Assembly (NCBI RefSeq): GCF_027924905.1 | Contig: NZ_AP027055.1 | Coordinates: 1,674,001-1,738,000, forward strand | Source of the DNA: Limnohabitans sp. INBF002 | Lineage (GTDB): Bacteria; Pseudomonadota; Gammaproteobacteria; Burkholderiales; Burkholderiaceae_C | Direction: 5' to 3' | Length of the DNA stretch: 64,000 nt | In this document: piece by piece, positions 1-64,000 of the stretch | How the letters are laid out: each line of letters begins with the position of its first letter | Numbering within the stretch: the stretch's first letter is position 1 | Made by a program: the position numbers and the translations under genes | The notes under the pieces: generated by a model | The model's input: only the letters and a program-made list of their open reading frames with translations | Databases searched by the model: none | Told to the model about the DNA's origin: nothing

Positions 1-607
1 GCTTTCGTCAGCTCGTCACAACAATGACGCATTTCCGCCAACACTTGGTCTTTGGCCTTTTGCTCTGCCGCCCTGTCTTGGGTCTCGGCTTCTAGGGCTT
101 GACGCGTTTGATCTAGCTGGCTTTGTAGCTCGACCTTGGCTTTGGCTTCTTCTTCTCTGGCTTTCGTCAGCTCGTCACAACAATGACGCATTTCCGCCAA
201 CACTTGGTCTTTGGCCTTTTGCTCTGCCGCCCTGTCTTGGGTCTCGGCTTCTAGGGCTTGACGCGTTTGATCTAGCTGGCTTTGTAGCTCGACCTTGGCT
301 TTGGCTTCTTCTTCTCTGGCTTTCGTCAGCTCGTCACAACAATGACGCATTTCCGCCAACACTTGGTCTTTGGCCTTTTGCTCTGCAACCCTCTCTTGCG
401 TCTCGGTTTCTAGGGCTTGACGTGTTTGATCTAGCTGGCTTTGGAGCTCGACCTTGGCTTTGGCTTCTTCTTCTCTAGCTTTCGTCAGCTCGTCACAACA
501 ATGACGCATTTCCGCCAACACTTGGTCTTTGGCCTTTTGCTCTGCCGCCCTGTCTTGGGTCTCGGCTTCTAGGGCTTGACGCGTTTGATCTAGCTGGCTT
601 TGTAGCT
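1..607 (-). repeat. 159-bp tandem repeat (53 codons), almost four copies
   Basis: Copies lie at 1-159, 160-318, 319-477 and 478-607 (the last is partial). The copies starting at 1, 160 and 478 are base-for-base identical by eye over their shared length. The copy at 319 has about eight substitutions, clustered in its middle and right part, and is otherwise identical. The period is a multiple of three, so the reading frame of the minus-strand coiled-coil gene is kept. The array continues past the left edge, so its real copy number is unknown. Confidence 0.95.
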
Positions 608-1268
608 GAGCAGGATCGCGCACAAACAGGACTTTGCCAATAGCGCTGTTTCGTTCTGCAAAGGCTGCCACCGCTTTGAAGCCGGAGCCATTCAAAACCG
701 CATGCACATCCGTAAGACTTGCGCCACTTGGGGCGTCATTTGCAAGCAGAACACGCGCCAACACAACTTGAGTGCTGGCGGGCAAGCGAGTGCTCTGCAG
801 CAAATTAGCAGCGGGAAGGCAGTCCACCAGCAGCCAACTGGCAGGCAACAGGTTGGCCAGTTCCACGCTTTCATTGAAGTTTTCGCTTTGCAGCAGTAGG
901 CCTGGCCACAAGGGGCGCAACGCTTCTAGAGGCAACAAGCTGTTTTCGGCTGCTAGGCTATATTGATAGAACACGTGCTCGCCCCGTGCTGGGGTCAGCA
1001 TGTCGGGCAACAACTGCCAATCAGCGCACGCCTCAATTCCTGCCAGCCGCTTGGCCAGCTGGGCCATGCTGGGGGCGTGGGGTTCCAGCAGGGTCACGGC
1101 AGGGGCGCCCTGCCCTGCATCACTAGTCAAGTTATGCAGCCACTGCACAAGAGGACCAGTTCCATTGCCAGCACCTACCAGGGCTACTTGCTTGGGCGGG
1201 TAAACCTTAGCAACTATGGTTAGCCAGGAAGGCAAGTTGCTAACTGAGGTCACATGCGGTTTGCTCAT
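1..1268 (-). CDS. Methyltransferase-like/coiled-coil repeat protein of the capsule operon (3' end outside window)
   Basis: The open frame starts at ATG 1268-1266, overlapping the stop of the preceding gene (ATGA, translational coupling), and stays open to the left edge. The N-terminal part, about 215 residues, has a Rossmann-like glycine-rich stretch (VALVGAGNGTGPL) followed by LLEPHAPSMAQLAKRL, which resembles the SAM-binding fold, and SGFKAVAAFAERNSAIG, which resembles the end of FkbM-type methyltransferases. After that come heptad-rich E/Q/A/K 53-residue repeats (QSQLDQTRQALEAE, AEMRHCCDELTKAREEE), predicted to form a long coiled coil. A conserved Cys-Cys pair occurs in every repeat. Position as last visible gene of a capsule export operon suggests a role in polysaccharide modification or chain-length measurement. 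The function is inferred only and the methyltransferase reading is tentative. Confidence 0.7.
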   Translation of the reverse strand, partial: MSKPHVTSVSNLPSWLTIVAKVYPPKQVALVGAGNGTGPLVQWLHNLTSDAGQGAPAVTLLEPHAPSMAQLAKRLAGIEACADWQLLPDMLTPARGEHVFYQYSLAAENSLLPLEALRPLWPGLLLQSENFNESVELANLLPASWLLVDCLPAANLLQSTRLPASTQVVLARVLLANDAPSGASLTDVHAVLNGSGFKAVAAFAERNSAIGKVLFVRDPAQLQSQLDQTRQALEAETQDRAAEQKAKDQVLAEMRHCCDELTKAREEEAKAKVELQSQLDQTRQALETETQERVAEQKAKDQVLAEMRHCCDELTKAREEEAKAKVELQSQLDQTRQALEAETQDRAAEQKAKDQVLAEMRHCCDELTKAREEEAKAKVELQSQLDQTRQALEAETQDRAAEQKAKDQVLAEMRHCCDELTK

Positions 1269-2776
1269 AACCTCGCCTTTTTGAAGTTGTTAGCTGTGCT
1301 TGCTAACGCAAAAGGCAAAACAAACCAGCCCCATGGAGTTTTGTTGTATTTAAGAAAAGCTTGTCCTAACTTGTACGAAAGGTGCTGCTTGTAGCACTCT
1401 GCCTCGTAGGCATCTGCATATGAATGAATAGGGGGTAGGCTTTGATGAGCCTTTTTAGACATATCAACACGATAGGCGCGCACTTCACGGCGAAGCGCAA
1501 AAGGCATTCGCAGCCATCCCCCCAAGCTACGGCTGTTGGCAATGAGTATGGCACCTAGACGGTATGTGAGTTGTTGCTGGATGCGATCAGCTGCGCCATA
1601 GAGCGTCGCTTTTGGTTTGACTTGATTTTTTTTGAGTGATTGATTTTCCAGGTAATAACGCTCTAGCTCTTCTTGCACTTGGTGTAACTGTGTCAGCAGC
1701 AGGTCGCTTTCTTCCTCAAGCTCTTTCAATTTAGGTGCGGGCAAGGCCTGCACTTGAGTCGGCGGATTGGCTAACAACTTTTTAGATTGATCCAGCTCAT
1801 TCGCTAACTTGGTAATTTGACTTTGCTGTGCCTGCAGCTGAGACAGCTGCGTTTGCAGTTTTTCATACAAGGCCATGACCAAATCAGCGGTAGCTTGTCG
1901 CTGCTGAATCAACTGGAGCCAAGCAGTGCCAGGATGCACATCAGAGGAATCGACCGGAGGGTTAGAAACAGTTGAAGCAGCTTCAAGCTCTGCAAAAACT
2001 TGCAGCGCAACTGGATGGTCTTGCAGTAGCTGTTGCAACAGGTGCTGGTCTAAATCAGTGTCTCCACCAAACCAAGCAGTGATTGAGGGTGCAGCTATTT
2101 CTGGCGCCTCAGAGATAGCCAAAGCCAAATTGGCTTGCAAAGGTAAAGGTGCTTTGCCATTCGTTTCAAGCGCAGCAAGAGCAGCACCATCTAGTTTTGG
2201 CACTTTGCCATGGAGTTGCGTACCAAGCTGTTCTAAATACAACTGCAACTGCTCACGTGCACAGCCAGCGTTGACCAACAAGCAACGAGATGTATGACGC
2301 GAGTAAAAACTTAACATCGCTCCGTTGTAGGCTTGCCAGTTTTCTAGCAAGCGAGCCATTTCCATCTCTAGCGGTTTATCTACCAGTTGGGCAGACATGG
2401 CTTGCAATGCCTTGTATGGATGGTCATACACCATCACAAATGTGGCGTGGGGGTCAAGCTCAGCCCAGTAGTCCAACCAATAGATGTTGCGGGTATCAGC
2501 CCAACCCCAGAGGGGTTGTTGCAAGTTGCCGAGCATCAAATCCATGGCCAAGCCACTCCAAATAGCTCCGGCTTTGACAGGTGCAAAGTCGTCTTCCGTG
2601 GTTGCCTCATTGACATCTGCGCATTGGTGCGCTTGGCAAAGCGTTTGCACGACATCTGCAGGCGTTAGGTTGTCGCGCTTAGAGGGTCGTGCTGACTGCA
2701 TGCCCGATGACAACAACAAAGCCTCGACCTCGTGTAGCCCGGAAGAGGCATGCCCGAGCAAAATAATCTTGTTCAT
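1265..2776 (-). CDS. Sulfotransferase-like protein with coiled coil, capsule operon
   Basis: 503 residues. The first ~180 residues read like the fold of the Sulfotransfer_3 family: an N-terminal LLGHASSG where a PAPS-binding P-loop (GxxRSGTS) would be, then WGWADTRNIYWLDYW and ATFVMVYDHPYKAL, matching the family pattern W-G-W-x-D-x-R and F-V-x-V-x-R-x-P. The P-loop and the R of the R-x-P motif are not conserved, so it may be catalytically altered or a binding relative. Residues ~290-390 form a coiled coil rich in L/Q/E. The C-terminus holds two copies of a YRLG...GWLRMPFAL-like motif that I associate with surface-polysaccharide proteins. It starts right after the kpsD-like gene stop (2777) and overlaps the next gene by 4 bp. 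Confidence 0.6.
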   Translation of the reverse strand: MNKIILLGHASSGLHEVEALLLSSGMQSARPSKRDNLTPADVVQTLCQAHQCADVNEATTEDDFAPVKAGAIWSGLAMDLMLGNLQQPLWGWADTRNIYWLDYWAELDPHATFVMVYDHPYKALQAMSAQLVDKPLEMEMARLLENWQAYNGAMLSFYSRHTSRCLLVNAGCAREQLQLYLEQLGTQLHGKVPKLDGAALAALETNGKAPLPLQANLALAISEAPEIAAPSITAWFGGDTDLDQHLLQQLLQDHPVALQVFAELEAASTVSNPPVDSSDVHPGTAWLQLIQQRQATADLVMALYEKLQTQLSQLQAQQSQITKLANELDQSKKLLANPPTQVQALPAPKLKELEEESDLLLTQLHQVQEELERYYLENQSLKKNQVKPKATLYGAADRIQQQLTYRLGAILIANSRSLGGWLRMPFALRREVRAYRVDMSKKAHQSLPPIHSYADAYEAECYKQHLSYKLGQAFLKYNKTPWGWFVLPFALASTANNFKKARL

Positions 2777-4516
2777 TTAAAGTCCAAAAACAACTTTTGC
2801 GCTCACCGCAATTTGGTAAATCACTTGGGTCATGTCTTTCCAGAACTGACGGTCTTTCTCATCCACCTTTGGTAGCACCAACACTTGGTCACCCGCGCGA
2901 ACATTCACACTCGACATGTAGCTGTCTGGCTTGGTTTGCTCAAAGCTGCCATCGCGCCTAGCCACTACCACTCGGCTGTTGTCTGCGCTCTGGGTGTAGC
3001 CGCCTGCTCTGTTGATGTAGTCAGCTAAGCCCAGCTTCTTCTCAAAGGCAACGGCGTTTGGAAACAACACTTCGCCACTGATAAGCACCAAGCCATCTTT
3101 ACGAGGTATGCGCAGCACATCGCCGTTTTCCAGCAACAATTGGCCGCGGTCTGCAGCTTGGGCAATTTGCACTTGGCCCAAAGGCTCTATCTTTTTGGCG
3201 CGCTCGACCCATTGCAGGGTGAGGTCGGCTTCGTCTTTGCGCAGACGGGCTTCGTCGCTGCTGCCACTGCGCGCTGTTAGCAAGGCAGCTTCTAGGCTAC
3301 GCAGGCTGGTAGCCAACATTTCTTTTTGGCGTTGCTTCACACTCTGCCTGAATAGCTGAAGGCTTTCTGCCTCGGCATCGGGGCGTAGCTGAATGTCTTT
3401 CATCAGCTGCCCCAGCGGGGTGCCGTAGGGCAACACATATTCTTGGGGGCTGGTGTGTTCCCCCTCTACTCGCACGGTAATGGTGCCGGGTAGCTTGTCT
3501 GCCGTGAACTCAAGCTCGTCGCCATTGATCAGGCTAACGTCGGCAGCCTTGGCCAAGGGGTAGTACTCGGTGTTGCGCACAGTGCCTGTGTTGCGTGTGA
3601 TGCGCACATGGGTAGCTGATGCTTGGGGCTTGGCTTGGGCAGCCAGTGTTTGCACAGTAGGTGTTTGGGTGGTTTGAAACTCAAAACGCTTCGCACTTTG
3701 CACCAAGCCGCCCACCATGACGGTGTGTTGACGAGGGGGCACAAACACCACATCTCCATCGCTGAGCTGAATGAGGGGCATGGTGCCGTTGAGCATGAAG
3801 TCATACAAGCTAGCGGTGGCACGCACCTGCCCTACCCGCTTGACTTGCACATCAATGAACGTGCCACGATCTGGATCGATACCACCGGCTTGGTCAAGGA
3901 AGTGCAACAGGCTGTCCATGCTAGTGCCGTTGTAAAGGCCGGGGCGATTGACAAAGCCGCCTACAAATATGCGCACGGGCTGAGCCTCGGCCAAGCTGGC
4001 GTAGCTAAAGACGTTGGACTTGAAAGACTTGCCAATCGATGTTTCAAACAAACGCTGCAAGTCCTGGTTGCGTACACCCACCACGCGCACAGGGCCTGCG
4101 TGGGGCACAAACACATTGCCTTGAGGGTCAACCACTAACAATGCTTCAAAGTTGAATGCACCCCAAAAGCGGACTTGAATTTTGTCGCCCACGGCCACGG
4201 CGTATTCGGGGTTGAACTGTGTGGCACCCTGCCTTGCAAATGCCCCCGTGAACAAGTTGGCGCCAAAGGTATCGCTTTGGGTATTTTTTAGATAGTCAGC
4301 TTGCTGAGGTGCTTGGGGACGAATTTCTGCAGGTGCATTTGCAAGCTGCGGGGGCAATGTGGACGCACCCACATTGGCAGCGGGTGGCTTGGTGGTCAAG
4401 CCCAATGCTTGGTTCACACCCAATGGGTCGGTGTAGTCAGCCGCTTGAGTGGATTGCGCTATGCACACCACACTGCCCAGTAGCAGCCAGCGAAGAGATA
4501 AGAAACGATGGAACAT
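2777..4516 (-). CDS. Polysaccharide export outer-membrane protein (KpsD/Wza-like, SLBB domains)
   Basis: 579 residues. A Sec signal peptide is visible (RWLLLGSVVCIAQSTQA, cleavage near residue 25). A Poly_export domain follows around residues 100-180, with GDKIQVRFWGAFNFEALLVV then DPQGNVFVPHAGPVRVVGV. After it come SLBB-type soluble ligand-binding beta-grasp repeats (FVNRPGLYNG; LISGEVLFPNAVAF; YINRAGGYTQSA). There is no lipobox. Length and domain order fit the periplasmic/outer-membrane KpsD/CtrA group of ABC-dependent capsule exporters. It would join the inner-membrane KpsE/M/T proteins to the cell surface. It starts 2 bp after the KpsE-like gene, in one operon. Confidence 0.88.
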   Translation of the reverse strand: MFHRFLSLRWLLLGSVVCIAQSTQAADYTDPLGVNQALGLTTKPPAANVGASTLPPQLANAPAEIRPQAPQQADYLKNTQSDTFGANLFTGAFARQGATQFNPEYAVAVGDKIQVRFWGAFNFEALLVVDPQGNVFVPHAGPVRVVGVRNQDLQRLFETSIGKSFKSNVFSYASLAEAQPVRIFVGGFVNRPGLYNGTSMDSLLHFLDQAGGIDPDRGTFIDVQVKRVGQVRATASLYDFMLNGTMPLIQLSDGDVVFVPPRQHTVMVGGLVQSAKRFEFQTTQTPTVQTLAAQAKPQASATHVRITRNTGTVRNTEYYPLAKAADVSLINGDELEFTADKLPGTITVRVEGEHTSPQEYVLPYGTPLGQLMKDIQLRPDAEAESLQLFRQSVKQRQKEMLATSLRSLEAALLTARSGSSDEARLRKDEADLTLQWVERAKKIEPLGQVQIAQAADRGQLLLENGDVLRIPRKDGLVLISGEVLFPNAVAFEKKLGLADYINRAGGYTQSADNSRVVVARRDGSFEQTKPDSYMSSVNVRAGDQVLVLPKVDEKDRQFWKDMTQVIYQIAVSAKVVFGL

Positions 4517-4518
4517 GT

Positions 4519-5679
4519 TTAATCTTTATGGTCTTGCACCACAGCCCACAGCAAATGTGCGATGCCCGCCAGCAGAAAGGCCGTCAATAAGGCCACCAAG
4601 GTGTTGTAGATGCGCCGAGGCTCAAGCGGGTATTCGGGCAAGGTGGGGGCTTGGACGACGCTGATTTTTTTAATGGTGCGCGTGGCTTCAATACGGCCAC
4701 GCTCTAGAGCGGAGAGTGCCGTTTTATAAACAGCATCCGCAAATGCGGCTTGCATTTCTAAGCGCTGATACTCTTCCACTGTTTTGTTCAGGGGCTTGCC
4801 GGTGGGCGAGGCTAGCTTGGCTTGCTCTTGCAGCATTTGTTTTTCGACTGCGGCGATTTGCTGGTTGAGTTGAACCACACTGGGGTGACTGGCGACGAGG
4901 TATGACTGCAATGCGCTTTTTTGAGTTTGCAGCTCAGTCAAGCTGGCTTGCAGCTTGGCCAAAATGGCAACGGTGCTTTCTGCCGTGGCCATGGGTGACG
5001 CGAGGCCTTTTTTGTTTTGGTAATCAAGCAGGGTTTGTCTAGCGCTTAACAAACGGTCGTGCATTTGCACAACTTGTTTTTCTAAGAAATCAACCTGCGT
5101 TTGTGCCAAGCTGTTGGCAACGTTGTTCATGAACGCTTCGCCTTCGAGCACGAGTTTTTCTGAAATCGCTTTTGACATCTCGGGCGTGTAGGCCTGGGCA
5201 TTGACCACCAATACGCCGTCATAGTCGTTCAGCTCTACAGACACGCGGCTGAGGTAGTAGCGGTGCAAACACTCGACTGGTGCGTTGGCGAATAAAAATT
5301 TAGAGAATGGGTCTCGACGCCAGTGGCTGAAATGGCTTCGCAGGTCAAGTTCTTTATCTAGCTTTTGCAACAAACCCACTGATAGAAGGTAGTCGCGCAT
5401 CATGAGCTGGTCGGCACGGTTTACACCAGACACACCGCCAATCAAACTGGCTAGGTCACCCGCTGTGGCACCCGTTGACAAATCAGTGCGCTGAATGACG
5501 ATGTGCGCTGTAGACACATAGCGATCAGAAGCCAGCACCAGCCAATAGGCCGCCATAGCAACAAAAAACGCAAAGGCTGCGGTCCAAATGGGCTGAGCAA
5601 TAGCAAGTTGCTTGGCTCGCAACTGGCCTGCAGCCCAGTCTCGTTTTTTCAGAGCCTGCACTAATGCCTTGGGCATCAT
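4519..5679 (-). CDS. Capsule export inner-membrane/periplasmic protein (KpsE/CtrB-like)
   Basis: 386 residues. A transmembrane segment near residues 32-52 (AAFAFFVAMAAYWLVLA), a long periplasmic part with coiled coil (residues ~190-310, rich in Q/L/E), and a second transmembrane segment near the C-terminus (YNTLVALLTAFLLAGIAHLLW). This is the two-TM topology of the polysaccharide co-polymerase/KpsE family. The proline-rich LPEYPLEPRR before the last TM is typical. The start ATG overlaps the stop of kpsT (ATGATG). It probably bridges the ABC transporter and the outer-membrane channel. Confidence 0.88.
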   Translation of the reverse strand: MMPKALVQALKKRDWAAGQLRAKQLAIAQPIWTAAFAFFVAMAAYWLVLASDRYVSTAHIVIQRTDLSTGATAGDLASLIGGVSGVNRADQLMMRDYLLSVGLLQKLDKELDLRSHFSHWRRDPFSKFLFANAPVECLHRYYLSRVSVELNDYDGVLVVNAQAYTPEMSKAISEKLVLEGEAFMNNVANSLAQTQVDFLEKQVVQMHDRLLSARQTLLDYQNKKGLASPMATAESTVAILAKLQASLTELQTQKSALQSYLVASHPSVVQLNQQIAAVEKQMLQEQAKLASPTGKPLNKTVEEYQRLEMQAAFADAVYKTALSALERGRIEATRTIKKISVVQAPTLPEYPLEPRRIYNTLVALLTAFLLAGIAHLLWAVVQDHKD

Positions 5680-6347
5680 TGAGGAAGGCTTTCTTTGTAA
5701 GCCACCAGAGCATCGTCAATGTTTTCAAACCAGTGTGCTTGGCCTTTATTCAGCCAAATGCCAGACTGGCAAAACTGCTTCAACGTGCCCTCAGCATGCG
5801 ACACCATGATGAGCCCAGCTTTATCAGCCAACCCCTTAAAAGCCGCGGCAGCCTTATTGGTAAAAGATGCATCGCCAGCGGCTGTGACTTCATCTGAAAT
5901 ATAGACATCGAATTCAATGGCGAGAGACAAGGCAAATTGCAAACGCGACTTCATGCCTGACGAGTAGGTTTTGACAGGCTCGTCAAACGATTCACCCAAC
6001 TGCGCGAAGTCTTGGATGTATTGCAAACGGTCTTGCAGGTCTGCATGCGATGTGTGGCCATGGATGCGACAAACAAACTTGGCGTTTTGCCGACCAGAGA
6101 GTGAGCCCTGTAAACCACCCCCATAGCCCATGGGCCAAGAGACACGGCATGTCCGCTGAACACTGCCTTTGTTTGGCTGATCAACCCCGCCCATGATTCG
6201 CAGCAAGGTAGATTTGCCAGCACCGTTGCCACCTACCAAGCCTACGTTGACATTGCGAGGAATGGTGAGGTTGACGCCTTGCAGCACCCAAGGCCCTGGG
6301 CCATGGTCTGTTTGGTAGCGCTTGTGTACGTCTGTCACCACGATCAT
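5676..6347 (-). CDS. kpsT: Capsule polysaccharide ABC transporter, ATPase subunit
   Basis: 223 residues, typical KpsT length. Walker A is GGNGAGKST (residues 39-47), the signature is YSSGMKSRLQFA, and the Walker B region VYISDEV has the expected Asp-Glu. The family-typical short ATPase lacks extra C-terminal substrate-binding domains, as in group 2/3 capsule exporters. It energises export of the lipid-linked capsule polymer with the KpsM-like permease encoded just upstream (4-bp overlap at 6344-6347). The next gene, kpsE-like, also overlaps by 4 bp, so translation of the three is likely coupled. Confidence 0.93.
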   Translation of the reverse strand: MIVVTDVHKRYQTDHGPGPWVLQGVNLTIPRNVNVGLVGGNGAGKSTLLRIMGGVDQPNKGSVQRTCRVSWPMGYGGGLQGSLSGRQNAKFVCRIHGHTSHADLQDRLQYIQDFAQLGESFDEPVKTYSSGMKSRLQFALSLAIEFDVYISDEVTAAGDASFTNKAAAAFKGLADKAGLIMVSHAEGTLKQFCQSGIWLNKGQAHWFENIDDALVAYKESLPQ

Positions 6348-7171
6348 GCTGTCACCAACCTCACAGCAAATCTGCGCATGAGCAACAAGCCCATGAAGAA
6401 AAGCACCAACGCAAATGCAAACAGATACGAGACACTCAAACCCGATACAGGGTGGTAAGTGGCAGAAAAGCCAGCGCGTGCAGCCTCAACCCCTTGGGCT
6501 ACTGGGTTGTAAAGCAACCAATCACGGTATGGCAACGGAATGCTTGCCAAGGGAACCATAACACCAGAGATGATGTACATGGGTTTCATGACAAAGTTCA
6601 ACACAATTTCTAGCTCAGGCACGAGGTCATGCAAGACGGCACGCACCAAGCCCCAACCCAGCGCCAAAAGCCACAAGCCAAAGATGGCGACAAACAATTC
6701 AAACGGGTCATGCGGCAGCACATCGTGCCCAAGCATGGCGGCTGTACTAAAAATAACAATCGCCACCACACTCAACAGCAGCACCTCAAGGAAGGCACGG
6801 ACAAACATGGTGTCAATCGGCTGCACTTGGCGATACGAAAATAGCGATTTATTGGCGTTGATGGCATTGGCTGTTTGACCGCTTGCACGCTCGAAGGTGA
6901 AGTATGCCAACAAGCCCACCACAATCCAAAGCCCCGTATCAAAACCGCTCACAGAGTGAATGCGAATGACCGTAAAAATAATCACCAAATACGCAATGTG
7001 AAAAATAGGCTCCAACAACAACCAAGCCCAAGCACCGCGACTAGAGAACAAACGCGCCAATGCTTCGCGCAAAAACAATGCGCTCCACACAGACCACATG
7101 ACTTGCCAAGGAGAACGGGTAGCCAAGCTGTTACCGCCAATCAATCGGGATGTTGCGCGTGGCATAGCCAC
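6344..7171 (-). CDS. kpsM: Capsule polysaccharide ABC transporter, permease subunit
   Basis: 275 residues with about six hydrophobic segments, e.g. LEPIFHIAYLVIIFTVIR, LWIVVGLLAYFTF, LLLSVVAIVIFSTAAML, IFGLWLLALGWGLV and the last near residues 245-262. This is the ABC-2 type polysaccharide permease pattern, including the amphipathic N-terminus and the MYIISGVMVPLASIP region. The first ATG is 41 bp inside the end of the kpsS-like gene. A second ATG two codons later is possible. It pairs with KpsT to carry capsule polymer across the inner membrane. Confidence 0.92.
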   Translation of the reverse strand: MAMPRATSRLIGGNSLATRSPWQVMWSVWSALFLREALARLFSSRGAWAWLLLEPIFHIAYLVIIFTVIRIHSVSGFDTGLWIVVGLLAYFTFERASGQTANAINANKSLFSYRQVQPIDTMFVRAFLEVLLLSVVAIVIFSTAAMLGHDVLPHDPFELFVAIFGLWLLALGWGLVRAVLHDLVPELEIVLNFVMKPMYIISGVMVPLASIPLPYRDWLLYNPVAQGVEAARAGFSATYHPVSGLSVSYLFAFALVLFFMGLLLMRRFAVRLVTA

Positions 7172-8354
7172 ACACAGGGACTTGTGTCAGGTTTTTGAGC
7201 TGCAACACAAAGTCTTCTGAAAGCTCTGTCTTAGCGGGTATGGACTTGATCCAAAACTCGTCCAGCTCCCCCTCAAACACCAAGCCTGGCCGTTGATAAA
7301 TGGCAGCCCCCATGACCTTAAGGGGTACCTGCGATTTCAAAGCGCGCACACCCACCGTGCTGTTGATGGTTATCACGCCAGCCGAATGCTTGACCAATAC
7401 AGGTGTGTCGCCTTCGACCAAATACACGATGCGCGAATCGACCCCATATGACTTGGCGATTTGACGAATGAATGATCGATAACCGCCCATGCCACGACCG
7501 TGGGGATGTTCACGAAAAACAAGCATCGCCGGCTTGGGCGCATGAATGGAAAATGAACGAATGAGTTTGGACAAGAACTCCTCAACTGAGCTGTAGCTAG
7601 AGAACAACCTCAACTGGGCATCACCTTCAAACTGCAGGGGTACGAAGTAAAAATAAGCCCTGCTATCAAGCAACTGTTTCTGCTTGCGCATGTCAATCTT
7701 GAGATGGCTCCATTTTCTGAACCACGAATACATCCAATAGCCAAAGTAGTGCAGCGGTGAGCGGTGTCTGTGATGCTCGTAGCTAGGAAATTGCCAATGC
7801 CCTAACAACATGTGCGCGTAATGCTTGGCCGCAAAATAAGTTGAGTTTAAAAATGGATGCTTGTCTGTCGCACTGGTGATGTGTTCTGGCACACCATCCC
7901 AGCTAAAGCGATCGAGCGTGGAGGAATTGCCATTCACGCCGTCTAACTCCATCGTCACAAAGCCGGGCCTGAAATAACCCTCTTCCAAAACGATGACTTG
8001 AATACCGAGTTGGTTTGCGGCCTGAAGCGCTTGCTGGTGGTACGAGCGCGACTGGCCAAACAGAACCACGACGTCAACCTTAAGTTGAACGCATTGCGTG
8101 ACAAAAAAGGTGCTCCATTCATCGAGCTGGCCTGCAAATTTGATGGGATTGATGGCTTGACAGTCATGCAGGTCTCCGCCAGAAAAGACGATGCGGTGTA
8201 CTTGCTTGTTTTTTGCAGTCAACCACTGAGTCAGTCGGTCAAAAAATGGCCCAACAGGCCCTTGCAACAAAAGCACGGTTTTGGAAGCTTTCAACACAGC
8301 CAGTGCTGGGTTCTCGCTGACCTTTTGCTTTGAAATCAACTCTCTCTTCACCAC
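7131..8354 (-). CDS. kpsS: Capsule polysaccharide Kdo-linker glycosyltransferase-like protein (KpsS family)
   Basis: 407 residues. Family-like motifs are VLLLQGPVGPFFDRL at the N-terminus, HRIVFSGGD, EEGYFRPGFVT, VPLQFEGDAQLRLFSSY, FREHPHGRG and ITINSTVGVRAL. In the KpsS/LipB family these build the beta-Kdo transferase that primes the poly-Kdo linker on a phosphatidylglycerol-type lipid. The start appears to be GTG (two GTG codons at 8354-8349), with only a weak ribosome-binding site, 12 bp after the HTH gene stop. That suggests it depends on the same transcript. Its usual partner KpsC is not in the window. Confidence 0.85.
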   Translation of the reverse strand: MVKRELISKQKVSENPALAVLKASKTVLLLQGPVGPFFDRLTQWLTAKNKQVHRIVFSGGDLHDCQAINPIKFAGQLDEWSTFFVTQCVQLKVDVVVLFGQSRSYHQQALQAANQLGIQVIVLEEGYFRPGFVTMELDGVNGNSSTLDRFSWDGVPEHITSATDKHPFLNSTYFAAKHYAHMLLGHWQFPSYEHHRHRSPLHYFGYWMYSWFRKWSHLKIDMRKQKQLLDSRAYFYFVPLQFEGDAQLRLFSSYSSVEEFLSKLIRSFSIHAPKPAMLVFREHPHGRGMGGYRSFIRQIAKSYGVDSRIVYLVEGDTPVLVKHSAGVITINSTVGVRALKSQVPLKVMGAAIYQRPGLVFEGELDEFWIKSIPAKTELSEDFVLQLKNLTQVPVCGYATRNIPIDWR

Positions 8355-8366
8355 TTGCTCTACTTT

Positions 8367-8774
8367 TTAGCGCCTGCGACTCTTGACTAAGTCTGAGTTT
8401 TTGATTGAGTTCAAAAGCCCAACAAAGGAGTCAATCTGTTCCGGTGTTATCTGCTCAATAGAGCTAATGTCTAAGTACTGCAGTCGGGATGCCTCTAATT
8501 TGTTTTTCTCGTGCTGCAGCTCATCGACAAATACCTTCGTCATATCCAAGCCGAGCCACCTGATGAGATGTAAGAGGTGATCTAAATCAGGAAATGAATC
8601 CCCCTTAAACCACTTCCGTACAGTCTCCCTGCTCACCTTGAGACCGTATTTGGATGACAGATACAGGTCGCGTGCGAACTGTTCATTCGACGGAACCGTT
8701 TGGTAATGGCTACCGCAGCACCGCCTTAACTCTTCCGAGAAGCGATGTTTGACGAGCTCAGGTGTACTTGTCAT
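8367..8774 (-). CDS. Small HTH regulator heading the capsule operon
   Basis: 135 residues. The N-terminal ~75 residues form a helix-turn-helix domain. The recognition part VSRETVRKWFKG, followed by FPDLDHLLHLIRWLGLD, matches the arrangement in the divergent gene at 9130 (VSTNAARKWLYG, then a Leu-rich helix ending in LG). The C-terminal 60 residues look helical and could dimerise. It is the first gene of the capsule operon, since the kpsS-like start is 12 bp after its stop. A perfect 15-bp palindrome lies 29 bp upstream of its ATG. I infer an autoregulated repressor or activator that sets capsule operon transcription. AT-rich composition suggests transfer. Confidence 0.75.
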   Translation of the reverse strand: MTSTPELVKHRFSEELRRCCGSHYQTVPSNEQFARDLYLSSKYGLKVSRETVRKWFKGDSFPDLDHLLHLIRWLGLDMTKVFVDELQHEKNKLEASRLQYLDISSIEQITPEQIDSFVGLLNSIKNSDLVKSRRR

Positions 8775-8802
8775 ATCTGTATGTATTTTTGTTTTTAAAT
8801 TG

Positions 8803-8817
8803 GCAACTATTAGTTGC
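8803..8817. promoter_or_regulatory. 15-bp perfect palindrome, operator candidate of the capsule-operon promoter
   Basis: The site reads GCAACTA, one T, then TAGTTGC, a perfect inverted repeat. It lies 29 bp upstream of the minus-strand HTH start codon. The same half-site recurs upstream of the divergent HTH gene, as expected if one or both small regulators bind there. Confidence 0.6.
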
Positions 8818-9065
8818 TTCGGTTACGTTTTCGCAACTTTGAATTGCCAAAATCCGTAAAAATGAGAAAGATAGAAATTAATGAGAAAAAGCAGATAAAA
8901 CTTAAGCCCAGGCAATCCAAAAATACTATATAAAACAATAAGTTATAAATTATTAGCATGCATGATTCGGATTTAAAGGACCTACTTTTCTCGTTCAAAT
9001 AACTGCGCAAGGAGCAATTTTCATTTGTCAATTTCATAAAGTAAATATAACTTCAGTTCCATAGA

Positions 9066-9117
9066 TTAGCAACTATAGTTATTTTTTTGATTTGCTTTTG
9101 ACGTAAATTAGTTGCTA
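9066..9117. promoter_or_regulatory. Operator candidate pair upstream of the plus-strand HTH gene
   Basis: TTAGCAACTATAGTTA (9066-9081) contains one GCAACTA half-site and the palindrome AACTATAGTT. TAGTTGCTA (9109-9117) is the exact reverse complement of TAGCAACTA within the first site. Both lie within 65 bp of the ATG at 9130, so a bound dimer would overlap the promoter or leader. Confidence 0.55.
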
Positions 9118-9129
9118 TCAAAAGCACCT

Positions 9130-9567
9130 ATGAACCAAGATCTCAACTCATTTGCAAAACGACTACAAAGTCAGCTTCTACTGAGGGGGAAGCCTGTTAG
9201 CCCAACCCTGCTTGCACGAGAGTTCAACTTACGCTGGAGAGGGTCACCAGTTAGTACAAATGCAGCAAGAAAATGGTTATACGGCCCTACTCTGCCAAAA
9301 ATGGAGAAGATTCAAGTCCTTGCAAAAATGCTCGGAACATCCGCTGAATGGCTACGATGGGGGCCAAATAATGATTTGGTAGCTACAGGATCTGCTCGCT
9401 CTAAACAGCCTGTAGATCTAAACTTCACGGAACTGCAATTAGCTGAATCAGTTTTGCACGATTGGTCGCTGTTAACAGATGCAAATAAAAAGCTGATTTC
9501 AGCGTTACTAGATTTTTTACTGACGCAGCAACATCTGCACAAAATTGACTCTAAAAACAAGAATTAA
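9130..9567 (+). CDS. Phage-repressor-like HTH protein, divergent from the capsule operon
   Basis: 145 residues from ATG 9130 (an upstream TTG at 9112 falls inside an operator half-site and is less likely). The N-terminal HTH contains PTLLAREFNLRW, VSTNAARKWLYG and MEKIQVLAKMLGTSAEWLRWG, the style of short XRE-type phage repressors that have no peptidase domain. The C-terminal 65 residues include a helical stretch (LLTDANKKLISALLDFLLTQ). The 'ARKWLYG' helix is shared with the opposite regulator. The two divergent genes and the shared operator motif resemble a repressor/antirepressor switch. What triggers it is unknown. Confidence 0.72.
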   Translation: MNQDLNSFAKRLQSQLLLRGKPVSPTLLAREFNLRWRGSPVSTNAARKWLYGPTLPKMEKIQVLAKMLGTSAEWLRWGPNNDLVATGSARSKQPVDLNFTELQLAESVLHDWSLLTDANKKLISALLDFLLTQQHLHKIDSKNKN

Positions 9568-9754
9568 AAATTAAGCCATGAATTAGTTAATTCGGCTGAC
9601 ACCTGAGATCTACGAGAAAATCTTCCCAACACCAAAAGGGGACACTAAATCCCGGTAACTTAACCTAGCCATCAGGTTGCAAACGTTGGGCTACGGGGTT
9701 TGGCAGAACTAGCGACAGATAGTGTTGACGGTATCGTTACAACATGTAACGCTT

Positions 9755-10249
9755 CTAACTAGCTTGAAGCCCTGCAAACACCATCTGTACATATGCAGCT
9801 TTAATTGCCTCAGCACTACCGTCAACTTCAACAGTAACGTTGCGTCGCCAATTTTTGGCCTTTACTCGCACCTGCCCTACTTTTGTCTCTGCCACGTAAT
9901 CCACGCAGTATTGAGGAATCAACTCACCCTGAGTCACTGCTGAGCGAACAGTCGTGACGAAACTGCCCTTCAACTCGTTAGGCAACTCCCAGGCTTCGTT
10001 AGCTGCAAGCTCAGCTTGTTTTTTAAGTCTCTGAACAGTCAGCTTTACGAGCTCAGGACTCATGTTTGCAACTACTGGCAATTCATCTGCAATGGACTGT
10101 CCTGCTTCCAACCTACGTAACAAGCCAGCATAGAAGTCCACTTTCATAAGTTCCTGCATGCAAAGCTCAAACGAACGATTCGCCATACGTTCAAAGTCAA
10201 GAACCAACTGATGTTTTGAGGATTCAGTCGTGGCTATAGGTGTAGTCAT
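9755..10249 (-). CDS. Hypothetical protein beside the integrase
   Basis: 164 residues, not recognised. It looks soluble and helical, with no signal peptide or membrane segment. The N-terminal half is acidic and helical (VLDFERMANRSFELCMQELMKVDFY). The C-terminal part contains AETKVGQVRVKAKNWRRNVTVEVDGSAEAIKAAY, probably beta strands followed by a helix. It starts 15 bp after the integrase stop on the same strand, so the two are probably one transcript. It could be an accessory factor of the integrative element, but nothing in the sequence proves a function. Confidence 0.6.
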   Translation of the reverse strand: MTTPIATTESSKHQLVLDFERMANRSFELCMQELMKVDFYAGLLRRLEAGQSIADELPVVANMSPELVKLTVQRLKKQAELAANEAWELPNELKGSFVTTVRSAVTQGELIPQYCVDYVAETKVGQVRVKAKNWRRNVTVEVDGSAEAIKAAYVQMVFAGLQAS

Positions 10250-10264
10250 GTCTAAATTCCTTGA

Positions 10265-11656
10265 TCAGTTGGGAGCTGCTAACGCTGAAGCCTGCTCTAA
10301 GGCCTCCTTAAGATCTTCGAACGCGGGCTTGTTCTGCATCACCAGAGCGAGATTTAAACCAGTGCTGAGTTCAGCAAAGTGCATGAGGTTGTCGTTGGGC
10401 GCATTGTTCAGAAGTTGAGCCACCGCATCTTCTCCCACTGCTTCATTCTGGCCCGTAAATGCTGCCGCATTCATCAAAGGCTTCATGTGGTTATAGAACT
10501 TGGCAATCATGGTGGCACTGGTTCGCACTTGGCTTTGAATCTGCTCAGCTGTTAATCCCTTGGCCACCATTTGTGTAATGGCAAAGTGACGTAAGCTGTA
10601 CAAGGTACGTTCTTGACCAGTCGTTGGACAGTTGAGCATGTTCAAGTCTTCCAACAATTGCTTGAACTGGGCAATCAAGTGAACAGGCTGTACACCGTCA
10701 CGAGCTCTGAAGATTCGCGCCTCGTGCTTACTCTCCAAAACTTCGTAAATGGTCTTGCCCTGAAACTCTGGAGCCATTTGACGCAGCTTCTCCAAGTAAA
10801 GCCAGCAGCTACGATGCAATACAGCCCCCATAGGCTTGTTTTTCTTGACCGTCTTACCCTTTTGTATGTGCGCGTACAAAACGGGCTCTCCGCCCAGGTT
10901 ATGGACTTCAATGTGACGCCACTCCAAGAACTCCATCTCAGTGCCTGGTCGCATGCCAGTGGCAGCTGCAAACGGCACGTAGACCGACAAGAGCTCTCGG
11001 AGATTACGAGTCCTACCCACTCGCCCTTCCTGAACCCACGCAGGCAGCTTCTCCAGAATCTGTTCAATCTCTTTGGCAGAGAAATCAGGCCTACGTCCAC
11101 CCTGCTCGCCTGTGTTCTTCAAAACTGGCTTTTGAAGGCTAGTCATATAGCCACGCTCAATGGCGTAATCAAAGACTAGGTTTAGTGCGGCGTTGTGGTT
11201 TGCCTGTGCGCTATGGCTCAGCTCACGCCCAACCTTCACTCGCCGCCACTCACAAAACTCTGTGAATACGGCTTGATTGATACGGTCAACGTTGTACCCA
11301 CCAAAGAATGGGATCAGATAGGTCTTAATCGAATTGATGTAATCGTTGTTGCTGCCACGCTTGGTCTTGTCTGCAGCGACCTTAATCTCCAAGTCACGCT
11401 GCACCACCTCAGCTACAGCTTTGAACTTCTTGGAAACTACTGGGTGTCCAGCCTTGGCCAGCACTTTGGCTTCGAACCACTGCTCTTCAGCCAACGCCTT
11501 GGCTTTATCTAAGTCCGCAGTACCCGTAGCCTTGCGAATCCAATTACCAATGGCTTCAACTTTGAAGTGAGCTTGCCAGCGGTCACTATCAGGGCGGCGC
11601 ACCAAACGAATCTCGTTGTCGCGCACAACTACGGTCTCAGGGCTTCTTTCCTTCAT
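10265..11656 (-). CDS. int: Tyrosine recombinase/integrase
   Basis: 463 residues. A core-binding domain is followed by a catalytic domain. The catalytic Arg is in GMRPGTE (R236), box II is YSLRH (R356, H357) and the nucleophile is in KFYNH (Y388). The length fits phage/island integrases. It lies 125 bp from the 3' end of tRNA-Cys, reading away from it, the usual place of an integrase next to its attachment site. No second copy of the tRNA-Cys 3' end is seen in the window, so the other end of the element would be left of position 1. The element could include the capsule operon as cargo; that is inference. Confidence 0.9.
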   Translation of the reverse strand: MKERSPETVVVRDNEIRLVRRPDSDRWQAHFKVEAIGNWIRKATGTADLDKAKALAEEQWFEAKVLAKAGHPVVSKKFKAVAEVVQRDLEIKVAADKTKRGSNNDYINSIKTYLIPFFGGYNVDRINQAVFTEFCEWRRVKVGRELSHSAQANHNAALNLVFDYAIERGYMTSLQKPVLKNTGEQGGRRPDFSAKEIEQILEKLPAWVQEGRVGRTRNLRELLSVYVPFAAATGMRPGTEMEFLEWRHIEVHNLGGEPVLYAHIQKGKTVKKNKPMGAVLHRSCWLYLEKLRQMAPEFQGKTIYEVLESKHEARIFRARDGVQPVHLIAQFKQLLEDLNMLNCPTTGQERTLYSLRHFAITQMVAKGLTAEQIQSQVRTSATMIAKFYNHMKPLMNAAAFTGQNEAVGEDAVAQLLNNAPNDNLMHFAELSTGLNLALVMQNKPAFEDLKEALEQASALAAPN

Positions 11657-11710
11657 GTGTGCAGTTTACGGACCTTTACTCAAAAGAGCAACCAAACTTC
11701 ACGAATGAAA

Positions 11711-11730
11711 CGTGTAATTACCGTGTAATT
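11711..11730. repeat. Tandem CGTGTAATT motifs at the integrase promoter
   Basis: The 9-mer CGTGTAATT occurs at 11711-11719 and again at 11722-11730, 11 bp apart (one helical turn), 55 bp upstream of the integrase ATG. Such spacing is typical of arm-type integrase or excisionase binding sites, but this is only suggestive. Confidence 0.4.
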
Positions 11731-11741
11731 GATTTTTGGGC

Positions 11742-11773
11742 AAAAAAAAGCACTTAGATTGCTCTAAGTGCTT
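11742..11773 (-). terminator. Rho-independent terminator after the tRNA-Gly/tRNA-Cys unit
   Basis: An 11-bp perfect stem (AAGCACTTAGA/TCTAAGTGCTT) with a 4-nt loop is followed on the minus strand by a run of T. It lies directly after the 3' end of tRNA-Cys. Confidence 0.9.
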
Positions 11774-11781
11774 GATTTATA

Positions 11782-11855
11782 TGGAGGCGCGACCCAGAGT
11801 CGAACTGGGCTAAACGGATTTGCAATCCGGTGCATAACCGCTTTGCTATCGCGCC
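11782..11855 (-). tRNA. tRNA-Cys (GCA)
   Basis: 74 nt with encoded CCA. It has a complete cloverleaf with GGCGCGA/TCGCGCC acceptor arms, anticodon GCA and a TTCGA T-loop. Its 3' end faces the integrase, so it is the likely attB/attR of the element on the left. Confidence 0.97.
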
Positions 11856-11904
11856 ATCTGCTTTGACGAAAAAGGGAAGCATGGTGTGCTTCCCTTATCG
11901 AATG

Positions 11905-11980
11905 TGGAGCGGGAAACGAGGCTCGAACTCGCGACCTCAACCTTGGCAAGGTTGCGCTCTACCAACTGAGCTATTCCCGC
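11905..11980 (-). tRNA. tRNA-Gly (GCC)
   Basis: 76 nt with encoded CCA. It has acceptor arms GCGGGAA/TTCCCGC, anticodon GCC and a normal TTCGAGC T-loop. It lies 49 bp upstream of tRNA-Cys in the same direction and is probably co-transcribed with it. Confidence 0.97.
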
Positions 11981-12037
11981 ATAAGACGCATATTATAGCG
12001 CATTTTTCAGCCTGTTTAGGCATGCGCTAGAAAAATC

Positions 12038-14455
12038 TTAATGTTTGATCGCTTCGGCTTTGACGCCCGCAACAGCTGCAGGTGTTGCCGCAACGACAGA
12101 CACTTCGTCTGGCAGCGGCGTGGGCATTTTCTCCAGCGCAATTTCCAGCACTTTGTCGATCCAACGCACCGGCACGATTTCCAAACCGTTCTTCACGTTC
12201 TCTGGAATTTCTTGCAAGTCTTTGACGTTTTCCTCTGGGATCAACACAGTCTTGATGCCACCACGCAAGGCCGCCAACAGCTTCTCTTTCAAGCCGCCAA
12301 TGGCTGTGACTTCGCCACGCAAGGTGATCTCACCCGTCATGGCCACATCCGCACGCACAGGGATGCCTGTCAGGGCGGAGACCAAGGCGGTGGTCATGGC
12401 AGCGCCCGCACTGGGACCGTCTTTAGGCGTCGCGCCATCGGGCACGTGGATATGGATGTCGCGCTTTTCGAGCAACTCTTCCGAGATGCCCAAACGACGT
12501 GCACGGCTGCGCACCACAGTGCGAGCTGCTTCGACAGACTCTTTCATCACATCGCCGAGTGAACCCGTACGCGTGATGGTGCCCTTGCCAATCATGATGG
12601 CGGCCTCAATGGTGAGCAAATCGCCCCCCACTTCGGTCCAAGCCAAGCCTACGACTTGACCCACTTGGTTATCGGCCTCAGCACGGCCATAGGTGTACTT
12701 GCGCACACCAAGGAAGTCGGGCAAGTTGTCTGCCGTGACTTTGACTTGTGGCGTCATTTGCTTGAGCAGCAAAGCCTTGACCACCTTGCGGCAAATCTTG
12801 GACATTTCACGCTCTAACGAGCGCACGCCAGCTTCACGCGTGTAGTAGCGCACGATGTCGCGCACAGCGGCTTCGTCCACCGAGAGCTCAAAATCTTTCA
12901 CGCCATTGTTTTTCATTTGCTTGGGCAGCAAATACTTCATGGCGATATGCGTTTTTTCGTCTTCGGTGTAGCCCGACAAACGAATCACTTCCATGCGGTC
13001 CAGCAAAGCTGGTGGAATGTTCATCGAGTTCGAGGTGGCCACAAACATCACATCGCTCAAGTCGTAATCGACCTCCACATAGTGATCGGCGAATTTGTTG
13101 TTTTGTTCGGGGTCCAACACCTCCAACAGAGCACTGGAAGGGTCGCCACGCGAGTCCATACCGAGCTTGTCAATTTCATCAAGCAAGAACAAGGGGTTAC
13201 GCGTGCCGACCTTGGTCAAGCTTTGCAGCACCTTGCCTGGCATCGCGCCAATGTAGGTGCGACGGTGGCCGCGAATCTCAGCTTCGTCACGCATACCACC
13301 CAAGGCCATACGCACGTACTTGCGGCCTGTGGCTTTGGCAATGGATTGACCGAGCGAAGTTTTACCCACGCCAGGAGGTCCTACCAAGCAAAGAATAGGC
13401 GCTTTCACCTTGTCCACGCGTTGTTGCACTGCGAGGTATTCCAAGATGCGGTCTTTGACCTTGTCAAGGCCATAATGGTCTTCGTTCAACACGTCTTCGG
13501 CATTGCCGAGGTCGTGTTTGATTTTGGTTTTCTTGTTCCAAGGCAAGCCCACCAGTACATCAAGGAAGTTGCGCACCACAGTGGCTTCCGCTGACATGGG
13601 TGACATGAGTTTGAGTTTCTTCAACTCAGCCTCGGCCTTCTTGCGAGCCTCTTGTGGCATGCGCGCGGCTTTGATCTTTTTCTCGATCTCTTCAATGTCC
13701 GCGCCCTCTTCGCCTTCGCCCAGTTCTTTCTGGATGGCCTTGACCTGCTCGTTCAGATAGAAGTCGCGTTGGTTTTTCTCCATTTGGCGCTTCACGCGGC
13801 CACGGATTTTTTTGTCAACGTTGAGGATTTCAACCTCACGTTCGATTTGCTCAAACAGGTTTGTCAAACGGTCGCGCACGGGCGACAAGTCCAACACCAC
13901 TTGTTTGCTCTCAAGCTTCAAGGGCAAGTGCGCGGCAATGGTGTCGGCCAAACGGCCAGCGTCATCGATGCTGGCAATCGAAGTGAGTATTTCGGGTGGG
14001 ATCTTTTTGTTCAGTTTGACGTATTGGTCAAACTGCTGCATCACGGCACGGCGCAAGGCCTCGACTTCGCTGCCAGCTTCGGCGGGCAAGACTTCGATGG
14101 GTGTGACATGGGCTGTGAAGTGAGATTCGCCATCTTCAATGCCATCCACCTTGGCGCGCTGTTGGCCCTCGACCAACACCTTCACGGTGCCGTCAGGCAG
14201 CTTGAGCATTTGCAAAATGGTGGAGATGCAACCGACTTCAAACATGTCGGTCACAGCAGGCTCATCTTTGGCAGCGGCCTTTTGGGCCACCAACATGATG
14301 CGTCGCTCTGCGGCCATCGCCGCCTCTAGTGCTTTGATGCTCTTAGGACGTCCCACAAACAAGGGAATGACCATGTGCGGGAAGACCACCACATCGCGCA
14401 AAGGCAACAAGGGCAGCTCAAGAGGGGTCGCGGGGAGTAAGGGTTGTCCAGACAT
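12038..14455 (-). CDS. lon: ATP-dependent Lon protease
   Basis: 805 residues from ATG 14455 (MSGQPLL). A longer frame to 14575 would overlap clpX and gives a non-Lon N-terminus. Domain order: LON substrate-binding N-domain (LPLLPLRDVVVFPHMVIPLF), AAA+ domain with Walker A GPPGVGKTS and Walker B FLLDEID, then the P-domain with the catalytic serine in KDGPSAGAAM and the lysine in GGLKEKLLAA. It degrades misfolded and regulatory proteins in the cytosol. It ends the tig-clpP-clpX-lon block, 31 bp after clpX. Confidence 0.98.
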   Translation of the reverse strand: MSGQPLLPATPLELPLLPLRDVVVFPHMVIPLFVGRPKSIKALEAAMAAERRIMLVAQKAAAKDEPAVTDMFEVGCISTILQMLKLPDGTVKVLVEGQQRAKVDGIEDGESHFTAHVTPIEVLPAEAGSEVEALRRAVMQQFDQYVKLNKKIPPEILTSIASIDDAGRLADTIAAHLPLKLESKQVVLDLSPVRDRLTNLFEQIEREVEILNVDKKIRGRVKRQMEKNQRDFYLNEQVKAIQKELGEGEEGADIEEIEKKIKAARMPQEARKKAEAELKKLKLMSPMSAEATVVRNFLDVLVGLPWNKKTKIKHDLGNAEDVLNEDHYGLDKVKDRILEYLAVQQRVDKVKAPILCLVGPPGVGKTSLGQSIAKATGRKYVRMALGGMRDEAEIRGHRRTYIGAMPGKVLQSLTKVGTRNPLFLLDEIDKLGMDSRGDPSSALLEVLDPEQNNKFADHYVEVDYDLSDVMFVATSNSMNIPPALLDRMEVIRLSGYTEDEKTHIAMKYLLPKQMKNNGVKDFELSVDEAAVRDIVRYYTREAGVRSLEREMSKICRKVVKALLLKQMTPQVKVTADNLPDFLGVRKYTYGRAEADNQVGQVVGLAWTEVGGDLLTIEAAIMIGKGTITRTGSLGDVMKESVEAARTVVRSRARRLGISEELLEKRDIHIHVPDGATPKDGPSAGAAMTTALVSALTGIPVRADVAMTGEITLRGEVTAIGGLKEKLLAALRGGIKTVLIPEENVKDLQEIPENVKNGLEIVPVRWIDKVLEIALEKMPTPLPDEVSVVAATPAAVAGVKAEAIKH

Positions 14456-14486
14456 GGTCAGCCTTCCAGTAAAAAAGGGACAGGCG

Positions 14487-15752
14487 TTACGCCTTTTTGG
14501 CGGCCTCTCGGTACACCAACAAAGGAGGTTTATTTTCGTCGATGGTTGCCTCTTCAACCACCACCTTTTCGACATTGGGCGAATTGGGTAATTCGTACAT
14601 GGTGTCGATCAGCGATTGTTCAAGGATAGACCGTAAACCACGTGCACCTGTTTTGCGCGCCAACGCTTTTTTGGCAATCGCACGCAAGGCTGCAGGGCGA
14701 ATTTCCAGCTCCGCGCCTTCCATGGCCAAGAGCTTGCTGTATTGCTTGACCAAAGCGTTCTTTGGCTCGGTCAAGATTTGTACCAAAGCGTCTTCGGTCA
14801 ACTCGGCCAAGGTAGCCACCACAGGCATACGGCCCACGAGTTCAGGAATCAAGCCAAACTTGATGATGTCAGCGGGTTCAACCTCGCCAAACACTTCGGA
14901 CAAGCTGCGTGATTCTTTGCTCTTGACGGTGGCGCCAAAGCCAATGCCAGAGGCTTCTGTGCGGTTTTCAATGACTTTCTCAAGCCCAGCAAACGCGCCG
15001 CCGCAAATGAACAAGATGTTGGTCGTGTCAATTTGCAAGAAATCTTGGTTGGGGTGCTTGCGGCCACCTTGGGGTGGAATGCTCGCCATCGTGCCTTCAA
15101 TCAGCTTGAGCAAGGCTTGTTGCACGCCCTCACCCGACACATCACGGGTGATGGAGGGGTTGTCAGACTTGCGTGAAATCTTGTCAATTTCGTCGATGTA
15201 GACGATGCCGCGCTGTGCGCGCTCCACGTCGTACTCGCAGCTTTGCAGCAGCTTTTGAATGATGTTCTCAACGTCCTCACCCACATAACCGGCTTCGGTC
15301 AGGGTGGTGGCGTCAGCCATGACGAAAGGCACATTCAACATGCGCGCCATGGTTTGGGCCAACAAAGTTTTGCCAGAGCCTGTGGGACCAATCAACAAGA
15401 TGTTGCTCTTGGTCAGCTCAACATCGTCTTTCTTGGACGACTCTTTGTGCTTCAGGCGTTTGTAGTGGTTGTACACCGCCACGGCCAGCGTACGTTTGGC
15501 CGGCTCTTGGCCAATCACGTAGTTGTCGAGGTTGGCTTTGATTTCCGCTGGCGTGGGCAGGTCGCTGCCCTTTTCTTTGGCGGCTTCTAGGCCTGGCAAC
15601 TCGTCACGGATGATTTCATTGCACAAGTCAATGCACTCGTCGCAAATGAAGACCGAAGGGCCTGCGATGAGTTTTTTGACTTCGTGCTGGCTCTTACCGC
15701 AGAAGGTGCAGTACAGCGTTTTCTCGCCAGAAGCGCTTTTTTTATCAACCAT
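14487..15752 (-). CDS. clpX: ClpXP unfoldase subunit ClpX
   Basis: 421 residues. The N-terminal C4 zinc-binding domain is YCTFCGK...[10 protein letters not shown], Walker A is GPTGSGKT, Walker B is [10 protein letters not shown], and the sensor and C-terminal helical regions are present. It forms a hexamer that unfolds tagged substrates and feeds them to ClpP. It lies 35 bp after clpP, a normal ClpP-ClpX operon arrangement. Confidence 0.98.
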
Positions 15753-15787
15753 GTCGTGCTTATGTTCGTGTGTGCGTTGTCTGTCGT

Positions 15788-16396
15788 TTAGCCGCGCTTG
15801 CTGATCACTTGATCAATCAAACCGTACTCTTTGGACTCGTCGGCACTCAGATAGTAATCGCGTTCGGTATCGCGCTCGATTTTCTCAAGCGGCTGGCCGG
15901 TACGCTCAGCCAAGATGCGGTTCAATTGGTCGCGCGTCTTCAAGATTTCACGGGCGTGAATCTCGATTTCTGTGGCTTGGCCACGAGTACCGCCCAAAGG
16001 CTGGTGAATCATGACCTTGGAGTTAGGCAAAGCAAAGCGCTTGCCCTTCTCGCCCGCTGCCAACAAGAACGCGCCCATGCTGGCGGCCATGCCGATACAC
16101 AGCGTGGACACATGAGGCTTGATGAAGTTCATGGTGTCGAACACCGACATACCCGCACTCACCGAGCCGCCGGGGGAGTTGATGTAGAGCGAGATGTCCT
16201 TATCGGGGTTCTCGCTCTCAAGGAACAACAATTGCGCCACCACCAAGTTGGCGGTTTGGTCGTTGACTTCGCCCACCAAAAAGATCACGCGCTCTTTGAG
16301 CAAACGTGAATAGATGTCGTAAGACCGCTCGCCGCGGCCCGACTGCTCAATGACCATGGGGACCATGCCCAAGGCTTGTGTATCCAGTGCGCTCAT
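15788..16396 (-). CDS. clpP: ClpP protease proteolytic subunit
   Basis: 202 residues. The catalytic triad motifs are visible: Ser in [11 protein letters not shown], His in MIHQPLGG and Asp in [13 protein letters not shown]. It forms the tetradecameric peptidase of ClpXP. It starts 20 bp after the trigger factor stop with a good AGGA-type ribosome-binding site. Confidence 0.98.
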
Positions 16397-16416
16397 GTTG
16401 TTTCCTTGTAGGAGGA

Positions 16417-17727
16417 TCAGGCTTGACCCATCAATTCGTCGAATGAAATCGCTTTGGCGGTGACCTTAGCTTTAGACAAGATGAAGTCAGTCACGTTGTT
16501 TTCAATGACGATGGCTTCAACTTCGCCCAAACGGCTCATGTCGCTGTAGTACCAACGCACCACATCGGCTGGCTTCTCGTAGCTAGAGGCCAGTTCTTCG
16601 ATGTGCGCTTTGATTTGCTCAGCGGTGGCTTGCAGGTTGTTGGCGCGAACCAAATCAGCCACCACCAAGCCCATGCGCACGCGCTTTTCAGCTTGTGGGC
16701 GGAACACATCGTCAGGGATTGGGGCTTTGTCCGCGTCTTTGATGCCACGGGCCTTGAGGTCAGCGCGAGCGCCTTCGACCATGCGGTCGAGTTCAGCTTG
16801 CACGCTGGCGTTTGGCAGGTCGAGTTCAGCTTTGGTGGCCACTGCGTCCAACGCGGCTTGCTTGTTGCGACCCAACAAACGGAACTTGACTTCGCGCTCC
16901 AAGTTTTTCTTGATGTCAGCGCGCAAGCCTGCCACGGTGGCTTCGGCCACGCCCAAAGACTTGGCCAATTCGTCGGTCACTTCTGGCAAGTGAGCGGCTT
17001 CGACTTTCTTCAAAGTCACCAAGAAATCGGATTGTTTGCCGGCCACGTCTTTGCCGTGGTAGTCAGCGGGGAAGCTCAGGGGGAAAGTCTTGCTTTCGCC
17101 CGACTTCATGCCGCGCACCGCATCTTCAAATTCTTTGAGCATCTGGCCTTCGCCGAGCAAGAACTGGAAGTCTTCGGCTTTGCCGCCTTGGAATGGCTCG
17201 CCGTCAATCTTGCCTTCGAAGTCAATGGTCACGCGGTCGCTGTCTTGAGCGGCACCGTCCAAGCCACGTTGGGCGAAGGTGCGGCGTTGCTTGCGCAAGA
17301 TGTCGATGGTTTTGTCGATGGCAGCGTCTGTCACTTCGGCAGACACGGTTTCAACGTCAACACCGGCCATGTCAGCAAATTTCACTTCTGGGTACACCTC
17401 GAAGATGGCTTCGAATTGCATTTCACCTTCAGGCGCGCCTTCTTTTTCAGTGATGCGGGGTTGGCCAGCAACGCGCAATTTGGCTTCGTTGGTCGCCAAT
17501 TGGAATGCTTCGCCCACTTTGTCGTTCATCACTTCGAACTGGGTGGAGTAGCCGTAGCGCTGAGCCACGATGTTCATCGGCACTTTGCCTGGACGGAAAC
17601 CGTCAATCTTGACTTGGCGTGCCACGCGCTTCAAACGCACGTCCACTTCCTTGGTGATGATGTCCACAGGCAACGACAAGGTGATCTTGCGTTCCAATTT
17701 TTCCAAAGTTTCAACAGTCACGGCCAT
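16417..17727 (-). CDS. tig: Trigger factor, ribosome-associated chaperone/prolyl isomerase
   Basis: 436 residues, normal length. The ribosome-binding N-domain carries the [16 protein letters not shown] signature. A FKBP-type isomerase domain lies around residues 160-245 ([32 protein letters not shown]). The C-terminal helical chaperone arms complete the protein. It acts on nascent chains at the ribosome exit. It is the first gene of the block with clpP and clpX, preceded by a clear AGGAG ribosome-binding site. Confidence 0.98.
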
Positions 17728-17788
17728 GTGGTTTCTCCTAAATTGGCATGGTCAGCAGCGGCCTTGTGGCCGCTTGCTATCAATCAAA

Positions 17789-17875
17789 TGGTGCGCGGGG
17801 CGGGACTCGAACCCGCACATCCTTGCGGACGTCAGGACCTAAACCTGGTGCGTCTACCAATTTCGCCACCCGCGC
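17789..17875 (-). tRNA. tRNA-Leu (UAG)
   Basis: 87 nt with encoded CCA. It is class II with a long variable arm, anticodon TAG in TTTAGGT, and acceptor GCGCGGG/CCCGCGC. The outermost anticodon-stem pair reads C-A, which is a mismatch; all other stems pair. Confidence 0.95.
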
Positions 17876-17892
17876 GGGTTTCTAAATAACAA

Positions 17893-17916
17893 CGGGTGGT
17901 CAGGGTAGACCACCCG
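17893..17916 (-). terminator. Terminator after the RND efflux operon
   Basis: A 9-bp stem (CGGGTGGTC/GACCACCCG) with a 6-nt loop, followed on the minus strand by a T-rich stretch. It lies 11 bp after the stop of the RND permease and before tRNA-Leu. Confidence 0.75.
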
Positions 17917-17927
17917 CTTGAAATCGG

Positions 17928-20900
17928 TCAGCCTTGCATTTTAGACGGCTTTTCGACCTTAAACCACGCCGCGTACATAGCGGGCAAGGCAAGCAGCGTC
18001 AAGACGGTGGCCACCACCAAGCCGCCCATGATCGCGACGGCCATGGGCCCCCAAAACACGCTGCGTGTGAGCGGGATCATGGCCAACACCGCCGCCGCCG
18101 CCGTGAGCACGATGGGACGCAAGCGTCGCACAGCGGACTCGACAATCGCTTCCCAGGCGGGCACGCCGCTGGCACGGTCTTGCTCAATTTGGTCAATCAG
18201 GATGACCGAATTGCGCTGGATCATGCCCATCAAGGCAATCACGCCGAGCAAAGCCACGAAACCAAATGGGCGGTTCAGCGCCAGCAAAGCACCGGCCACG
18301 CCAGCCAAACCCAACGGGCCGGTCAAAAACACCAACATGGCACGGCTGAAGCTGTGCAACTGAAGCATCAGCAAAGTAAAGGTGATGAACAACATCACGG
18401 GCATACCTGCCGAGATGGAGCTAGAGCCTTTAGAGCTTTCCTCCACCGCGCCCGCCACTTCAATGCGGTATGACTGGGTGTCGGTCTCCATCCACTTGGC
18501 TTCCAGCTTCTTCAGGTCTGGCAGCAGTTGCTGCGTGACCGTGGCGCCTTGTAAGCCTTCAATGATGTCGCATTGCACGGTGATGGCGTATTCGCGGCCT
18601 TCACGCCACATCACGCCCGGCTCCCAAGAAAACACGGGTTTCACAATCTGCGTGGCCGGAATCATGCGGCCTGACGCGGTGGGGATGTAGGCATTGGTCA
18701 AGTCACTGATGGCATCCCGCTCATTGAGGGGCTGACGCAACACGATGTCGATGAGCTTGTTGTCCTCGCGGAACTGCTCCACGGTCGAGCCCACCAACAA
18801 GGTGCGCATGGCCTGTGCAATGGATTGACTGGTCACACCCAAGGCGCGCGCTTTGGCTTGGTCCACTTCCAAACGCACAACTTTGACCGCTTCGTTCCAG
18901 TTGTCGTTAACACCACGCGTAGATGAGCTGGCACGCATTTGCGCCTTCACCTCATCGGCGCGTGCACGCAAGACTTTGGGGTCAGGCCCAACCACGCGGA
19001 ACTGCACGGGGTATGGCACAGGTGGGCCGTTGGGTAATAGCTTCACACGCGCACGGGCTTCTGGAAACTCTTGCGCCAGCATGGCAGGCAAAGCCAAACG
19101 CAACAACTCGCGGCGCTCCAAGCTCTCGGGTATCACCACAATTTGCGACACATTGCTCTGTGGAAACACTTGGTCCAGCGGCAGGTAAAAACGCGGCAGA
19201 CCCGAGCCAATCCATGTGCTCACCGTTTGCACGCCCTGCTCTTTGAGCAAACGCTGCTCCACGGCCTGCGTGACAGCCTCGTTGGCTTTGAACGCCGTGC
19301 CTTCAGGAAACCACAAGTCCACCAAAATTTCAGGACGGCTAGAGTCTGGGAAGAACTGCTGCTGCACACGCCCCATGCCCACCAAGCCCAACACGAAAAT
19401 CAGCAAAGTGATGCCAATCGCCTTCCAGCGGTATTCCACGCACCAAGTCACTGCGGTGCGAAAGTGGCGGTAGAACGGGCCATCAAACAGCTCGTGTTCA
19501 CCTCCGTGCTCGCCATGGGGTTTGACCTGCAACAGCAAGGTGCCCAAATACGGCACAAAGTACACCGACACCCACCAGCTCAGCACCAGCGCAATCACCG
19601 TCACCGCAAAGATGGCAAAGGTGTATTCACCCACCGTGGACTTGGCCATGCCAATCGGCAAAAAGCCTGCTGCGGTGATGAGCGTGCCCGTCAACATGGG
19701 CATGGCGGTCACTTCATATGCAAAGGTGGCGGCACGCACCCGGTCGTAACCCTCTTCCATTTTGCGCACCATCATCTCGACAGCGATGATGGCGTCGTCC
19801 ACCAACAACCCCAACGCAATGATCAGCGACCCCAGCGAAATTTTGTGCAGGCCAATGCCCCAATAATTCATGGCCAAGAACGTCATGGCCAACACCAACG
19901 GAATCGTGATCGCCACCACCAGGCCTGGGCGCATGTCCACATACCAGCCGTAGCGTCCGCCTTTGTGCAAACCCAAGGCCACGAAGCTGACCAACAACAC
20001 AATCAACACCGCTTCAATCAGCACTCGCACAAACTCACCCACCGACTTTTCAACGGCTTTGGGTTGGTCTTGCACCTGCACCAAACTCACGCCGATGGGC
20101 AATGTTTTCTCAATGCGTGCCGTCGCGACCTCTAATGATTTACCCAGCGCAATGATGTCGCCGCCTTTGGCCATCGAGACGCCCAATGCAATGACAGGCT
20201 TGCCTTGGTGATGAACCTTGACGGTGGCTGGTTCTACATAGCCGCGAGTAACAGTGGCAATGTCACCTAACTTGAGTTGCTGGCCCGAACTGCCGCGAAT
20301 GGGCATGGCACGCAACTGAGCTTCGGTTTCAAACTGGCCACCAATGCGCACTTGCAGCACATCCAGCGGCGCTTGCACGCTGCCCGCGTTTTCTACCGCG
20401 TTTTCTTGGCTGAGTTGCGCCAAAACCGCGCCCACATCGAGACCGAGTTGAACCAAGCGCTTTTGTGGAATTTCAATGAAGATTTTTTCGTCTTGCACAC
20501 CAAACTGCTCGACCTTGGCCACATCGGGCACACGCAGCAGTTGCTGACGCACATCGTCGGCAAACTTCTTTACCTCTGCGGGTGTGAAGCCCGGGGCGTC
20601 AAGCGCATAGATCACGCCATACACGTCACCAAAATCATCGTTGAAAAACGGCCCTTGAACGCCTGGCGGCAAGGTGTAGCGCATGTCGCCAATCTTCTTG
20701 CGCACCGCGTACCAAACACCAGGCACATCGCTGGGTTTAGCGGCATCTTTCAGTTGAAAAATAATTTGCGATTCACCCGGCTTGGAATAGCTGCGAATCT
20801 TGTCGGCATGCGGCACCTCTTGCAACGTGCGCTCAAGCTTGTCCGTGACTTGCTCAGCCACTTGTTGCGCGGTTGCGCCTGGCCAATACGTGCGCACCAC

Positions 20901-21053
20901 CATGGCGCGAAAGGTAAACGGTGGGTCTTCGTCTTGGCCCAGTTGGAAATAGGCGGCCACGCCCAAAATCATCAGCACGACCATCAAGTAACGCGTCAGC
21001 GCAGGATGGTCAAGCGCCCATTTGGAGAGGTTGAATTTATCGTCCATGTTCAA
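17928..21053 (-). CDS. RND efflux permease (AcrB/HAE-type family)
   Basis: 1041 residues, the usual size of a proton-driven RND pump. Twelve transmembrane segments in two groups of 1+5 flank large periplasmic loops. The proton-relay Asp pair is in TM4 (LGLLVDDAIIAVEM). The N-terminal GQDEDPPFTFRAMVV motif is typical of the TriC/VexK-like branch rather than classical AcrB. It forms a tripartite pump with the adaptor encoded immediately upstream (1 bp between the genes) and an outer-membrane factor that is not encoded here. The substrate cannot be read from sequence. Confidence 0.93.
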   Translation of the reverse strand: MNMDDKFNLSKWALDHPALTRYLMVVLMILGVAAYFQLGQDEDPPFTFRAMVVRTYWPGATAQQVAEQVTDKLERTLQEVPHADKIRSYSKPGESQIIFQLKDAAKPSDVPGVWYAVRKKIGDMRYTLPPGVQGPFFNDDFGDVYGVIYALDAPGFTPAEVKKFADDVRQQLLRVPDVAKVEQFGVQDEKIFIEIPQKRLVQLGLDVGAVLAQLSQENAVENAGSVQAPLDVLQVRIGGQFETEAQLRAMPIRGSSGQQLKLGDIATVTRGYVEPATVKVHHQGKPVIALGVSMAKGGDIIALGKSLEVATARIEKTLPIGVSLVQVQDQPKAVEKSVGEFVRVLIEAVLIVLLVSFVALGLHKGGRYGWYVDMRPGLVVAITIPLVLAMTFLAMNYWGIGLHKISLGSLIIALGLLVDDAIIAVEMMVRKMEEGYDRVRAATFAYEVTAMPMLTGTLITAAGFLPIGMAKSTVGEYTFAIFAVTVIALVLSWWVSVYFVPYLGTLLLQVKPHGEHGGEHELFDGPFYRHFRTAVTWCVEYRWKAIGITLLIFVLGLVGMGRVQQQFFPDSSRPEILVDLWFPEGTAFKANEAVTQAVEQRLLKEQGVQTVSTWIGSGLPRFYLPLDQVFPQSNVSQIVVIPESLERRELLRLALPAMLAQEFPEARARVKLLPNGPPVPYPVQFRVVGPDPKVLRARADEVKAQMRASSSTRGVNDNWNEAVKVVRLEVDQAKARALGVTSQSIAQAMRTLLVGSTVEQFREDNKLIDIVLRQPLNERDAISDLTNAYIPTASGRMIPATQIVKPVFSWEPGVMWREGREYAITVQCDIIEGLQGATVTQQLLPDLKKLEAKWMETDTQSYRIEVAGAVEESSKGSSSISAGMPVMLFITFTLLMLQLHSFSRAMLVFLTGPLGLAGVAGALLALNRPFGFVALLGVIALMGMIQRNSVILIDQIEQDRASGVPAWEAIVESAVRRLRPIVLTAAAAVLAMIPLTRSVFWGPMAVAIMGGLVVATVLTLLALPAMYAAWFKVEKPSKMQG

Positions 21054-21054
21054 C

Positions 21055-22146
21055 TCACTTCAGCGCCGCAAAGATCGACACTTTTTGGCCAGCGGTCAGC
21101 ACATGCACACCCGACAGCACCACTTGATCACCGTTTTGCAAGCCCGACGTGACCACGGCATCGTTGCCTTCGGCGGTGTTGACTTGAATGGTTTGTGCCT
21201 TCACGGTCATGGTGTTGGGATCAAGCAGCCACACCGATGTGGCGCCCGCTTCCAAACGCAATGCGCTGGTCGGCAACTTGATCGACTTCACGGCCACAGC
21301 ATCCCCCAGCGACAACGTGACCGTCACGGTAGACCCCAGCACAGGCGTGGCCTCTTTTGGCAAGGCAGCCTTGACCAGAAAGCTGCGCGTCACCGTGTCA
21401 GCACTGGCAGACACATCGCGCACCACGGCTTCGAGAACCTTGCCGTCCACCCACTGACGGACCTTCACTTTGGCGCCTGTTTTCAACAAACCCAGTTTGT
21501 CTTCTGCCACGGAGAACACCACATCACGCGGGCCATCCAGCGCCAAGCGCACCACCGGCTGGCCTGCGGCCACCACTTGACCTGCACTTGCGTCCACCGA
21601 CGTCACAATGCCTGCGCCATCGGCCAACAACCGGGTGTAGCCCGATTGATTGCCTTGCACCGAGCTTTGCGCTTGGGCTTGCTTCCACTGGGCCTGGGCT
21701 GAGATGTAGGCGGCCTCGCGGCGCTGCAACTCGGCCACGCTGATAAAGCCCTGCGCATGCAGATCTTGGTAACGTTTGAAATCTGCACTCGCCACATCAC
21801 GGTTGGATTGCGCCGCCACCAGTTGGGCGGCAGCGGCATCGGCTGTCACGCGGTAGTCTTGTGGGTCGAGCTGCGCCAGCAACTCACCGGCCTTCACGCG
21901 CTGGCCAATTTCAGCTGGACGGCTGAGCAATTTGCCAGCCACGCGAAACCCAAGGCTCGATTCCACGCGCGCGCGGACCTCCCCTGAAAACTCCAAATCC
22001 ATCGTCGAACCGGACTCGCCCACGGTCAACACTTTCACCGCCCGCACAGGCTCTTGAGGTTCTGGACCTTTGCCGCATGCAGCCAAAGTCACAGAGAAAA
22101 ATAAGGCCAGTGCAACGCGCCTTGAAGGCAAAAATGGGGACAACAT
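21055..22146 (-). CDS. Efflux periplasmic adaptor, lipoprotein (HlyD/AcrA family)
   Basis: 363 residues from ATG 22146. A lipoprotein signal ends in TLAAC (Cys24), so the mature protein is membrane-anchored. A barrel-sandwich/lipoyl-like half (VAGKLLSRPAEIGQRVKAGELLAQL), a short coiled-coil hairpin (residues ~100-150), the second lipoyl half and a beta-barrel follow. It is paired with the RND permease in a two-gene operon. No regulator gene is adjacent; the next gene, hpnC, is divergent. Confidence 0.92.
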   Translation of the reverse strand: MLSPFLPSRRVALALFFSVTLAACGKGPEPQEPVRAVKVLTVGESGSTMDLEFSGEVRARVESSLGFRVAGKLLSRPAEIGQRVKAGELLAQLDPQDYRVTADAAAAQLVAAQSNRDVASADFKRYQDLHAQGFISVAELQRREAAYISAQAQWKQAQAQSSVQGNQSGYTRLLADGAGIVTSVDASAGQVVAAGQPVVRLALDGPRDVVFSVAEDKLGLLKTGAKVKVRQWVDGKVLEAVVRDVSASADTVTRSFLVKAALPKEATPVLGSTVTVTLSLGDAVAVKSIKLPTSALRLEAGATSVWLLDPNTMTVKAQTIQVNTAEGNDAVVTSGLQNGDQVVLSGVHVLTAGQKVSIFAALK

Positions 22147-22240
22147 AAAGTATTGATTTTTTAATGACTGATTGGTTATTAATGTATCCGATTTGGATTC
22201 CCCTCTCATTTACAAGGGGGAACGACAATAGGGATTACTT

Positions 22241-23020
22241 ATGTCAAGCATTGAGCACTACGAAAACTTCCCCGTCGCCTCTTGGCTGTGCCCTGCACAT
22301 TTGCGCCCCGCTGTTCAAGCGCTGTACCACTTTGCACGCACAGCCGATGATTTGGCCGACGAAGGCCACGACCCCGCACACCACCGCCTTGAAGCGCTCG
22401 GAGAATACCGCGCAGACTTAACCAACAGCCTCAGCAGCGCCACCACGCCTAGCCAGCGCTGGCCTCAGGTCTTTGACCCACTGCAACGCGCCGTGCAGCA
22501 ATACCAGTTGCCAGCACAACCCTTGTTCGACCTGCTCGACGCCTTTGAGCAAGACGTGGTCTACACCAGCGTCGGTCAAGGCTACCGAGACCGCAGCGAA
22601 CTGCTGGACTATTGCCGCCGCTCAGCCAACCCCGTGGGGCGCTTGATGTTGCACTTGTACGGCGTGAGCGACAACACCTCGCTGGCACAAAGCGACGCCA
22701 TCTGCACAGCACTGCAACTCATCAACTTTTGGCAAGACCGTGCTGAAGATTTGCGCCGTGGCCGAGACTATTTGCCCCTGGGTCACACACTGGCAGAAGA
22801 ACGTCGCTTTGCCCGCGCGTTGATGCAGGAGGGCAAGCCGCTGGTCCACCGCGTCAAAGGACGTGCGGGCTGGGAGCTGCGTGCCGTGGTGCAAGGTGGC
22901 TTACGGATCTTGGACAAGCTGGATGCGCGCGTTGAAACCGCAGACCCCACACAACTTCAGCGCCCAACGCTGCAAAAAACAGACGCCCTTCGCATCCTCT
23001 GGCGTTGCATCCGCATGTGA
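22241..23020 (+). CDS. hpnC: Hydroxysqualene synthase HpnC
   Basis: 259 residues of the squalene/phytoene synthase fold. The first Asp-rich motif is ADDLADEGHD. The second, QDRAEDLRRGRDYLP, is the altered form typical of HpnC. In the HpnCDE route it converts presqualene diphosphate (made by HpnD) to hydroxysqualene. It is the first of three consecutive genes hpnC-hpnD-hpnE that make squalene from farnesyl diphosphate for hopanoids. Confidence 0.92.
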   Translation: MSSIEHYENFPVASWLCPAHLRPAVQALYHFARTADDLADEGHDPAHHRLEALGEYRADLTNSLSSATTPSQRWPQVFDPLQRAVQQYQLPAQPLFDLLDAFEQDVVYTSVGQGYRDRSELLDYCRRSANPVGRLMLHLYGVSDNTSLAQSDAICTALQLINFWQDRAEDLRRGRDYLPLGHTLAEERRFARALMQEGKPLVHRVKGRAGWELRAVVQGGLRILDKLDARVETADPTQLQRPTLQKTDALRILWRCIRM

Positions 23021-23067
23021 AGCCTGGCGCCTGAAGCCTGATCGGCGTGCCCGATAATCAGGCACAC

Positions 23068-23907
23068 ATGACACCTCAAGACTACGTTCAGCAAAAAGCT
23101 TCTGCTTCGGGCAGCAGCTTTTATTACGCCTTTCTTTTTCTACCCCCGCCACGCCGCGCCGCCATCACGGCGTTTTATGCCTTCTGCCGTGAGGTAGACG
23201 ATGTTGTTGATGAGGTGACCGACCCAGGCGTCGCCGCCAGCAAACTGGCGTGGTGGCACAACGAAGTGCGCCAAGCCTTTGCAGGCAAACCCAACCACCC
23301 CGTGACCCAAGCGCTGATGCCTTGGGTGGCGGAGTTCGGCATTGAAGAAGCCTCGTTGCAATCCGTGATTGATGGCTGCGAAATGGACCTGACGCAAACC
23401 CGCTACCTCGACTACCCCAACCTCACGCGGTACTGCCACTTGGTGGCAGGGGTCGTGGGCGAAGTCTCAGCCAAGATTTTTGGCCAAACAGAGGCGACCA
23501 CCACCGCCTACGCCCACAAGCTGGGCCAAGCGTTTCAACTCACCAACATCCTGCGTGACGTGGGTGAAGACGCTCTGCGTGGCCGCATTTACCTGCCCGT
23601 CAGCGAGCTGCAACAGTTCGACGTGAAAGCCCATGAAATTTTGAACCGTGTGGACTCGGACCGCTTTCAGCAACTGATGCAATTCCAAGCTGCACGCGCA
23701 CACGCCCTGTACGACGAAGCCTTGGCCCTGCTGCCCGCGAATGATTGGAAGCATCAAAAACCAGGTTTGATGATGGCCAGCATCTACCGCACCTTGCTGC
23801 GTGAGATCGAAGCCCAGAAGTTTCCCGTGCTCAAACAACGCGTGGCCCTCACCCCGCTGCGCAAACTCTGGCTCGCTTGGAAAATGCAAGCGCTGGGCCG
23901 CTTCTAA
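23068..23907 (+). CDS. hpnD: Presqualene diphosphate synthase HpnD
   Basis: 279 residues from ATG 23068 (an upstream GTG at 23047 is in frame but lacks a better site). Both catalytic Asp-rich motifs are intact: EVDDVVDEV and NILRDVGEDALRGRIYLP. FYYAFLFLPPPRRAAI at the N-terminus is typical. It condenses two farnesyl diphosphates to presqualene diphosphate. It sits 47 bp after hpnC and 18 bp before hpnE. Confidence 0.93.
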   Translation: MTPQDYVQQKASASGSSFYYAFLFLPPPRRAAITAFYAFCREVDDVVDEVTDPGVAASKLAWWHNEVRQAFAGKPNHPVTQALMPWVAEFGIEEASLQSVIDGCEMDLTQTRYLDYPNLTRYCHLVAGVVGEVSAKIFGQTEATTTAYAHKLGQAFQLTNILRDVGEDALRGRIYLPVSELQQFDVKAHEILNRVDSDRFQQLMQFQAARAHALYDEALALLPANDWKHQKPGLMMASIYRTLLREIEAQKFPVLKQRVALTPLRKLWLAWKMQALGRF

Positions 23908-23925
23908 CCCGCCCTGCCTCGTGTG

Positions 23926-25212
23926 ATGAAGCAACTGACCATCGTGGGTGCAGGCTGGGCCGGTTTGGCTGCTGCCGTGGCCGCCACCCAAGCGGGCTGG
24001 CAGGTCACGCTGTTTGAGGCCGCACCGCTCGCGGGCGGTCGCGCTCGCAGCTTGCAACAAAACTTTGCGGACAAGCCCCTGGACAACGGCCAACATGTGT
24101 TGATTGGCGCGTACCGCGACACCCTCGCCTTGATGCGAACCGTGGGCTTAAATCCCGAGGCCCTGCTACAGCGCCTGCCACTTGATCTGCGCTTCCCTGA
24201 TGGACAAGGCCTGAGCTTGCCCGATTGGCCCCTGCCATTCAACCTGCTCGCAGGCGTGGCCCGCGCAAATGGCTGGTCTTTGAAAGACAAAGCCAGCCTG
24301 ATACAAGCCTCATGGCACTGGCAACGCACGGGCTTCACATGTGACGACACATGGACCGTGGTGCAGCTTTGCGAAGATGCGCGCTTGAGCCCTCGCGTGA
24401 TGCTGCAGTTGATCGAACCCTTGTGTCTATCCGCGCTCAACACGCCCTTGCATCAAGCCAGTGCCACCGTGTTTTTGCGCGTGCTGCAAGATGCGTTGCT
24501 GGGTGGATCAGGCAGTTCTGACCTGCTTGTGCCTCGCATCGATTTAGGGGCCTTGCTGCCAGATGCTTGTTTGCAGTGGCTCAGCACACAAGGCGCCGAC
24601 ATTCGTTTAGGACAGCGCATCACAGCTGGCGCACTGGAGGCCTTGACTCACGCAAACTCCCCCACACAAGCCACCCTCTTGGCCTGCCCGCCGTGGGAAG
24701 CAGCCCGCCTGAGCGCCGACCTAGCACCCAAGTGGGCTTACCCATGCGCGGAGTTGCAGCACACCGTCATTGCCACCGTGTATTTGCGTTGCACAGATGC
24801 TGGTTTTGCGGGGCTACCCCGACCCATGATGGCGCTGTACAGCGATGCACAAGCCCCTGCACAGTTTGTGTTCGACCGTGGCGCATTGACCGCACAACCT
24901 GGCTTATTGGCCGCCGTCGTCAGTGCCTGTTCGGCAGAGCGCGATGAAGTGACCGAACAGGTGTACGACCAAGTGTGCGAGCAACTTGAACTGACGAATC
25001 TGGAAGTGGTGCAAACCGTGGTCGAAAAACGTGCGACGCTGGCATGCACGCCGCTGCTGAATCGGCCCGAACCCTTCATCGCACCAGGACTTTGGGCCTG
25101 CGGTGACTACATTTGCGGCCCCTACCCCTCCACACTCGAAGGTGCGGTGCGATCAGGCCAACAAGTGGTCACACAGCTCAGCCAAATGGCTGACCGTCAG
25201 CGGCTGGGCTAA
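23926..25212 (+). CDS. hpnE: Hydroxysqualene dehydroxylase HpnE (FAD-dependent)
   Basis: 428 residues from ATG 23926 (a GTG one codon upstream is also possible). The N-terminal FAD-binding dinucleotide fold is VGAGWAGLAAAVAATQAGW followed by LFEAAPLAGGRARS. The C-terminal ACGDYICGPYPSTLEGAVRSG is the second FAD motif of the amine-oxidase/desaturase family. It reduces hydroxysqualene to squalene. Its last 60 bp overlap the convergent HAD gene. Confidence 0.92.
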   Translation: MKQLTIVGAGWAGLAAAVAATQAGWQVTLFEAAPLAGGRARSLQQNFADKPLDNGQHVLIGAYRDTLALMRTVGLNPEALLQRLPLDLRFPDGQGLSLPDWPLPFNLLAGVARANGWSLKDKASLIQASWHWQRTGFTCDDTWTVVQLCEDARLSPRVMLQLIEPLCLSALNTPLHQASATVFLRVLQDALLGGSGSSDLLVPRIDLGALLPDACLQWLSTQGADIRLGQRITAGALEALTHANSPTQATLLACPPWEAARLSADLAPKWAYPCAELQHTVIATVYLRCTDAGFAGLPRPMMALYSDAQAPAQFVFDRGALTAQPGLLAAVVSACSAERDEVTEQVYDQVCEQLELTNLEVVQTVVEKRATLACTPLLNRPEPFIAPGLWACGDYICGPYPSTLEGAVRSGQQVVTQLSQMADRQRLG

Positions 25213-25848
25213 ATCATGCGGCCAATCGTGGCCTTGAGTGTTGACCCACGCGGTTTGCATGCCTGCACGGAGGGCGCCCAACACATCGGTTGTGGCGTCA
25301 TCACCTAAGTGCAACACGGCCTCAGCTGGCAAATTCAGCTGCGCCGCTGCCGCATGAAAAATGCGCGCATCGGGTTTGGCCACTCCAAAGACTCGCGCGC
25401 TGACAGCCGCCTGAAAGTACGGTCCCGCCTCTGTGCGAAACACATCGGCGTTGCCGTTTGACAACCCCACCAAGGGGTAACGCGCCGCCAAGCGTGCCAG
25501 CGCGGGTTGCACACCGTCATACAGCTGCACGTTTTGGCGCTCCGCAAAAAACACCTCAAAGGCAGCATCGGCCAAATGCGGCGCTTCGCCAGCACGCAGC
25601 AAGCTTTCGCGAATGGCTTCACGACGCAAAAAAGTCAAATCATGCGCTTTGTCGGCATGACGCTGATTGATCTCCGCACGGATCGCTTGCTTCACGCCAG
25701 GCTGCGCGCACAACAGCGCAGTTTGCGGGGCGTGCAACGCCAGCCAATCTTGCAAAACCACCTCCGCGCGCGCGATGGTGGGCCAGACCGGCCACAAGGT
25801 GTCGTCAAGGTCTAGGGTTATGGCTTGGATTTTGGAAAGGTTCAACAT
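25153..25848 (-). CDS. HAD-superfamily hydrolase (subfamily IA)
   Basis: 231 residues from ATG 25848. All HAD motifs are present: DLDDTLWP (nucleophile Asp), SNGNADVF (motif II), AKPDARIF (motif III Lys) and HLGDDATTDV (motif IV acids), with a helical cap between I and II. It is probably a small-molecule phosphatase; the substrate is unknown. It reads towards hpnE and overlaps its 3' end. It is divergent from hemH with only 21 bp between the start codons. Confidence 0.88.
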   Translation of the reverse strand: MLNLSKIQAITLDLDDTLWPVWPTIARAEVVLQDWLALHAPQTALLCAQPGVKQAIRAEINQRHADKAHDLTFLRREAIRESLLRAGEAPHLADAAFEVFFAERQNVQLYDGVQPALARLAARYPLVGLSNGNADVFRTEAGPYFQAAVSARVFGVAKPDARIFHAAAAQLNLPAEAVLHLGDDATTDVLGALRAGMQTAWVNTQGHDWPHDLAQPLTVSHLAELCDHLLA

Positions 25849-25869
25849 GCTGGGCGAGAATACCGCATC

Positions 25870-26967
25870 ATGATCAAACCTGCCTTCAATCCCGAACCGC
25901 CTTTTGCCCACGGTCAAACACCACGCACCGCCGTGCTGTTATGCAACTTGGGCACACCCGATGCGCCCACCGCCCCCGCCGTGCGCCGTTACCTTGCCGA
26001 GTTTTTGGGAGATCACCGCGTGGTTGAAATTCCCCGTTTGGTGTGGATGGCCATCCTGCACGGCATCATCTTGCGCGTGCGTCCAGCCAAATCGGCAGCC
26101 AAATACGCCACGATTTGGACCGCAGAAGGCTCGCCTTTGAAGGTGTGGACAGACAAACAAGCGCAAGCACTGCAAAACGTGTTCAGCGCCAACGGTGAAG
26201 CGGTCAGCGTGCGTTACGCCATGCGCTATGGCAACCCGTCGATTGCCAGTCAACTCGACGCGCTCAAGGCCGAAGGTTTCACCCGCATCTTGGTTGTGCC
26301 AGCCTATCCACAGTACTCAGGCACCACCACAGCCAGCGTGTTTGATGCGGTCTACCACTGGGGCTTGCGCAGCCGCGTGTTGCCAGAGTTCCGCTTTATC
26401 AACCACTACCACGACCACCCCGCTTACATCCAAGCCTTGGCCGAGCGCGTGCGTACACACTGGGCGACTCACGGGCAACCCGAACGTTTGGTGATGAGCT
26501 TTCACGGCGTGCCTGAACGTACCCTGCACTTGGGCGACCCTTACCACTGCGAGTGCTACAAAACAGCACGCCTACTGGGCGAGGCATTGGGTCTGAGCAA
26601 AGCGCAATACATGGTGACCTTCCAATCCCGCTTTGGCAAAGCCAAATGGCTGGAGCCCTACACCGAGCCCACCCTGATTGCACTGGCACAACAAGGTGTG
26701 AAACGGGTGGACCTGATTTGCCCAGGTTTCACCAGCGATTGCTTAGAAACTTTGGAAGAAATTTCGCAAGAAGCACAAGAAGCGTATCTGCACGCAGGTG
26801 GTGAGGTGTTCCATTACATCCCCTGTTTGAACGACAGCGCAACATGGGTGCAAGGCCTGTACGAACTCAGCAAAACACACATGGGTGGATGGCCGATGCA
26901 AGCGCCAAACGCTGAGCCATTAGCCACCAGCCGTCGAGAAGCTTTGGCCTTGGGCGCTAAAAACTAA
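25870..26967 (+). CDS. hemH: Ferrochelatase
   Basis: 365 residues from ATG 25870; an upstream in-frame start at 25825 would run into the divergent HAD gene. Family motifs are LLCNLGTPDAPT, MRYGNPSI, PAYPQYSGTTTASV, and the catalytic His in MSFHGVPERTL. PGFTSDCLETLEE is the C-terminal signature. It inserts ferrous iron into protoporphyrin IX at the membrane surface, the last step of haem synthesis. A terminator follows immediately. Confidence 0.96.
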   Translation: MIKPAFNPEPPFAHGQTPRTAVLLCNLGTPDAPTAPAVRRYLAEFLGDHRVVEIPRLVWMAILHGIILRVRPAKSAAKYATIWTAEGSPLKVWTDKQAQALQNVFSANGEAVSVRYAMRYGNPSIASQLDALKAEGFTRILVVPAYPQYSGTTTASVFDAVYHWGLRSRVLPEFRFINHYHDHPAYIQALAERVRTHWATHGQPERLVMSFHGVPERTLHLGDPYHCECYKTARLLGEALGLSKAQYMVTFQSRFGKAKWLEPYTEPTLIALAQQGVKRVDLICPGFTSDCLETLEEISQEAQEAYLHAGGEVFHYIPCLNDSATWVQGLYELSKTHMGGWPMQAPNAEPLATSRREALALGAKN

Positions 26968-26968
26968 A

Positions 26969-26990
26969 AAAGCCGCTGAAAAGCGGCTTT
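26969..26990 (+). terminator. Bidirectional terminator between hemH and the bactofilin operon
   Basis: A 9-bp stem (AAAGCCGCT/AGCGGCTTT) closes a GAAA loop, with A-run before and T-run after. It can serve hemH on the plus strand and the operon ending at 27013 on the minus strand. Confidence 0.9.
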
Positions 26991-27012
26991 TTGAATTGCA
27001 AGGCAAAGCGAA

Positions 27013-27711
27013 TCAAGGCGCCTTACTTGCTGCGGGTGCGGGTGCAGGCGTCGCCACAGCAACAGGTGGGTTTACCAAAGATGCTGGTTTTTGAGCTGCG
27101 GGGACGACCACAGCTTCTACAGAAGCAGAGGCGTTGGAGGCTGGTGCTTCTGCAGCGCTTGCAGCGTCTGCTGCCTCGGACGGCACAACTTGCAAAGGTG
27201 GTGCAGGCTCAGCAGCGGACTCGTCTTGCGGCTGCATGTAAGCAGCCACCGCCAACGCTGCCGCAAACAAACCTGCAATGACCCAAAGTGATGTTTTGGA
27301 CTTTGTTTCTTCTGGCTGAGCTAAAACAACCGGCTCTTTGTCGGGGGCGGCGATTTGCGCAGAAGGTTCGGCAGGTTCAGCGATCGGGGTCTGTGCAGGC
27401 GCGGCTGTCTCAACGGGCACAGCGGCAACATCAGCAATCAACGGTTCTTCAAGTGCGCTTTCGGCTTCAAGCGGTTCAACCACTTGGCCAAAGACTTCTT
27501 CGGCCGAGACACCCAACAAGGCGCCAACTTTTTTTGCAGCGGTTGCTTTGACGGCAGCGCTGTAAAAAGCACTCATACCGCCCTCTTCCAACTGGCGAAT
27601 TTGCTTGACCGACATGCAAGCGCGGATCGCCATATCGCTCAAAGCCCAGCCTTGGGTTTCGCGACGCAGGCGCAACAAATCGCCGTTGATGAAGAGTTCT
27701 TCTTGGCTCAT
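27013..27711 (-). CDS. RodZ-like HTH membrane protein
   Basis: 232 residues from ATG 27711. The N-terminal HTH domain (ELFINGDLLRLRRETQGWAL, MAIRACMSVKQIRQLEEG, residues ~5-75) is followed by an acidic A/P/E-rich linker. Then come a single transmembrane helix near residues 147-165 (WVIAGLFAAALAVAAY) and an Ala/Pro-rich low-complexity tail. This is the cytoplasmic HTH-TM-periplasm layout of RodZ, though without the RodZ C-terminal beta domain. It is the last gene of a bactofilin operon, which supports a cytoskeletal anchoring role. Confidence 0.72.
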   Translation of the reverse strand: MSQEELFINGDLLRLRRETQGWALSDMAIRACMSVKQIRQLEEGGMSAFYSAAVKATAAKKVGALLGVSAEEVFGQVVEPLEAESALEEPLIADVAAVPVETAAPAQTPIAEPAEPSAQIAAPDKEPVVLAQPEETKSKTSLWVIAGLFAAALAVAAYMQPQDESAAEPAPPLQVVPSEAADAASAAEAPASNASASVEAVVVPAAQKPASLVNPPVAVATPAPAPAASKAP

Positions 27712-27743
27712 AAACACACGAGGCGTGACGCCGTCTCAGTGAG

Positions 27744-28235
27744 TTACTTGACCAACAAGAGTTCGCCCTTGATGGACGCACCCTTTTGAACCGACAGGGT
27801 TTGGTACACCACATGACCATCCACAGAGGCAGACGAAGTCACGATCAACTCATTACAAGTTGCAGTACCAGAGAACTTACCTTTGATGTGCAAGCTGCTG
27901 CAAGTCACAACACCTTCGACTTGGCCGCGCGCACCAATGGTGAGCTCGTCCACTTGAATTTGGCCGTTCAAGGCACCTTCCACGTGAATGGCGCCTTTGG
28001 CGGCAATTTCACCGCGGAACGAGAAACCTTCGCTCAGGATAGAAGGCTTGGTGGCAGTGGTTGAAATCATGTCCATCATGCTGGTTCGTTGGTTAGATAT
28101 AGGGGCAGGCGTTGCGACTGCAGGTTGCTGTTCCGACACAGCCTCGTCAACCACGGATTCAATTTGCTCGTCGTCGACGGCAGACGCATTCGTTTGCGAC
28201 AAATTAACGTTGTTGGTTTTGGATTTGTTGAACAT
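27744..28235 (-). CDS. Bactofilin (polymer-forming cytoskeletal protein), second copy
   Basis: 163 residues from ATG 28235. A disordered ~65-residue N-terminus is followed by the bactofilin beta-helix with regularly spaced short strands (GEIAAKGAIHVEGALNGQI, GQVEGVVTCSSLHIKG, VDGHVVYQTLSVQKGASIKG). Bactofilins polymerise without nucleotide and recruit cell-wall enzymes. The start overlaps the end of the M23 peptidase gene by 32 bp. An earlier in-frame ATG (28283) lies deeper in that gene and is less likely. Confidence 0.9.
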   Translation of the reverse strand: MFNKSKTNNVNLSQTNASAVDDEQIESVVDEAVSEQQPAVATPAPISNQRTSMMDMISTTATKPSILSEGFSFRGEIAAKGAIHVEGALNGQIQVDELTIGARGQVEGVVTCSSLHIKGKFSGTATCNELIVTSSASVDGHVVYQTLSVQKGASIKGELLLVK

Positions 28236-29244
28236 ATTGTGCCGTCCGTATAACTTTTTGTGGATTGACTGGATAACCACCAATCAAGATTTCCAAATGC
28301 AGGTGCTTACCTGTCGACGAAGAACCTGTACTGCCGATATTGCCCAGCACAGATTCGTTAGTGACTTTGTCACCCAACTTCACTTCGATATTTGCCAAAT
28401 GCGCGTAGAGCGACTCCACGCCATTGGTGTGGCGAACCACCACGGTGTTGCCGTATTGCGTATGAAACTGCGCCAGCACCACCACGCCAGGCTTGACTGG
28501 GTGAACTTTTTCATCGCCCGTCTGACTCAACAAGTCGAGTCCCGTATGGAAGTGTGTTTGTCCAGAGATGGGATGACGGCGAACACCAAAGTCCGATGTC
28601 ACGCTGTAATTCGGCACAGGCATCACACTGGGCAATGCGTACAGAACTTCGCGCAAACCACGGTTGGTTGACAACTCATCAGCCACTTTGCCACGGAGCA
28701 AGGGGTTGCTCTTGACATCGTCTTCCAAGTTGAAACCACCATTCGCCGCATTTTGCTGAATGATTTTGACAATCTTCTCTGTCAAACCAGAAGACTCAAG
28801 TTGCGACTTCATGGTCACGTTCTCTTGAGAAACCGCGACCATTGAGGTATCCACAAAACGGCGAATACTCATGTCTCGGTCACGGATGGTCTGCGCCAGC
28901 GACACCATTTGCTCGTCACTCATGCTCAACTGGTCGATGCCTTCGGAATCGGACGCACTACTCAGCAAAGCGCGGTAGACCTCTTCGTGCGAACGCTCAA
29001 GCTTCGCTCGGCTCAACATGAGACTGATGCTGGTTGCAAACAATACACCAATCGCCACCAACATAGCACCCGTCACCAAAATGCCACCACGCACCAAAAT
29101 GCGCTGCATGCGGCCACTGACGTTCAGGTAGTGAAGATCACCGTTTTGCTCAAGAATGATGCGCGCATCTTCGTACTGACGCGCCCACCCATTGGACACG
29201 AGTCCAGGGAGCATGCGAACAGTGGAAAAGAGTCGGCGCAACAT
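28204..29244 (-). CDS. Membrane-anchored M23 peptidase (LytM-type)
   Basis: 346 residues. A transmembrane helix near residues 53-78 (LVTGAMLVAIGVLFATSISLML) is followed by a helical/coiled-coil periplasmic segment. The C-terminal M23 domain has the zinc ligands in SGQTHFHTGLDL and the HLHLE motif. This architecture matches bactofilin-linked DD-endopeptidases such as LmdC and Csd1. It lies between two bactofilin genes, which suggests it cuts peptidoglycan crosslinks where the bactofilin polymer sits. Confidence 0.92.
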   Translation of the reverse strand: MLRRLFSTVRMLPGLVSNGWARQYEDARIILEQNGDLHYLNVSGRMQRILVRGGILVTGAMLVAIGVLFATSISLMLSRAKLERSHEEVYRALLSSASDSEGIDQLSMSDEQMVSLAQTIRDRDMSIRRFVDTSMVAVSQENVTMKSQLESSGLTEKIVKIIQQNAANGGFNLEDDVKSNPLLRGKVADELSTNRGLREVLYALPSVMPVPNYSVTSDFGVRRHPISGQTHFHTGLDLLSQTGDEKVHPVKPGVVVLAQFHTQYGNTVVVRHTNGVESLYAHLANIEVKLGDKVTNESVLGNIGSTGSSSTGKHLHLEILIGGYPVNPQKVIRTAQYVQQIQNQQR

Positions 29245-29263
29245 TTAAACCGCAGTCAGTTAA

Positions 29264-29635
29264 TTAAGCGGGCGTCGAGCCGCCGACGTGAATGACGGGG
29301 CCGTTGGCATCTTGACTCAAGGTACCTTCGATTTCGCCGCCTTTTTCAATCTCAATTTCTGAGTACTGAACTTTGCCAGCAATTTTGCCGGTGGAGCGAA
29401 CAATCAAGCTCTTCTCGGAAATGATGGTGTTGTGGAGTTGACCACGCACATCAATGACCTTGGCCGAAACGCGGCCTGTGATCTTGCCTGTTGGGCCGAT
29501 CAACACTTCTTCTGCAGTTAAATCTCCCTCAATCACGCCATTGATGATGGCTTTTGAGGGAACAGTGAACGTACCTTTGACGACAACGCCGTCACCGATA
29601 ACAACACTTTCGAGCGAATCAGATTGATTAGACAT
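29264..29635 (-). CDS. Bactofilin, first copy
   Basis: 123 residues from ATG 29635, chosen because AAGGAG lies just upstream; a longer frame to 29674 has no such site. Nearly the whole protein is beta-helix (VVIGDGVVVKGTFTVPSK, VIEGDLTAEEVLIGPTGKI, VDVRGQLHNTIIS-like turns). It is shorter than the second bactofilin and lacks the long N-terminus. First gene of the bactofilin-M23-bactofilin-HTH operon. The 268-bp upstream gap to aroE must hold the promoters of both directions; I see no operator motif there. Confidence 0.9.
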   Translation of the reverse strand: MSNQSDSLESVVIGDGVVVKGTFTVPSKAIINGVIEGDLTAEEVLIGPTGKITGRVSAKVIDVRGQLHNTIISEKSLIVRSTGKIAGKVQYSEIEIEKGGEIEGTLSQDANGPVIHVGGSTPA

Positions 29636-29903
29636 ATGGACTCCTTGCTCAAATTTTAGCAAACAAACCACCAAAAACTACATTAATTGCAATTTATTGT
29701 TGTTTATTTGTGAAGAAAAGTTCATTGAACGCAACCACTTAGCGTATTTTTTGAATGTGCTTCCTAACTCTCGAAGAACTGGAATTCGATATAAGTGTGA
29801 AAAGTATCAAAGCGACATTCACCACAGGACATTCAAGCCGCCAGTAGTCATAAAAGACAGACGTTGATTGGCTACCATCGGGTATCTGCTTTCATCACTC
29901 ACC

Positions 29904-30740
29904 ATGAACAACACATTCACCATGGCAGGCGTCATGGGATGGCCTGTGGCCCATTCTCGCTCCCCCGCCATTCACAACCACTGGATTCGTCAATACAACC
30001 TAAACGGTGCCTACGGCTTGTTTCCAGTCAACCCCAACGATCTCGAAGCCGCTATTCGAGGCATTCAGGCCTTGAGATTGGCTGGTAGCAACATCACCAT
30101 TCCGCATAAAGTGGAAGCCATGAAATTCATGGACTGGGTTGACCCACTTGCCCAACGGATGGGGGCCATCAACACGATCGTGGTGCAAGCCGACGGCGCC
30201 TTGCATGGTTTCAACAATGACGGTTTCGGTTTCTTAGAAAGTCTGCGTGAGGCGCAGCCCAGCTGGCACGCAGCTGCTGGTCCAACCGTCATTTTGGGGG
30301 CAGGCGGCGCGGCGCGCGCCATTGTTGTGAGCCTCATAGATGCAGGCGCAACGGAAATCCGGCTCCTTAACCGAACACGCAGTAAGGCCGACGAACTGGC
30401 GGAAGAATTTGGCGCACCTGTCGCCGCTTTCAATTGGTCCGAACGCCGTGAAGCCTTAGCGGGGGCCGCCTTGCTGATCAACACGACCAACCAAGGCATG
30501 CACGGACAGCCCGCACTGGACATTGAACTCACACAATTACCAACCTCAGCCTTGGTCTCCGATGCGATTTACATCCCACTAGAAACCTCGTTGCTCGCCG
30601 CAGCACGCTTGCGCGGCAACACCACGGTCAATGGCCTGGGAATGCTCTTGCATCAAGCACGACCCGCCTTTCGCGCTTGGTTCGGTGTGATGCCAGAAGT
30701 GACACCTGAACTACATCAAGCCATCATCGAAACCTTCTAA
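29904..30740 (+). CDS. aroE: Shikimate dehydrogenase
   Basis: 278 residues from ATG 29904 (a TTG at 29868 is in frame). The shikimate-binding motif is GWPVAHSRSPAIHNHW, the catalytic Lys is in ITIPHKVEAM and the Asp in FNNDGFGF. The NADP-binding fold is ILGAGGAARAIV with the NRT motif. It reduces 3-dehydroshikimate in the chorismate pathway; the window also carries part of aroC. Confidence 0.95.
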   Translation: MNNTFTMAGVMGWPVAHSRSPAIHNHWIRQYNLNGAYGLFPVNPNDLEAAIRGIQALRLAGSNITIPHKVEAMKFMDWVDPLAQRMGAINTIVVQADGALHGFNNDGFGFLESLREAQPSWHAAAGPTVILGAGGAARAIVVSLIDAGATEIRLLNRTRSKADELAEEFGAPVAAFNWSERREALAGAALLINTTNQGMHGQPALDIELTQLPTSALVSDAIYIPLETSLLAAARLRGNTTVNGLGMLLHQARPAFRAWFGVMPEVTPELHQAIIETF

Positions 30741-30749
30741 AATTGATCC

Positions 30750-31457
30750 ATGTACATTGGACTTTTAGAAGACGAGCCTCACCTCGCACAACACGTTTGC
30801 GAGATTCTTGAAAACGCAGGCCACAGCACCAGCGTTTTCAACAATGGCGCAGACATGGTCAAAGCCATTGGCAGAGACACCATCGACCTGTTTGTGCTCG
30901 ACTGGCGAGTACCTCGCATGTCCGGGCTCGAAGTTCTCAAACACATCCGTGACGTGCGAGGACTCAAAGAGCCCGTGCTCTTTCTCACGAGCCGCACAGA
31001 TGAACAGGACATCATTGAGGCGCTCAACGCGGGAGCAGATGACTACTGCACAAAGCCAGTTCGCCCCCAAGAGTTTCTCGCGCGCGTGACCGCTTTGTTG
31101 CGCCGCACCTACCCTGACCGCAACGACCAAGACACCACCCGCAACTTGTTGAATTACGTTTTCAATAAACTGGACAACTCTGTCCATTTCGACAACCAAC
31201 AAGTCAGCTTGTCTGAAAAAGAATTCAAACTGGCTTTGTTCCTTTTTGAAAACCATGAACGTGCTGTTTCACGTGAACGACTGATGCAAGAAGTTTGGCA
31301 TGGTGAAGGTGACGCACTTTCGCGCTCGCTTGATGTGCATGTCTCGTGGCTGCGTAAAAAACTAGATCTTGCAGCGACATCGCCTCACTTGCGACTCAAA
31401 CCCATTTACGGATTTGGCTACCGACTGATGGCGGTCAATGCAAGCACAGATGCGTAA
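30750..31457 (+). CDS. OmpR-family response regulator
   Basis: 235 residues. The receiver domain has acidic pocket E7-D8-E9, phospho-acceptor D51 in LFVLDWRVPRMSG, and the Lys in CTKPVRPQE. The C-terminal winged helix (LSEKEFKLALFLFENHERAVSRE, SLDVHVSWLRKKL, PIYGFGYRL) binds DNA. No sensor kinase is adjacent. Its stop codon overlaps the start of the LysM-FecR gene, so the two are translationally coupled and probably functionally linked. Confidence 0.92.
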   Translation: MYIGLLEDEPHLAQHVCEILENAGHSTSVFNNGADMVKAIGRDTIDLFVLDWRVPRMSGLEVLKHIRDVRGLKEPVLFLTSRTDEQDIIEALNAGADDYCTKPVRPQEFLARVTALLRRTYPDRNDQDTTRNLLNYVFNKLDNSVHFDNQQVSLSEKEFKLALFLFENHERAVSRERLMQEVWHGEGDALSRSLDVHVSWLRKKLDLAATSPHLRLKPIYGFGYRLMAVNASTDA

Positions 31458-32070
31458 AACATGGGCACTGTTCATGGGTGCGATTTGGCTGATCGCCGCG
31501 CATGCGCAACAGCTGGAGAAGACCGTTGAACAACCCCTGATTGTTTACAAAATACAAACAGGTGACACCCTTTCGCAGCTGTCCCAAAAATACTTGCGCC
31601 AGCCTGCAGACCTTGCTGCAATTCGAACGTTGAATCATCTGCGCAGCATTGACTTGCTGCCTGCCGGTGAATTTCTGAAAGTTCCGCGAGAGGCGGTCAA
31701 ACAAGAACCATCACATGCCACCATCATCAGCATCTCATGCGCAAGGATGATTCGTGCGGGCAGCTCGCTCAAGCCCATCTATATCGGCACGGTTTTGGAA
31801 GAAGGTGTGGTGATTGACATTCCTGCTGAATGCTATGTGTCAATGCGCCTCGAAGACAGCTCTATCATTCGACTTCCGTCTAGCGCAGCCATCAAGATTT
31901 CAGTCCTGCGTAAAAATGCCATGGAATCAAGCCCAGAGGTACAACTTGATTTGGTACATGGCCGTGTGGAGCTTGATGTCTACAAAGGCCGCTCAAAAAC
32001 CACACCTTTTGAAGTCCGTACGCCACTGTCCATCACCGGCGTGCGAGGGACCGAATTTCGCGTAGGTTAG
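31450..32070 (+). CDS. Secreted LysM-FecR domain protein, probably C-terminally truncated
   Basis: 206 residues from ATG 31450. The signal peptide is MRKTWALFMGAIWLIAAHA. A LysM peptidoglycan-binding domain (VYKIQTGDTLSQLSQKYL, residues ~34-80) and a FecR-type beta domain (VQLDLVHGRVELDVYKG...TPFEVRTPLSITGVRGTEFRVG) follow. The frame stops immediately after GTEFRVG. In the family this point is normally followed by a long C-terminal part. The next ~230 bp have no matching continuation in any frame that I can recognise. The break coincides with the left boundary of an AT-richer accessory region, so the tail was probably lost by insertion or deletion. Confidence 0.75.
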   Translation: MRKTWALFMGAIWLIAAHAQQLEKTVEQPLIVYKIQTGDTLSQLSQKYLRQPADLAAIRTLNHLRSIDLLPAGEFLKVPREAVKQEPSHATIISISCARMIRAGSSLKPIYIGTVLEEGVVIDIPAECYVSMRLEDSSIIRLPSSAAIKISVLRKNAMESSPEVQLDLVHGRVELDVYKGRSKTTPFEVRTPLSITGVRGTEFRVG

Positions 32071-32261
32071 CCGATGTCGAGTGGTCGGGCATCCGACAGC
32101 TCGTCAACGTCGTTCAGATGCGGGTACTCGTACTTCTTGCGCCCCCCCACGTCTCGCAAGCAAGAACGGATGGATAACTATCCAGAAATTCAGCAAGACT
32201 CGACATGCGAACATTGGACTACACGCATCCAATCGATCCTTAATTAGTCACCACACGAACA

Positions 32262-32298
32262 GGTATTGATCTAATACCTTAACGGTATTAGACATACC
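32262..32298. promoter_or_regulatory. Nested inverted repeats upstream of the TRAP binding-protein gene
   Basis: CTAATACC (32271-32278) and GGTATTAG (32284-32291) form a perfect 8-bp inverted repeat with a 5-bp spacer. Each half also pairs with an outer copy: GGTATT at 32262-32267 before it and ATACC at 32294-32298 after it. This gives three overlapping palindromes about 50-85 bp upstream of the ATG at 32349. It looks like a repressor operator (GntR/LacI-style) or a cis RNA switch. The regulator is not in the window. Confidence 0.5.
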
Positions 32299-32348
32299 CA
32301 TACTGTCTTCATACGATTCGCTCATCCCAATCATTGTTAAGGAATAGC

Positions 32349-33446
32349 ATGGAGCGTAGAAAGTTTTTGCACTCAACAGGCGTAGGTTTAGGTGCTTCTG
32401 TCGTTGCTAGTTCAGCTAGTGCTCAAAATAGTCCTGAAATCAAATGGCGCTTAGCATCTAGCTTTCCAAAAAGTTTAGATACCGCTTTTGGTGCAATTCA
32501 GCTGATTTCAAAGCGAGTTGCTGCAGCAACAAATGGGAAATTTCAAATTCAACCCTTTGCCGCTGGCGAGATTGTTCCGGGCCCTGCTGTGCTTGATGCT
32601 GTTAACTCCGGTTCTGTTGAGTGCGGTCAAACCTCTAGCTATTATTTTGTTGGCAAAGATCCTACCTTCGCATTTGATACATCGATTCCATTTGGCTTGA
32701 ATAGTCGCCAACAAACGGCTTGGATGTATGAGGGCGGTGGACTTGAACTAATGCGAGACTTCTTCAAGGACTACAACATCTATAACATTCCATGTGGAAA
32801 CACAGGCGCACAAATGGGTGGATGGTTCCGTAAAGAAGTGAAATCAGTCTCCGATCTCAAGGGCCTCAAATTTCGCGTCAGTGGTTTTGCAGGACAAGTT
32901 ATGTCCAAGCTTGGCGTAGTACCCCAGCAAATCCCTGCTAGTGATATTTATCCCGCGCTTGAGCGAGGAAACATTGACGCTGTTGAATGGGTGGGGCCAT
33001 TCGATGATGAGAAATTAGGAATCAACAAAGTTGCTAAGTACTACTATGCACCAGGTTGGTGGGAGGGTTGCGCACAGGTCTCGCTGTATGTAAACCTTAA
33101 AGCATGGGAAACACTTCCCAAGGACTACCAAAACATACTTGAAATGGCATGTGCTGAAGCTTTAATGGACATGCAAGCCAAATACGATGCACGCAATCCA
33201 CAAGCGCTTCGTCGATTGATTGGCTCTGGCACACAACTTCGGATGTTTAGCAAAGAAATTCTTGATGCTTTTCACGCTGCAACTGTTGAACACTGCGATG
33301 AGATTGCAGATAAAAATCCTAAGTTCAAGAAAATTTATGAACCTTGGAAAAAATTCAAAGCAGATCAAATTGCTTGGTTCAGCATCTCTGAACGCCCTTT
33401 TGACAACTATGTGTCGTCAACTGGTGCTAGGACAAGTAAAAAATAA
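32349..33446 (+). CDS. TRAP transporter substrate-binding protein (DctP/TakP-like), orphan
   Basis: 365 residues from ATG 32349, which has AAGGAA upstream. A twin-arginine-type signal (ERRKFLHSTGVGLGASVVAS) ends in SASA. TRAP SBP signatures include the carboxylate-binding Arg in GLKFRVSGFAGQVMSKLG, and DAVEWVGPFDD followed by YYYAPGWWEG, close to the 2-oxoacid-binding TakP branch. It binds an organic acid in the periplasm. The membrane partners DctQ/DctM are not next to it. Codon use is clearly AT-richer than in the core genes, a sign of transfer. Confidence 0.88.
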   Translation: MERRKFLHSTGVGLGASVVASSASAQNSPEIKWRLASSFPKSLDTAFGAIQLISKRVAAATNGKFQIQPFAAGEIVPGPAVLDAVNSGSVECGQTSSYYFVGKDPTFAFDTSIPFGLNSRQQTAWMYEGGGLELMRDFFKDYNIYNIPCGNTGAQMGGWFRKEVKSVSDLKGLKFRVSGFAGQVMSKLGVVPQQIPASDIYPALERGNIDAVEWVGPFDDEKLGINKVAKYYYAPGWWEGCAQVSLYVNLKAWETLPKDYQNILEMACAEALMDMQAKYDARNPQALRRLIGSGTQLRMFSKEILDAFHAATVEHCDEIADKNPKFKKIYEPWKKFKADQIAWFSISERPFDNYVSSTGARTSKK

Positions 33447-33846
33447 CGTGCCAATTTCGTTTGCTCTAGCTCCCTATCCAGAACTTAAGAATACTGTTCG
33501 TTGAAAAAAATCAAAAATTTTATGGAGGATTGGTTTTTAATTAGTCCTCCATGCTGATGCACAGCTAGGGATTACAGACCTCCCGAAAACCCTTATAAAA
33601 CCTAGGTTTCCCTTATGGATTCGTCCTTAAGGTCATTCGCCGGAAGTCAGTAAATACAGGCCTTTGGAGCAAAGAAAATGGGCTCGGAGATTTTCCGAGC
33701 CCTTGTGTATGGTGAAACAGGCGTCCACAGAATGTACTTCGTCGCTATTAAGCCACTACTCAGTTCATTTGAGTTGATACACATCGGAAACAGAGCGGTA
33801 CTACTTGAACCACGCAAAGGTTGCGTGAGATTCCATAGGAGTACCC
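33447..33846. other. 400-bp non-coding stretch between the TRAP gene and the recombinase module
   Basis: No convincing gene. It contains ATGGAGGA/TCCTCCAT inverted repeats (33522-33529 and 33545-33552). A perfect 12-bp palindrome AAACCTAGGTTT (33598-33609) is bracketed by direct repeats CCCTTAT (33590-33596 and 33610-33616). A strong minus-strand terminator hairpin sits at 33680-33702. At the right edge an AGGAG ribosome-binding site precedes the DUF3489 gene. Confidence 0.6.
33675..33702 (-). terminator. Orphan minus-strand terminator hairpin
   Basis: A 9-bp perfect GC-rich stem (GGGCTCGGA/TCCGAGCCC) with a 5-nt loop is followed on the minus strand by ATTTTCTTT. No minus-strand gene lies upstream of it, so it may end a small RNA or be a relic. 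Confidence 0.65.
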
Positions 33847-34125
33847 ATGAAAACCAAAACATCCGCCCCTGTTAAAGCAAAAAAGCCAGCTAAGGCTCAA
33901 CCGCCTGCAAAAAAACAAAGCAAACAATCCCAGCTCATCGATCTGCTTAAAAAGAAAACTGGCACCACGATTGAGGAGATGATGATCCTCACCGGTTGGC
34001 AAGCTCACACTGTCAGAGGGATCATCAGCGGCGCACTTAAAAAACGCCTTGGTCTCAACGTTGTGAGCATCGCCGGAGCAAGCGGTACACGCACTTACCG
34101 AATCACGGAGGTGAAGACATCATGA
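33847..34125 (+). CDS. DUF3489 protein of a serine-recombinase module
   Basis: 92 residues. A Lys/Pro/Ala-rich basic N-terminus (~30 residues) is followed by a winged-helix-like domain: SQLIDLLKKKTGTTIEEMM, TGWQAHTVRGIISGALKKR, LGLNVVSI...TRTYRI. This fits the DUF3489 family, small putative DNA-binding proteins commonly found upstream of DUF2924 and resolvase genes. It overlaps the next gene by 4 bp. It may regulate or assist the recombinase. Confidence 0.8.
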   Translation: MKTKTSAPVKAKKPAKAQPPAKKQSKQSQLIDLLKKKTGTTIEEMMILTGWQAHTVRGIISGALKKRLGLNVVSIAGASGTRTYRITEVKTS

Positions 34126-34511
34126 GTGCGGTGATGGAGATGCGCGCAAACCGAATCGAACTCGACAAACGATGGTCCAAGTCATTCGGAAGCAAAGTTC
34201 CTAAGCACATCCAATACAAACTGATTCAGCTGGCTTTGTCATGGCATGAGCAAATGCAAGCTGACAGTCATTGGAAAGGCTCAATCGGAGCTGCTCGGCT
34301 ATCTCGATTCCTCAAGCAAACAACACCTTTGATCACACTAAGTCCCGGCACTCGACTCATGCGAGAGTGGCAAGGCAAAGTACATCAGGTGACTGTTCTG
34401 GTTAAAGGCTTTGAGCATCAAGGCAAGGCCTACTCAAGCCTTAGTGCAATTGCTAGAGAAATCACAGGCACAGCTTGGTCAGGGCCACTCTTCTTTGGAT
34501 TAAAGCCATGA
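34122..34511 (+). CDS. DUF2924 protein of a serine-recombinase module
   Basis: 129 residues. The family-like core is GSKVPKHIQYKLIQLALSW, TPGTRLMREWQGKVHQVTVL-type strands (here SPGTRLMREWQGK), and FEHQGKAYSSLSAIAREITGTAWSGPLFFGL. The last motif is the most characteristic of DUF2924. It probably binds DNA together with the recombinase. ATGA overlaps on both sides show a tightly coupled three-gene operon. Confidence 0.85.
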   Translation: MSAVMEMRANRIELDKRWSKSFGSKVPKHIQYKLIQLALSWHEQMQADSHWKGSIGAARLSRFLKQTTPLITLSPGTRLMREWQGKVHQVTVLVKGFEHQGKAYSSLSAIAREITGTAWSGPLFFGLKP

Positions 34512-36193
34512 CCAAAGCTGTCACAAGAGTGAGCTCAATCCCATGCGCGATCTACACGCGAAAATCCTCAGAGGACGGACTCGAGCAAGACTTCAACTCA
34601 TTAGATGCACAGCGTGAAGCTTGTGAAGCCTACATCGTGAGCCAACGCTCTCTTGGATGGGTTAATTCACCTGTCATCTATGACGATGGTGGCTTCTCTG
34701 GCGGCAATACAGATCGCCCAGCTCTTCAACAGCTGCTTGCTGATGTCAAAGCTAAACGCATTAAAGTCATTGTGGTCTACAAGGTAGATCGATTGACCCG
34801 GTCATTGGCTGACTTCTCTAAGCTTGTGGAATTGTTCGATGAATACGGTGTGTCATTTGTATCTGTAACTCAGCAATTCAACACAACCACCTCAATGGGA
34901 CGGCTGACCTTAAATGTGCTGTTGTCGTTTGCTCAGTTTGAGCGGGAGGTTACTGCCGAACGTATCCGGGACAAGATTGCGGCATCAAAGCGCCGCGGTA
35001 TTTGGATGGGAGGGTTAGCTCCCATCGGTTACTTCCCTAAAGATCGGGCCTTGTGTATTCACGAAGAAGATGCCATTCGAATTCGTGAGATCTTCAAGCT
35101 GTATCTGGACCTCGGTTGTGTCCGACAGCTTAAAGATGAATTGGATGCGCGTAGGTGGAAAACACCTGCACGAACAACCAAGCGCGAAGGCGCGATGGGC
35201 AATCGGGAGTTCAGTCGTGGTCACCTGTACAAAATTCTGAGTAACCCCGTCTACATCGGACAGATCGTTCACAAAGATGAAGTCTTCCCCGGTAACCACC
35301 CTGCCCTGATTAATCCTGAAATATGGCATGCAGTGCAAGAACGCTTGGCAACGAATCTGCAGTCATATCGCAATCGTAAGAACGCGATGAATCCAAGCTT
35401 GTTAGCTGGACTCATTTTTGATGCGAATGGCCATCACCTCACACCGACTCATTCGAAGAAAGGCAAACGCAGATACCGCTATTACGTGAGCAATGAACTT
35501 CATCAAGGAGCAGCCGAAGATGTGGATGGATTTCGAATCCCAGCACAAGAGCTCGAAGGAGCAGTGATTCAAGGTCTCAAATCGTTTCTAACTGATGGCG
35601 CAAGGCTTTTGGACTGGCTAGGCTCAACCCAAGATGGGGACTCCAGCAGTACAGACATAAAAGCCACCTTGGAGTTGGCTAAGGAACATGCGCTTGGGCT
35701 ACAGAGTGCGCCGATTGAGACCTTGAATAAGCTCTTGAACCAAGTACTGATACATGAAGGCAAAGTCGAAATTGGAATCAAGCAATCTGCTCTAACTAAT
35801 ACCGCGAGCATTAGCGAGTCATTTTGGATTTCAGTACCTGTCGAACTCAAACGATGCGGAATGGCCATGCGGTTAATCGTTAATGGACCTGAAGACCAAG
35901 TTCGCAAACCAGACTTAAAGCTGCTCGCGTTGATTGCAAGAGGTCACATTTGGTTCAAACGTCTCAGAGATGGTGATGTAGATAGCTTGGCCATGATTGC
36001 CAAAGAGGAAGAGGTCACAGTCAACTATGTCTCTCGGCTTCTGCTGATGGCCATGCTGGCTCCAGACATCATTGAGCGGATATCCAAGGGTGAGCACCCA
36101 CCCCAACTTACCGCCAAAAAGCTCATCAGCCATTTGCCGCTGCCTGCAAACTGGGGTGAGCAAAGAAAACTGCTTGGAGTACCCGAAAGGTAG
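34508..36193 (+). CDS. Large serine recombinase
   Basis: 561 residues from ATG 34508 (overlapping the DUF2924 stop). The resolvase catalytic domain has the nucleophile serine in IYTRKSSEDG, SLDAQREAC, the Arg motif KVDRLTRSLADF, and LLSFAQFEREVTAERIRDK. A recombinase domain follows (PIGYFPKDRALCIHEEDAIRIREIF; GHLYKILSNPVYIGQI). The zinc-ribbon region (LAGLIFDANGHHLTPTHSKKGKRRY) lacks cysteines. It is likely the integrase of this accessory region. Its attachment sites are not proven, but tRNA-Ser lies 245 bp downstream. Confidence 0.92.
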   Translation: MTKAVTRVSSIPCAIYTRKSSEDGLEQDFNSLDAQREACEAYIVSQRSLGWVNSPVIYDDGGFSGGNTDRPALQQLLADVKAKRIKVIVVYKVDRLTRSLADFSKLVELFDEYGVSFVSVTQQFNTTTSMGRLTLNVLLSFAQFEREVTAERIRDKIAASKRRGIWMGGLAPIGYFPKDRALCIHEEDAIRIREIFKLYLDLGCVRQLKDELDARRWKTPARTTKREGAMGNREFSRGHLYKILSNPVYIGQIVHKDEVFPGNHPALINPEIWHAVQERLATNLQSYRNRKNAMNPSLLAGLIFDANGHHLTPTHSKKGKRRYRYYVSNELHQGAAEDVDGFRIPAQELEGAVIQGLKSFLTDGARLLDWLGSTQDGDSSSTDIKATLELAKEHALGLQSAPIETLNKLLNQVLIHEGKVEIGIKQSALTNTASISESFWISVPVELKRCGMAMRLIVNGPEDQVRKPDLKLLALIARGHIWFKRLRDGDVDSLAMIAKEEEVTVNYVSRLLLMAMLAPDIIERISKGEHPPQLTAKKLISHLPLPANWGEQRKLLGVPER

Positions 36194-36216
36194 GCCACCA
36201 CTCAAAAGAGGTAATA

Positions 36217-36236
36217 AAGGGCGCTGCGGCGCCCTT
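36217..36236 (+). terminator. Hairpin after the recombinase gene
   Basis: An 8-bp stem AAGGGCGC/GCGCCCTT with a TGCG loop, 23 bp after the recombinase stop. The T-run is short, so termination may be weak. Confidence 0.6.
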
Positions 36237-36403
36237 AGTCATTGCCCAAGCAGAGAAAAGGTCCAGTGAAACTATGGACTGCCTGAAATGGCTTCTGAGA
36301 ATACGGAGAGAAATGGGGCCTAATCAGCTCTGAAATGGCGAGATTTGGAATTCAGAGAAAGTGATCGCGCCCCGCAAGCCCGCACGGTGTGGGACTTCCA
36401 AAG

Positions 36404-36429
36404 AAAAAGCCCCTGATTACTCAGGGGCT
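36404..36429 (-). terminator. Terminator after tRNA-Ser
   Basis: A 9-bp perfect stem AGCCCCTGA/TCAGGGGCT with a 4-nt loop, followed by TTTTTC on the minus strand, 10 bp after the 3' end of tRNA-Ser. Confidence 0.85.
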
Positions 36430-36438
36430 CAAACTAGC

Positions 36439-36531
36439 TGGCGGAAACGGAGGGATTCGAACCCTCGATGAGGCTCTACACCCCATACTCCCTTAGCAGG
36501 GGAGCACCTTCGGCCACTCGGTCACGTTTCC
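36439..36531 (-). tRNA. tRNA-Ser (GCU)
   Basis: 93 nt with encoded CCA. It is class II with a long variable arm, anticodon GCT within CTGCTAA, and acceptor GGAAACG/CGTTTCC. Its 3' end faces the accessory region at 32071-36430. Confidence 0.96.
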
Positions 36532-36554
36532 AGCAGGCCACATTATGCCTTAAC

Positions 36555-37823
36555 TTAGGCAGCTGGCTGATCCAAATCGAAAGCTTTATGCAACGCGCGC
36601 ACTGCGAGTTCCATGTATTTTTCGTCGATCACAACGGAGGTCTTAATTTCAGAGGTCGAGATCATTTGGATGTTGATGCCCTCTTCGCTCAATGAGCGGA
36701 ACATCTTGCTGGCCACACCTACGTGGCTGCGCATGCCGATACCGACGATCGACACTTTGCAAATTTTGGTGTCGCCTTGCACATCGCTTGCGCCCAAGGC
36801 TGGCAACACTTTGTCTTTCAACAGATCGGTGGTGCGTGCGTAGTCGTTGCGGTGAACGGTGAAGCTGAAATCGGTTTTGCCATCCTTGCTGATGTTTTGG
36901 ATGATCATGTCCACTTCAATGTTGGCTTCAGCCACAGCGCCCAAAATTTGGTAAGCGATGCCTGGTTTGTCGGGCACGCCGACCACAGAAATTTTGGCTT
37001 CATCGCGGTTGAATGCGATGCCCGATACGATTGCTTGTTCCATTTTTTCGTCTTCCTCAAAGGTGATCAACGTGCCTGATTTGGCTTCTTCGTTGATATC
37101 AATGTCCCACGCGGTGAAGCTGGACAACACGCGCAGCGGCACCTTGTATTTACCGGCAAACTCAACCGAGCGAATTTGCAAAACTTTGCTGCCCAAAGAT
37201 GCCATTTCCAGCATCTCTTCAAAACACAGTGTTTCTAAGCGACGGGCTTCAGGCACCACACGTGGGTCGGTGGTGTACACACCATCGACGTCGGTGTAAA
37301 TCAAACACTCTTTGGCTTTGAGGGCCGCTGCCACGGCCACGGCCGAGGTGTCAGAGCCGCCACGGCCCAAGGTGGTGATGTTGTCGTGTTCATCTTTGCC
37401 TTGGAAGCCGGTGATGATGACCACTTTGCCTGCATCCAAGTCAGCGCGAACGCGTGCATCATCAATCGACTCAATGCGAGCCTTGGTGTAGGCGTTGTTG
37501 GTGCGAATCGGCACTTGCCAGCCCGCGTAGCTCACCGAAGGCTGGCCTTCGGCTTGCAAAGCAATGGCCAACAGCGCCGATGACGCTTGCTCGCCTGTGG
37601 AGGCCAGCATGTCGAGTTCGCGGTTGTAGGCCGAGTCGGCTTTAGAGGGGGCCAATTCTTTGGCGAGGCCGAGCAAACGGTTGGTCTCGCCGCTCATCGC
37701 GGAAGGAACCACCACCATTTGGTGACCCGCACGGGCCCACTTGGCCACGCGCTTGGCGACGTTGCGAATGCGCTCTGTTGAGCCCATCGACGTACCGCCG
37801 TATTTATGAACAATCAATGCCAT
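36555..37823 (-). CDS. lysC: Aspartate kinase
   Basis: 422 residues. The N-terminal kinase domain has the KYGGTSMG motif and LGRGGSDTSAVAVA. Two C-terminal ACT domains (ISVVGVPDKPGIAYQILG; VSIVGIGMRSHVGVASKMFR) provide amino-acid feedback. It makes aspartyl phosphate for lysine, threonine and methionine. It precedes tRNA-Ser, 23 bp away on the same strand, and follows tilS. Confidence 0.97.
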   Translation of the reverse strand: MALIVHKYGGTSMGSTERIRNVAKRVAKWARAGHQMVVVPSAMSGETNRLLGLAKELAPSKADSAYNRELDMLASTGEQASSALLAIALQAEGQPSVSYAGWQVPIRTNNAYTKARIESIDDARVRADLDAGKVVIITGFQGKDEHDNITTLGRGGSDTSAVAVAAALKAKECLIYTDVDGVYTTDPRVVPEARRLETLCFEEMLEMASLGSKVLQIRSVEFAGKYKVPLRVLSSFTAWDIDINEEAKSGTLITFEEDEKMEQAIVSGIAFNRDEAKISVVGVPDKPGIAYQILGAVAEANIEVDMIIQNISKDGKTDFSFTVHRNDYARTTDLLKDKVLPALGASDVQGDTKICKVSIVGIGMRSHVGVASKMFRSLSEEGINIQMISTSEIKTSVVIDEKYMELAVRALHKAFDLDQPAA

Positions 37824-37858
37824 ATTTATTTAAAAGTGTTGTGTTATGGGCAAAAAAC

Positions 37859-38827
37859 CTACAGATTGTAGCAACGCAACACAGCCCCATCGCGACGCAC
37901 AAACCCACGCCCCACCTTGATGTCGATGTGGTGGCCTCGCGTGGTGCAAGCTTTCACTTGAACCAGTAACGCTTGCAGTTGCGCCGCACTGGCTTGCGAA
38001 TGTTCGAGCGCCAGCCAATGACGCAACACATTCGATTGCCGCGCCTCACTCAGGTGCTGCAAGGCTTTGATAGCGGGCGGGTTGCCCACAAGCTGCAAAT
38101 CATGATCCGCCACCTCTTGCAACAAGGTTTGCGCTTGTGCCGCGTGTGAGGCGCTGCGTGCAAAGGTTTGTCTGAATGAAGGAAACGCTTGCTCAATCAC
38201 GGGCAGCAACGCCGCACGGATGCGGTTGCGCGTGTAGCGCGTGTCAGTGTTGGTGGGGTCTTCGACCCAAGTCTCGCCTGCGGCTTTCAAAGCATCACGC
38301 AGTTGCGAGCCTGGCACATCCAACCAAGGGCGGTGATAGGTCACACCCTGGCGCTGTGCCACAGCAGGCATGCACGCCAGCCCCGGCAAGCCCGCGCCAC
38401 GCGAGAGCGCCAGCAACAAGGTTTCGGCTTGGTCATCCGCGTGTTGGGCCAAGGCCATGTGTTGGATCTGCCCACCCCAGTTGTTTTGCAGCGCCTCGGC
38501 CAGTGCGCGGTAACGGGCTTGGCGGGCCGCGTCTTCTGGGCTTTCGCCTGCGACGTGCGTGGCATTCACGCGCTGCACCACCAGTGGCACATGCAAGCGT
38601 TCGCACAAAGCCACGCAGTGCGCCTCAAAACCATCCGCAGCCGCTTGCAAGCCGTGATGCACATGCACGGCATACACCCTGCCCGGCCAGCGAGTGGCAC
38701 AAGCGATGACTAAAGCGGTGGAATCGGCCCCGCCGCTGAGCGCAACGGCGAATGGGCCTAAATGCTGGAGCGCGTCCAGCGAGGGAAAGTTAGCGGGCGT
38801 CAGCTTTGGTGTCGGTGTAACGGCCAT
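37859..38827 (-). CDS. tilS: tRNA(Ile)-lysidine synthase
   Basis: 322 residues. The ATP-binding P-loop [46 protein letters not shown] and YTRNRIR are the family signatures. It converts C34 of the CAU anticodon of tRNA-Ile to lysidine. It is shorter than the ~430-residue E. coli enzyme and seems to lack the last C-terminal domain, as in some other betaproteobacteria. The start overlaps the accA 3' end by 38 bp. Confidence 0.93.
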
Positions 38828-39767
38828 AGCTTTGCAGACGCTCGTAGCGCTTGTCGAGCAGCTCTTTGACCTTCATGTCGGTCACTTGGCGCCATGCGTC
38901 GTTCAAGCCGCGCTTGAGCTGAGCCGCCATTTGCTTGGGGTCGCGGTGTGCGCCACCCACGGGCTCGTTCACGATTTTGTCAACCAAGCCCAAAGCCTTC
39001 AGGCGATGGGCAGTGATGCCCAGCTGTTCCGCAGCGTCTTCGGCGCGCTCAGATGTTTTCCACAAAATCGAGGCGCAACCTTCGGGGCTGATGACCGAGT
39101 ACACCGAGTACTGCAGCATCAACACTTGGTCTGCCACGCTGATGGCCAACGCGCCGCCCGAGCCACCTTCACCAATGATGGTGGTGATGATGGGCACTTC
39201 GAGCTGAGCCATTTCAAAAATGTTGCGGCCAATGGCTTCGGACTGACTGCGCTCTTCCGCGTCAATGCCGGGGTAAGCGCCGGGCGTGTCGACAAACGTG
39301 AACACGGGGAGCTTGAACTTCTCGGCGGTCTTCATCAAGCGCAAGGCTTTGCGGTAACCCTCAGGGCGGCTCATGCCAAAGTTACGCGCAGCGCGCTCTT
39401 TGGTGTCGCGGCCTTTTTGTTGACCCAAGACCATGCAGGCGTTGCCGTTGAAACGGGCCAAACCACCCACGATGCTCAAGTCATCGGCAAAGTGGCGGTC
39501 GCCATGCATTTCCACGAAGTCGGTGAAGATGTCGTTGATGTAGTCCAGCGTGTAAGGACGCTCGGCGTGGCGGGCAATCTTGGTGATTTGCCAAGGTGTG
39601 AGGTCGCTGTAAATTTCTTTGGTCAGCTGCAAGCTTTTCTTGCTGAGCTGGTCAATCTCGTCCGAAATATCCACTGCTGACTCGCTTTGCACATAGCGCA
39701 GTTCGTCGATCTTGCCTTCAAGTTCAGCAATCGGTTGTTCAAAGTCGAGGAAGGTTTTTTTAGCCAA
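38790..39767 (-). CDS. accA: Acetyl-CoA carboxylase carboxyltransferase, alpha subunit
   Basis: 325 residues. [19 protein letters not shown] at the start, the carboxyltransferase core with [53 protein letters not shown] and [11 protein letters not shown]. It transfers the carboxyl from biotin to acetyl-CoA at the first step of fatty-acid synthesis, together with AccD encoded elsewhere. Confidence 0.97.
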
Positions 39768-39788
39768 AATTAATTACTCCTTAGCTGC

Positions 39789-40436
39789 TCAATATTCCAC
39801 TGGCAGCGGATCTAGCGAGCGCCAAATATACCAAGTTGCCACACTGCAATAAGGGGCCCATGCCGCAGCCACTTCTCGGGCTTCGCTGCGGCTGACCGCC
39901 TCACCTGAAAAATAGTTGTGGCTGATGCCATTGATCAGGCCCACATCATCCAGCGGCAACACGTTGGGGCGCATGAGGTGAAAGATCAAAAACATCTCAG
40001 CCGTCCAACGGCCAATGCCGCGAATGGCCACCAGTTCTTCGATGATGGCGTCGTCCGTCATCTCGGACCACTTTTTCACATGCAAAGCGCCGTTGTCAAA
40101 GTGCAGCGCCAAATCAACGATGTACTCCACCTTGCGGGCCGACAAACCGGCTGCGCGCATGTCGTCCACCTTGAGCTTCAGTACATTGGCGGGCGTGATT
40201 TTTCGAGGCAGCTTGACAAAGCGGTCCCACACAGTTTGAGCGGCCTTGACCGACACCTGCTGACCCACAATGCTACGAGCCAGCGTGACAAAAGCATCTC
40301 CGCGTGACTGCAGCGAAGCCTCACCAAACTGAGGGATGAGGCGCTTCATCACCCGGTCTTTTTTAACCAAGTGTTTGCATGCCTCTGCCCAATACTCGGG
40401 CGTGGCGATGGTGACTTTGTCTTGACCCACGATCAC
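39789..40436 (-). CDS. DNA-3-methyladenine glycosylase II-like (HhH-GPD)
   Basis: 215 residues. The helix-hairpin-helix is LVAIRGIGRWTAEMFLIF and the catalytic Asp lies in LPLDDVGLINGI. The C-terminal WAPYCSVATWYIWRSLDP is typical of the AlkA-related short glycosylases. It removes alkylated purines. It starts right after cysS (its last base is next to the cysS stop) and is followed by accA, so the three may be transcribed together. Confidence 0.9.
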   Translation of the reverse strand: MIVGQDKVTIATPEYWAEACKHLVKKDRVMKRLIPQFGEASLQSRGDAFVTLARSIVGQQVSVKAAQTVWDRFVKLPRKITPANVLKLKVDDMRAAGLSARKVEYIVDLALHFDNGALHVKKWSEMTDDAIIEELVAIRGIGRWTAEMFLIFHLMRPNVLPLDDVGLINGISHNYFSGEAVSRSEAREVAAAWAPYCSVATWYIWRSLDPLPVEY

Positions 40437-41810
40437 TTAGCCACGCTCCCATGTCGTGCCCGTGGGCGAATCTTTAAGCACGATGCCATCAGCAGCTAAG
40501 GCTTGGCGAATGCGGTCTGCCTCGGCAAAATTCTTGGCCGCCTTGGCGGCAGCGCGGGCCGCGATTTGGGCCTGAATGGCTTCTTCGTCCACGCCTGCAC
40601 CGGCTTGGGCAAAGGCTTTGGGGTCGTCTTGCAACAAACCCAACACGCCGCCCAAGGCTTTGAGCAAACCAGCGGTCTGCGCCGATTGCGTGCGGTTGAC
40701 TTCGCTGGCGAGTTCAAACAACACGGCGACGGCTTCGGGGGTGCCAAAGTCTTCGTCCATGGCGGCTTTGAAGCGTGCGGCATGGGGCTCAGCCCAATCG
40801 ATCGTCACTTCATCAGGCGTCACTGTGCCCAACGCGGTGTAGAGGCGCTTCAAGGCGCCACGGGCGTCGTTCAAATGCACATCGCTGTAATTGAGCTGGC
40901 TGCGGTAGTGGCTGCGCACCACAAAGAAACGCACAGTTTCGGCGTCAAATTCTTTGAGCACATCACGGATGGTGAAGAAATTGCCCAAACTCTTGGACAT
41001 TTTTTCGTTGTCCACATTGATGAAGCCGTTGTGCATCCACACGCTGGCCATCTTTTGGCCGTTCGCGCCTTCGCTTTGGGCAATTTCGTTTTCGTGGTGC
41101 GGGAACTGCAAATCAGCGCCACCGCCGTGGATGTCAAAGCTTTGGCCCAACATCTCGCAGCTCATGGCCGAGCACTCGATGTGCCAGCCGGGGCGGCCTG
41201 CGCCAAAGGGGCTGGCCCATTTCACTTCGTCGGGCTCGCTTGTTTTTGCCGATTTCCACAGCACAAAGTCCAGCGGGTCTTGCTTGCCATCGTCGACCGC
41301 CACGCGCTCGCCCGCTTGCAACTCGTCCAGCGACTTGCCGGACAACTTGCCATAGCCGGGAAACTTGCGCACGGCGTAGTTCACATCGCCGTTGCTGGCT
41401 TGGTAGGCCAAGCCTTTGTCTTGCAAGATGCCAATCATGGCCAGCATTTGCGGCACATAGTCCATGGCACGGGGCTCGTGCGTGGGGCGCTCGATGCCCA
41501 AAGCGTCGGCGTCTTGGTGCAAGGCGTCGATCATGCGATCGGTCAGGCCGCGCACGGTTTCGCCGTTTTCTAACGAACGCTTGATGATCTTGTCGTCAAT
41601 GTCGGTGATGTTGCGCACATAGGTCACGCGGTAGCCGCTGGCCTTGAGCCAGCGCTGCACCACATCAAACGCCACCATCGAACGGGCATGGCCCAAATGG
41701 CACAGGTCGTACACGGTCATGCCGCACACGTACATGCGCACATGGCCAGGTTCTAACGGCGAAAAGTTCTCCAGCGCACGCGTGAGCGTGTTGTGAATGC
41801 GAAGCGTCAT
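40437..41810 (-). CDS. cysS: Cysteinyl-tRNA synthetase
   Basis: 457 residues from ATG 41810 (an 8-residue longer frame has a less typical start). The zinc/active-site motif is [18 protein letters not shown], the KMSKS loop is [10 protein letters not shown], and WHIECSAMS contains a zinc ligand Cys. The C-terminal DALR-like helical domain is followed by the [18 protein letters not shown] anticodon-region motif. It is divergent from the TPR gene. Confidence 0.96.
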
Positions 41811-41912
41811 GAGTGAATCGAGAGAAGACCGCAATGAAGGGTCGGTAATGAGGTGAAAGCCAAAGAGTCGTCCAGACCCTCTGTTTTACAATGCCTCCAG
41901 TATACAAAGCAC

Positions 41913-42563
41913 ATGACAAACCCTCACGCCCCCTCCTCAGCCAAGTATTTGGCAATGCCTGCTGCTCGCCAAACCTTCGCGCAAACCCGATGGGTGACTG
42001 CATGGACCTTGGGTTTGGCTTTGGGTTTCAGTTCATTGAACGTGACCGCGCAAAGTGTTGAGGCCTTGGAGTGGCAGCCCGGCCAATCCACCCTCCCCAC
42101 TGTGATCAGCACACCCCACAACGACGTGCGCAAGCTGTTGCGTCAAGCCAAGTACCCGCAAGCCTTGCTGCTGGTCAACAAAGGCTTGGCGGCCAACCCA
42201 CGAGACCCGCAAATGCAGTTTTGGCAGGGTTATATTTTTGAGCAGCTGGGGCAGCCAGAGATGGCATTGAAGGTCTACATCGATCTCACACAAGAGTACC
42301 CCGAGCTGGCTGAGCCCCACAACAATTTGGGAGTGATCTACGCAGCCAAGGGCGACTACCCCAATGCCAAGGCCTCCTTAGACAAGGCCTTGCGTGCAAA
42401 CCCAAATTACGCCGCAGCCCACGAGAATATGGGAGACCTGCTGGTCAACATGGCACGCCATTCGTATGCGCAATCTTTGGCCATTGAGCCTAAGCAGCGT
42501 GATCTCACTCAAAAAATGGAACGGCTCAAACCCGTTCTCGCAATGACCCAAGGCAAACCATGA
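41913..42563 (+). CDS. Periplasmic TPR protein
   Basis: 216 residues from ATG 41913; an internal ATG at 41955 would leave a standard signal peptide (WTLGLALGFSSLNVTA) and is an equally good start. Three to four tetratricopeptide units follow (YPQALLLVNKGLAANPRDPQ; PEMALKVYIDLTQEYPELAE; YPNAKASLDKALRANPNYAA). It is probably a periplasmic scaffold. Its stop overlaps the cyclophilin start (ATGA), suggesting a joint role in envelope protein folding. Confidence 0.8.
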   Translation: MTNPHAPSSAKYLAMPAARQTFAQTRWVTAWTLGLALGFSSLNVTAQSVEALEWQPGQSTLPTVISTPHNDVRKLLRQAKYPQALLLVNKGLAANPRDPQMQFWQGYIFEQLGQPEMALKVYIDLTQEYPELAEPHNNLGVIYAAKGDYPNAKASLDKALRANPNYAAAHENMGDLLVNMARHSYAQSLAIEPKQRDLTQKMERLKPVLAMTQGKP

Positions 42564-43162
42564 CACTTTCATTGTTGAACCGCCGCACCTTGTGTGGCCT
42601 CAGTTTTTGCGCCCTCGCCTGGTTGGGTTTGGCGCCAGCCGCCATCGCCCAAGACGCACCCCGCGTCAAGTTCGTCACCAACGCGGGCGAGTTTGTGGTT
42701 GAGGTCTACCCAGACAAAGCCCCCAAGACGGTCGACAACTTTTTGCAATACGTGCGCGACAAACACTACGAAGGCACCATTTTTCACCGCGTGATTGGCA
42801 ACTTCATGGTGCAAGGCGGTGGCTACGACCAACGCTACATTGAACGCCGCACACGCCCCCCTGTTGAACACGAAGGCCGCGAAGCCTTGGCCAAAGGCGG
42901 TCCGCGCAACACCGTGGGCACCCTTGCCATGGCGCGCACCAATGTGCCGAATTCAGCCACAGCTCAGTTCTTCATCAACGTGGTGGACAACGGTTTTCTA
43001 GACCCCTCCCCCCAACAACCCGGCTACACCGTGTTTGGCAAAGTGATCTCGGGCATGGAGACCATCACCAAGATCAAAAGCGTACAGACTGGCTTCGGCG
43101 GTCCCTTCCCCTCGGATGTGCCACGCACCCCCATCGTCATTCAATCCGCCACGGTGCTCTGA
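42560..43162 (+). CDS. ppiA: Periplasmic peptidyl-prolyl isomerase (cyclophilin, PpiA type)
   Basis: 200 residues. A signal peptide (LSFCALAWLGLAPAAIA) is followed by a cyclophilin domain with FHRVIGNFMVQGGGY, NTVGTLAMART and [13 protein letters not shown], the catalytic and cyclosporin-site motifs. It catalyses proline isomerisation of exported proteins. It is paired with the cytosolic copy 37 bp downstream. Confidence 0.93.
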   Translation: MTLSLLNRRTLCGLSFCALAWLGLAPAAIAQDAPRVKFVTNAGEFVVEVYPDKAPKTVDNFLQYVRDKHYEGTIFHRVIGNFMVQGGGYDQRYIERRTRPPVEHEGREALAKGGPRNTVGTLAMARTNVPNSATAQFFINVVDNGFLDPSPQQPGYTVFGKVISGMETITKIKSVQTGFGGPFPSDVPRTPIVIQSATVL

Positions 43163-43198
43163 GCACGCGCTGGCTTCACTCTTTCATAAGGAAACACC

Positions 43199-43705
43199 AT
43201 GAGCAACCCACAAGTCGAACTGCACATCTTGGACCACGGCGTCATCACCATCGAACTCGACGCTGAAAAAGCACCGAAATGCACAGAGAACTTCTTGCAC
43301 TACGTGAACAAAGGTCACTACGACAAAACCATTTTTCACCGCGTGATTCCCGGCTTCATGGTCCAAGGCGGCGGTTTCGAGCCCGGCATGACGCAAAAAG
43401 AATGCGACGCGCCGATTGAAAACGAAGCCAACAACGGCCTCAAAAACAACCACTACACGCTGGCCATGGCCCGCACGTCTGACCCACACTCGGCCACCGC
43501 CCAGTTCTTCATCAACGTGGCTGACAACGAGTTTTTGAACCACAAAGCACCCAGCATGCAAGGCTGGGGCTATGCCGTGTTTGGCAAAGTCGTGAGCGGC
43601 AATGACGTGGTCGACAAAATCGCCGCCGTCAAAACCGGCCGCAAAGGCTTCCATGACGACGTGCCCAAAGAAGACGTGGTGATTGAGAAAGCCGTCGCGC
43701 TCTAA
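43199..43705 (+). CDS. ppiB: Cytosolic peptidyl-prolyl isomerase (cyclophilin B)
   Basis: 168 residues without signal peptide. [39 protein letters not shown] and [13 protein letters not shown] are the cyclophilin motifs. It is a near-neighbour paralogue of the periplasmic enzyme. lpxH follows after 6 bp. Confidence 0.95.
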
Positions 43706-43711
43706 TCACGG

Positions 43712-44530
43712 ATGACGCATCTGCCACCCGCGCCTAGCGAGACACCGTGTGTGCGGGCCCAGCCCGCGTGGCAGCGCATCGACTTCATTTCCGACCTGCA
43801 CCTAGATGCAGGCGAGCCTGCCACCTTCGAGGCGTGGGCCCAGCACATGGCACACACCCCAGCAGACGCCCTCTTCATCTTGGGCGATTTGTTTGAAGTG
43901 TGGGTGGGCGATGACAACCCAGACCCCTTCGCCCTGCAATGCATGGCCGTTCTCAAAGCCACGGCGTTGCGCATGCCTGTGTATTTCATGTGCGGCAACC
44001 GCGACTTTTTGGTGGGCGCTGAGTTGCTCAGCACCACGGGCATGCAAGGCCTGAGCGACCCCACGGTGCTAGACCTTGGGACTGCGGGAGATTCAACGCC
44101 CACGCGCATCTTGCTCAGCCACGGCGACGCGCTGTGTTTGGACGACCACGATTACTTGGCGTTTCGCGCCCAAGTGCGCCAATCTGAATGGCAAGCCGCC
44201 TTCTTAGCCAAACCTTTGGCTGAGCGCCAAGCCTATGCGCGCAGCGTGCGCGCCCAAAGCGAAGCACTCAAACGCAGCCACGCTGATTACGCAGATGTAG
44301 ACACCCAAGCCGCCATCGCATGGCTCAAGGCCACGGATGCGCAAGTGCTGCTGCACGGCCACACCCACAAGCCTGCTGTGCATGACTTAGGTGACGGCCT
44401 GAGCCGTTGGGTACTGAGCGATTGGCATGCGGATAGCCAACCACCTCGCTTGGAGGTGCTGAGCTGGTTACGAGAAGAAGCGCACAACCCCACGCACGGG
44501 CTGCGTCGATTGACCTTGACTACAAACTAG
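43712..44530 (+). CDS. lpxH: UDP-2,3-diacylglucosamine diphosphatase
   Basis: 272 residues. Metallophosphoesterase motifs are ISDLHLD, GDLFEVWVGDD, GNRDFLVG, LSHGDALCLDD and HGHTHKP. It hydrolyses UDP-2,3-diacylglucosamine to lipid X at the membrane in lipid A synthesis. It is the last gene of the TPR-ppiA-ppiB-lpxH run, and a bidirectional terminator follows. Confidence 0.95.
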   Translation: MTHLPPAPSETPCVRAQPAWQRIDFISDLHLDAGEPATFEAWAQHMAHTPADALFILGDLFEVWVGDDNPDPFALQCMAVLKATALRMPVYFMCGNRDFLVGAELLSTTGMQGLSDPTVLDLGTAGDSTPTRILLSHGDALCLDDHDYLAFRAQVRQSEWQAAFLAKPLAERQAYARSVRAQSEALKRSHADYADVDTQAAIAWLKATDAQVLLHGHTHKPAVHDLGDGLSRWVLSDWHADSQPPRLEVLSWLREEAHNPTHGLRRLTLTTN

Positions 44531-44575
44531 GGCCTTCACCGAAGCTTGATTGACGCGCTATCGCAACACACATAA

Positions 44576-44601
44576 AAAACGGCGCTGATAGGCGCCGTTT
44601 T
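44576..44601 (+). terminator. Bidirectional terminator between lpxH and the DUF349 gene
   Basis: A 10-bp perfect stem AAAACGGCGC/GCGCCGTTTT with a 6-nt loop. The A-run before and T-run after allow it to work for both convergent genes. Confidence 0.92.
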
Positions 44602-44642
44602 GTTTGACTTGGGAACAAGCCCCCTTTGTGCGTGCTGATAAC

Positions 44643-47381
44643 TTAGCGCTTGAGCAACACTTTCAGCGCCGCTTGCAAGCGACGAGCTGCGGCTTCGTCA
44701 TACGCACCACCCAACACTTGCGCGGCGTCAGCCGCCCAAGTCATTTGTGGAGATGGGTCGTTGCGACGTGTGAGCATTTGCAACTGCAAAGCACGACGGG
44801 CATCCATCTGCGCAGCGGGCGTGGGCAAATCAGCCGCCACTTCCAAACGCAACAACGGCGTAACCGCGTCACCTTTAGGCTGAGCGGCCAAGGCTTGTGA
44901 CCATTGCGTGCGTTGGGCTGGCGACAGTTTGCTGCCAATCGCTTGCGCAGCTGGCAGTTGCGCGGCGTCGCGCTTTTCCCACGCGTGCATGAGCTGGGTC
45001 AGCACTTCGCCATGGGCTTGTGCAGCCAAGCGGCGCAAGGCGTCTTGTGCAGATTCCAAGGCGTGACGTTGGGCGCGGAAAGCCGCGTCACCCAAACGAG
45101 GACCACGTGGTGCAAAGCCCTCGCGACCACCGTCGCGTGAAGGCTTGCCATCACGGCCAAAGCTAGGCTTGTCGCCAAACTTGCCACCGGGCTTGCCATC
45201 ACGACCACCGCGCGCTGCAGGGGCAGCCTCGGTGCGCTTTTGGCCTGGGCGGTCATCGCCACGCACAGCCACCACTGGACGGGGGGCTGCTTTTGGCTTG
45301 ACGGGCGCAGCTTCAGCCACGGGTTCAGCAACGGCGTCCTCTGAAACTGAGGCGTCCGTGACGTCGCCAGCGCTTGTGTCGCTGGGTGCGGTTTCTGTAG
45401 CGGGGGCTTCAGAGGCATCGCTGGGTGTCACAGCTTCTGCAGCTTGTTCAATCGAAGCAGCTGGGGTGGCCGCAGCCGCAGGGCTTGCCACCACTTCACC
45501 GCGAGCGATTTGTTCCAGTGCTTGCATGGCCGCACGAATGGCCGCGCCGTCGCCTTTGGCTGTGGCAGAGTCCAACGCTTTGGCGGCGTCAAGCACGGCT
45601 TTGTCGTACGGCGTCAGCGCGGCTTGCGATTGCTCGCGCACCGACGATTTGCGGGCAAAGGCTTCGTCAATCGGTTGGCGGAAGGCGTCCCACAATTTTT
45701 GTTCTTGCTTGCGGTCCAACACCACGGTGTGGGCTTCTTCTTGCCAACGCTGTTGCAGCGCTTTGACAGCGTCCACACGCAAGCTGGTAGCCGCACCCAA
45801 GGCTTGGGCTTCGGCAATCAAGGCGTGACGGCGAGCCAAGCTGGCTTTTTGTGCGTTTTCCAACGGCTCGTGTGCGGCGTGAATGGCGGTTTTCCAAACG
45901 GGCTGCAATTCAGCAAACATTTTTTCGCTCAGGTGGCCGCTCTCGCGCCAGCGTTGGGCGAACTGGTGCAACTGACGCGCCACGCCTTTCCAGTCTGGGC
46001 CATTGGCGTGTTCAACCGACCAGGCTTTGACTTCTTCAATCAAGGCCAAGCGCTGGGCTTTGTGCGCAGTGGTTTGCGCGCGGGCTTCTTTGAGCCAGGC
46101 GTCCACCACTTCGTGGGCGCGGTTACAAGCCGAGTCGAAACGCTTCCACAACGCGGGGTTGGGCGCGGCTTCTTTGTCGATTTTTTTCCATTGCTCGCGC
46201 AAATTGCGCAAGGTTTCTTGCATTTTGCGACCACCCATGGCGGGGATGCGCGCCACGTCGTCGGCTTTGGCCGCAGGTTTTTCAGCTTCCACGGCTTGCG
46301 TTGTGGCTTCAGGTGCGGCGGTCTCAGCCGATGGCGCTGCTTCTGCGACGCTTGGGGCGACTTCTGCGGCAGGAGCCTCTGTAACAACCGGCTCAATCAC
46401 CACAGCCTCTTGCGCAGCGTCCTCCGCCTTGGCCGCTTTAGCCTTCGCAGGCTTAGCCGCAGGCGCGGGCTTGAACAAAGCCTCGGCTTGCATGGCCAGC
46501 TCTAAACGCTTTTGGTCCACCACAGCCTTGTCGGCAGTGGGTTTGACTTTGCGGGTGGCATCCACGCCAGCGGCAGCGGGCTTGGGGGCTTTGGCAGGTG
46601 CAGCGGCTTGGGGCAACACTTCGCCACGGGCCACACGAATTTGGTCAGACCAGGCGGGCACGGCGGGCAATGGCGCGGCAGCATCGGCAGCAGCGGCTTC
46701 GGTCAGTGTCAACGCCTCGCAGAAAGCGGTCCACACGGCTTGCACCTGTTGGGTGCTGGTTTGCAAAGCAGGCGCAAATTTGGCGTCCACGCTGGGCCAT
46801 TGGGCGTCTGCCGCCAAGGCTTGGGCTTGTGCCACCCAACGGTCGAGGTCGGCTTGCAGCGCATCGCGTTGGGCCAAGGCATCTTGCCAAGGTTTGGTGG
46901 ACAACACTTCAATGCGCTGGGCCAACAACACAGCGGCTTCGCGCTGCACTTGGGTTTGGTGTTGCAGGTCTTCAATGGCTTTGACGCGCTCGGCCAAGGC
47001 GGTTTTCAAACCGGCCAATGGCTCGCGAGACAACGGGGCACCGGCTTTGGCAGCATCACGCTGCCAACCCATGGCATCGCCCAAATTGATGTGGGCCGCA
47101 TCGCGCAGGGCTTCGCCTTTGGCGGCCCACTCTTGCACCAACGCATCTTGGTCTTTGCTGCGGCGCAGCTCGTCGAGCTTCTCGCGCAGCACTTTGGCGG
47201 CGCCCTTGTCGCGGTGGCTCATTTCGTCGAAGACGGCTTGCAGTTGCTCCAACGTGGGCTGGCCAGCCAGCCAGTCGCGCAGGCGCGCGGTGCGGTCTGC
47301 CGAGGTGGAAACGGTAAAGGCCCCGCCAGTCAATTTGTCTAAGGCGGCGAGGTCGAGGGGTTTGTTCGAAGAATCAGTCAC
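44643..47381 (-). CDS. Large DUF349 protein with disordered, RGG-like region
   Basis: 912 residues. It has several DUF349-type helical units (FDEMSHRDKGAAKVLREKL; REQWKKIDKEAAPNPALWKRF; RQLHQFAQRWRESGHLSEKM; LWDAFRQPIDEAFARKS). They are separated by Ala/Pro/Glu-rich low-complexity linkers. A Gly/Arg/Lys-rich stretch near residues 730-780 (ARGGRDGKPGGKFGDKPSF) looks like an RNA-binding tail. Its cellular role is not established to my knowledge. It is probably cytosolic, since no signal or TM is seen. It is divergent from the transglycosylase gene. Confidence 0.85.
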   Translation of the reverse strand: MTDSSNKPLDLAALDKLTGGAFTVSTSADRTARLRDWLAGQPTLEQLQAVFDEMSHRDKGAAKVLREKLDELRRSKDQDALVQEWAAKGEALRDAAHINLGDAMGWQRDAAKAGAPLSREPLAGLKTALAERVKAIEDLQHQTQVQREAAVLLAQRIEVLSTKPWQDALAQRDALQADLDRWVAQAQALAADAQWPSVDAKFAPALQTSTQQVQAVWTAFCEALTLTEAAAADAAAPLPAVPAWSDQIRVARGEVLPQAAAPAKAPKPAAAGVDATRKVKPTADKAVVDQKRLELAMQAEALFKPAPAAKPAKAKAAKAEDAAQEAVVIEPVVTEAPAAEVAPSVAEAAPSAETAAPEATTQAVEAEKPAAKADDVARIPAMGGRKMQETLRNLREQWKKIDKEAAPNPALWKRFDSACNRAHEVVDAWLKEARAQTTAHKAQRLALIEEVKAWSVEHANGPDWKGVARQLHQFAQRWRESGHLSEKMFAELQPVWKTAIHAAHEPLENAQKASLARRHALIAEAQALGAATSLRVDAVKALQQRWQEEAHTVVLDRKQEQKLWDAFRQPIDEAFARKSSVREQSQAALTPYDKAVLDAAKALDSATAKGDGAAIRAAMQALEQIARGEVVASPAAAATPAASIEQAAEAVTPSDASEAPATETAPSDTSAGDVTDASVSEDAVAEPVAEAAPVKPKAAPRPVVAVRGDDRPGQKRTEAAPAARGGRDGKPGGKFGDKPSFGRDGKPSRDGGREGFAPRGPRLGDAAFRAQRHALESAQDALRRLAAQAHGEVLTQLMHAWEKRDAAQLPAAQAIGSKLSPAQRTQWSQALAAQPKGDAVTPLLRLEVAADLPTPAAQMDARRALQLQMLTRRNDPSPQMTWAADAAQVLGGAYDEAAARRLQAALKVLLKR

Positions 47382-47458
47382 AAGTAGGGCTCACAGTAAA
47401 TTAGAGGCGATTGTCGCCGAGGCTTTAAAATTTTGGCCTATTCGCTATTTATAAATTT

Positions 47459-48310
47459 ATGCCTATTCCTATGTTCGCCAGATTACAGCTAGGTCTACGT
47501 ACCTTTGCAACGGACGTGGCGCAAGGTTTTTTTGCCATTTCTCACAACGGCTTGGCCGTGGTGGGCTTGTCCATCTTCTTTTTCGCCGTGGCGCTGACGG
47601 TGCGCCCCGACCTGCGTGTGGTGACAGAAGCCAAGGTCATCAGCTGGCTACAAGAGCGCCAGTACGACGAAACAGGCATCGCCACTGATGCCGAGGCGGT
47701 TGACCGTGCCACCGCCACCGACCCCCGCGACCTGCCCAAACAACAAGCCAACCTCGCCTATTGGTTGAGCAAAAAATACCGCGTGGCGCCAGAACCTTTG
47801 AGCGCTTTGGTCTCAGAAGCCTACGACGTGGGCCCCAGCAACCAAATTGAGCCCACCCTCATCTTGGCCGTCATGGCTGTGGAGTCTGGCTTTAACCCCT
47901 TTGCCCAAAGCCATGTGGGCGCCCAAGGCCTGATGCAAGTGATGACCAAGGTCCACGAGCAGAAATACCAAGGCTTTGGTGGCGCTTTGGCCGCGTTTGA
48001 CCCCGTGGCCAACGTGCGCGTGGGCGTCAACGTGCTCAAAGAGTGCATCAACCGGGCAGGTAGCTTGGAAGGCGGCCTCAAGCTCTATGTGGGCGCTGGC
48101 AATATGAAAGACGACCAAGGCTACGCTGGCAAGGTCATGGCCGAAAACGCCCGCCTGCAACAAGTGGCCAAAGGCGTGAAAGTGCCAATTACCCCGCCAC
48201 CGTCGACGGCTGCCGAGGCCGCCACGGCCCGTTTGGAAAGCCTGTGGGAGAAAGCCCAGCGCTTGACGCCCTTTGGCAAAGACCCCAAAGACGACGAGGA
48301 ACCACGGTAA
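47459..48310 (+). CDS. Membrane-anchored lytic transglycosylase (SLT family)
   Basis: 283 residues. An N-terminal membrane anchor (LAVVGLSIFFFAVALTV) and a ~70-residue linker precede the SLT domain, which has the catalytic Glu in MAVESGFNPFAQS, GAQGLMQVM and AGNMKDDQGYAGKV near the end. It cleaves the glycan strand of peptidoglycan in the periplasm. The C-terminus is Pro/charged. It is followed by the glyA riboswitch region. Confidence 0.9.
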   Translation: MPIPMFARLQLGLRTFATDVAQGFFAISHNGLAVVGLSIFFFAVALTVRPDLRVVTEAKVISWLQERQYDETGIATDAEAVDRATATDPRDLPKQQANLAYWLSKKYRVAPEPLSALVSEAYDVGPSNQIEPTLILAVMAVESGFNPFAQSHVGAQGLMQVMTKVHEQKYQGFGGALAAFDPVANVRVGVNVLKECINRAGSLEGGLKLYVGAGNMKDDQGYAGKVMAENARLQQVAKGVKVPITPPPSTAAEAATARLESLWEKAQRLTPFGKDPKDDEEPR

Positions 48311-48316
48311 ACTCTG

Positions 48317-48440
48317 TTTCGCGCGCAACTGGCGATAGGCGTGCGGGGCACCAGCCCCGTACCGCTGACGTGGATGTATGACCACTGGGAAGCGCGCAGC
48401 CTCTTTCATGAAGAGGTGTTTTGCCGTTCGCCTGGGCAGC
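48317..48440 (+). promoter_or_regulatory. ZTP (pfl) riboswitch upstream of glyA
   Basis: Conserved features of the ZTP/ZMP riboswitch are present in order. P1 strand GCGCGC (48321-48326) is followed by AACTGGCGATA, a variable GC hairpin (CGGGGC/GCCCCG, 48344-48359), then ACGTGGA and CCACTGGGAAGC, and the pairing GCGCGC strand (48392-48397). After a linker hairpin comes the signature CGCCTGGGCA (48429-48438). It binds the folate-stress alarmone ZTP and raises glyA expression when 10-formyl-THF is short. It lies 58 bp before the glyA ATG. I cannot decide between transcriptional and translational control. Confidence 0.88.
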
Positions 48441-48497
48441 CCTGCCGCTCTTTTCCGAGTTATAGCCGGGACACCACCTTTTTCTAGGACTGCCAGT

Positions 48498-49742
48498 ATG
48501 TACGACCGCAACATCACCATCGAACAAACCGATCCAGAACTCTGGGCTTCTATTCAGGCCGAAAACGCCCGTCAAGAACACCACATCGAGCTGATCGCCA
48601 GCGAGAACTACGCGTCTCCTGCCGTCATGCAAGCCCAAGGCTCGCAACTGACCAACAAATACGCCGAAGGCTACCCTGGCAAGCGCTACTACGGTGGCTG
48701 CGAATTCGTGGACGTGGCCGAGCAACTGGCCATCGACCGCATCAAAACCATCTTCGGTGCCGACTGCGCCAACGTGCAACCCCATTGCGGCGCCTCGGCC
48801 AACGAAGCCGTGTTCCTCGCGTTCTTGAAGCCCGGCGACACCATCATGGGCATGAGCTTGGCCGAAGGCGGTCACTTGACCCACGGCATGGCCCTGAACA
48901 TGTCTGGCAAATGGTTCAACGTCGTGTCTTACGGCTTGGACGCACAAGAAGCCATCGACTATGAAGCGATGGAAGCCAAAGCCCGCGAACACAAGCCCAA
49001 GCTGATCGTGGCGGGTGCATCGGCTTACAGCTTGCACATCGACTGGGCACGCTTTGCCAAGATCGCTAAAGAAGTTGGTGCGATCTTCATGGTCGACATG
49101 GCCCACTACGCTGGCTTGATCGCCGCAGGCCAATACCCCAACCCTGTGCCTCACGCCGACGTGGTGACCTCCACCACCCACAAGAGCTTGCGCGGCCCAC
49201 GCGGCGGCATCATCTTGATGAAGGCAGAGCACGAAAAAGCCATCAACAGCGCCATCTTCCCAGGCCTGCAAGGCGGCCCGTTGATGCACGTCATCGCCGC
49301 CAAGGCTGTGGCGTTCAAAGAAGCCATGCAGCCTGAGTTCAAAGAGTACCAAGCCCAAGTGGTGAAGAACGCCAAGATCGTGGCTGAGACCTTGACCGCA
49401 CGCGGCCTGCGCATCGTCAGCGGCGGCACACAAAGCCACGTGATGTTGGTGGACTTGCGCTCCAAGAAGATCACCGGCAAAGAAGCCGAAGCGGCTTTGG
49501 GTGCAGCGCACATGACGATCAACAAGAACGCCATCCCGAACGACCCAGAGAAACCATTCGTTACCAGCGGTGTGCGCATCGGTACCCCGGCGATGACCAC
49601 ACGCGGCTTCAAAGACGAAGAAGCCCGCATCACCGCCAACTTGATTGCCGACGTGTTGGACAACCCACACGACGAAGCCAACATCGCGGCGGTGCGTGCC
49701 AAGGTGCATGCGCTGACTTCTAAGTTCCCTGTTTACAAGTAA
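48498..49742 (+). CDS. glyA: Serine hydroxymethyltransferase
   Basis: 414 residues from ATG 48498; the longer frame from 48378 would translate through the riboswitch. The PLP lysine is in [14 protein letters not shown], with [29 protein letters not shown] and [14 protein letters not shown]. It converts serine and THF to glycine and methylene-THF. The ZTP riboswitch links it to folate status. A strong terminator follows 11 bp after the stop. Confidence 0.98.
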
Positions 49743-49753
49743 CTTGCCATCAG

Positions 49754-49780
49754 CCCCCGTCCTTTGTGTCGGGGGTTTTT
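49754..49780 (+). terminator. Terminator of glyA
   Basis: CCCCCG/CGGGGG stem with a 10-nt loop followed by TTTTTG, directly after the glyA stop. Confidence 0.88.
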
Positions 49781-49836
49781 GTTTGTCTGCTTCTGTTTTG
49801 TGTTGTTTCGCTCGTGACGGGTTCTCTCCGGAGAGG

Positions 49837-49912
49837 GCACGGGTTGCAGGTACGGCGGGCTCTTCATGCTGGGGTACCAGAAATCATCGCCCGCCGCACC
49901 TACAACCCGCGC
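49837..49912 (-). repeat. Hairpin element A (24-bp stem, conserved 28-nt core)
   Basis: The arms are 49837-49860 and 49889-49912. Three of the 24 positions are not Watson-Crick, and read on the minus strand all three are G-T wobbles. On the plus strand they would be A-C mismatches. The 28-nt core (minus strand) begins GATGA and TTT, has a CTGG/CCAG inner stem closing TACC, and ends CAT and GAAGA. GATGA and GAAGA can pair as tandem G-A, A-G, T-A, G-A, A-G. The core is shared with element B; the stem sequence is not. Confidence 0.85.
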
Positions 49913-50007
49913 TGTTTGAGTTTAGAAATGGTTCGCTCGTTGCTACGCAACTTTGCCTGAGGATGGGCACGAGTGAAATGCGCGAGCGAAGCAAAGCACG
50001 ACGCAGA

Positions 50008-50085
50008 CTGAGGGTGTTTGGTATTGGCCGCTGACGATTTCTGGTACTCCAGCATGAGGAAGCGGCCAATACCAAATGCCCTCAG
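50008..50085 (+). repeat. Hairpin element B (25-bp stem, conserved 28-nt core)
   Basis: The arms are 50008-50032 and 50061-50085. Two of 25 positions are non-Watson-Crick, both G-T wobbles on the plus strand. The core (50033-50060) begins GACGA and TTT, has a CTGG/CCAG inner stem closing TACT, and ends CAT and GAGGA. It differs from element A at three positions. Two of these form a compensatory pair (T-A in A, C-G in B) and one is in the tetraloop. It sits 42 bp before nrdR, so it is probably in the nrdR leader. Confidence 0.85.
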
Positions 50086-50127
50086 CGAGCCCAGTAAAAA
50101 GTACAAAAGCAAAAGAGAGAACAAAAC

Positions 50128-50577
50128 ATGAAATGTCCCTTCTGCGGCCACCTAGAAACCCAAGTCGTCGAGACCCGCATGTCCGAAGACGGCGACTCCA
50201 TTCGCCGCCGTCGCCAATGCGGCGCCTGTGAAAAGCGTTACACCACCTATGAACGCCCCGACGTCAGCTTCCCCAACATCGTCAAAAAAGACGGTCGCCG
50301 CATCGACTACAAGCGCAACAAACTCCTCGAATCCATGGGCCTCGCCCTGCGCAAACGCCCTGTCAGCACCGAACAGGTCGACAACGCCATCGAACGCATT
50401 GAAGAAAAACTACTCAGCCTCGGCCAACGCGAAGTGCCCTCCACCCGCATTGGTGAGTTGGTGATGCGCGAACTCAAAAAACTCGACAAAGTCGCCTACA
50501 TCCGCTTTGCCAGCGTGTACCGCAGCTTTGAAGACATCGACGACTTCAAGAGCTTGGTGGACGAAGTTCGCAAGTAG
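50128..50577 (+). CDS. nrdR: Transcriptional repressor NrdR
   Basis: 149 residues. The N-terminal zinc ribbon is [16 protein letters not shown]...[15 protein letters not shown], and an ATP-cone domain follows ([31 protein letters not shown]). It represses ribonucleotide reductase genes in response to ATP/dATP. The glyA-nrdR neighbourhood is conserved in betaproteobacteria. No NrdR-box pair was recognised in the window. Confidence 0.97.
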
Positions 50578-50630
50578 TTTTCGAGTCTCAGCCATGCGCT
50601 GACACACGTTACAAACCTAGCATTTGCGCC

Positions 50631-51152
50631 ATGCAAACGCTGGGTTTTTTACTGTCTCAACGCCCCAACCTGCGAGGTTTCAGCCTCGTTGAGTTGCTGG
50701 CGTGCCTAGCCATCATGGCCATCACCGCCGCATTGGCCGTGCCCAACTGGCAGCGCTTTCAAGAACGCAACCGTGTCGAGGCCATGCGCGACCAGCTGGT
50801 GAACGATTTACAAAGCGCACGCCTTCGCGCCATGCAGCGCGGAGAAACCTTGCAACTCGCACGTTTGCGCGATTGCACATGGGGAGCCTCCACCAACAAC
50901 GATTGGAGTTGCGGCTGGGAACTGCGCGTGAAATCAAGCCAAGCTGTGCTGCAAACGTCGCAAAGCCCAACCCCACTGCAAGTGACATTTAGCAAGTCAG
51001 AGCCGCTCGACATCAGCCCGCGTGGCGACCTTGGCACTGTGGGAGATCGTTGGGTCATCAAGTCACGACAAATCGCCTTCAACATAGCCAACACTTTGTG
51101 TTTGAGCAGCGCCAGCCGTTTGCGCTGGCAATCGGGTGAGTCATGCAGCTGA
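50631..51152 (+). CDS. fimT: Type IV minor pilin, FimT/GspH-like
   Basis: 173 residues. The prepilin leader ends at G before FSLVELLACLAIMAITAALAVP, and Glu5 is present. The GspH/FimT domain follows (FQERNRVEAMRDQLVNDLQSARLRAMQRG). It is the first of five overlapping pilin-like genes. It ends 10 bp inside pilV. Confidence 0.88.
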   Translation: MQTLGFLLSQRPNLRGFSLVELLACLAIMAITAALAVPNWQRFQERNRVEAMRDQLVNDLQSARLRAMQRGETLQLARLRDCTWGASTNNDWSCGWELRVKSSQAVLQTSQSPTPLQVTFSKSEPLDISPRGDLGTVGDRWVIKSRQIAFNIANTLCLSSASRLRWQSGESCS

Positions 51153-51643
51153 AGCGCATGCAAGGGTTTGCCTTGATGGAAGCAATGGCCGCACTGCTGG
51201 TCTTGGTGCTTGGCATCTTGGGCTTGTTGTGGATGCACCAACAAGCCTTGGTCTTGCAACGACAGCAACTCATGCGCTCGGTCGCCATGGGCATCGCCGA
51301 CGATTTGGCCGAGCGCATGCAGCTCAACGCACCACAGCATGCGATGTACGCCAAAACATGGGGCGCGCTCAGCAACCCTACCGGCCCTGACTGCGCATCC
51401 ACCGCGTGCAGCCGTCCCGAGCTCGCGCAGTGGGACATGCAGCAACTCCAAGCCAGCTTAGACAGCCAACTGCCAGAAGGCGATGCAACGGTCTTTGCCT
51501 TAACGGGTCTGAGCAACTGGTGGGGCATCGCCATTGCTTGGCGTGACGCAACAGAGACCTATCGCACCGATGCCGCGGCAGGCACCCCACCCTGCCCCGC
51601 ACAAATGAGCTGTTTGCGTCTTTTCATAAGGCCCACACGATGA
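51143..51643 (+). CDS. pilV: Type IV minor pilin PilV-like
   Basis: 166 residues. The leader is short and cleaved before FALMEAMAALLVLVLGILGLLW, with Glu5 present. The rest is the variable globular part, with cysteines (DCASTACS; CPAQMSCL) that could form disulphides. It overlaps pilW by 4 bp (ATGA). Confidence 0.87.
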   Translation: MQLKRMQGFALMEAMAALLVLVLGILGLLWMHQQALVLQRQQLMRSVAMGIADDLAERMQLNAPQHAMYAKTWGALSNPTGPDCASTACSRPELAQWDMQQLQASLDSQLPEGDATVFALTGLSNWWGIAIAWRDATETYRTDAAAGTPPCPAQMSCLRLFIRPTR

Positions 51644-52389
51644 ACGCCCCCGCGCAGCAGGGCCACACCTTGCCTGAACTGTTGATTGGCGTCGCATTGG
51701 GACTCGGGGTCATCGCCGCAGCCATTGCGGCATACGGGGCCAGCAAACAAACCTGGGCATCCATGGCCGCGGCCGATGCCGTTCACGCCAATGCACGCGT
51801 GGCCTTGCGCAACATGCGCGAGCAAGCCCACATGGCGGGTGCGGCATATCTGAAGCTGAGCAGCAACGATGGGCCAATCACCATCGACGTGTCGACAAGC
51901 GAACAACCCGGAGAGCCCGCGCTAGGCGGCATCAACGGCAGCACATCGGTGGAGAGCATCTCCTTGGGGCATTGGCATGCGGTTGATGCCATCGACTGCC
52001 AGGGCAACACAGGCAGCACACACAGCACCGTGCGCAACGACTACAAGCTCAACACCAACAAAGAGCTGAGCTGCAAAGACCTGAACCTCAACAACAGCAC
52101 CTACCAAGCACTCGCTGAAGGCATCGAAGATTTTCAACTGCGCTACGCCGAAGCAAACCCAATCACGCAGACCCTTCAGTGGAAAACCGCCAACCAAATG
52201 ACCGCCATGTCGCAGGTGCTGGCAATAGAGGTGTGTCTGCGCGTCGCCAGCATCCACCCTGTCAACCAAACAAAGCCCAACCCCCGCCACACAGGCTGCC
52301 AAGGCGAAGCACTGGCAGCCGATGGTCGCGCACGACGCGTATTCCGCCGAGTCATGGCTCTGCGCAACCGCGAAGGTGTCATGCCGTGA
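51640..52389 (+). CDS. pilW: Type IV minor pilin PilW-like
   Basis: 249 residues. Cleavage is expected before HTLPELLIGVALGLGVIAAA, with Glu5 present. A PilW-type helix continues (ADAVHANARVALRNMREQAHMAG). The overlap with the next gene is GTGA. Confidence 0.87.
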   Translation: MNAPAQQGHTLPELLIGVALGLGVIAAAIAAYGASKQTWASMAAADAVHANARVALRNMREQAHMAGAAYLKLSSNDGPITIDVSTSEQPGEPALGGINGSTSVESISLGHWHAVDAIDCQGNTGSTHSTVRNDYKLNTNKELSCKDLNLNNSTYQALAEGIEDFQLRYAEANPITQTLQWKTANQMTAMSQVLAIEVCLRVASIHPVNQTKPNPRHTGCQGEALAADGRARRVFRRVMALRNREGVMP

Positions 52390-53021
52390 AGCGCCAAACA
52401 CATGGCAACGGCTTTGCCTTGCCCACCTTGATGGCGATGCTCGCACTCGCCAGCATCGCCACGCTGCTGGCCTTGCGTAACCTGTGGGTGAACGAGCAGT
52501 TGCTCAACGCCGAGTCAGACCAACTGCGCACCCAACACAAAGCCCAAGCCGTGTTGGCCACGGCCTTGGCTGACATCGTTGGCACCACAAATGCAACAAA
52601 TGGCAGTGGTGAAGTGGCGCTCAACTTGCGCCACACCATGGGCAACACCACGCAAACACATGCCTTCTTTCCTGCCTCGATGTCTGAGTACGACACGCTG
52701 CGCCAGCGCCTAGGCCTCAGCCCATGCAGCGCGGGGATTTGCGCCCCCAATACGTTAGAGGTCAACGCCACCAAAGCAAGCTATTGGAAAACACAAACGG
52801 CCACAGCCGTGACCGTCAGCGCCAATGACACACCCGACGGCGAGAACACGGCTTGGTATTGGGTCGAAATTTTTCCGCAAGCCAACGCCAGCACCTTCGT
52901 CTATCGCATCACCGTACTCGCCAACGGCGTGACGTCCAGCAGTGCCGTGTTGCAAGCCATTTGGACGCGCGACACCTCCACCACAGGCCAGTGGCGCAGC
53001 TGGCACCTGCTGCACGACTGA
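52386..53021 (+). CDS. pilX: Type IV minor pilin PilX-like, lacking Glu5
   Basis: 211 residues. The start is probably GTG 52386, which overlaps the pilW stop. The pilin-like N-terminus is cleaved before FALPTLMAMLALASIATLLAL. Position 5 is Thr, not Glu, as in GspK-type tip pilins and some PilX proteins. The remaining globular part has one cysteine pair (SPCSAGIC). It lies between pilW and pilE, where pilX-pilY1 are usual, but no pilY1 is present. Confidence 0.8.
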   Translation: MKRQTHGNGFALPTLMAMLALASIATLLALRNLWVNEQLLNAESDQLRTQHKAQAVLATALADIVGTTNATNGSGEVALNLRHTMGNTTQTHAFFPASMSEYDTLRQRLGLSPCSAGICAPNTLEVNATKASYWKTQTATAVTVSANDTPDGENTAWYWVEIFPQANASTFVYRITVLANGVTSSSAVLQAIWTRDTSTTGQWRSWHLLHD

Positions 53022-53028
53022 ACACACC

Positions 53029-53439
53029 ATGACACACGCGCACCTGTCAAAGGGCTTCACCCTCATTGAGCTGCTCATCACGCTCGCCTGCATCGCCGCA
53101 CTCACCAGCCTCGCATGGCCCAGTTACCAAAGTTTGATTTTGCGCAGCCAACGCGCCCAAGCGCGCGCATCGTTGTTGCAAGCTGCGCATTGGCTTGAAC
53201 GCGCGGCCAGCGCGAATGGAAACTACCCCCCAGCCGCCGAAGTTCCCTCCAGCGTGCTGCACATTGAAGGCCAACGCTACACAATGCGCCTCAGCAGCAC
53301 AGCACAAAGCTACACGCTCAGTGCCACGCCTTTGGGTGCGCAAACAACAGACCCCTGCGGCACTTTGACAGTCAACCACCTCGGCGTGCGCAGCGTGCAA
53401 GGTGTCAGCCAAACTGCGGCGCAGTGCTGGAGTCGATAG
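53029..53439 (+). CDS. pilE: Type IV minor pilin PilE-like
   Basis: 136 residues from ATG 53029. The leader is cleaved before FTLIELLITLACIAALTSLAWP, with Glu5 present. The rest is a short pilin head (QRAQARASLLQAAHWLERAA) and a C-terminal cysteine pair (DPCGTL...AAQCW) typical of the D-loop. It is a minor pilin homologue rather than the major subunit. It ends the minor pilin operon. Confidence 0.87.
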   Translation: MTHAHLSKGFTLIELLITLACIAALTSLAWPSYQSLILRSQRAQARASLLQAAHWLERAASANGNYPPAAEVPSSVLHIEGQRYTMRLSSTAQSYTLSATPLGAQTTDPCGTLTVNHLGVRSVQGVSQTAAQCWSR

Positions 53440-53490
53440 GCCTTCGCCATGGCCACATGAACTGCAGGTCTCGCCATTCATAATTGCGCC

Positions 53491-54594
53491 ATGAGTTTTT
53501 CTGAGCACGACACCCCCCACATGACGAGCGCCTTGGCCCTGGCGCGCGAGGCTTTGTTCTTGACCTCGCCCAACCCCCGCGTGGGCTGCGTGATCGTAGG
53601 CGCGGACGGTTCAGTGCTGGGCAGCGGCCACACGCAACGTGCAGGCGAAGCCCACGCCGAAGTGATGGCCTTGCGCGATGCACAAGCCAAAAACAACGAT
53701 GTCAAAGGCGCCACAGCGTATGTGACGCTAGAACCCTGCAGCCACCAAGGCCGCACCGGCCCCTGCTGCGACGCACTCATCCACGCTGGCTTGGGCCGTG
53801 TGGTGGTAGCCGAAGGTGACCCCAACCCACAAGTGGCAGGCCAAGGCGTGGCACGTTTGCGTGCCGCAGGCGTGCAAGTGGACGTGGGTTTACTAGCCAA
53901 CGAAGCACACGAACTCAACATCGGTTTTTTCAAACGTATGACGCACGGCACGCCCTGGGTGCGCATGAAAGTGGCCGCCTCGCTCGACGGCCAAACCGCG
54001 CTGGAGAACGGCGTGAGCCAGTGGATCACCTCTGCCCCCGCGCGTGACGACGGGCACGCCTGGCGTGCCCGTGCTTGCGCGGTGCTCACCGGCATCGGCA
54101 CCGTGCTTGAAGACGACCCGCAACTGGATGTGCGCGCCGTGCCCACCCCGCGTCAGCCCACCTTGGTGGTGATGGACAGCCAACTCGAAACCCCGCTCAC
54201 GGCCAAGCTCTTTACCCCGCAACGTCCTGTGTGGATTTACTGTGCGGTCGACAACGCCGAGCGCCGCCAAGCCCTTGAAGCCAAAGGCGCCCAAGTGGTG
54301 TGCCTGCCCAATGCGTCTGGCAAGGTGGACCTTGCGGCCATGCTCCAAGACCTTGGCCAAAAGCAAATCAACGAAGTGCATGTGGAAGCCGGCCACAAAC
54401 TCAACGGCTCTTTGTTGCGCGAAGGCTTGGTGGACGAGCTGCTCACCTACCTCGCGCCCAAACTGATGGGCCAAGGCCGAGGCATGACAAATTTGGGGCC
54501 TTTCACGACTTTGGACGATGCAAAAGCCCTCGCGTTTCACGAAGTGACACAAATCGGCCCTGATTTAAGGATATTGGCGCGCCTGAGCCGGTAA
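53491..54594 (+). CDS. ribD: Riboflavin biosynthesis deaminase/reductase RibD
   Basis: 367 residues. The N-terminal cytidine-deaminase-like zinc domain (HAEVMALRDA, EPCSHQGRTGPCCD) is followed by the C-terminal DHFR-like reductase (VAASLDGQTALENG, EAGHKLNGSLLREGLVDELL). It carries out two successive steps on the pyrimidine intermediate. It is the first gene of a ribD-ribE-ribBA-ribH-nusB run. No FMN riboswitch is visible in front. Confidence 0.96.
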   Translation: MSFSEHDTPHMTSALALAREALFLTSPNPRVGCVIVGADGSVLGSGHTQRAGEAHAEVMALRDAQAKNNDVKGATAYVTLEPCSHQGRTGPCCDALIHAGLGRVVVAEGDPNPQVAGQGVARLRAAGVQVDVGLLANEAHELNIGFFKRMTHGTPWVRMKVAASLDGQTALENGVSQWITSAPARDDGHAWRARACAVLTGIGTVLEDDPQLDVRAVPTPRQPTLVVMDSQLETPLTAKLFTPQRPVWIYCAVDNAERRQALEAKGAQVVCLPNASGKVDLAAMLQDLGQKQINEVHVEAGHKLNGSLLREGLVDELLTYLAPKLMGQGRGMTNLGPFTTLDDAKALAFHEVTQIGPDLRILARLSR

Positions 54595-54624
54595 GCGGGG
54601 TGTAAACCTGCGAAAATATCGCCC

Positions 54625-55305
54625 ATGTTCACCGGAATCATCACCGGCGTGGGGCGCATCACCGCTGTCCACGACCTGGGTAGCTCTTTAAACCACGGCA
54701 AGCGTCTCACCATTGAAGCGCCTGCTGGGTATCTCGACGACGTCACACTGGGGGACAGCATCGCGCTCAACGGCGCTTGCATGACGGTCACCAGCTTCGA
54801 CCTCGACACACACACCTTCACCATCGACATCTCTGTGGAATCACTGGCTCGCACCAGTGGTCTGAGCGAGCTTGGCCGCGTCAACCTTGAAAAAGCGTTG
54901 CGTGCCCATGACCGCTTAGGTGGCCACATTGTGTCGGGCCATGTGGATGGCACAGGGCACGTGAGCCACTTTGCGCAAATCGGCGAAAGCTGGGAGCTGC
55001 GCATCATGGCCCCCACCGACCTCGCCAAATATTTGGCTTTCAAGGGCTCCATCACCATCAACGGGGTGAGCCTGACCGTGAACCGTGTGCAAGACTTCTT
55101 CAACGCGGACGGCCCACTGGGCTTACGCGGCTCGGAAGTCAGCATCAACCTCATTCCTCACACTGTTGAAAACACCGCTTTGGGTTCGCTCAAAACAGGT
55201 AGCACAGTGAACCTCGAAATTGACACCGTTGCCCGCTACGTTGAACGCATGTTGCGTGTTGACGCCTCGCTGGGTGACGCTGCCGCATTGAAAGCCCAAC
55301 CATGA
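54625..55305 (+). CDS. ribE: Riboflavin synthase, alpha chain
   Basis: 226 residues with the two lumazine-binding repeats (MFTGIITGVGRI...LNGACMTV; VSGHVDGTGHV...INGVSLTVN). It dismutates two 6,7-dimethyl-8-ribityllumazines to riboflavin. Its stop overlaps the next start (ATGA). Some authors call this gene ribC. Confidence 0.96.
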   Translation: MFTGIITGVGRITAVHDLGSSLNHGKRLTIEAPAGYLDDVTLGDSIALNGACMTVTSFDLDTHTFTIDISVESLARTSGLSELGRVNLEKALRAHDRLGGHIVSGHVDGTGHVSHFAQIGESWELRIMAPTDLAKYLAFKGSITINGVSLTVNRVQDFFNADGPLGLRGSEVSINLIPHTVENTALGSLKTGSTVNLEIDTVARYVERMLRVDASLGDAAALKAQP

Positions 55306-56429
55306 GCGCAACCCAAGGCTTAACGCCCGTCGCTATTTCCCCTGTTGAAGACATCGTGGCCGACATGAAGGCCGGTCGCATCGTGATCTTGGTCGACGAA
55401 GAAGACCGCGAGAACGAAGGCGATTTGGTGCTGGCGTCTGACCACGTCACCCCCGAAGCCATCAACTTCATGGCCCGCTTCGGCCGTGGTTTGATTTGCC
55501 TCACGCTCACGCGTGAGCGTTGCGAATATTTGAAGCTGCCGCCCATGGCTGCACGCAATGGCACGGTGTACAGCACCGCGTTCACCGTGTCCATCGAAGC
55601 CGCTGAGGGCGTGACCACCGGCATCTCTGCCGCTGACCGCTCACGCACCATCGAAGTGGCTGTGGCCAAAGCCACAAAACCCACCGACTTGGTACAACCC
55701 GGCCACGTGTTCCCCCTGCAAGCGGTGGACGGCGGCGTGCTGATGCGCGCGGGCCACACCGAAGCCGGTTGCGACTTGGCCGCGATGGCTGGCTGCTCGC
55801 CCTCTTCCGTGATTTGCGAAATCATGAAAGACGACGGCACCATGGCCCGTTTGCCTGATTTGCAAATCTTCGCTGCTGAACACGGCTTGAAGATTGGCAC
55901 CATCGCTGACCTCATTGCCTACCGCAGCCGCAACGAATCGCTGGTGCATAAAGTCAGCTCGCGCACCATGCACACCGCACACGGCGAGTTCACCGCCAAC
56001 GCCTACAAAGACATGACCAGCGGCGATGTGCACATGGCCCTGGTCAAAGGCACGTGGGGCGCAGACGCCGAAGTGTTGGCCCGCGTGCATGAGCCACTCT
56101 CGGTGCTCGACGCACTCGAACCCAACCGCGTCATGCACTCATGGGGGTTAGATGCGGCCTTGGCGCGTATCGCTTCCCAAGGCACAGGGGTGGTCGTGTT
56201 GCTCAACTGCGGCGAAAGTGGCCAACAGTTGCTCAATCAATTTGACGGCACCGCCCGCTCCGCCCACGGCCCCGAACGCGGCCGCATGGACCTGCGCAGC
56301 TACGGCGTGGGCGCGCAAATCTTGCGTGACTGCGGCGTGCACAAAATGCGTCTCATGGGCAACCCACGCCGCATGCCCAGCATGACCGGCTACGGACTTG
56401 AAATCACGGGCTACCTCTCCAAAGAGTAA
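55302..56429 (+). CDS. ribBA: DHBP synthase fused to a degenerate GTP cyclohydrolase II-like domain
   Basis: 375 residues. The N-terminal ~210 residues are a complete RibB (VDEEDRENEGDLVLASD, FGRGLICLTLT, RAGHTEAGCDLAAMAG). The C-terminal part aligns in position with RibA. It lacks the three zinc cysteines (there is only VHEPLSVLDALEPNRVMHSW where S-E-C...R-C-D-C is expected) and the QEGRG motif. The RibA half is therefore probably inactive and could be structural or regulatory, like the RibX domain reported for some RibBX proteins. A separate ribA should exist elsewhere. Confidence 0.92.
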   Translation: MSATQGLTPVAISPVEDIVADMKAGRIVILVDEEDRENEGDLVLASDHVTPEAINFMARFGRGLICLTLTRERCEYLKLPPMAARNGTVYSTAFTVSIEAAEGVTTGISAADRSRTIEVAVAKATKPTDLVQPGHVFPLQAVDGGVLMRAGHTEAGCDLAAMAGCSPSSVICEIMKDDGTMARLPDLQIFAAEHGLKIGTIADLIAYRSRNESLVHKVSSRTMHTAHGEFTANAYKDMTSGDVHMALVKGTWGADAEVLARVHEPLSVLDALEPNRVMHSWGLDAALARIASQGTGVVVLLNCGESGQQLLNQFDGTARSAHGPERGRMDLRSYGVGAQILRDCGVHKMRLMGNPRRMPSMTGYGLEITGYLSKE

Positions 56430-56466
56430 AACCATCAAAGAATAAAACCAACGAAGAATAAAAACC

Positions 56467-56940
56467 ATGTTTGTCTCTAACCTCGCCTCCACCACCACGC
56501 TCGACGGCAGCGCTTTGAAAATTGGCATCGTCCAAGCGCGCTTCAACGACGACATCACCAACGCACTGGCTGCTGCTTGCATCGCTGAACTCAAAGCCAT
56601 GGGCGTGAGCGATGACCGCATCACCCACGTGCATGTGCCAGGCGCGCTCGAAGTGCCCTTGGCCTTGGCTGCGCTCGCGCAAATTGAAGACCCAGAACCC
56701 TTCAGCGCCCTCATCGCGCTGGGCTGCATCATCCGTGGTGAGACGTACCACTTCGAGCTGGTGGCCAACGAATCTGGCGCAGGTGTGACCCGCGTGGGCA
56801 TGGACTACCACGTGCCGATTGCCAACGCCATCCTCACCACCGAAGACATAGCTCAAGCTGTGGCCCGTCAAACCGACAAAGGCCGTGACGCCGCTCGCGT
56901 GGCCGTCGAGATGGCTTTGTTGTTGGAGAGCTTGGCATGA
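56467..56940 (+). CDS. ribH: 6,7-dimethyl-8-ribityllumazine synthase
   Basis: 157 residues. Family motifs are [46 protein letters not shown] and [11 protein letters not shown]. It condenses the pyrimidine with DHBP. It overlaps nusB by 4 bp, the common ribH-nusB arrangement. Confidence 0.96.
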
Positions 56941-57470
56941 GCGAACACCTGAATACAGAAGACAAAGCCCCACGCAAAACCGCAAAAAAAACGGACAGCA
57001 ATGGCACCACCAAAAGCGCCGCCAAATCTGGCCGCAGCCGCTCGCGTGAGTTTGCATTGCAAGGCCTCTACCAATTCTTAGTCGGCAACAACGAAGCCGC
57101 TGACATTGACATGTTCACCCGCGACCTGAGCGGTTTTCACAAATCTGACTCGGTACATTACGACGCCCTGCTGTACGGCTGCATCGAACAACGCGAAATT
57201 TTGGACTCACTCATTGAGCCCTTGCTCGACCGCAAACTCGACGAAATCTCCCCCATCGAACACGCGGTGATGTGGATGGGCGCGTATGAGTTTCAACACT
57301 GCATCGACGTGCCATGGCGCGTGGTGCTGAACGAATACATCGAACTCGCCAAGTCTTTCGGCGGCACCGATGGCCACAAGTACGTCAACGGCGTGCTCAA
57401 CGGCTTGGCGCCCAAACTGCGCGCACTCGAAGTCGAGTCTGACCGCGCCAAAGGCAAGCTGCGCGACTGA
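56937..57470 (+). CDS. nusB: Transcription antitermination factor NusB
   Basis: 177 residues. A basic ~35-residue N-terminal extension (Lys/Arg/Ser rich) precedes the NusB fold, with [56 protein letters not shown]. It binds boxA RNA in rRNA antitermination. Its stop overlaps the next start (TGATG). Confidence 0.95.
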
Positions 57471-58657
57471 TGATGAAGATTGCCCAGCGCGCACAACGCA
57501 TTGAGCCTTTCTATGTGATGGAGGTGGCCAAGGCCGCCGCCGAGCGTGCCGCGTTGGTGGCGCACACCGATGCGCCCATGATTTTTCTGAACATCGGTGA
57601 ACCCGATTTCACCGCGCCTCCTTTGGTGCAAGAAGCCGCAGCACGTGCAGTACACGACGGCGTGACGCAGTACACACCCGCGCTCGGTATTCCTGAATTG
57701 CGCGAGCGCATCAGCGCTTGGTACAGCACCCGTTTTGGTGTGAATGTGCCTGCGCGTCGCATCGTCATCACCGCTGGTGCATCGGCAGCCTTGCAGCTGG
57801 CTTGCTTGGCGTTGATTGAAGCCGGTGACGAAGTGTTGATGCCCGACCCGAGCTACCCCTGCAACCGCCACTTTGTGAGCGCCGCAGAAGGCCGTGCGGT
57901 GTTGGTCCCCACCACAGCGGCTGAACGCTTTCAACTCAGTGCAGAACAAGTGCGGGCAAACTGGACTGCACAGACACGTGGTGTGTTGCTGGCTTCACCG
58001 TCCAACCCCACAGGCACCTCCATTCATCCTGATGAATTGCGCGCCATTCACAACGAGGTGTCGCAACGTGGCGGCACCACCTTGATTGACGAAATTTATT
58101 TGGGTCTGAGTTACGACGACCAATTTGGACAATCGGCGTTGGGTATTGATGACCAAATCATCAGCATCAACAGCTTCAGCAAGTACTTCAACATGACGGG
58201 CTGGCGTTTGGGCTGGTTGGTGGTGCCTGATGCGCTCGTGCCCGTGGTGGAGCGCTTGGCGCAAAACCTGTTCATCTGCGCCAGCACGGTGGCGCAACAC
58301 GCCGCACTTGCTTGCTTTGAGGCTGAGAGCATGGCCGAGTACGAACGACGTCGCGCCGAATTCAAAGCACGTCGTGACTACTTTGTGCCCGCGCTCAATG
58401 CACTGGGCCTGAACGTGCCCGTCATGCCCGATGGCGCGTTTTACGCATGGGCCGATTGCACACAAGCCGCCAACAAACTGGGCGTCCAAGGCAGCTGGGA
58501 CTTTGCGTTTGAAGTGATGAATAAAGCCAACCTCGCCATCACCCCTGGTCGCGACTTTGGCCATGCCGACACGTCTCGCTTTGTACGCTTCTCCACCGCC
58601 CGCTCGTTGCCTGAGTTGCAAGCTGCGATTGGGCGTTTACAAAAAATTCTGGGCTAA
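57470..58657 (+). CDS. Pyridoxal-phosphate aminotransferase (class I)
   Basis: 395 residues. FLNIGEPDFTAPPLV at the start, YTPALGIPELRERI, SPSNPTGTSI, the PLP lysine in INSFSKYFNMTGWRLGW and RFSTARSLPEL near the end. It is in the aspartate/tyrosine aminotransferase fold; the substrate cannot be assigned. It is translationally coupled to nusB and ends 3 bp before ybgC. Confidence 0.9.
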   Translation: MMKIAQRAQRIEPFYVMEVAKAAAERAALVAHTDAPMIFLNIGEPDFTAPPLVQEAAARAVHDGVTQYTPALGIPELRERISAWYSTRFGVNVPARRIVITAGASAALQLACLALIEAGDEVLMPDPSYPCNRHFVSAAEGRAVLVPTTAAERFQLSAEQVRANWTAQTRGVLLASPSNPTGTSIHPDELRAIHNEVSQRGGTTLIDEIYLGLSYDDQFGQSALGIDDQIISINSFSKYFNMTGWRLGWLVVPDALVPVVERLAQNLFICASTVAQHAALACFEAESMAEYERRRAEFKARRDYFVPALNALGLNVPVMPDGAFYAWADCTQAANKLGVQGSWDFAFEVMNKANLAITPGRDFGHADTSRFVRFSTARSLPELQAAIGRLQKILG

Positions 58658-58660
58658 ACC

Positions 58661-59059
58661 ATGAGCATCGTTTTTGAACATCCCATTCGGGTGTATTGGG
58701 AAGACACAGATGCCGGTGGCATCGTGTTTTATGCCAACTACCTCAAATTCTTCGAGCGCGCACGCACCGAGTGGCTGCGCGCGCTTGGCATTGGTCAACA
58801 CGCGCTGCGCGAAGAAACCGGTGGCATGTTTGTGGTGAGTGAAACCACCGTCAAATACCACCGCCCCGCCAAGCTGGATGACCAGCTGCGCGTCACCGCC
58901 ACATTGGCTGAAGGTGGCCGCGCGAGCCTCGTCATTGCCCAACAAGCATGGCTGGGCGAAACTTTACTTTGCGAAGGCACCATCCGTATCGGTTGGGTCG
59001 ATGCTGCCGCCATGAAGCCTGCGAGAATCCCCTCTTCTGTATTGGAACGCCTGACATGA
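58661..59059 (+). CDS. ybgC: Acyl-CoA thioesterase of the Tol-Pal operon
   Basis: 132 residues, hot-dog fold. The catalytic motif is YWEDTDAGGIVFYANYLKFFERARTEWLR-like, with D-T-D and GGIVFYANY visible. It is the first gene of the ybgC-tolQ-tolR-tolA block and overlaps tolQ by 4 bp. Confidence 0.93.
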   Translation: MSIVFEHPIRVYWEDTDAGGIVFYANYLKFFERARTEWLRALGIGQHALREETGGMFVVSETTVKYHRPAKLDDQLRVTATLAEGGRASLVIAQQAWLGETLLCEGTIRIGWVDAAAMKPARIPSSVLERLT

Positions 59060-59742
59060 CACAAGACTTTTCCATCGTTCATTTATTGCTCAACGCCAGT
59101 TGGGTTGTACAAGTTGTGGTGCTGATGCTGATGGGCGTCTCCATCGTGAGTTGGGCCGCCATCTTTCGCAAGATCGGCTCGATCAAACGCATCAAAGAAC
59201 TCAACGACGAGTTCGAGCGCGACTTTTGGTCGGGCACCAGCTTGAACGAACTGTTTGCTGCGGCTGCTCAAAACGCCAAAACATCTGGCCCCATGGAACG
59301 CATCTTCGCCAGCGGCATGCGCGAGTACCAAAAACTGCGCGAGCGTCGCATCAACGACAGCAGCGCTTTAATGGACGGCGCACGCCGCGCCATGCGCGCC
59401 AGCTACCAACGTGAGATGGATGCCATTGAATCCAACTTGTCGATGCTGGCCTCCGTGGGCTCGGTGTCTCCTTATGTCGGCCTGTTCGGCACGGTGTGGG
59501 GCATCATGCACGCCTTCACAGGCTTGGCCGGTATGCAGCAAGTGACCTTGGCCAAAGTGGCCCCCGGTATTGCCGAAGCGCTGGTGGCCACCGCCATTGG
59601 TTTGTTTGCCGCGATTCCTGCGGTGTTGGCCTACAACCGCTTCTCACGCGACATTGACCGCGTGTCCATCAAGTTGGAAACCTTCATCGAAGAGTTCAGC
59701 AACATCTTGCAGCGCAACAGCGCCAGCACGATGACCCACTAA
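59056..59742 (+). CDS. tolQ: Tol-Pal energy-transducing protein TolQ
   Basis: 228 residues from ATG 59056 (overlapping the ybgC stop). Three transmembrane helices: VVQVVVLMLMGVSIVSWAAIF, then SVSPYVGLFGTVWGIMHAF and ATAIGLFAAIPAVLAYNRF, the MotA/ExbB/TolQ pattern. With TolR it forms the proton-driven motor that energises TolA during outer-membrane constriction. Confidence 0.95.
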   Translation: MTQDFSIVHLLLNASWVVQVVVLMLMGVSIVSWAAIFRKIGSIKRIKELNDEFERDFWSGTSLNELFAAAAQNAKTSGPMERIFASGMREYQKLRERRINDSSALMDGARRAMRASYQREMDAIESNLSMLASVGSVSPYVGLFGTVWGIMHAFTGLAGMQQVTLAKVAPGIAEALVATAIGLFAAIPAVLAYNRFSRDIDRVSIKLETFIEEFSNILQRNSASTMTH

Positions 59743-59757
59743 ACCGAAAGACGCAGC

Positions 59758-60189
59758 ATGGCTTCTATCGCCCCTCGCTCAGGACGCGGCCGCCGCGCCA
59801 TGAACGACATCAACATGGTGCCGTTCATTGACGTGATGTTGGTCTTGCTCATCATCTTTATGGTGACCGCACCGCTCATCTCGCCCAGCGTGATTGATTT
59901 GCCCAGCGTGGGCAAAGCCGCCACCGTGCCTGACCAAGTGATTCACGTGGAAATCAGCAAAGAAGAACGCATCACCGTCAAAAGCACGGGCACAGTGAAC
60001 AAGTCGGTCAGCTCTACCCTCAAAGGCTTGGCCCGCGATGTGCAAGAGCTGCAAGGCGAAAGCTCGCAAGGCCCCGTGGTCATCACCGCCGACCGCACCA
60101 TCAAATACGAAACCGTGGTCAAAGCCATGGACACGCTGCAACGCGCAGGCGTGCAGCGCGTGGGCCTGTCGGTTCAGTTGGTGGATTGA
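59758..60189 (+). CDS. tolR: Tol-Pal energy-transducing protein TolR
   Basis: 143 residues. A short cytoplasmic N-terminus, a single TM with the proton-path Asp (MVPFIDVMLVLLIIFMV), and a periplasmic ExbD-type domain. It partners TolQ. Confidence 0.95.
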   Translation: MASIAPRSGRGRRAMNDINMVPFIDVMLVLLIIFMVTAPLISPSVIDLPSVGKAATVPDQVIHVEISKEERITVKSTGTVNKSVSSTLKGLARDVQELQGESSQGPVVITADRTIKYETVVKAMDTLQRAGVQRVGLSVQLVD

Positions 60190-60199
60190 TTTTTGAGCC

Positions 60200-61168
60200 A
60201 TGAGCGCACTGCCCAAGCATCTTGAATTCGCACCGCCTCCCCCGGAGGGCACGGGCCGCTCAGTGGGCGCAGCCTTGGTCGTTCATGCCTTGCTGATCGT
60301 CGCACTCACGGCAGGCATTCAGTGGAAACAAGACAACAGTTTGTCGGTGGAAGCCGAGTTGTGGTCCGCCGTGCCCATGGCCGCTGCGCCTAAGCTGGTG
60401 GAGGTTGACGCACCGCCCCCGCCGCCTGCGCCCAAACCTGAACCCGCGCCAAAACCTGTGGTGAAAGCCCCTGAGCCACCGGCTCCCAACCGTGATGCTG
60501 AAATTGCGTTGGCGAAGAAACGCAAAGTCGAAGAAGAGAAAAAACTTCAAGATGCCGTGCGTGCCGAAGAGCGTCGCAAGGAAGAGCTGAAGAAAGAGGC
60601 TGAGAAAAAGGCCAAGGCCAAACTGGAAGAAGACAAACGCAAGCTAGAAGCGAAGAAAGAAGACGAGCGCAAGGACAAAGAGCGTAAAGAGAAGGAAAAA
60701 GAAAAAGAGCGCGCCGAGAAAGAACGCAAAGAAAAAGAAGCGAAGAAGCAAGCTGAACAAAAAGACAGCAAGGCGTCGGCTGAAGAAGCCAAAAAGCTAG
60801 AAGCCATCCGCAAAGAAAACATGAAGCGCATCGCAGGTCTGGCGGGCGCCAGCGGTAGCGAAAACGCCACGGGCACAGCCATGAAGTCCTCAGGCCCGTC
60901 TGACAGCTACGGCGGTCGCATCCGCGCACGCGTCAAACCCAACATCACGTTTGACCCCAGCTCGGTGTCAGGCAATCCTGCCGCCGAAGTGGAAGTGCGC
61001 TGCGCCCCCGACGGCACCATCGTGAGCCGCAAACTCACCAAGTCCAGCGGCAATGCAGCTTGGGACAGCGCGGTGCTCAAAGCCATCGACAAAACCGAAA
61101 TCTTGCCGCGCGACACCGATGGCCGCGTGCACTCACCGCTGCTGCTGGTGTTCAAGCCCAACGACTAA
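60200..61168 (+). CDS. tolA: Tol-Pal periplasm-spanning protein TolA
   Basis: 322 residues. An N-terminal TM (GAALVVHALLIVALTAGI), a proline-rich stretch (PPPPPAPKPEPAPKP), then a very long Lys/Glu/Ala helical domain (residues ~95-215), and a TonB-like C-terminal domain (YGGRIRARVKPNITF...AEVEVRCAPDG). It reaches across the periplasm to TolB/Pal. tolB and pal, which normally follow, are not present here. Confidence 0.94.
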   Translation: MSALPKHLEFAPPPPEGTGRSVGAALVVHALLIVALTAGIQWKQDNSLSVEAELWSAVPMAAAPKLVEVDAPPPPPAPKPEPAPKPVVKAPEPPAPNRDAEIALAKKRKVEEEKKLQDAVRAEERRKEELKKEAEKKAKAKLEEDKRKLEAKKEDERKDKERKEKEKEKERAEKERKEKEAKKQAEQKDSKASAEEAKKLEAIRKENMKRIAGLAGASGSENATGTAMKSSGPSDSYGGRIRARVKPNITFDPSSVSGNPAAEVEVRCAPDGTIVSRKLTKSSGNAAWDSAVLKAIDKTEILPRDTDGRVHSPLLLVFKPND

Positions 61169-61189
61169 AGCGGCACAGGAAAAATTCGG

Positions 61190-62233
61190 TTGCTAGAGCG
61201 TTCCCTCACTGTCGATGTGTTGAAAGTTGTGGCCGCACAGCTCATTGTGTGGCACCACTTCTCAGCCTACGGCCCGATGGCCGACACCATGACCTTGGTT
61301 TGGCCCGCGCTGATGGAATGGCTCTACCGCTATGCGCGCTTAGCTGTGCAAGTGTTCTTGGTGGTCGGCGGCTATTTGGCTGCTCAATCGGTGATGCACA
61401 AATCTATTCAGCATCCGATCATCAGCATCGCCAAGCGCTATCTGCGCTTGGTGCCCTTTTATGTGTTTGCCTTGGTGCTCATCAGCTTGGTTGTGGCGAT
61501 GTCGCGTGACGCCATTCATGCAAGTTGGCTACCCAGTGAGCCGACTGTGTGGCAGTTCTTGGCACACGGCTTGTTGATGCATGACCTCTTGGGTTTTGAG
61601 GCGCTCTCCAGCGGTGCTTGGTATGTGGCCATCGATTTCCAGCTCTACGCGCTGCTGATTGTGTTGTGCCACGCTTTACACACCGAAACCAACAAGCGCT
61701 TATCCATCGCCGTGGCTTTGCTGTGCGTGACCTCCATGTGGCAATTCAACCGTGTGGATGAATTGGACATCTGGGCCATTTACTTCTTTGCAGCCTATGG
61801 TTTGGGCGTCTTGGCGGCGTGGGCCAAACGCTCGACCTTTGAAGCCCAGGTGTTTTGGGTCACGGCACTGCTGGCCGTGGGTGCCTTGTGGTTTGAATAC
61901 CGCACGCGTTTGTCCCTGGCGTTGCTCAGCGCCGTGTGGCTGGTCATCAAGCCCAAAGGCATGGTGCACTGGACGCCCATGAAACGCGTGGTGCACCGTT
62001 TGTCAAACAGTGCTTACGTGCTGTTTTTGATCCACTTTGGCGCCATCGTGCTGTTCAGCGCGATGTGGAACAACAGCCATTTTTATGACCCCCACATGGC
62101 TTTTGCGCTGACGAGTTTTGCTTGGCTGTGTTGCGTGGGCATGGGCTTATTTCTACATGAGAAAGTCGAAGTTCCCATACATCACTGGGTCGCTCACAAA
62201 ACCAAACCACTCTTTGCGCGCTTGACCCGCTGA
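61190..62233 (+). CDS. Membrane acyltransferase (acyltransferase family 3)
   Basis: 347 residues. The start is probably TTG 61190, with AGGA 9 bp upstream; no ATG fits. About ten transmembrane helices and the family 3 signatures RSLTVDVLKVVAAQLIVWHHF (catalytic His pair) and LAVQVFLVVGGYLAAQS. Such enzymes O-acetylate polysaccharides, LPS or peptidoglycan. It lies where tolB would be expected after tolA, and is convergent with the MFS gene (8 bp apart). Confidence 0.85.
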   Translation: MLERSLTVDVLKVVAAQLIVWHHFSAYGPMADTMTLVWPALMEWLYRYARLAVQVFLVVGGYLAAQSVMHKSIQHPIISIAKRYLRLVPFYVFALVLISLVVAMSRDAIHASWLPSEPTVWQFLAHGLLMHDLLGFEALSSGAWYVAIDFQLYALLIVLCHALHTETNKRLSIAVALLCVTSMWQFNRVDELDIWAIYFFAAYGLGVLAAWAKRSTFEAQVFWVTALLAVGALWFEYRTRLSLALLSAVWLVIKPKGMVHWTPMKRVVHRLSNSAYVLFLIHFGAIVLFSAMWNNSHFYDPHMAFALTSFAWLCCVGMGLFLHEKVEVPIHHWVAHKTKPLFARLTR

Positions 62234-62241
62234 TCACAGAC

Positions 62242-63444
62242 TCAGTGCTTGGCGTGTTGCCGCATGCATTGCCATGCACATACACAGGCCAACGCAGCCG
62301 TGGCAATCGACACGGCATAAACGGACGATAGCCCCAAGGCGTCGCTCAAAGCACCACCGCCTAAGGCACCCAACACCCCTGGCACGCCATAGCCGATTGA
62401 GGCATACAAAGCCTGCCCCCTGCCCCGCAAGCGTCCGGGAAAGTGGTGCGACAACAAAGCAATGCACGCCGTGTGTTGCGTGGCAAATGTGAGGGCATGC
62501 AAAACCTGTGCAAAGAGCAAGGCCCACAACCACTCTGCGGCCCATGTGGTGAGCGCCATGCGCAGCACCATCGCCGCTGCGCAAATCAACATCCACATCG
62601 ACAAGCTGAACTTAGGCAGCCAACGGCTTTGCGTGAAGAACCACACGATCTCAGCGGCCACCGATACGGCCCACAACACACCAATCATGGTTTTGCTGTA
62701 TCCCAGCTCATCGAGGTAGAGCGAGAAGAACACATAGATGCCGATGTGCGACAGCACATGGAAAAACACCGTGGCAAAAAACCACTGCACCTCGCGTTGG
62801 CGCAACACGGGCATGACGGAGAGACGCACCTCGCCGTGGTGCACCGCTTCTTTGCGGTTGGGCAGCCACCACACGCTCAGGTTGAGCAACACCAAAGAGC
62901 CCACCGACCATGCCGGAAAACTCTGCATGCCCTGCACTTCAAACCATGCGCCCGCCACAAACACCGTGACTAAGAATCCCAACGAGCCCCACAAACGCAC
63001 GCGGCCATAGCGACGCGAATCAAAGCCTTGGTCGGTGCTGACCAAATGCGCCAAGGCGGCCTCACTCATCGGCATCATGGCGCTGGTGTGAATGAACATC
63101 AGCAACAGCACCACGGCAATCCACACCACACTGCCTTCGACCAGCAAACCCGCAGAGCAAATGAGCGCAGCCCCCGCGCAAAAACGCAGCAGCCTCACAC
63201 GTTCACCGGTGTGGTCGCTCAGCCAACCCCAGCCATACGGCGCCAGCACACGCGTGGCCGCTTGCACCGCGGTGAGCAAACCAATGATGGTGATGGAGAA
63301 GCCTAAGTCTTTGAGCCACAGCGGCAAGTACGGGTTGAAAAACCCAATGTGCGCAAAGTAGCTGGCAGACAGCGCCGCAAAAGGAAAGAGCTGAAAACGA
63401 GAAAGCGCGTTACTCGAACGCGCTTCTGAAGTGGGGGATGTCAA
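62242..63444 (-). CDS. MFS transporter (HcaT/LacY-like MFS_1 family)
   Basis: 400 residues with twelve predicted transmembrane helices. The N-terminal YFAHIGFFNPYLPLWLKDLGF and the loop GWGWLSDHTGERVRLLR fit the 3-phenylpropionate/nucleoside-type MFS subgroup. The substrate is unknown. It follows aroC by 21 bp on the same strand. Confidence 0.88.
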   Translation of the reverse strand: MTSPTSEARSSNALSRFQLFPFAALSASYFAHIGFFNPYLPLWLKDLGFSITIIGLLTAVQAATRVLAPYGWGWLSDHTGERVRLLRFCAGAALICSAGLLVEGSVVWIAVVLLLMFIHTSAMMPMSEAALAHLVSTDQGFDSRRYGRVRLWGSLGFLVTVFVAGAWFEVQGMQSFPAWSVGSLVLLNLSVWWLPNRKEAVHHGEVRLSVMPVLRQREVQWFFATVFFHVLSHIGIYVFFSLYLDELGYSKTMIGVLWAVSVAAEIVWFFTQSRWLPKFSLSMWMLICAAAMVLRMALTTWAAEWLWALLFAQVLHALTFATQHTACIALLSHHFPGRLRGRGQALYASIGYGVPGVLGALGGGALSDALGLSSVYAVSIATAALACVCAWQCMRQHAKH

Positions 63445-63465
63445 AGCAAACCTACGTGCAATGTA

Positions 63466-64000
63466 TCAAGCACCAATATGGCCGGGGATGGCCGGCATTG
63501 CCACCTGCACATCACCGCATTGGGCGCGGTGCAGCAAGGCATGGTCCATCACCACCAAGGCCAACAAGGCTTCGGCAATCGGTGTGGCGCGAATGCCCAC
63601 GCACGGATCGTGACGGCCCTTGGTCACCACTTCGGTGGGTTGGCTGTTTTGGTCAATCGATTCACGCGGGCTCAAGATGGAGCTGGTGGGCTTGATGGCA
63701 ATGCTCACCTCCAGGTCTTGACCGGTGCTGATGCCGCCCAACACACCACCTGAGTTGTTGGTGCGGAAGCCTTCAGGTGTGAGCGAGTCGCCGTGCGTGG
63801 TGCCACGCTGCGCCACGCTGGCAAAACCTGCGCCAATCTCCACGCCTTTGACGGCGTTGAGGCCCATCATGGCGTAAGCAATGTTGGCATCTAAGCGGTC
63901 GTAAATGGGTTGGCCCAAGCCCACAGGCATGCCCGTGGCCACCACACGAATACGTGCGCCGCACGAGTCGCCCGCTTTGCGCAAGCTATCCATGTAGTCT
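63466..64000 (-). CDS. aroC: Chorismate synthase, C-terminal part (5' end outside window)
   Basis: About 178 visible residues; the frame is open at the right edge. Motifs are [53 protein letters not shown] and [17 protein letters not shown]. It makes chorismate from EPSP with reduced FMN, the end of the pathway to which aroE also belongs. Confidence 0.95.

Follow-up and report, generated by a model that had tools for sequence, protein, structure and literature searches.

Some DNA hairpins are recognised as single strands and on one strand only, as are the ends of IS200/IS605 elements and the attC sites of integrons, and the stems of attC vary while their structure is kept. Among the systems closest to the hairpins analysed here, REPs have stems of 5–13 bp, form inverted dimers, in some cases with two different partners, and are known from within the uvrA genes of Thioalkalivibrio and O. 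terrae (PMC3733652). Inverted REP doublets are referred to as REPINs (PMC3116915), and recognition of REP hairpins by TnpA-REP is confined to one strand (PMC8266576). The defaults of RepRanger admit palindromes of at most 32 nt with loops of at most 11 nt (PMC12306157). A repeat of 75–91 bp in Bordetella, the BRE of Hot et al. (2011), is described with function unknown; further hosts are Polaromonas, with 29 copies in JS666, Rhodoferax, Delftia and Acidovorax, and the repeat is intergenic or sometimes located within coding sequence (PMC3110155).

Here we describe two hairpins, A and B, in a window of 64 kb (the whole stretch of DNA analysed) from the 2.59-Mb genome of Limnohabitans sp. INBF002, labelled G000 in our numbering, in which G denotes genomes and L denotes loci. 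They are located between two plus-strand ORFs which we take, from their sequence, to be glyA upstream (48378–49742, with the true start probably downstream of 48378) and nrdR downstream (50128–50577, with matches in 67 of 73 genomes of the genus). A ZTP (pfl) riboswitch (48315–48444, 49.5 bits) overlaps the start of the glyA ORF. Hairpin A, of the type we call Y, occupies 49837–49912 with its core strand minus, and its 24-bp stem (arms 49837–49860 and 49889–49912) encloses the core at 49861–49888. Hairpin B, of type X, occupies 50008–50085 with its core strand plus, and its 25-bp stem (arms 50008–50032 and 50061–50085) encloses the core at 50033–50060. Read on the core strand, A is GATGATTTCTGGTACCCCAGCATGAAGA and B is GACGATTTCTGGTACTCCAGCATGAGGA. 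They score 78.7 and 78.9 bits, respectively, with R2, the broader of our two covariance models, and are its only matches in the window.

Reading of the sequence and alignment with relatives bear out the positions, arms and 28-nt cores given in the initial annotation, as well as its account of three core differences between A and B, two of which make up a T-A/C-G swap while one is in the tetraloop. Counted on the strand where the core reads GATTTCTGGTAC..CCAGCATGA, the A stem has 21 Watson–Crick pairs and 3 G.T, and the B stem has 23 and 2, so that all five non-Watson–Crick positions are G.T on the core strand, as had been noted. The accompanying statement that the two stems have no sequence in common needs a small correction. 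Among the 20 core matches in this genome, the 18 nt of 5' arm beside the core have a mean pairwise identity of 0.47 compared to 0.32 in shuffled arms, which indicates that the stems are diverged relatives. Folding energies on the core strand are −59.5 kcal/mol for A and −55.6 kcal/mol for B (z-scores −9.8 and −10.1), compared to −49.3 and −49.1 kcal/mol on the opposite strands (z-scores −5.6 and −9.9). None of the 200 shuffles folded as well as the native sequence on any of the four strands, and both strands of this region of the window fold strongly.

The spacer between the two hairpins (49913–50007, assigned to no strand) has an inverted repeat of its own, TTCGCTCG / CGAGCGAA, and evolves faster than the hairpins. 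Hairpins of type X have flanks in common: an inner flank (50000–50007 on the plus strand of the window), which reads ..CGCAGA or ..GCAGT at most of the 9 X loci of this genome, and an outer flank (50086–50099, plus strand) of the form CGAGCNCAG..AA. Among the 9 paralogous X loci, flank identity is 0.55 on the 5' side and 0.78 on the 3' side, compared to 0.27 and 0.35 in shuffled sequences. The outer flank of the Y-type hairpin (49822–49836, assigned to no strand) contains, as read from the sequence, a small palindrome, CTCTCCGGAGAG, and some other Y loci have a similar sequence, CTCTCCGG or CCTCCGG.

The same kind of hairpin is dispersed throughout the genome. The covariance model R1 finds 26 hairpins, which make up 7 divergent pairs and 12 singles and so occupy 19 loci, plus one extra weak match (E 0.02) that falls on the complementary strand of a hairpin already counted. 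The core pattern with at most 3 mismatches occurs 20 times compared to 0 for the reversed control, which shows that it is not a product of chance. Among this genome and 120 relatives, the pattern is present in 22 of 121 genomes, 17 of 73 within the genus and 5 of 48 outside it, and the five matches outside the genus, with 3 mismatches each and stem scores of at most 7, are attributed to chance. The core match in G071 likewise has 3 mismatches and is without a good stem; the model nevertheless finds variant-core hairpins in that genome. R1 matches are present in 30 of 73 genus genomes (E ≤ 0.001) and in 56 of 299 genomes of a family sample (E ≤ 1e-6), representing 36 of 141 genera, and R2 also finds 56 of the 299 (E ≤ 1e-5), 49 of them in common with R1. 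In a class sample, searched with stricter filters and 13 candidates scored per genome, R1 matches were found in 2 of 369 genomes, both of the same family. Because 13–16 candidates were scored per genome, all copy counts in the family and class searches are lower bounds. Public genome contigs contain at least 120 stretches with exact cores, with titles that include, among the matches listed, Limnohabitans, Rhodoferax, Polaromonas, Comamonadaceae, Burkholderiales, Burkholderiaceae, beta proteobacterium and one MAG labelled Chitinophaga. The viral contigs searched contained 0 exact core matches, and virus-borne spread was rejected as an explanation. That the element is dispersed agrees with the initial annotation, and the findings favour a repetitive sequence akin to mobile DNA over a regulator of the adjacent genes.

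In loci L001–L168 we parsed 226 distinct core matches, 209 of which have a stem score of at least 14, with most scores between 18 and 36. The divergent arrangement of A and B is characteristic of the family: 65 of 67 neighbouring hairpins at most 700 bp apart are divergent (−,+), one pair is −− (L078) and one is ++ (L120), and the core-to-core distance of neighbours is 105–294 bp. Partner hairpins usually bear unlike stems, and no identical pair exists among the 20 core-pattern stems of the own genome, where the best identity is 0.83 over 18 nt. The core is nearly constant at loci with differing stems. It comprises an internal loop that stays constant, C-GATTT ... YATGA-G, and a terminal hairpin of small size. 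In 81 model matches, variant cores included, the positions that vary least (0.95–0.98 each) are the GATTT and ATGA of this loop together with a G that follows the core pair; the terminal hairpin and the stem are variable. Single hairpins in L052, L081 and L099 have a MITE-like form, bounded by the 20-nt inverted repeat GGTCAGATCAACATTAATTT or a close variant in units of ~135 bp repeated 2–3 times per locus, and parts of such units are found in L113 and L118. Around the window pair and the copies in G184, visual inspection showed no terminal inverted repeats.

Covariation was assessed in 36 out of 83 cluster representatives. These were chosen for core and stem, which favours the paired percentage, and 97.5% of their cells pair, compared to 33–49% in controls with slid partners. 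All 23 outer-helix pairs show double changes, the 4 terminal-hairpin pairs are invariant, and the covariation score is 0.895 compared to 0.178 after shuffling, with 0 of 500 shuffles matching on any of five measures. The core pair that appeared to covary between A and B does so across the family, with 61 C-G and 18 T-A among 81 aligned matches.

The mismatches that remain in the stems are strongly dependent on the strand. Among 3762 pairs (18 pairs beside the core in the 209 hairpins, read on the core strand) there are 243 G.T, 12 A.C and 105 other mismatches; the 17 of 226 core matches with stem scores below 14 are left out of these counts, and choice of hairpins by stem score and by model both favour G.T over A.C somewhat. 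With one hairpin per cluster (56 clusters) the counts are 70, 2 and 32, respectively, and in the own genome they are 21, 1 and 2. Since each wobble would be A.C if read on the opposite strand, the excess of G.T is tied to the orientation of the core. It is also present inside genes, where the ratio of G.T to A.C is 32:1 in 21 hairpins with the core strand antisense to the gene and 15:0 in 10 hairpins with the core strand sense, several of these hairpins being orthologous (not independent) and all collected with a model that favours G.T. Hairpin A is antisense to both glyA and nrdR and, in every one of the 14 genomes where it is retained, has 1–5 G.T and zero A.C. Four of these 14 show a single mismatch of another sort in addition, and in G050 hairpin B has one A.C. 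As the bias is the same for hairpins antisense or sense to a gene, the gene mRNA is not the molecule selected for folding, which leaves the DNA strand itself or a putative antisense transcript as candidates. Taken together, the covariation, the G.T excess and its persistence antisense to genes uphold the initial annotation in its main point, that selection acts on the fold of one strand and not on stem sequence. Recent changes are less skewed. In 124 members of 27 clusters of similar stems, the minority states comprise 34 double changes that restore Watson–Crick pairing, 31 G.T, 8 A.C and 31 others, with 25 C>T versus 6 G>A, and strand-biased mutation may therefore contribute to the G.T excess.

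On balance, and with considerable reserve, we consider it probable that A and B each form half of one copy of a dispersed, dimeric REP/REPIN-like repeat whose working form is a single-stranded DNA hairpin. The observations behind this reading are the copy number, the divergent pairing, the strand-tied covariation, the persistence at fixed loci, the copies within reading frames and, in one related genome (G184, below), the copies at unrelated sites. A stem of ~25 bp and widely varying sequence would hold up the constant internal loop and the small terminal hairpin. The folded single strand would be DNA, exposed for example on the lagging-strand template, and not a separate antisense transcript. 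A protein, possibly an enzyme of the HUH/Y1 (TnpA-REP/RAYT) kind, would read the constant tip on the core strand, and this reading could be the route by which copies spread or are rewritten.

Alternatively, the hairpins could act as RNA, each as a transcript of its own strand that might start in the spacer and run outward, with the tip bound by protein or the hairpin processed by RNase III. We regard this as unlikely. G.U is a classic tolerated pair in RNA, some tips resemble CTTG or GNRA tetraloops when the alignment is inspected by eye, and the strong folding of both strands in this region of the window also counts in favour. If BRE is related, the location of a BRE repeat in the region of two detected Bordetella small RNAs (PMC3110155) would also be in favour. 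However, the wobble bias is equally strong where the core strand is antisense to the containing gene and to both flanking genes, and an RNA would consequently require independent antisense transcripts. No sigma-70-like promoter was found in 49740–50130, which is a weak test, and neither the element nor any of 10 related loci reached the gathering score of an Rfam family; with E relaxed to 10 there were 8 weak matches, five of them to microRNA families, all below gathering.

The stems could also be passive palindromes, kept perfect by template switching in replication or by arm-to-arm correction, without selection for folding. The copies in G184 are what such a process might leave behind. That genome contains seven copies of an identical 74-nt hairpin in unrelated surroundings, and an eighth copy with 6 substitutions is present in a locus labelled Polaromonas (L077). 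Among the G184 copies (L250–L255) the adjacent sequence differs, at least three kinds of partner hairpin occur, and the spacer has its central part inverted in some copies relative to others. An identical hairpin amid differing flanks and partners shows past movement or rewriting of hairpins as units, and these sequences suggest that hairpins are replaced as units. Correction between arms, however, would remove mismatches alike on both strands and leaves the 243 to 12 skew tied to core orientation unexplained, nor does it account for a core that stays nearly constant where stems differ. Passive maintenance therefore appears improbable.

At the glyA-nrdR site itself, the pair would, on the single-stranded DNA reading, be a long-established resident that selection on folding maintains and that deletion removes now and then. 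Hairpins are present in 15 of the 30 loci fetched from 67 nrdR matches (29 loci were parsed). By mean pairwise identity in 8 genomes, the arms (0.98 for B and 0.83 for A) are better conserved than the spacer (0.75) and the left flank (0.72); the cores have values of 0.94–0.95 and the short right flank 0.85. The idea that homologues at this site keep pairing and not stem sequence holds in part. In close relatives the stems are almost unchanged in sequence, whereas in G049, G071, G031 and G064 both arms and the core have changed and pairing is kept over most of the stem. B is missing in G041 and G066, A in G062, and both in G047 and G058; these five genomes keep pieces of arm or flank, so that the losses resemble deletions of a pair long in place. 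In ten members of the genus that are more distant, glyA and nrdR are only 3–24 nt apart. In L182 and L186 (G071 and G031), six-base tandem repeats (GGCAAA- and AGCAAC-like) are located between hairpin B and nrdR.

Of the 19 loci of the own genome, a heuristic ORF call places 8 between genes that converge, 6 between codirectional ones, 1 between a divergent pair (presumably a polA-like and a kinase-like gene) and 3 inside reading frames, with 1 ambiguous. Such a distribution is usual for REP-type repeats. The in-frame hairpins are in HrpA (DUF3418; L302, G000:C1:1497498-1497565), UvrA-type (L306, 2295290-2295359) and molybdopterin oxidoreductase (L307, 662556-662625) genes, and all three translate as low-complexity linkers. 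The HrpA insert is common to several members of the genus, with stems that differ and still pair. The linker motif is present in 15 of 30 hrpA loci, and the covariance model finds a hairpin in 9 of the 11 loci given to it (L309–L319). UvrA-type genes contain hairpins in G286, G363, G171 and G256 as well as in the own genome, with the UvrA domain confirmed by Pfam in L245 and the other genes assigned by likeness of translation. In other genera (L245–L248 and L256), several divergent pairs are located in one double-length UvrA-type frame, up to three in L245. Hairpins with stems that differ between loci also occur in L055, L083, L106, L108, L111 and L128, in the intergenic region of what we take to be parE and parC.

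This distribution bears on the further possibility that the hairpins are cis-acting 3' elements of the neighbouring genes, that is, bidirectional terminators or hairpins that stabilise or process mRNA, roles of the kind proposed for BIMEs and NEMIS. Eight of the 19 loci lie between convergent genes, and the 25-bp stem is a predicted substrate of RNase III. Nevertheless, some hairpins are inside frames and one is between divergent genes. In the window no T-run follows directly after A or B on either strand, on which ground an intrinsic terminator was rejected, and the sole terminator-like site there is glyA's own, at 49761–49775. We give this explanation little credence. A paired regulatory RNA specific to glyA and nrdR, which the initial annotation had put forward, is not supported, given the same hairpins at 19 loci, three of them in coding frames, and a wobble bias independent of gene sense; it was rejected.

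If the hairpins indeed work as single-stranded DNA, it is tempting to speculate further that they are chromosome-wide sites, read on one strand through the constant tip on its stem of free sequence, and that a putative family-restricted protein is behind their active maintenance by selection, site by site and in different species, even where the hairpin lies on the non-coding strand of hrpA and uvrA. We consider this extension doubtful. If true, maintained hairpin sites would represent a new type of DNA address, defined by structure and not by sequence. A wobble bias tied to one strand, seen even on the non-coding strand of genes, is an easy way to test from genome sequence whether single-stranded DNA structure is under selection. 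The family also makes it possible to test two roles against each other, substrates of domesticated HUH transposases versus chromosomal sites with a role for the host.

A RAYT-like gene is an obvious candidate for a mobiliser. The own genome has one at G000:C1:2246200-2246910 (L207:2698-3411), which scores 79.8 bits with the NCBIfam model REP_Tyr_transpos (REP-associated tyrosine transposase), just below the cut-off of 80. Homologues are present in 282 of 299 family genomes, mostly as a single copy, including 55 of 56 genomes with R1 hairpins compared to 227 of 243 others (p = 0.21 by Fisher's exact test); in this sample the gene does not track the hairpins beyond being nearly universal. In the genus sample the gene is found in 28 of 30 genomes with hairpins compared to 28 of 43 without (p = 0.005), a comparison that controls neither phylogeny nor completeness. 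The models found 0 hairpins in 27 loci searched around Y1/RAYT-type genes, and the role of an adjacent mobiliser is unsupported in these stretches. In G000, G048, G050, G042 and G065 a hairpin is located 2.6–4.1 kb from the RAYT-like gene (~3.9 kb in the own genome, outside the stretch searched), which is too far to be called adjacent and may reflect shared synteny only. No Y1 transposase gene was found beside the hairpins examined. Involvement of RAYT is a reasonable guess and no more.

Compared with REP, BIME and REPIN sequences, the present family is alike in consisting of dispersed, mostly intergenic hairpins arranged as inverted dimers that may join two types, in the composition of the dimer (two inverted hairpins and a spacer, with nearly all neighbours divergent), and, for REPINs and BIMEs, in the presence of a RAYT protein gene in the same genome. 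It differs from REPs and REPINs in that the stems are mostly 18–36 bp and not 5–13 bp, the constant part is the tip, whereas in REPs it is the foot and lower stem, and no RAYT gene was found adjacent. In 12-nt windows at the stem feet, one hairpin per cluster, the GTAG tag occurs at 0 of 53 5' feet and 0 of 55 3' feet, and CGTC at 4 of 53 and 0 of 55, respectively. The default limits of RepRanger would not admit the present hairpins. Bacterial repeat families are mostly defined by conserved sequence, and a family with varying stems is easily missed by sequence searches; among the matches listed, the open-licence literature contained no other description of such a hairpin-repeat family. The ends of IS605 are on the same strand, whereas the present hairpins are divergent. 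Rickettsia palindromic elements (RPE) belong to another lineage and are likened here by description. They are palindromic repeats in frame in genes (PMC3733652), as are some of our hairpins. The size, hosts and occasional coding location of BRE, as described in PMC3110155, match the present family, and by this comparison of descriptions BRE may be the same family or a relation of it. BRE differs in having been found by primary-sequence identity above 70% and in being often tandem, and the main text of that paper uses the word "palindromic" once and "hairpin" 0 times (PMC3110155). What stands out in the present family is the selection on one strand, seen within genes and opposite to them. We conclude that these hairpins represent a real, well-supported family of structured repeats and a novel structural variant of REP-type dimers.
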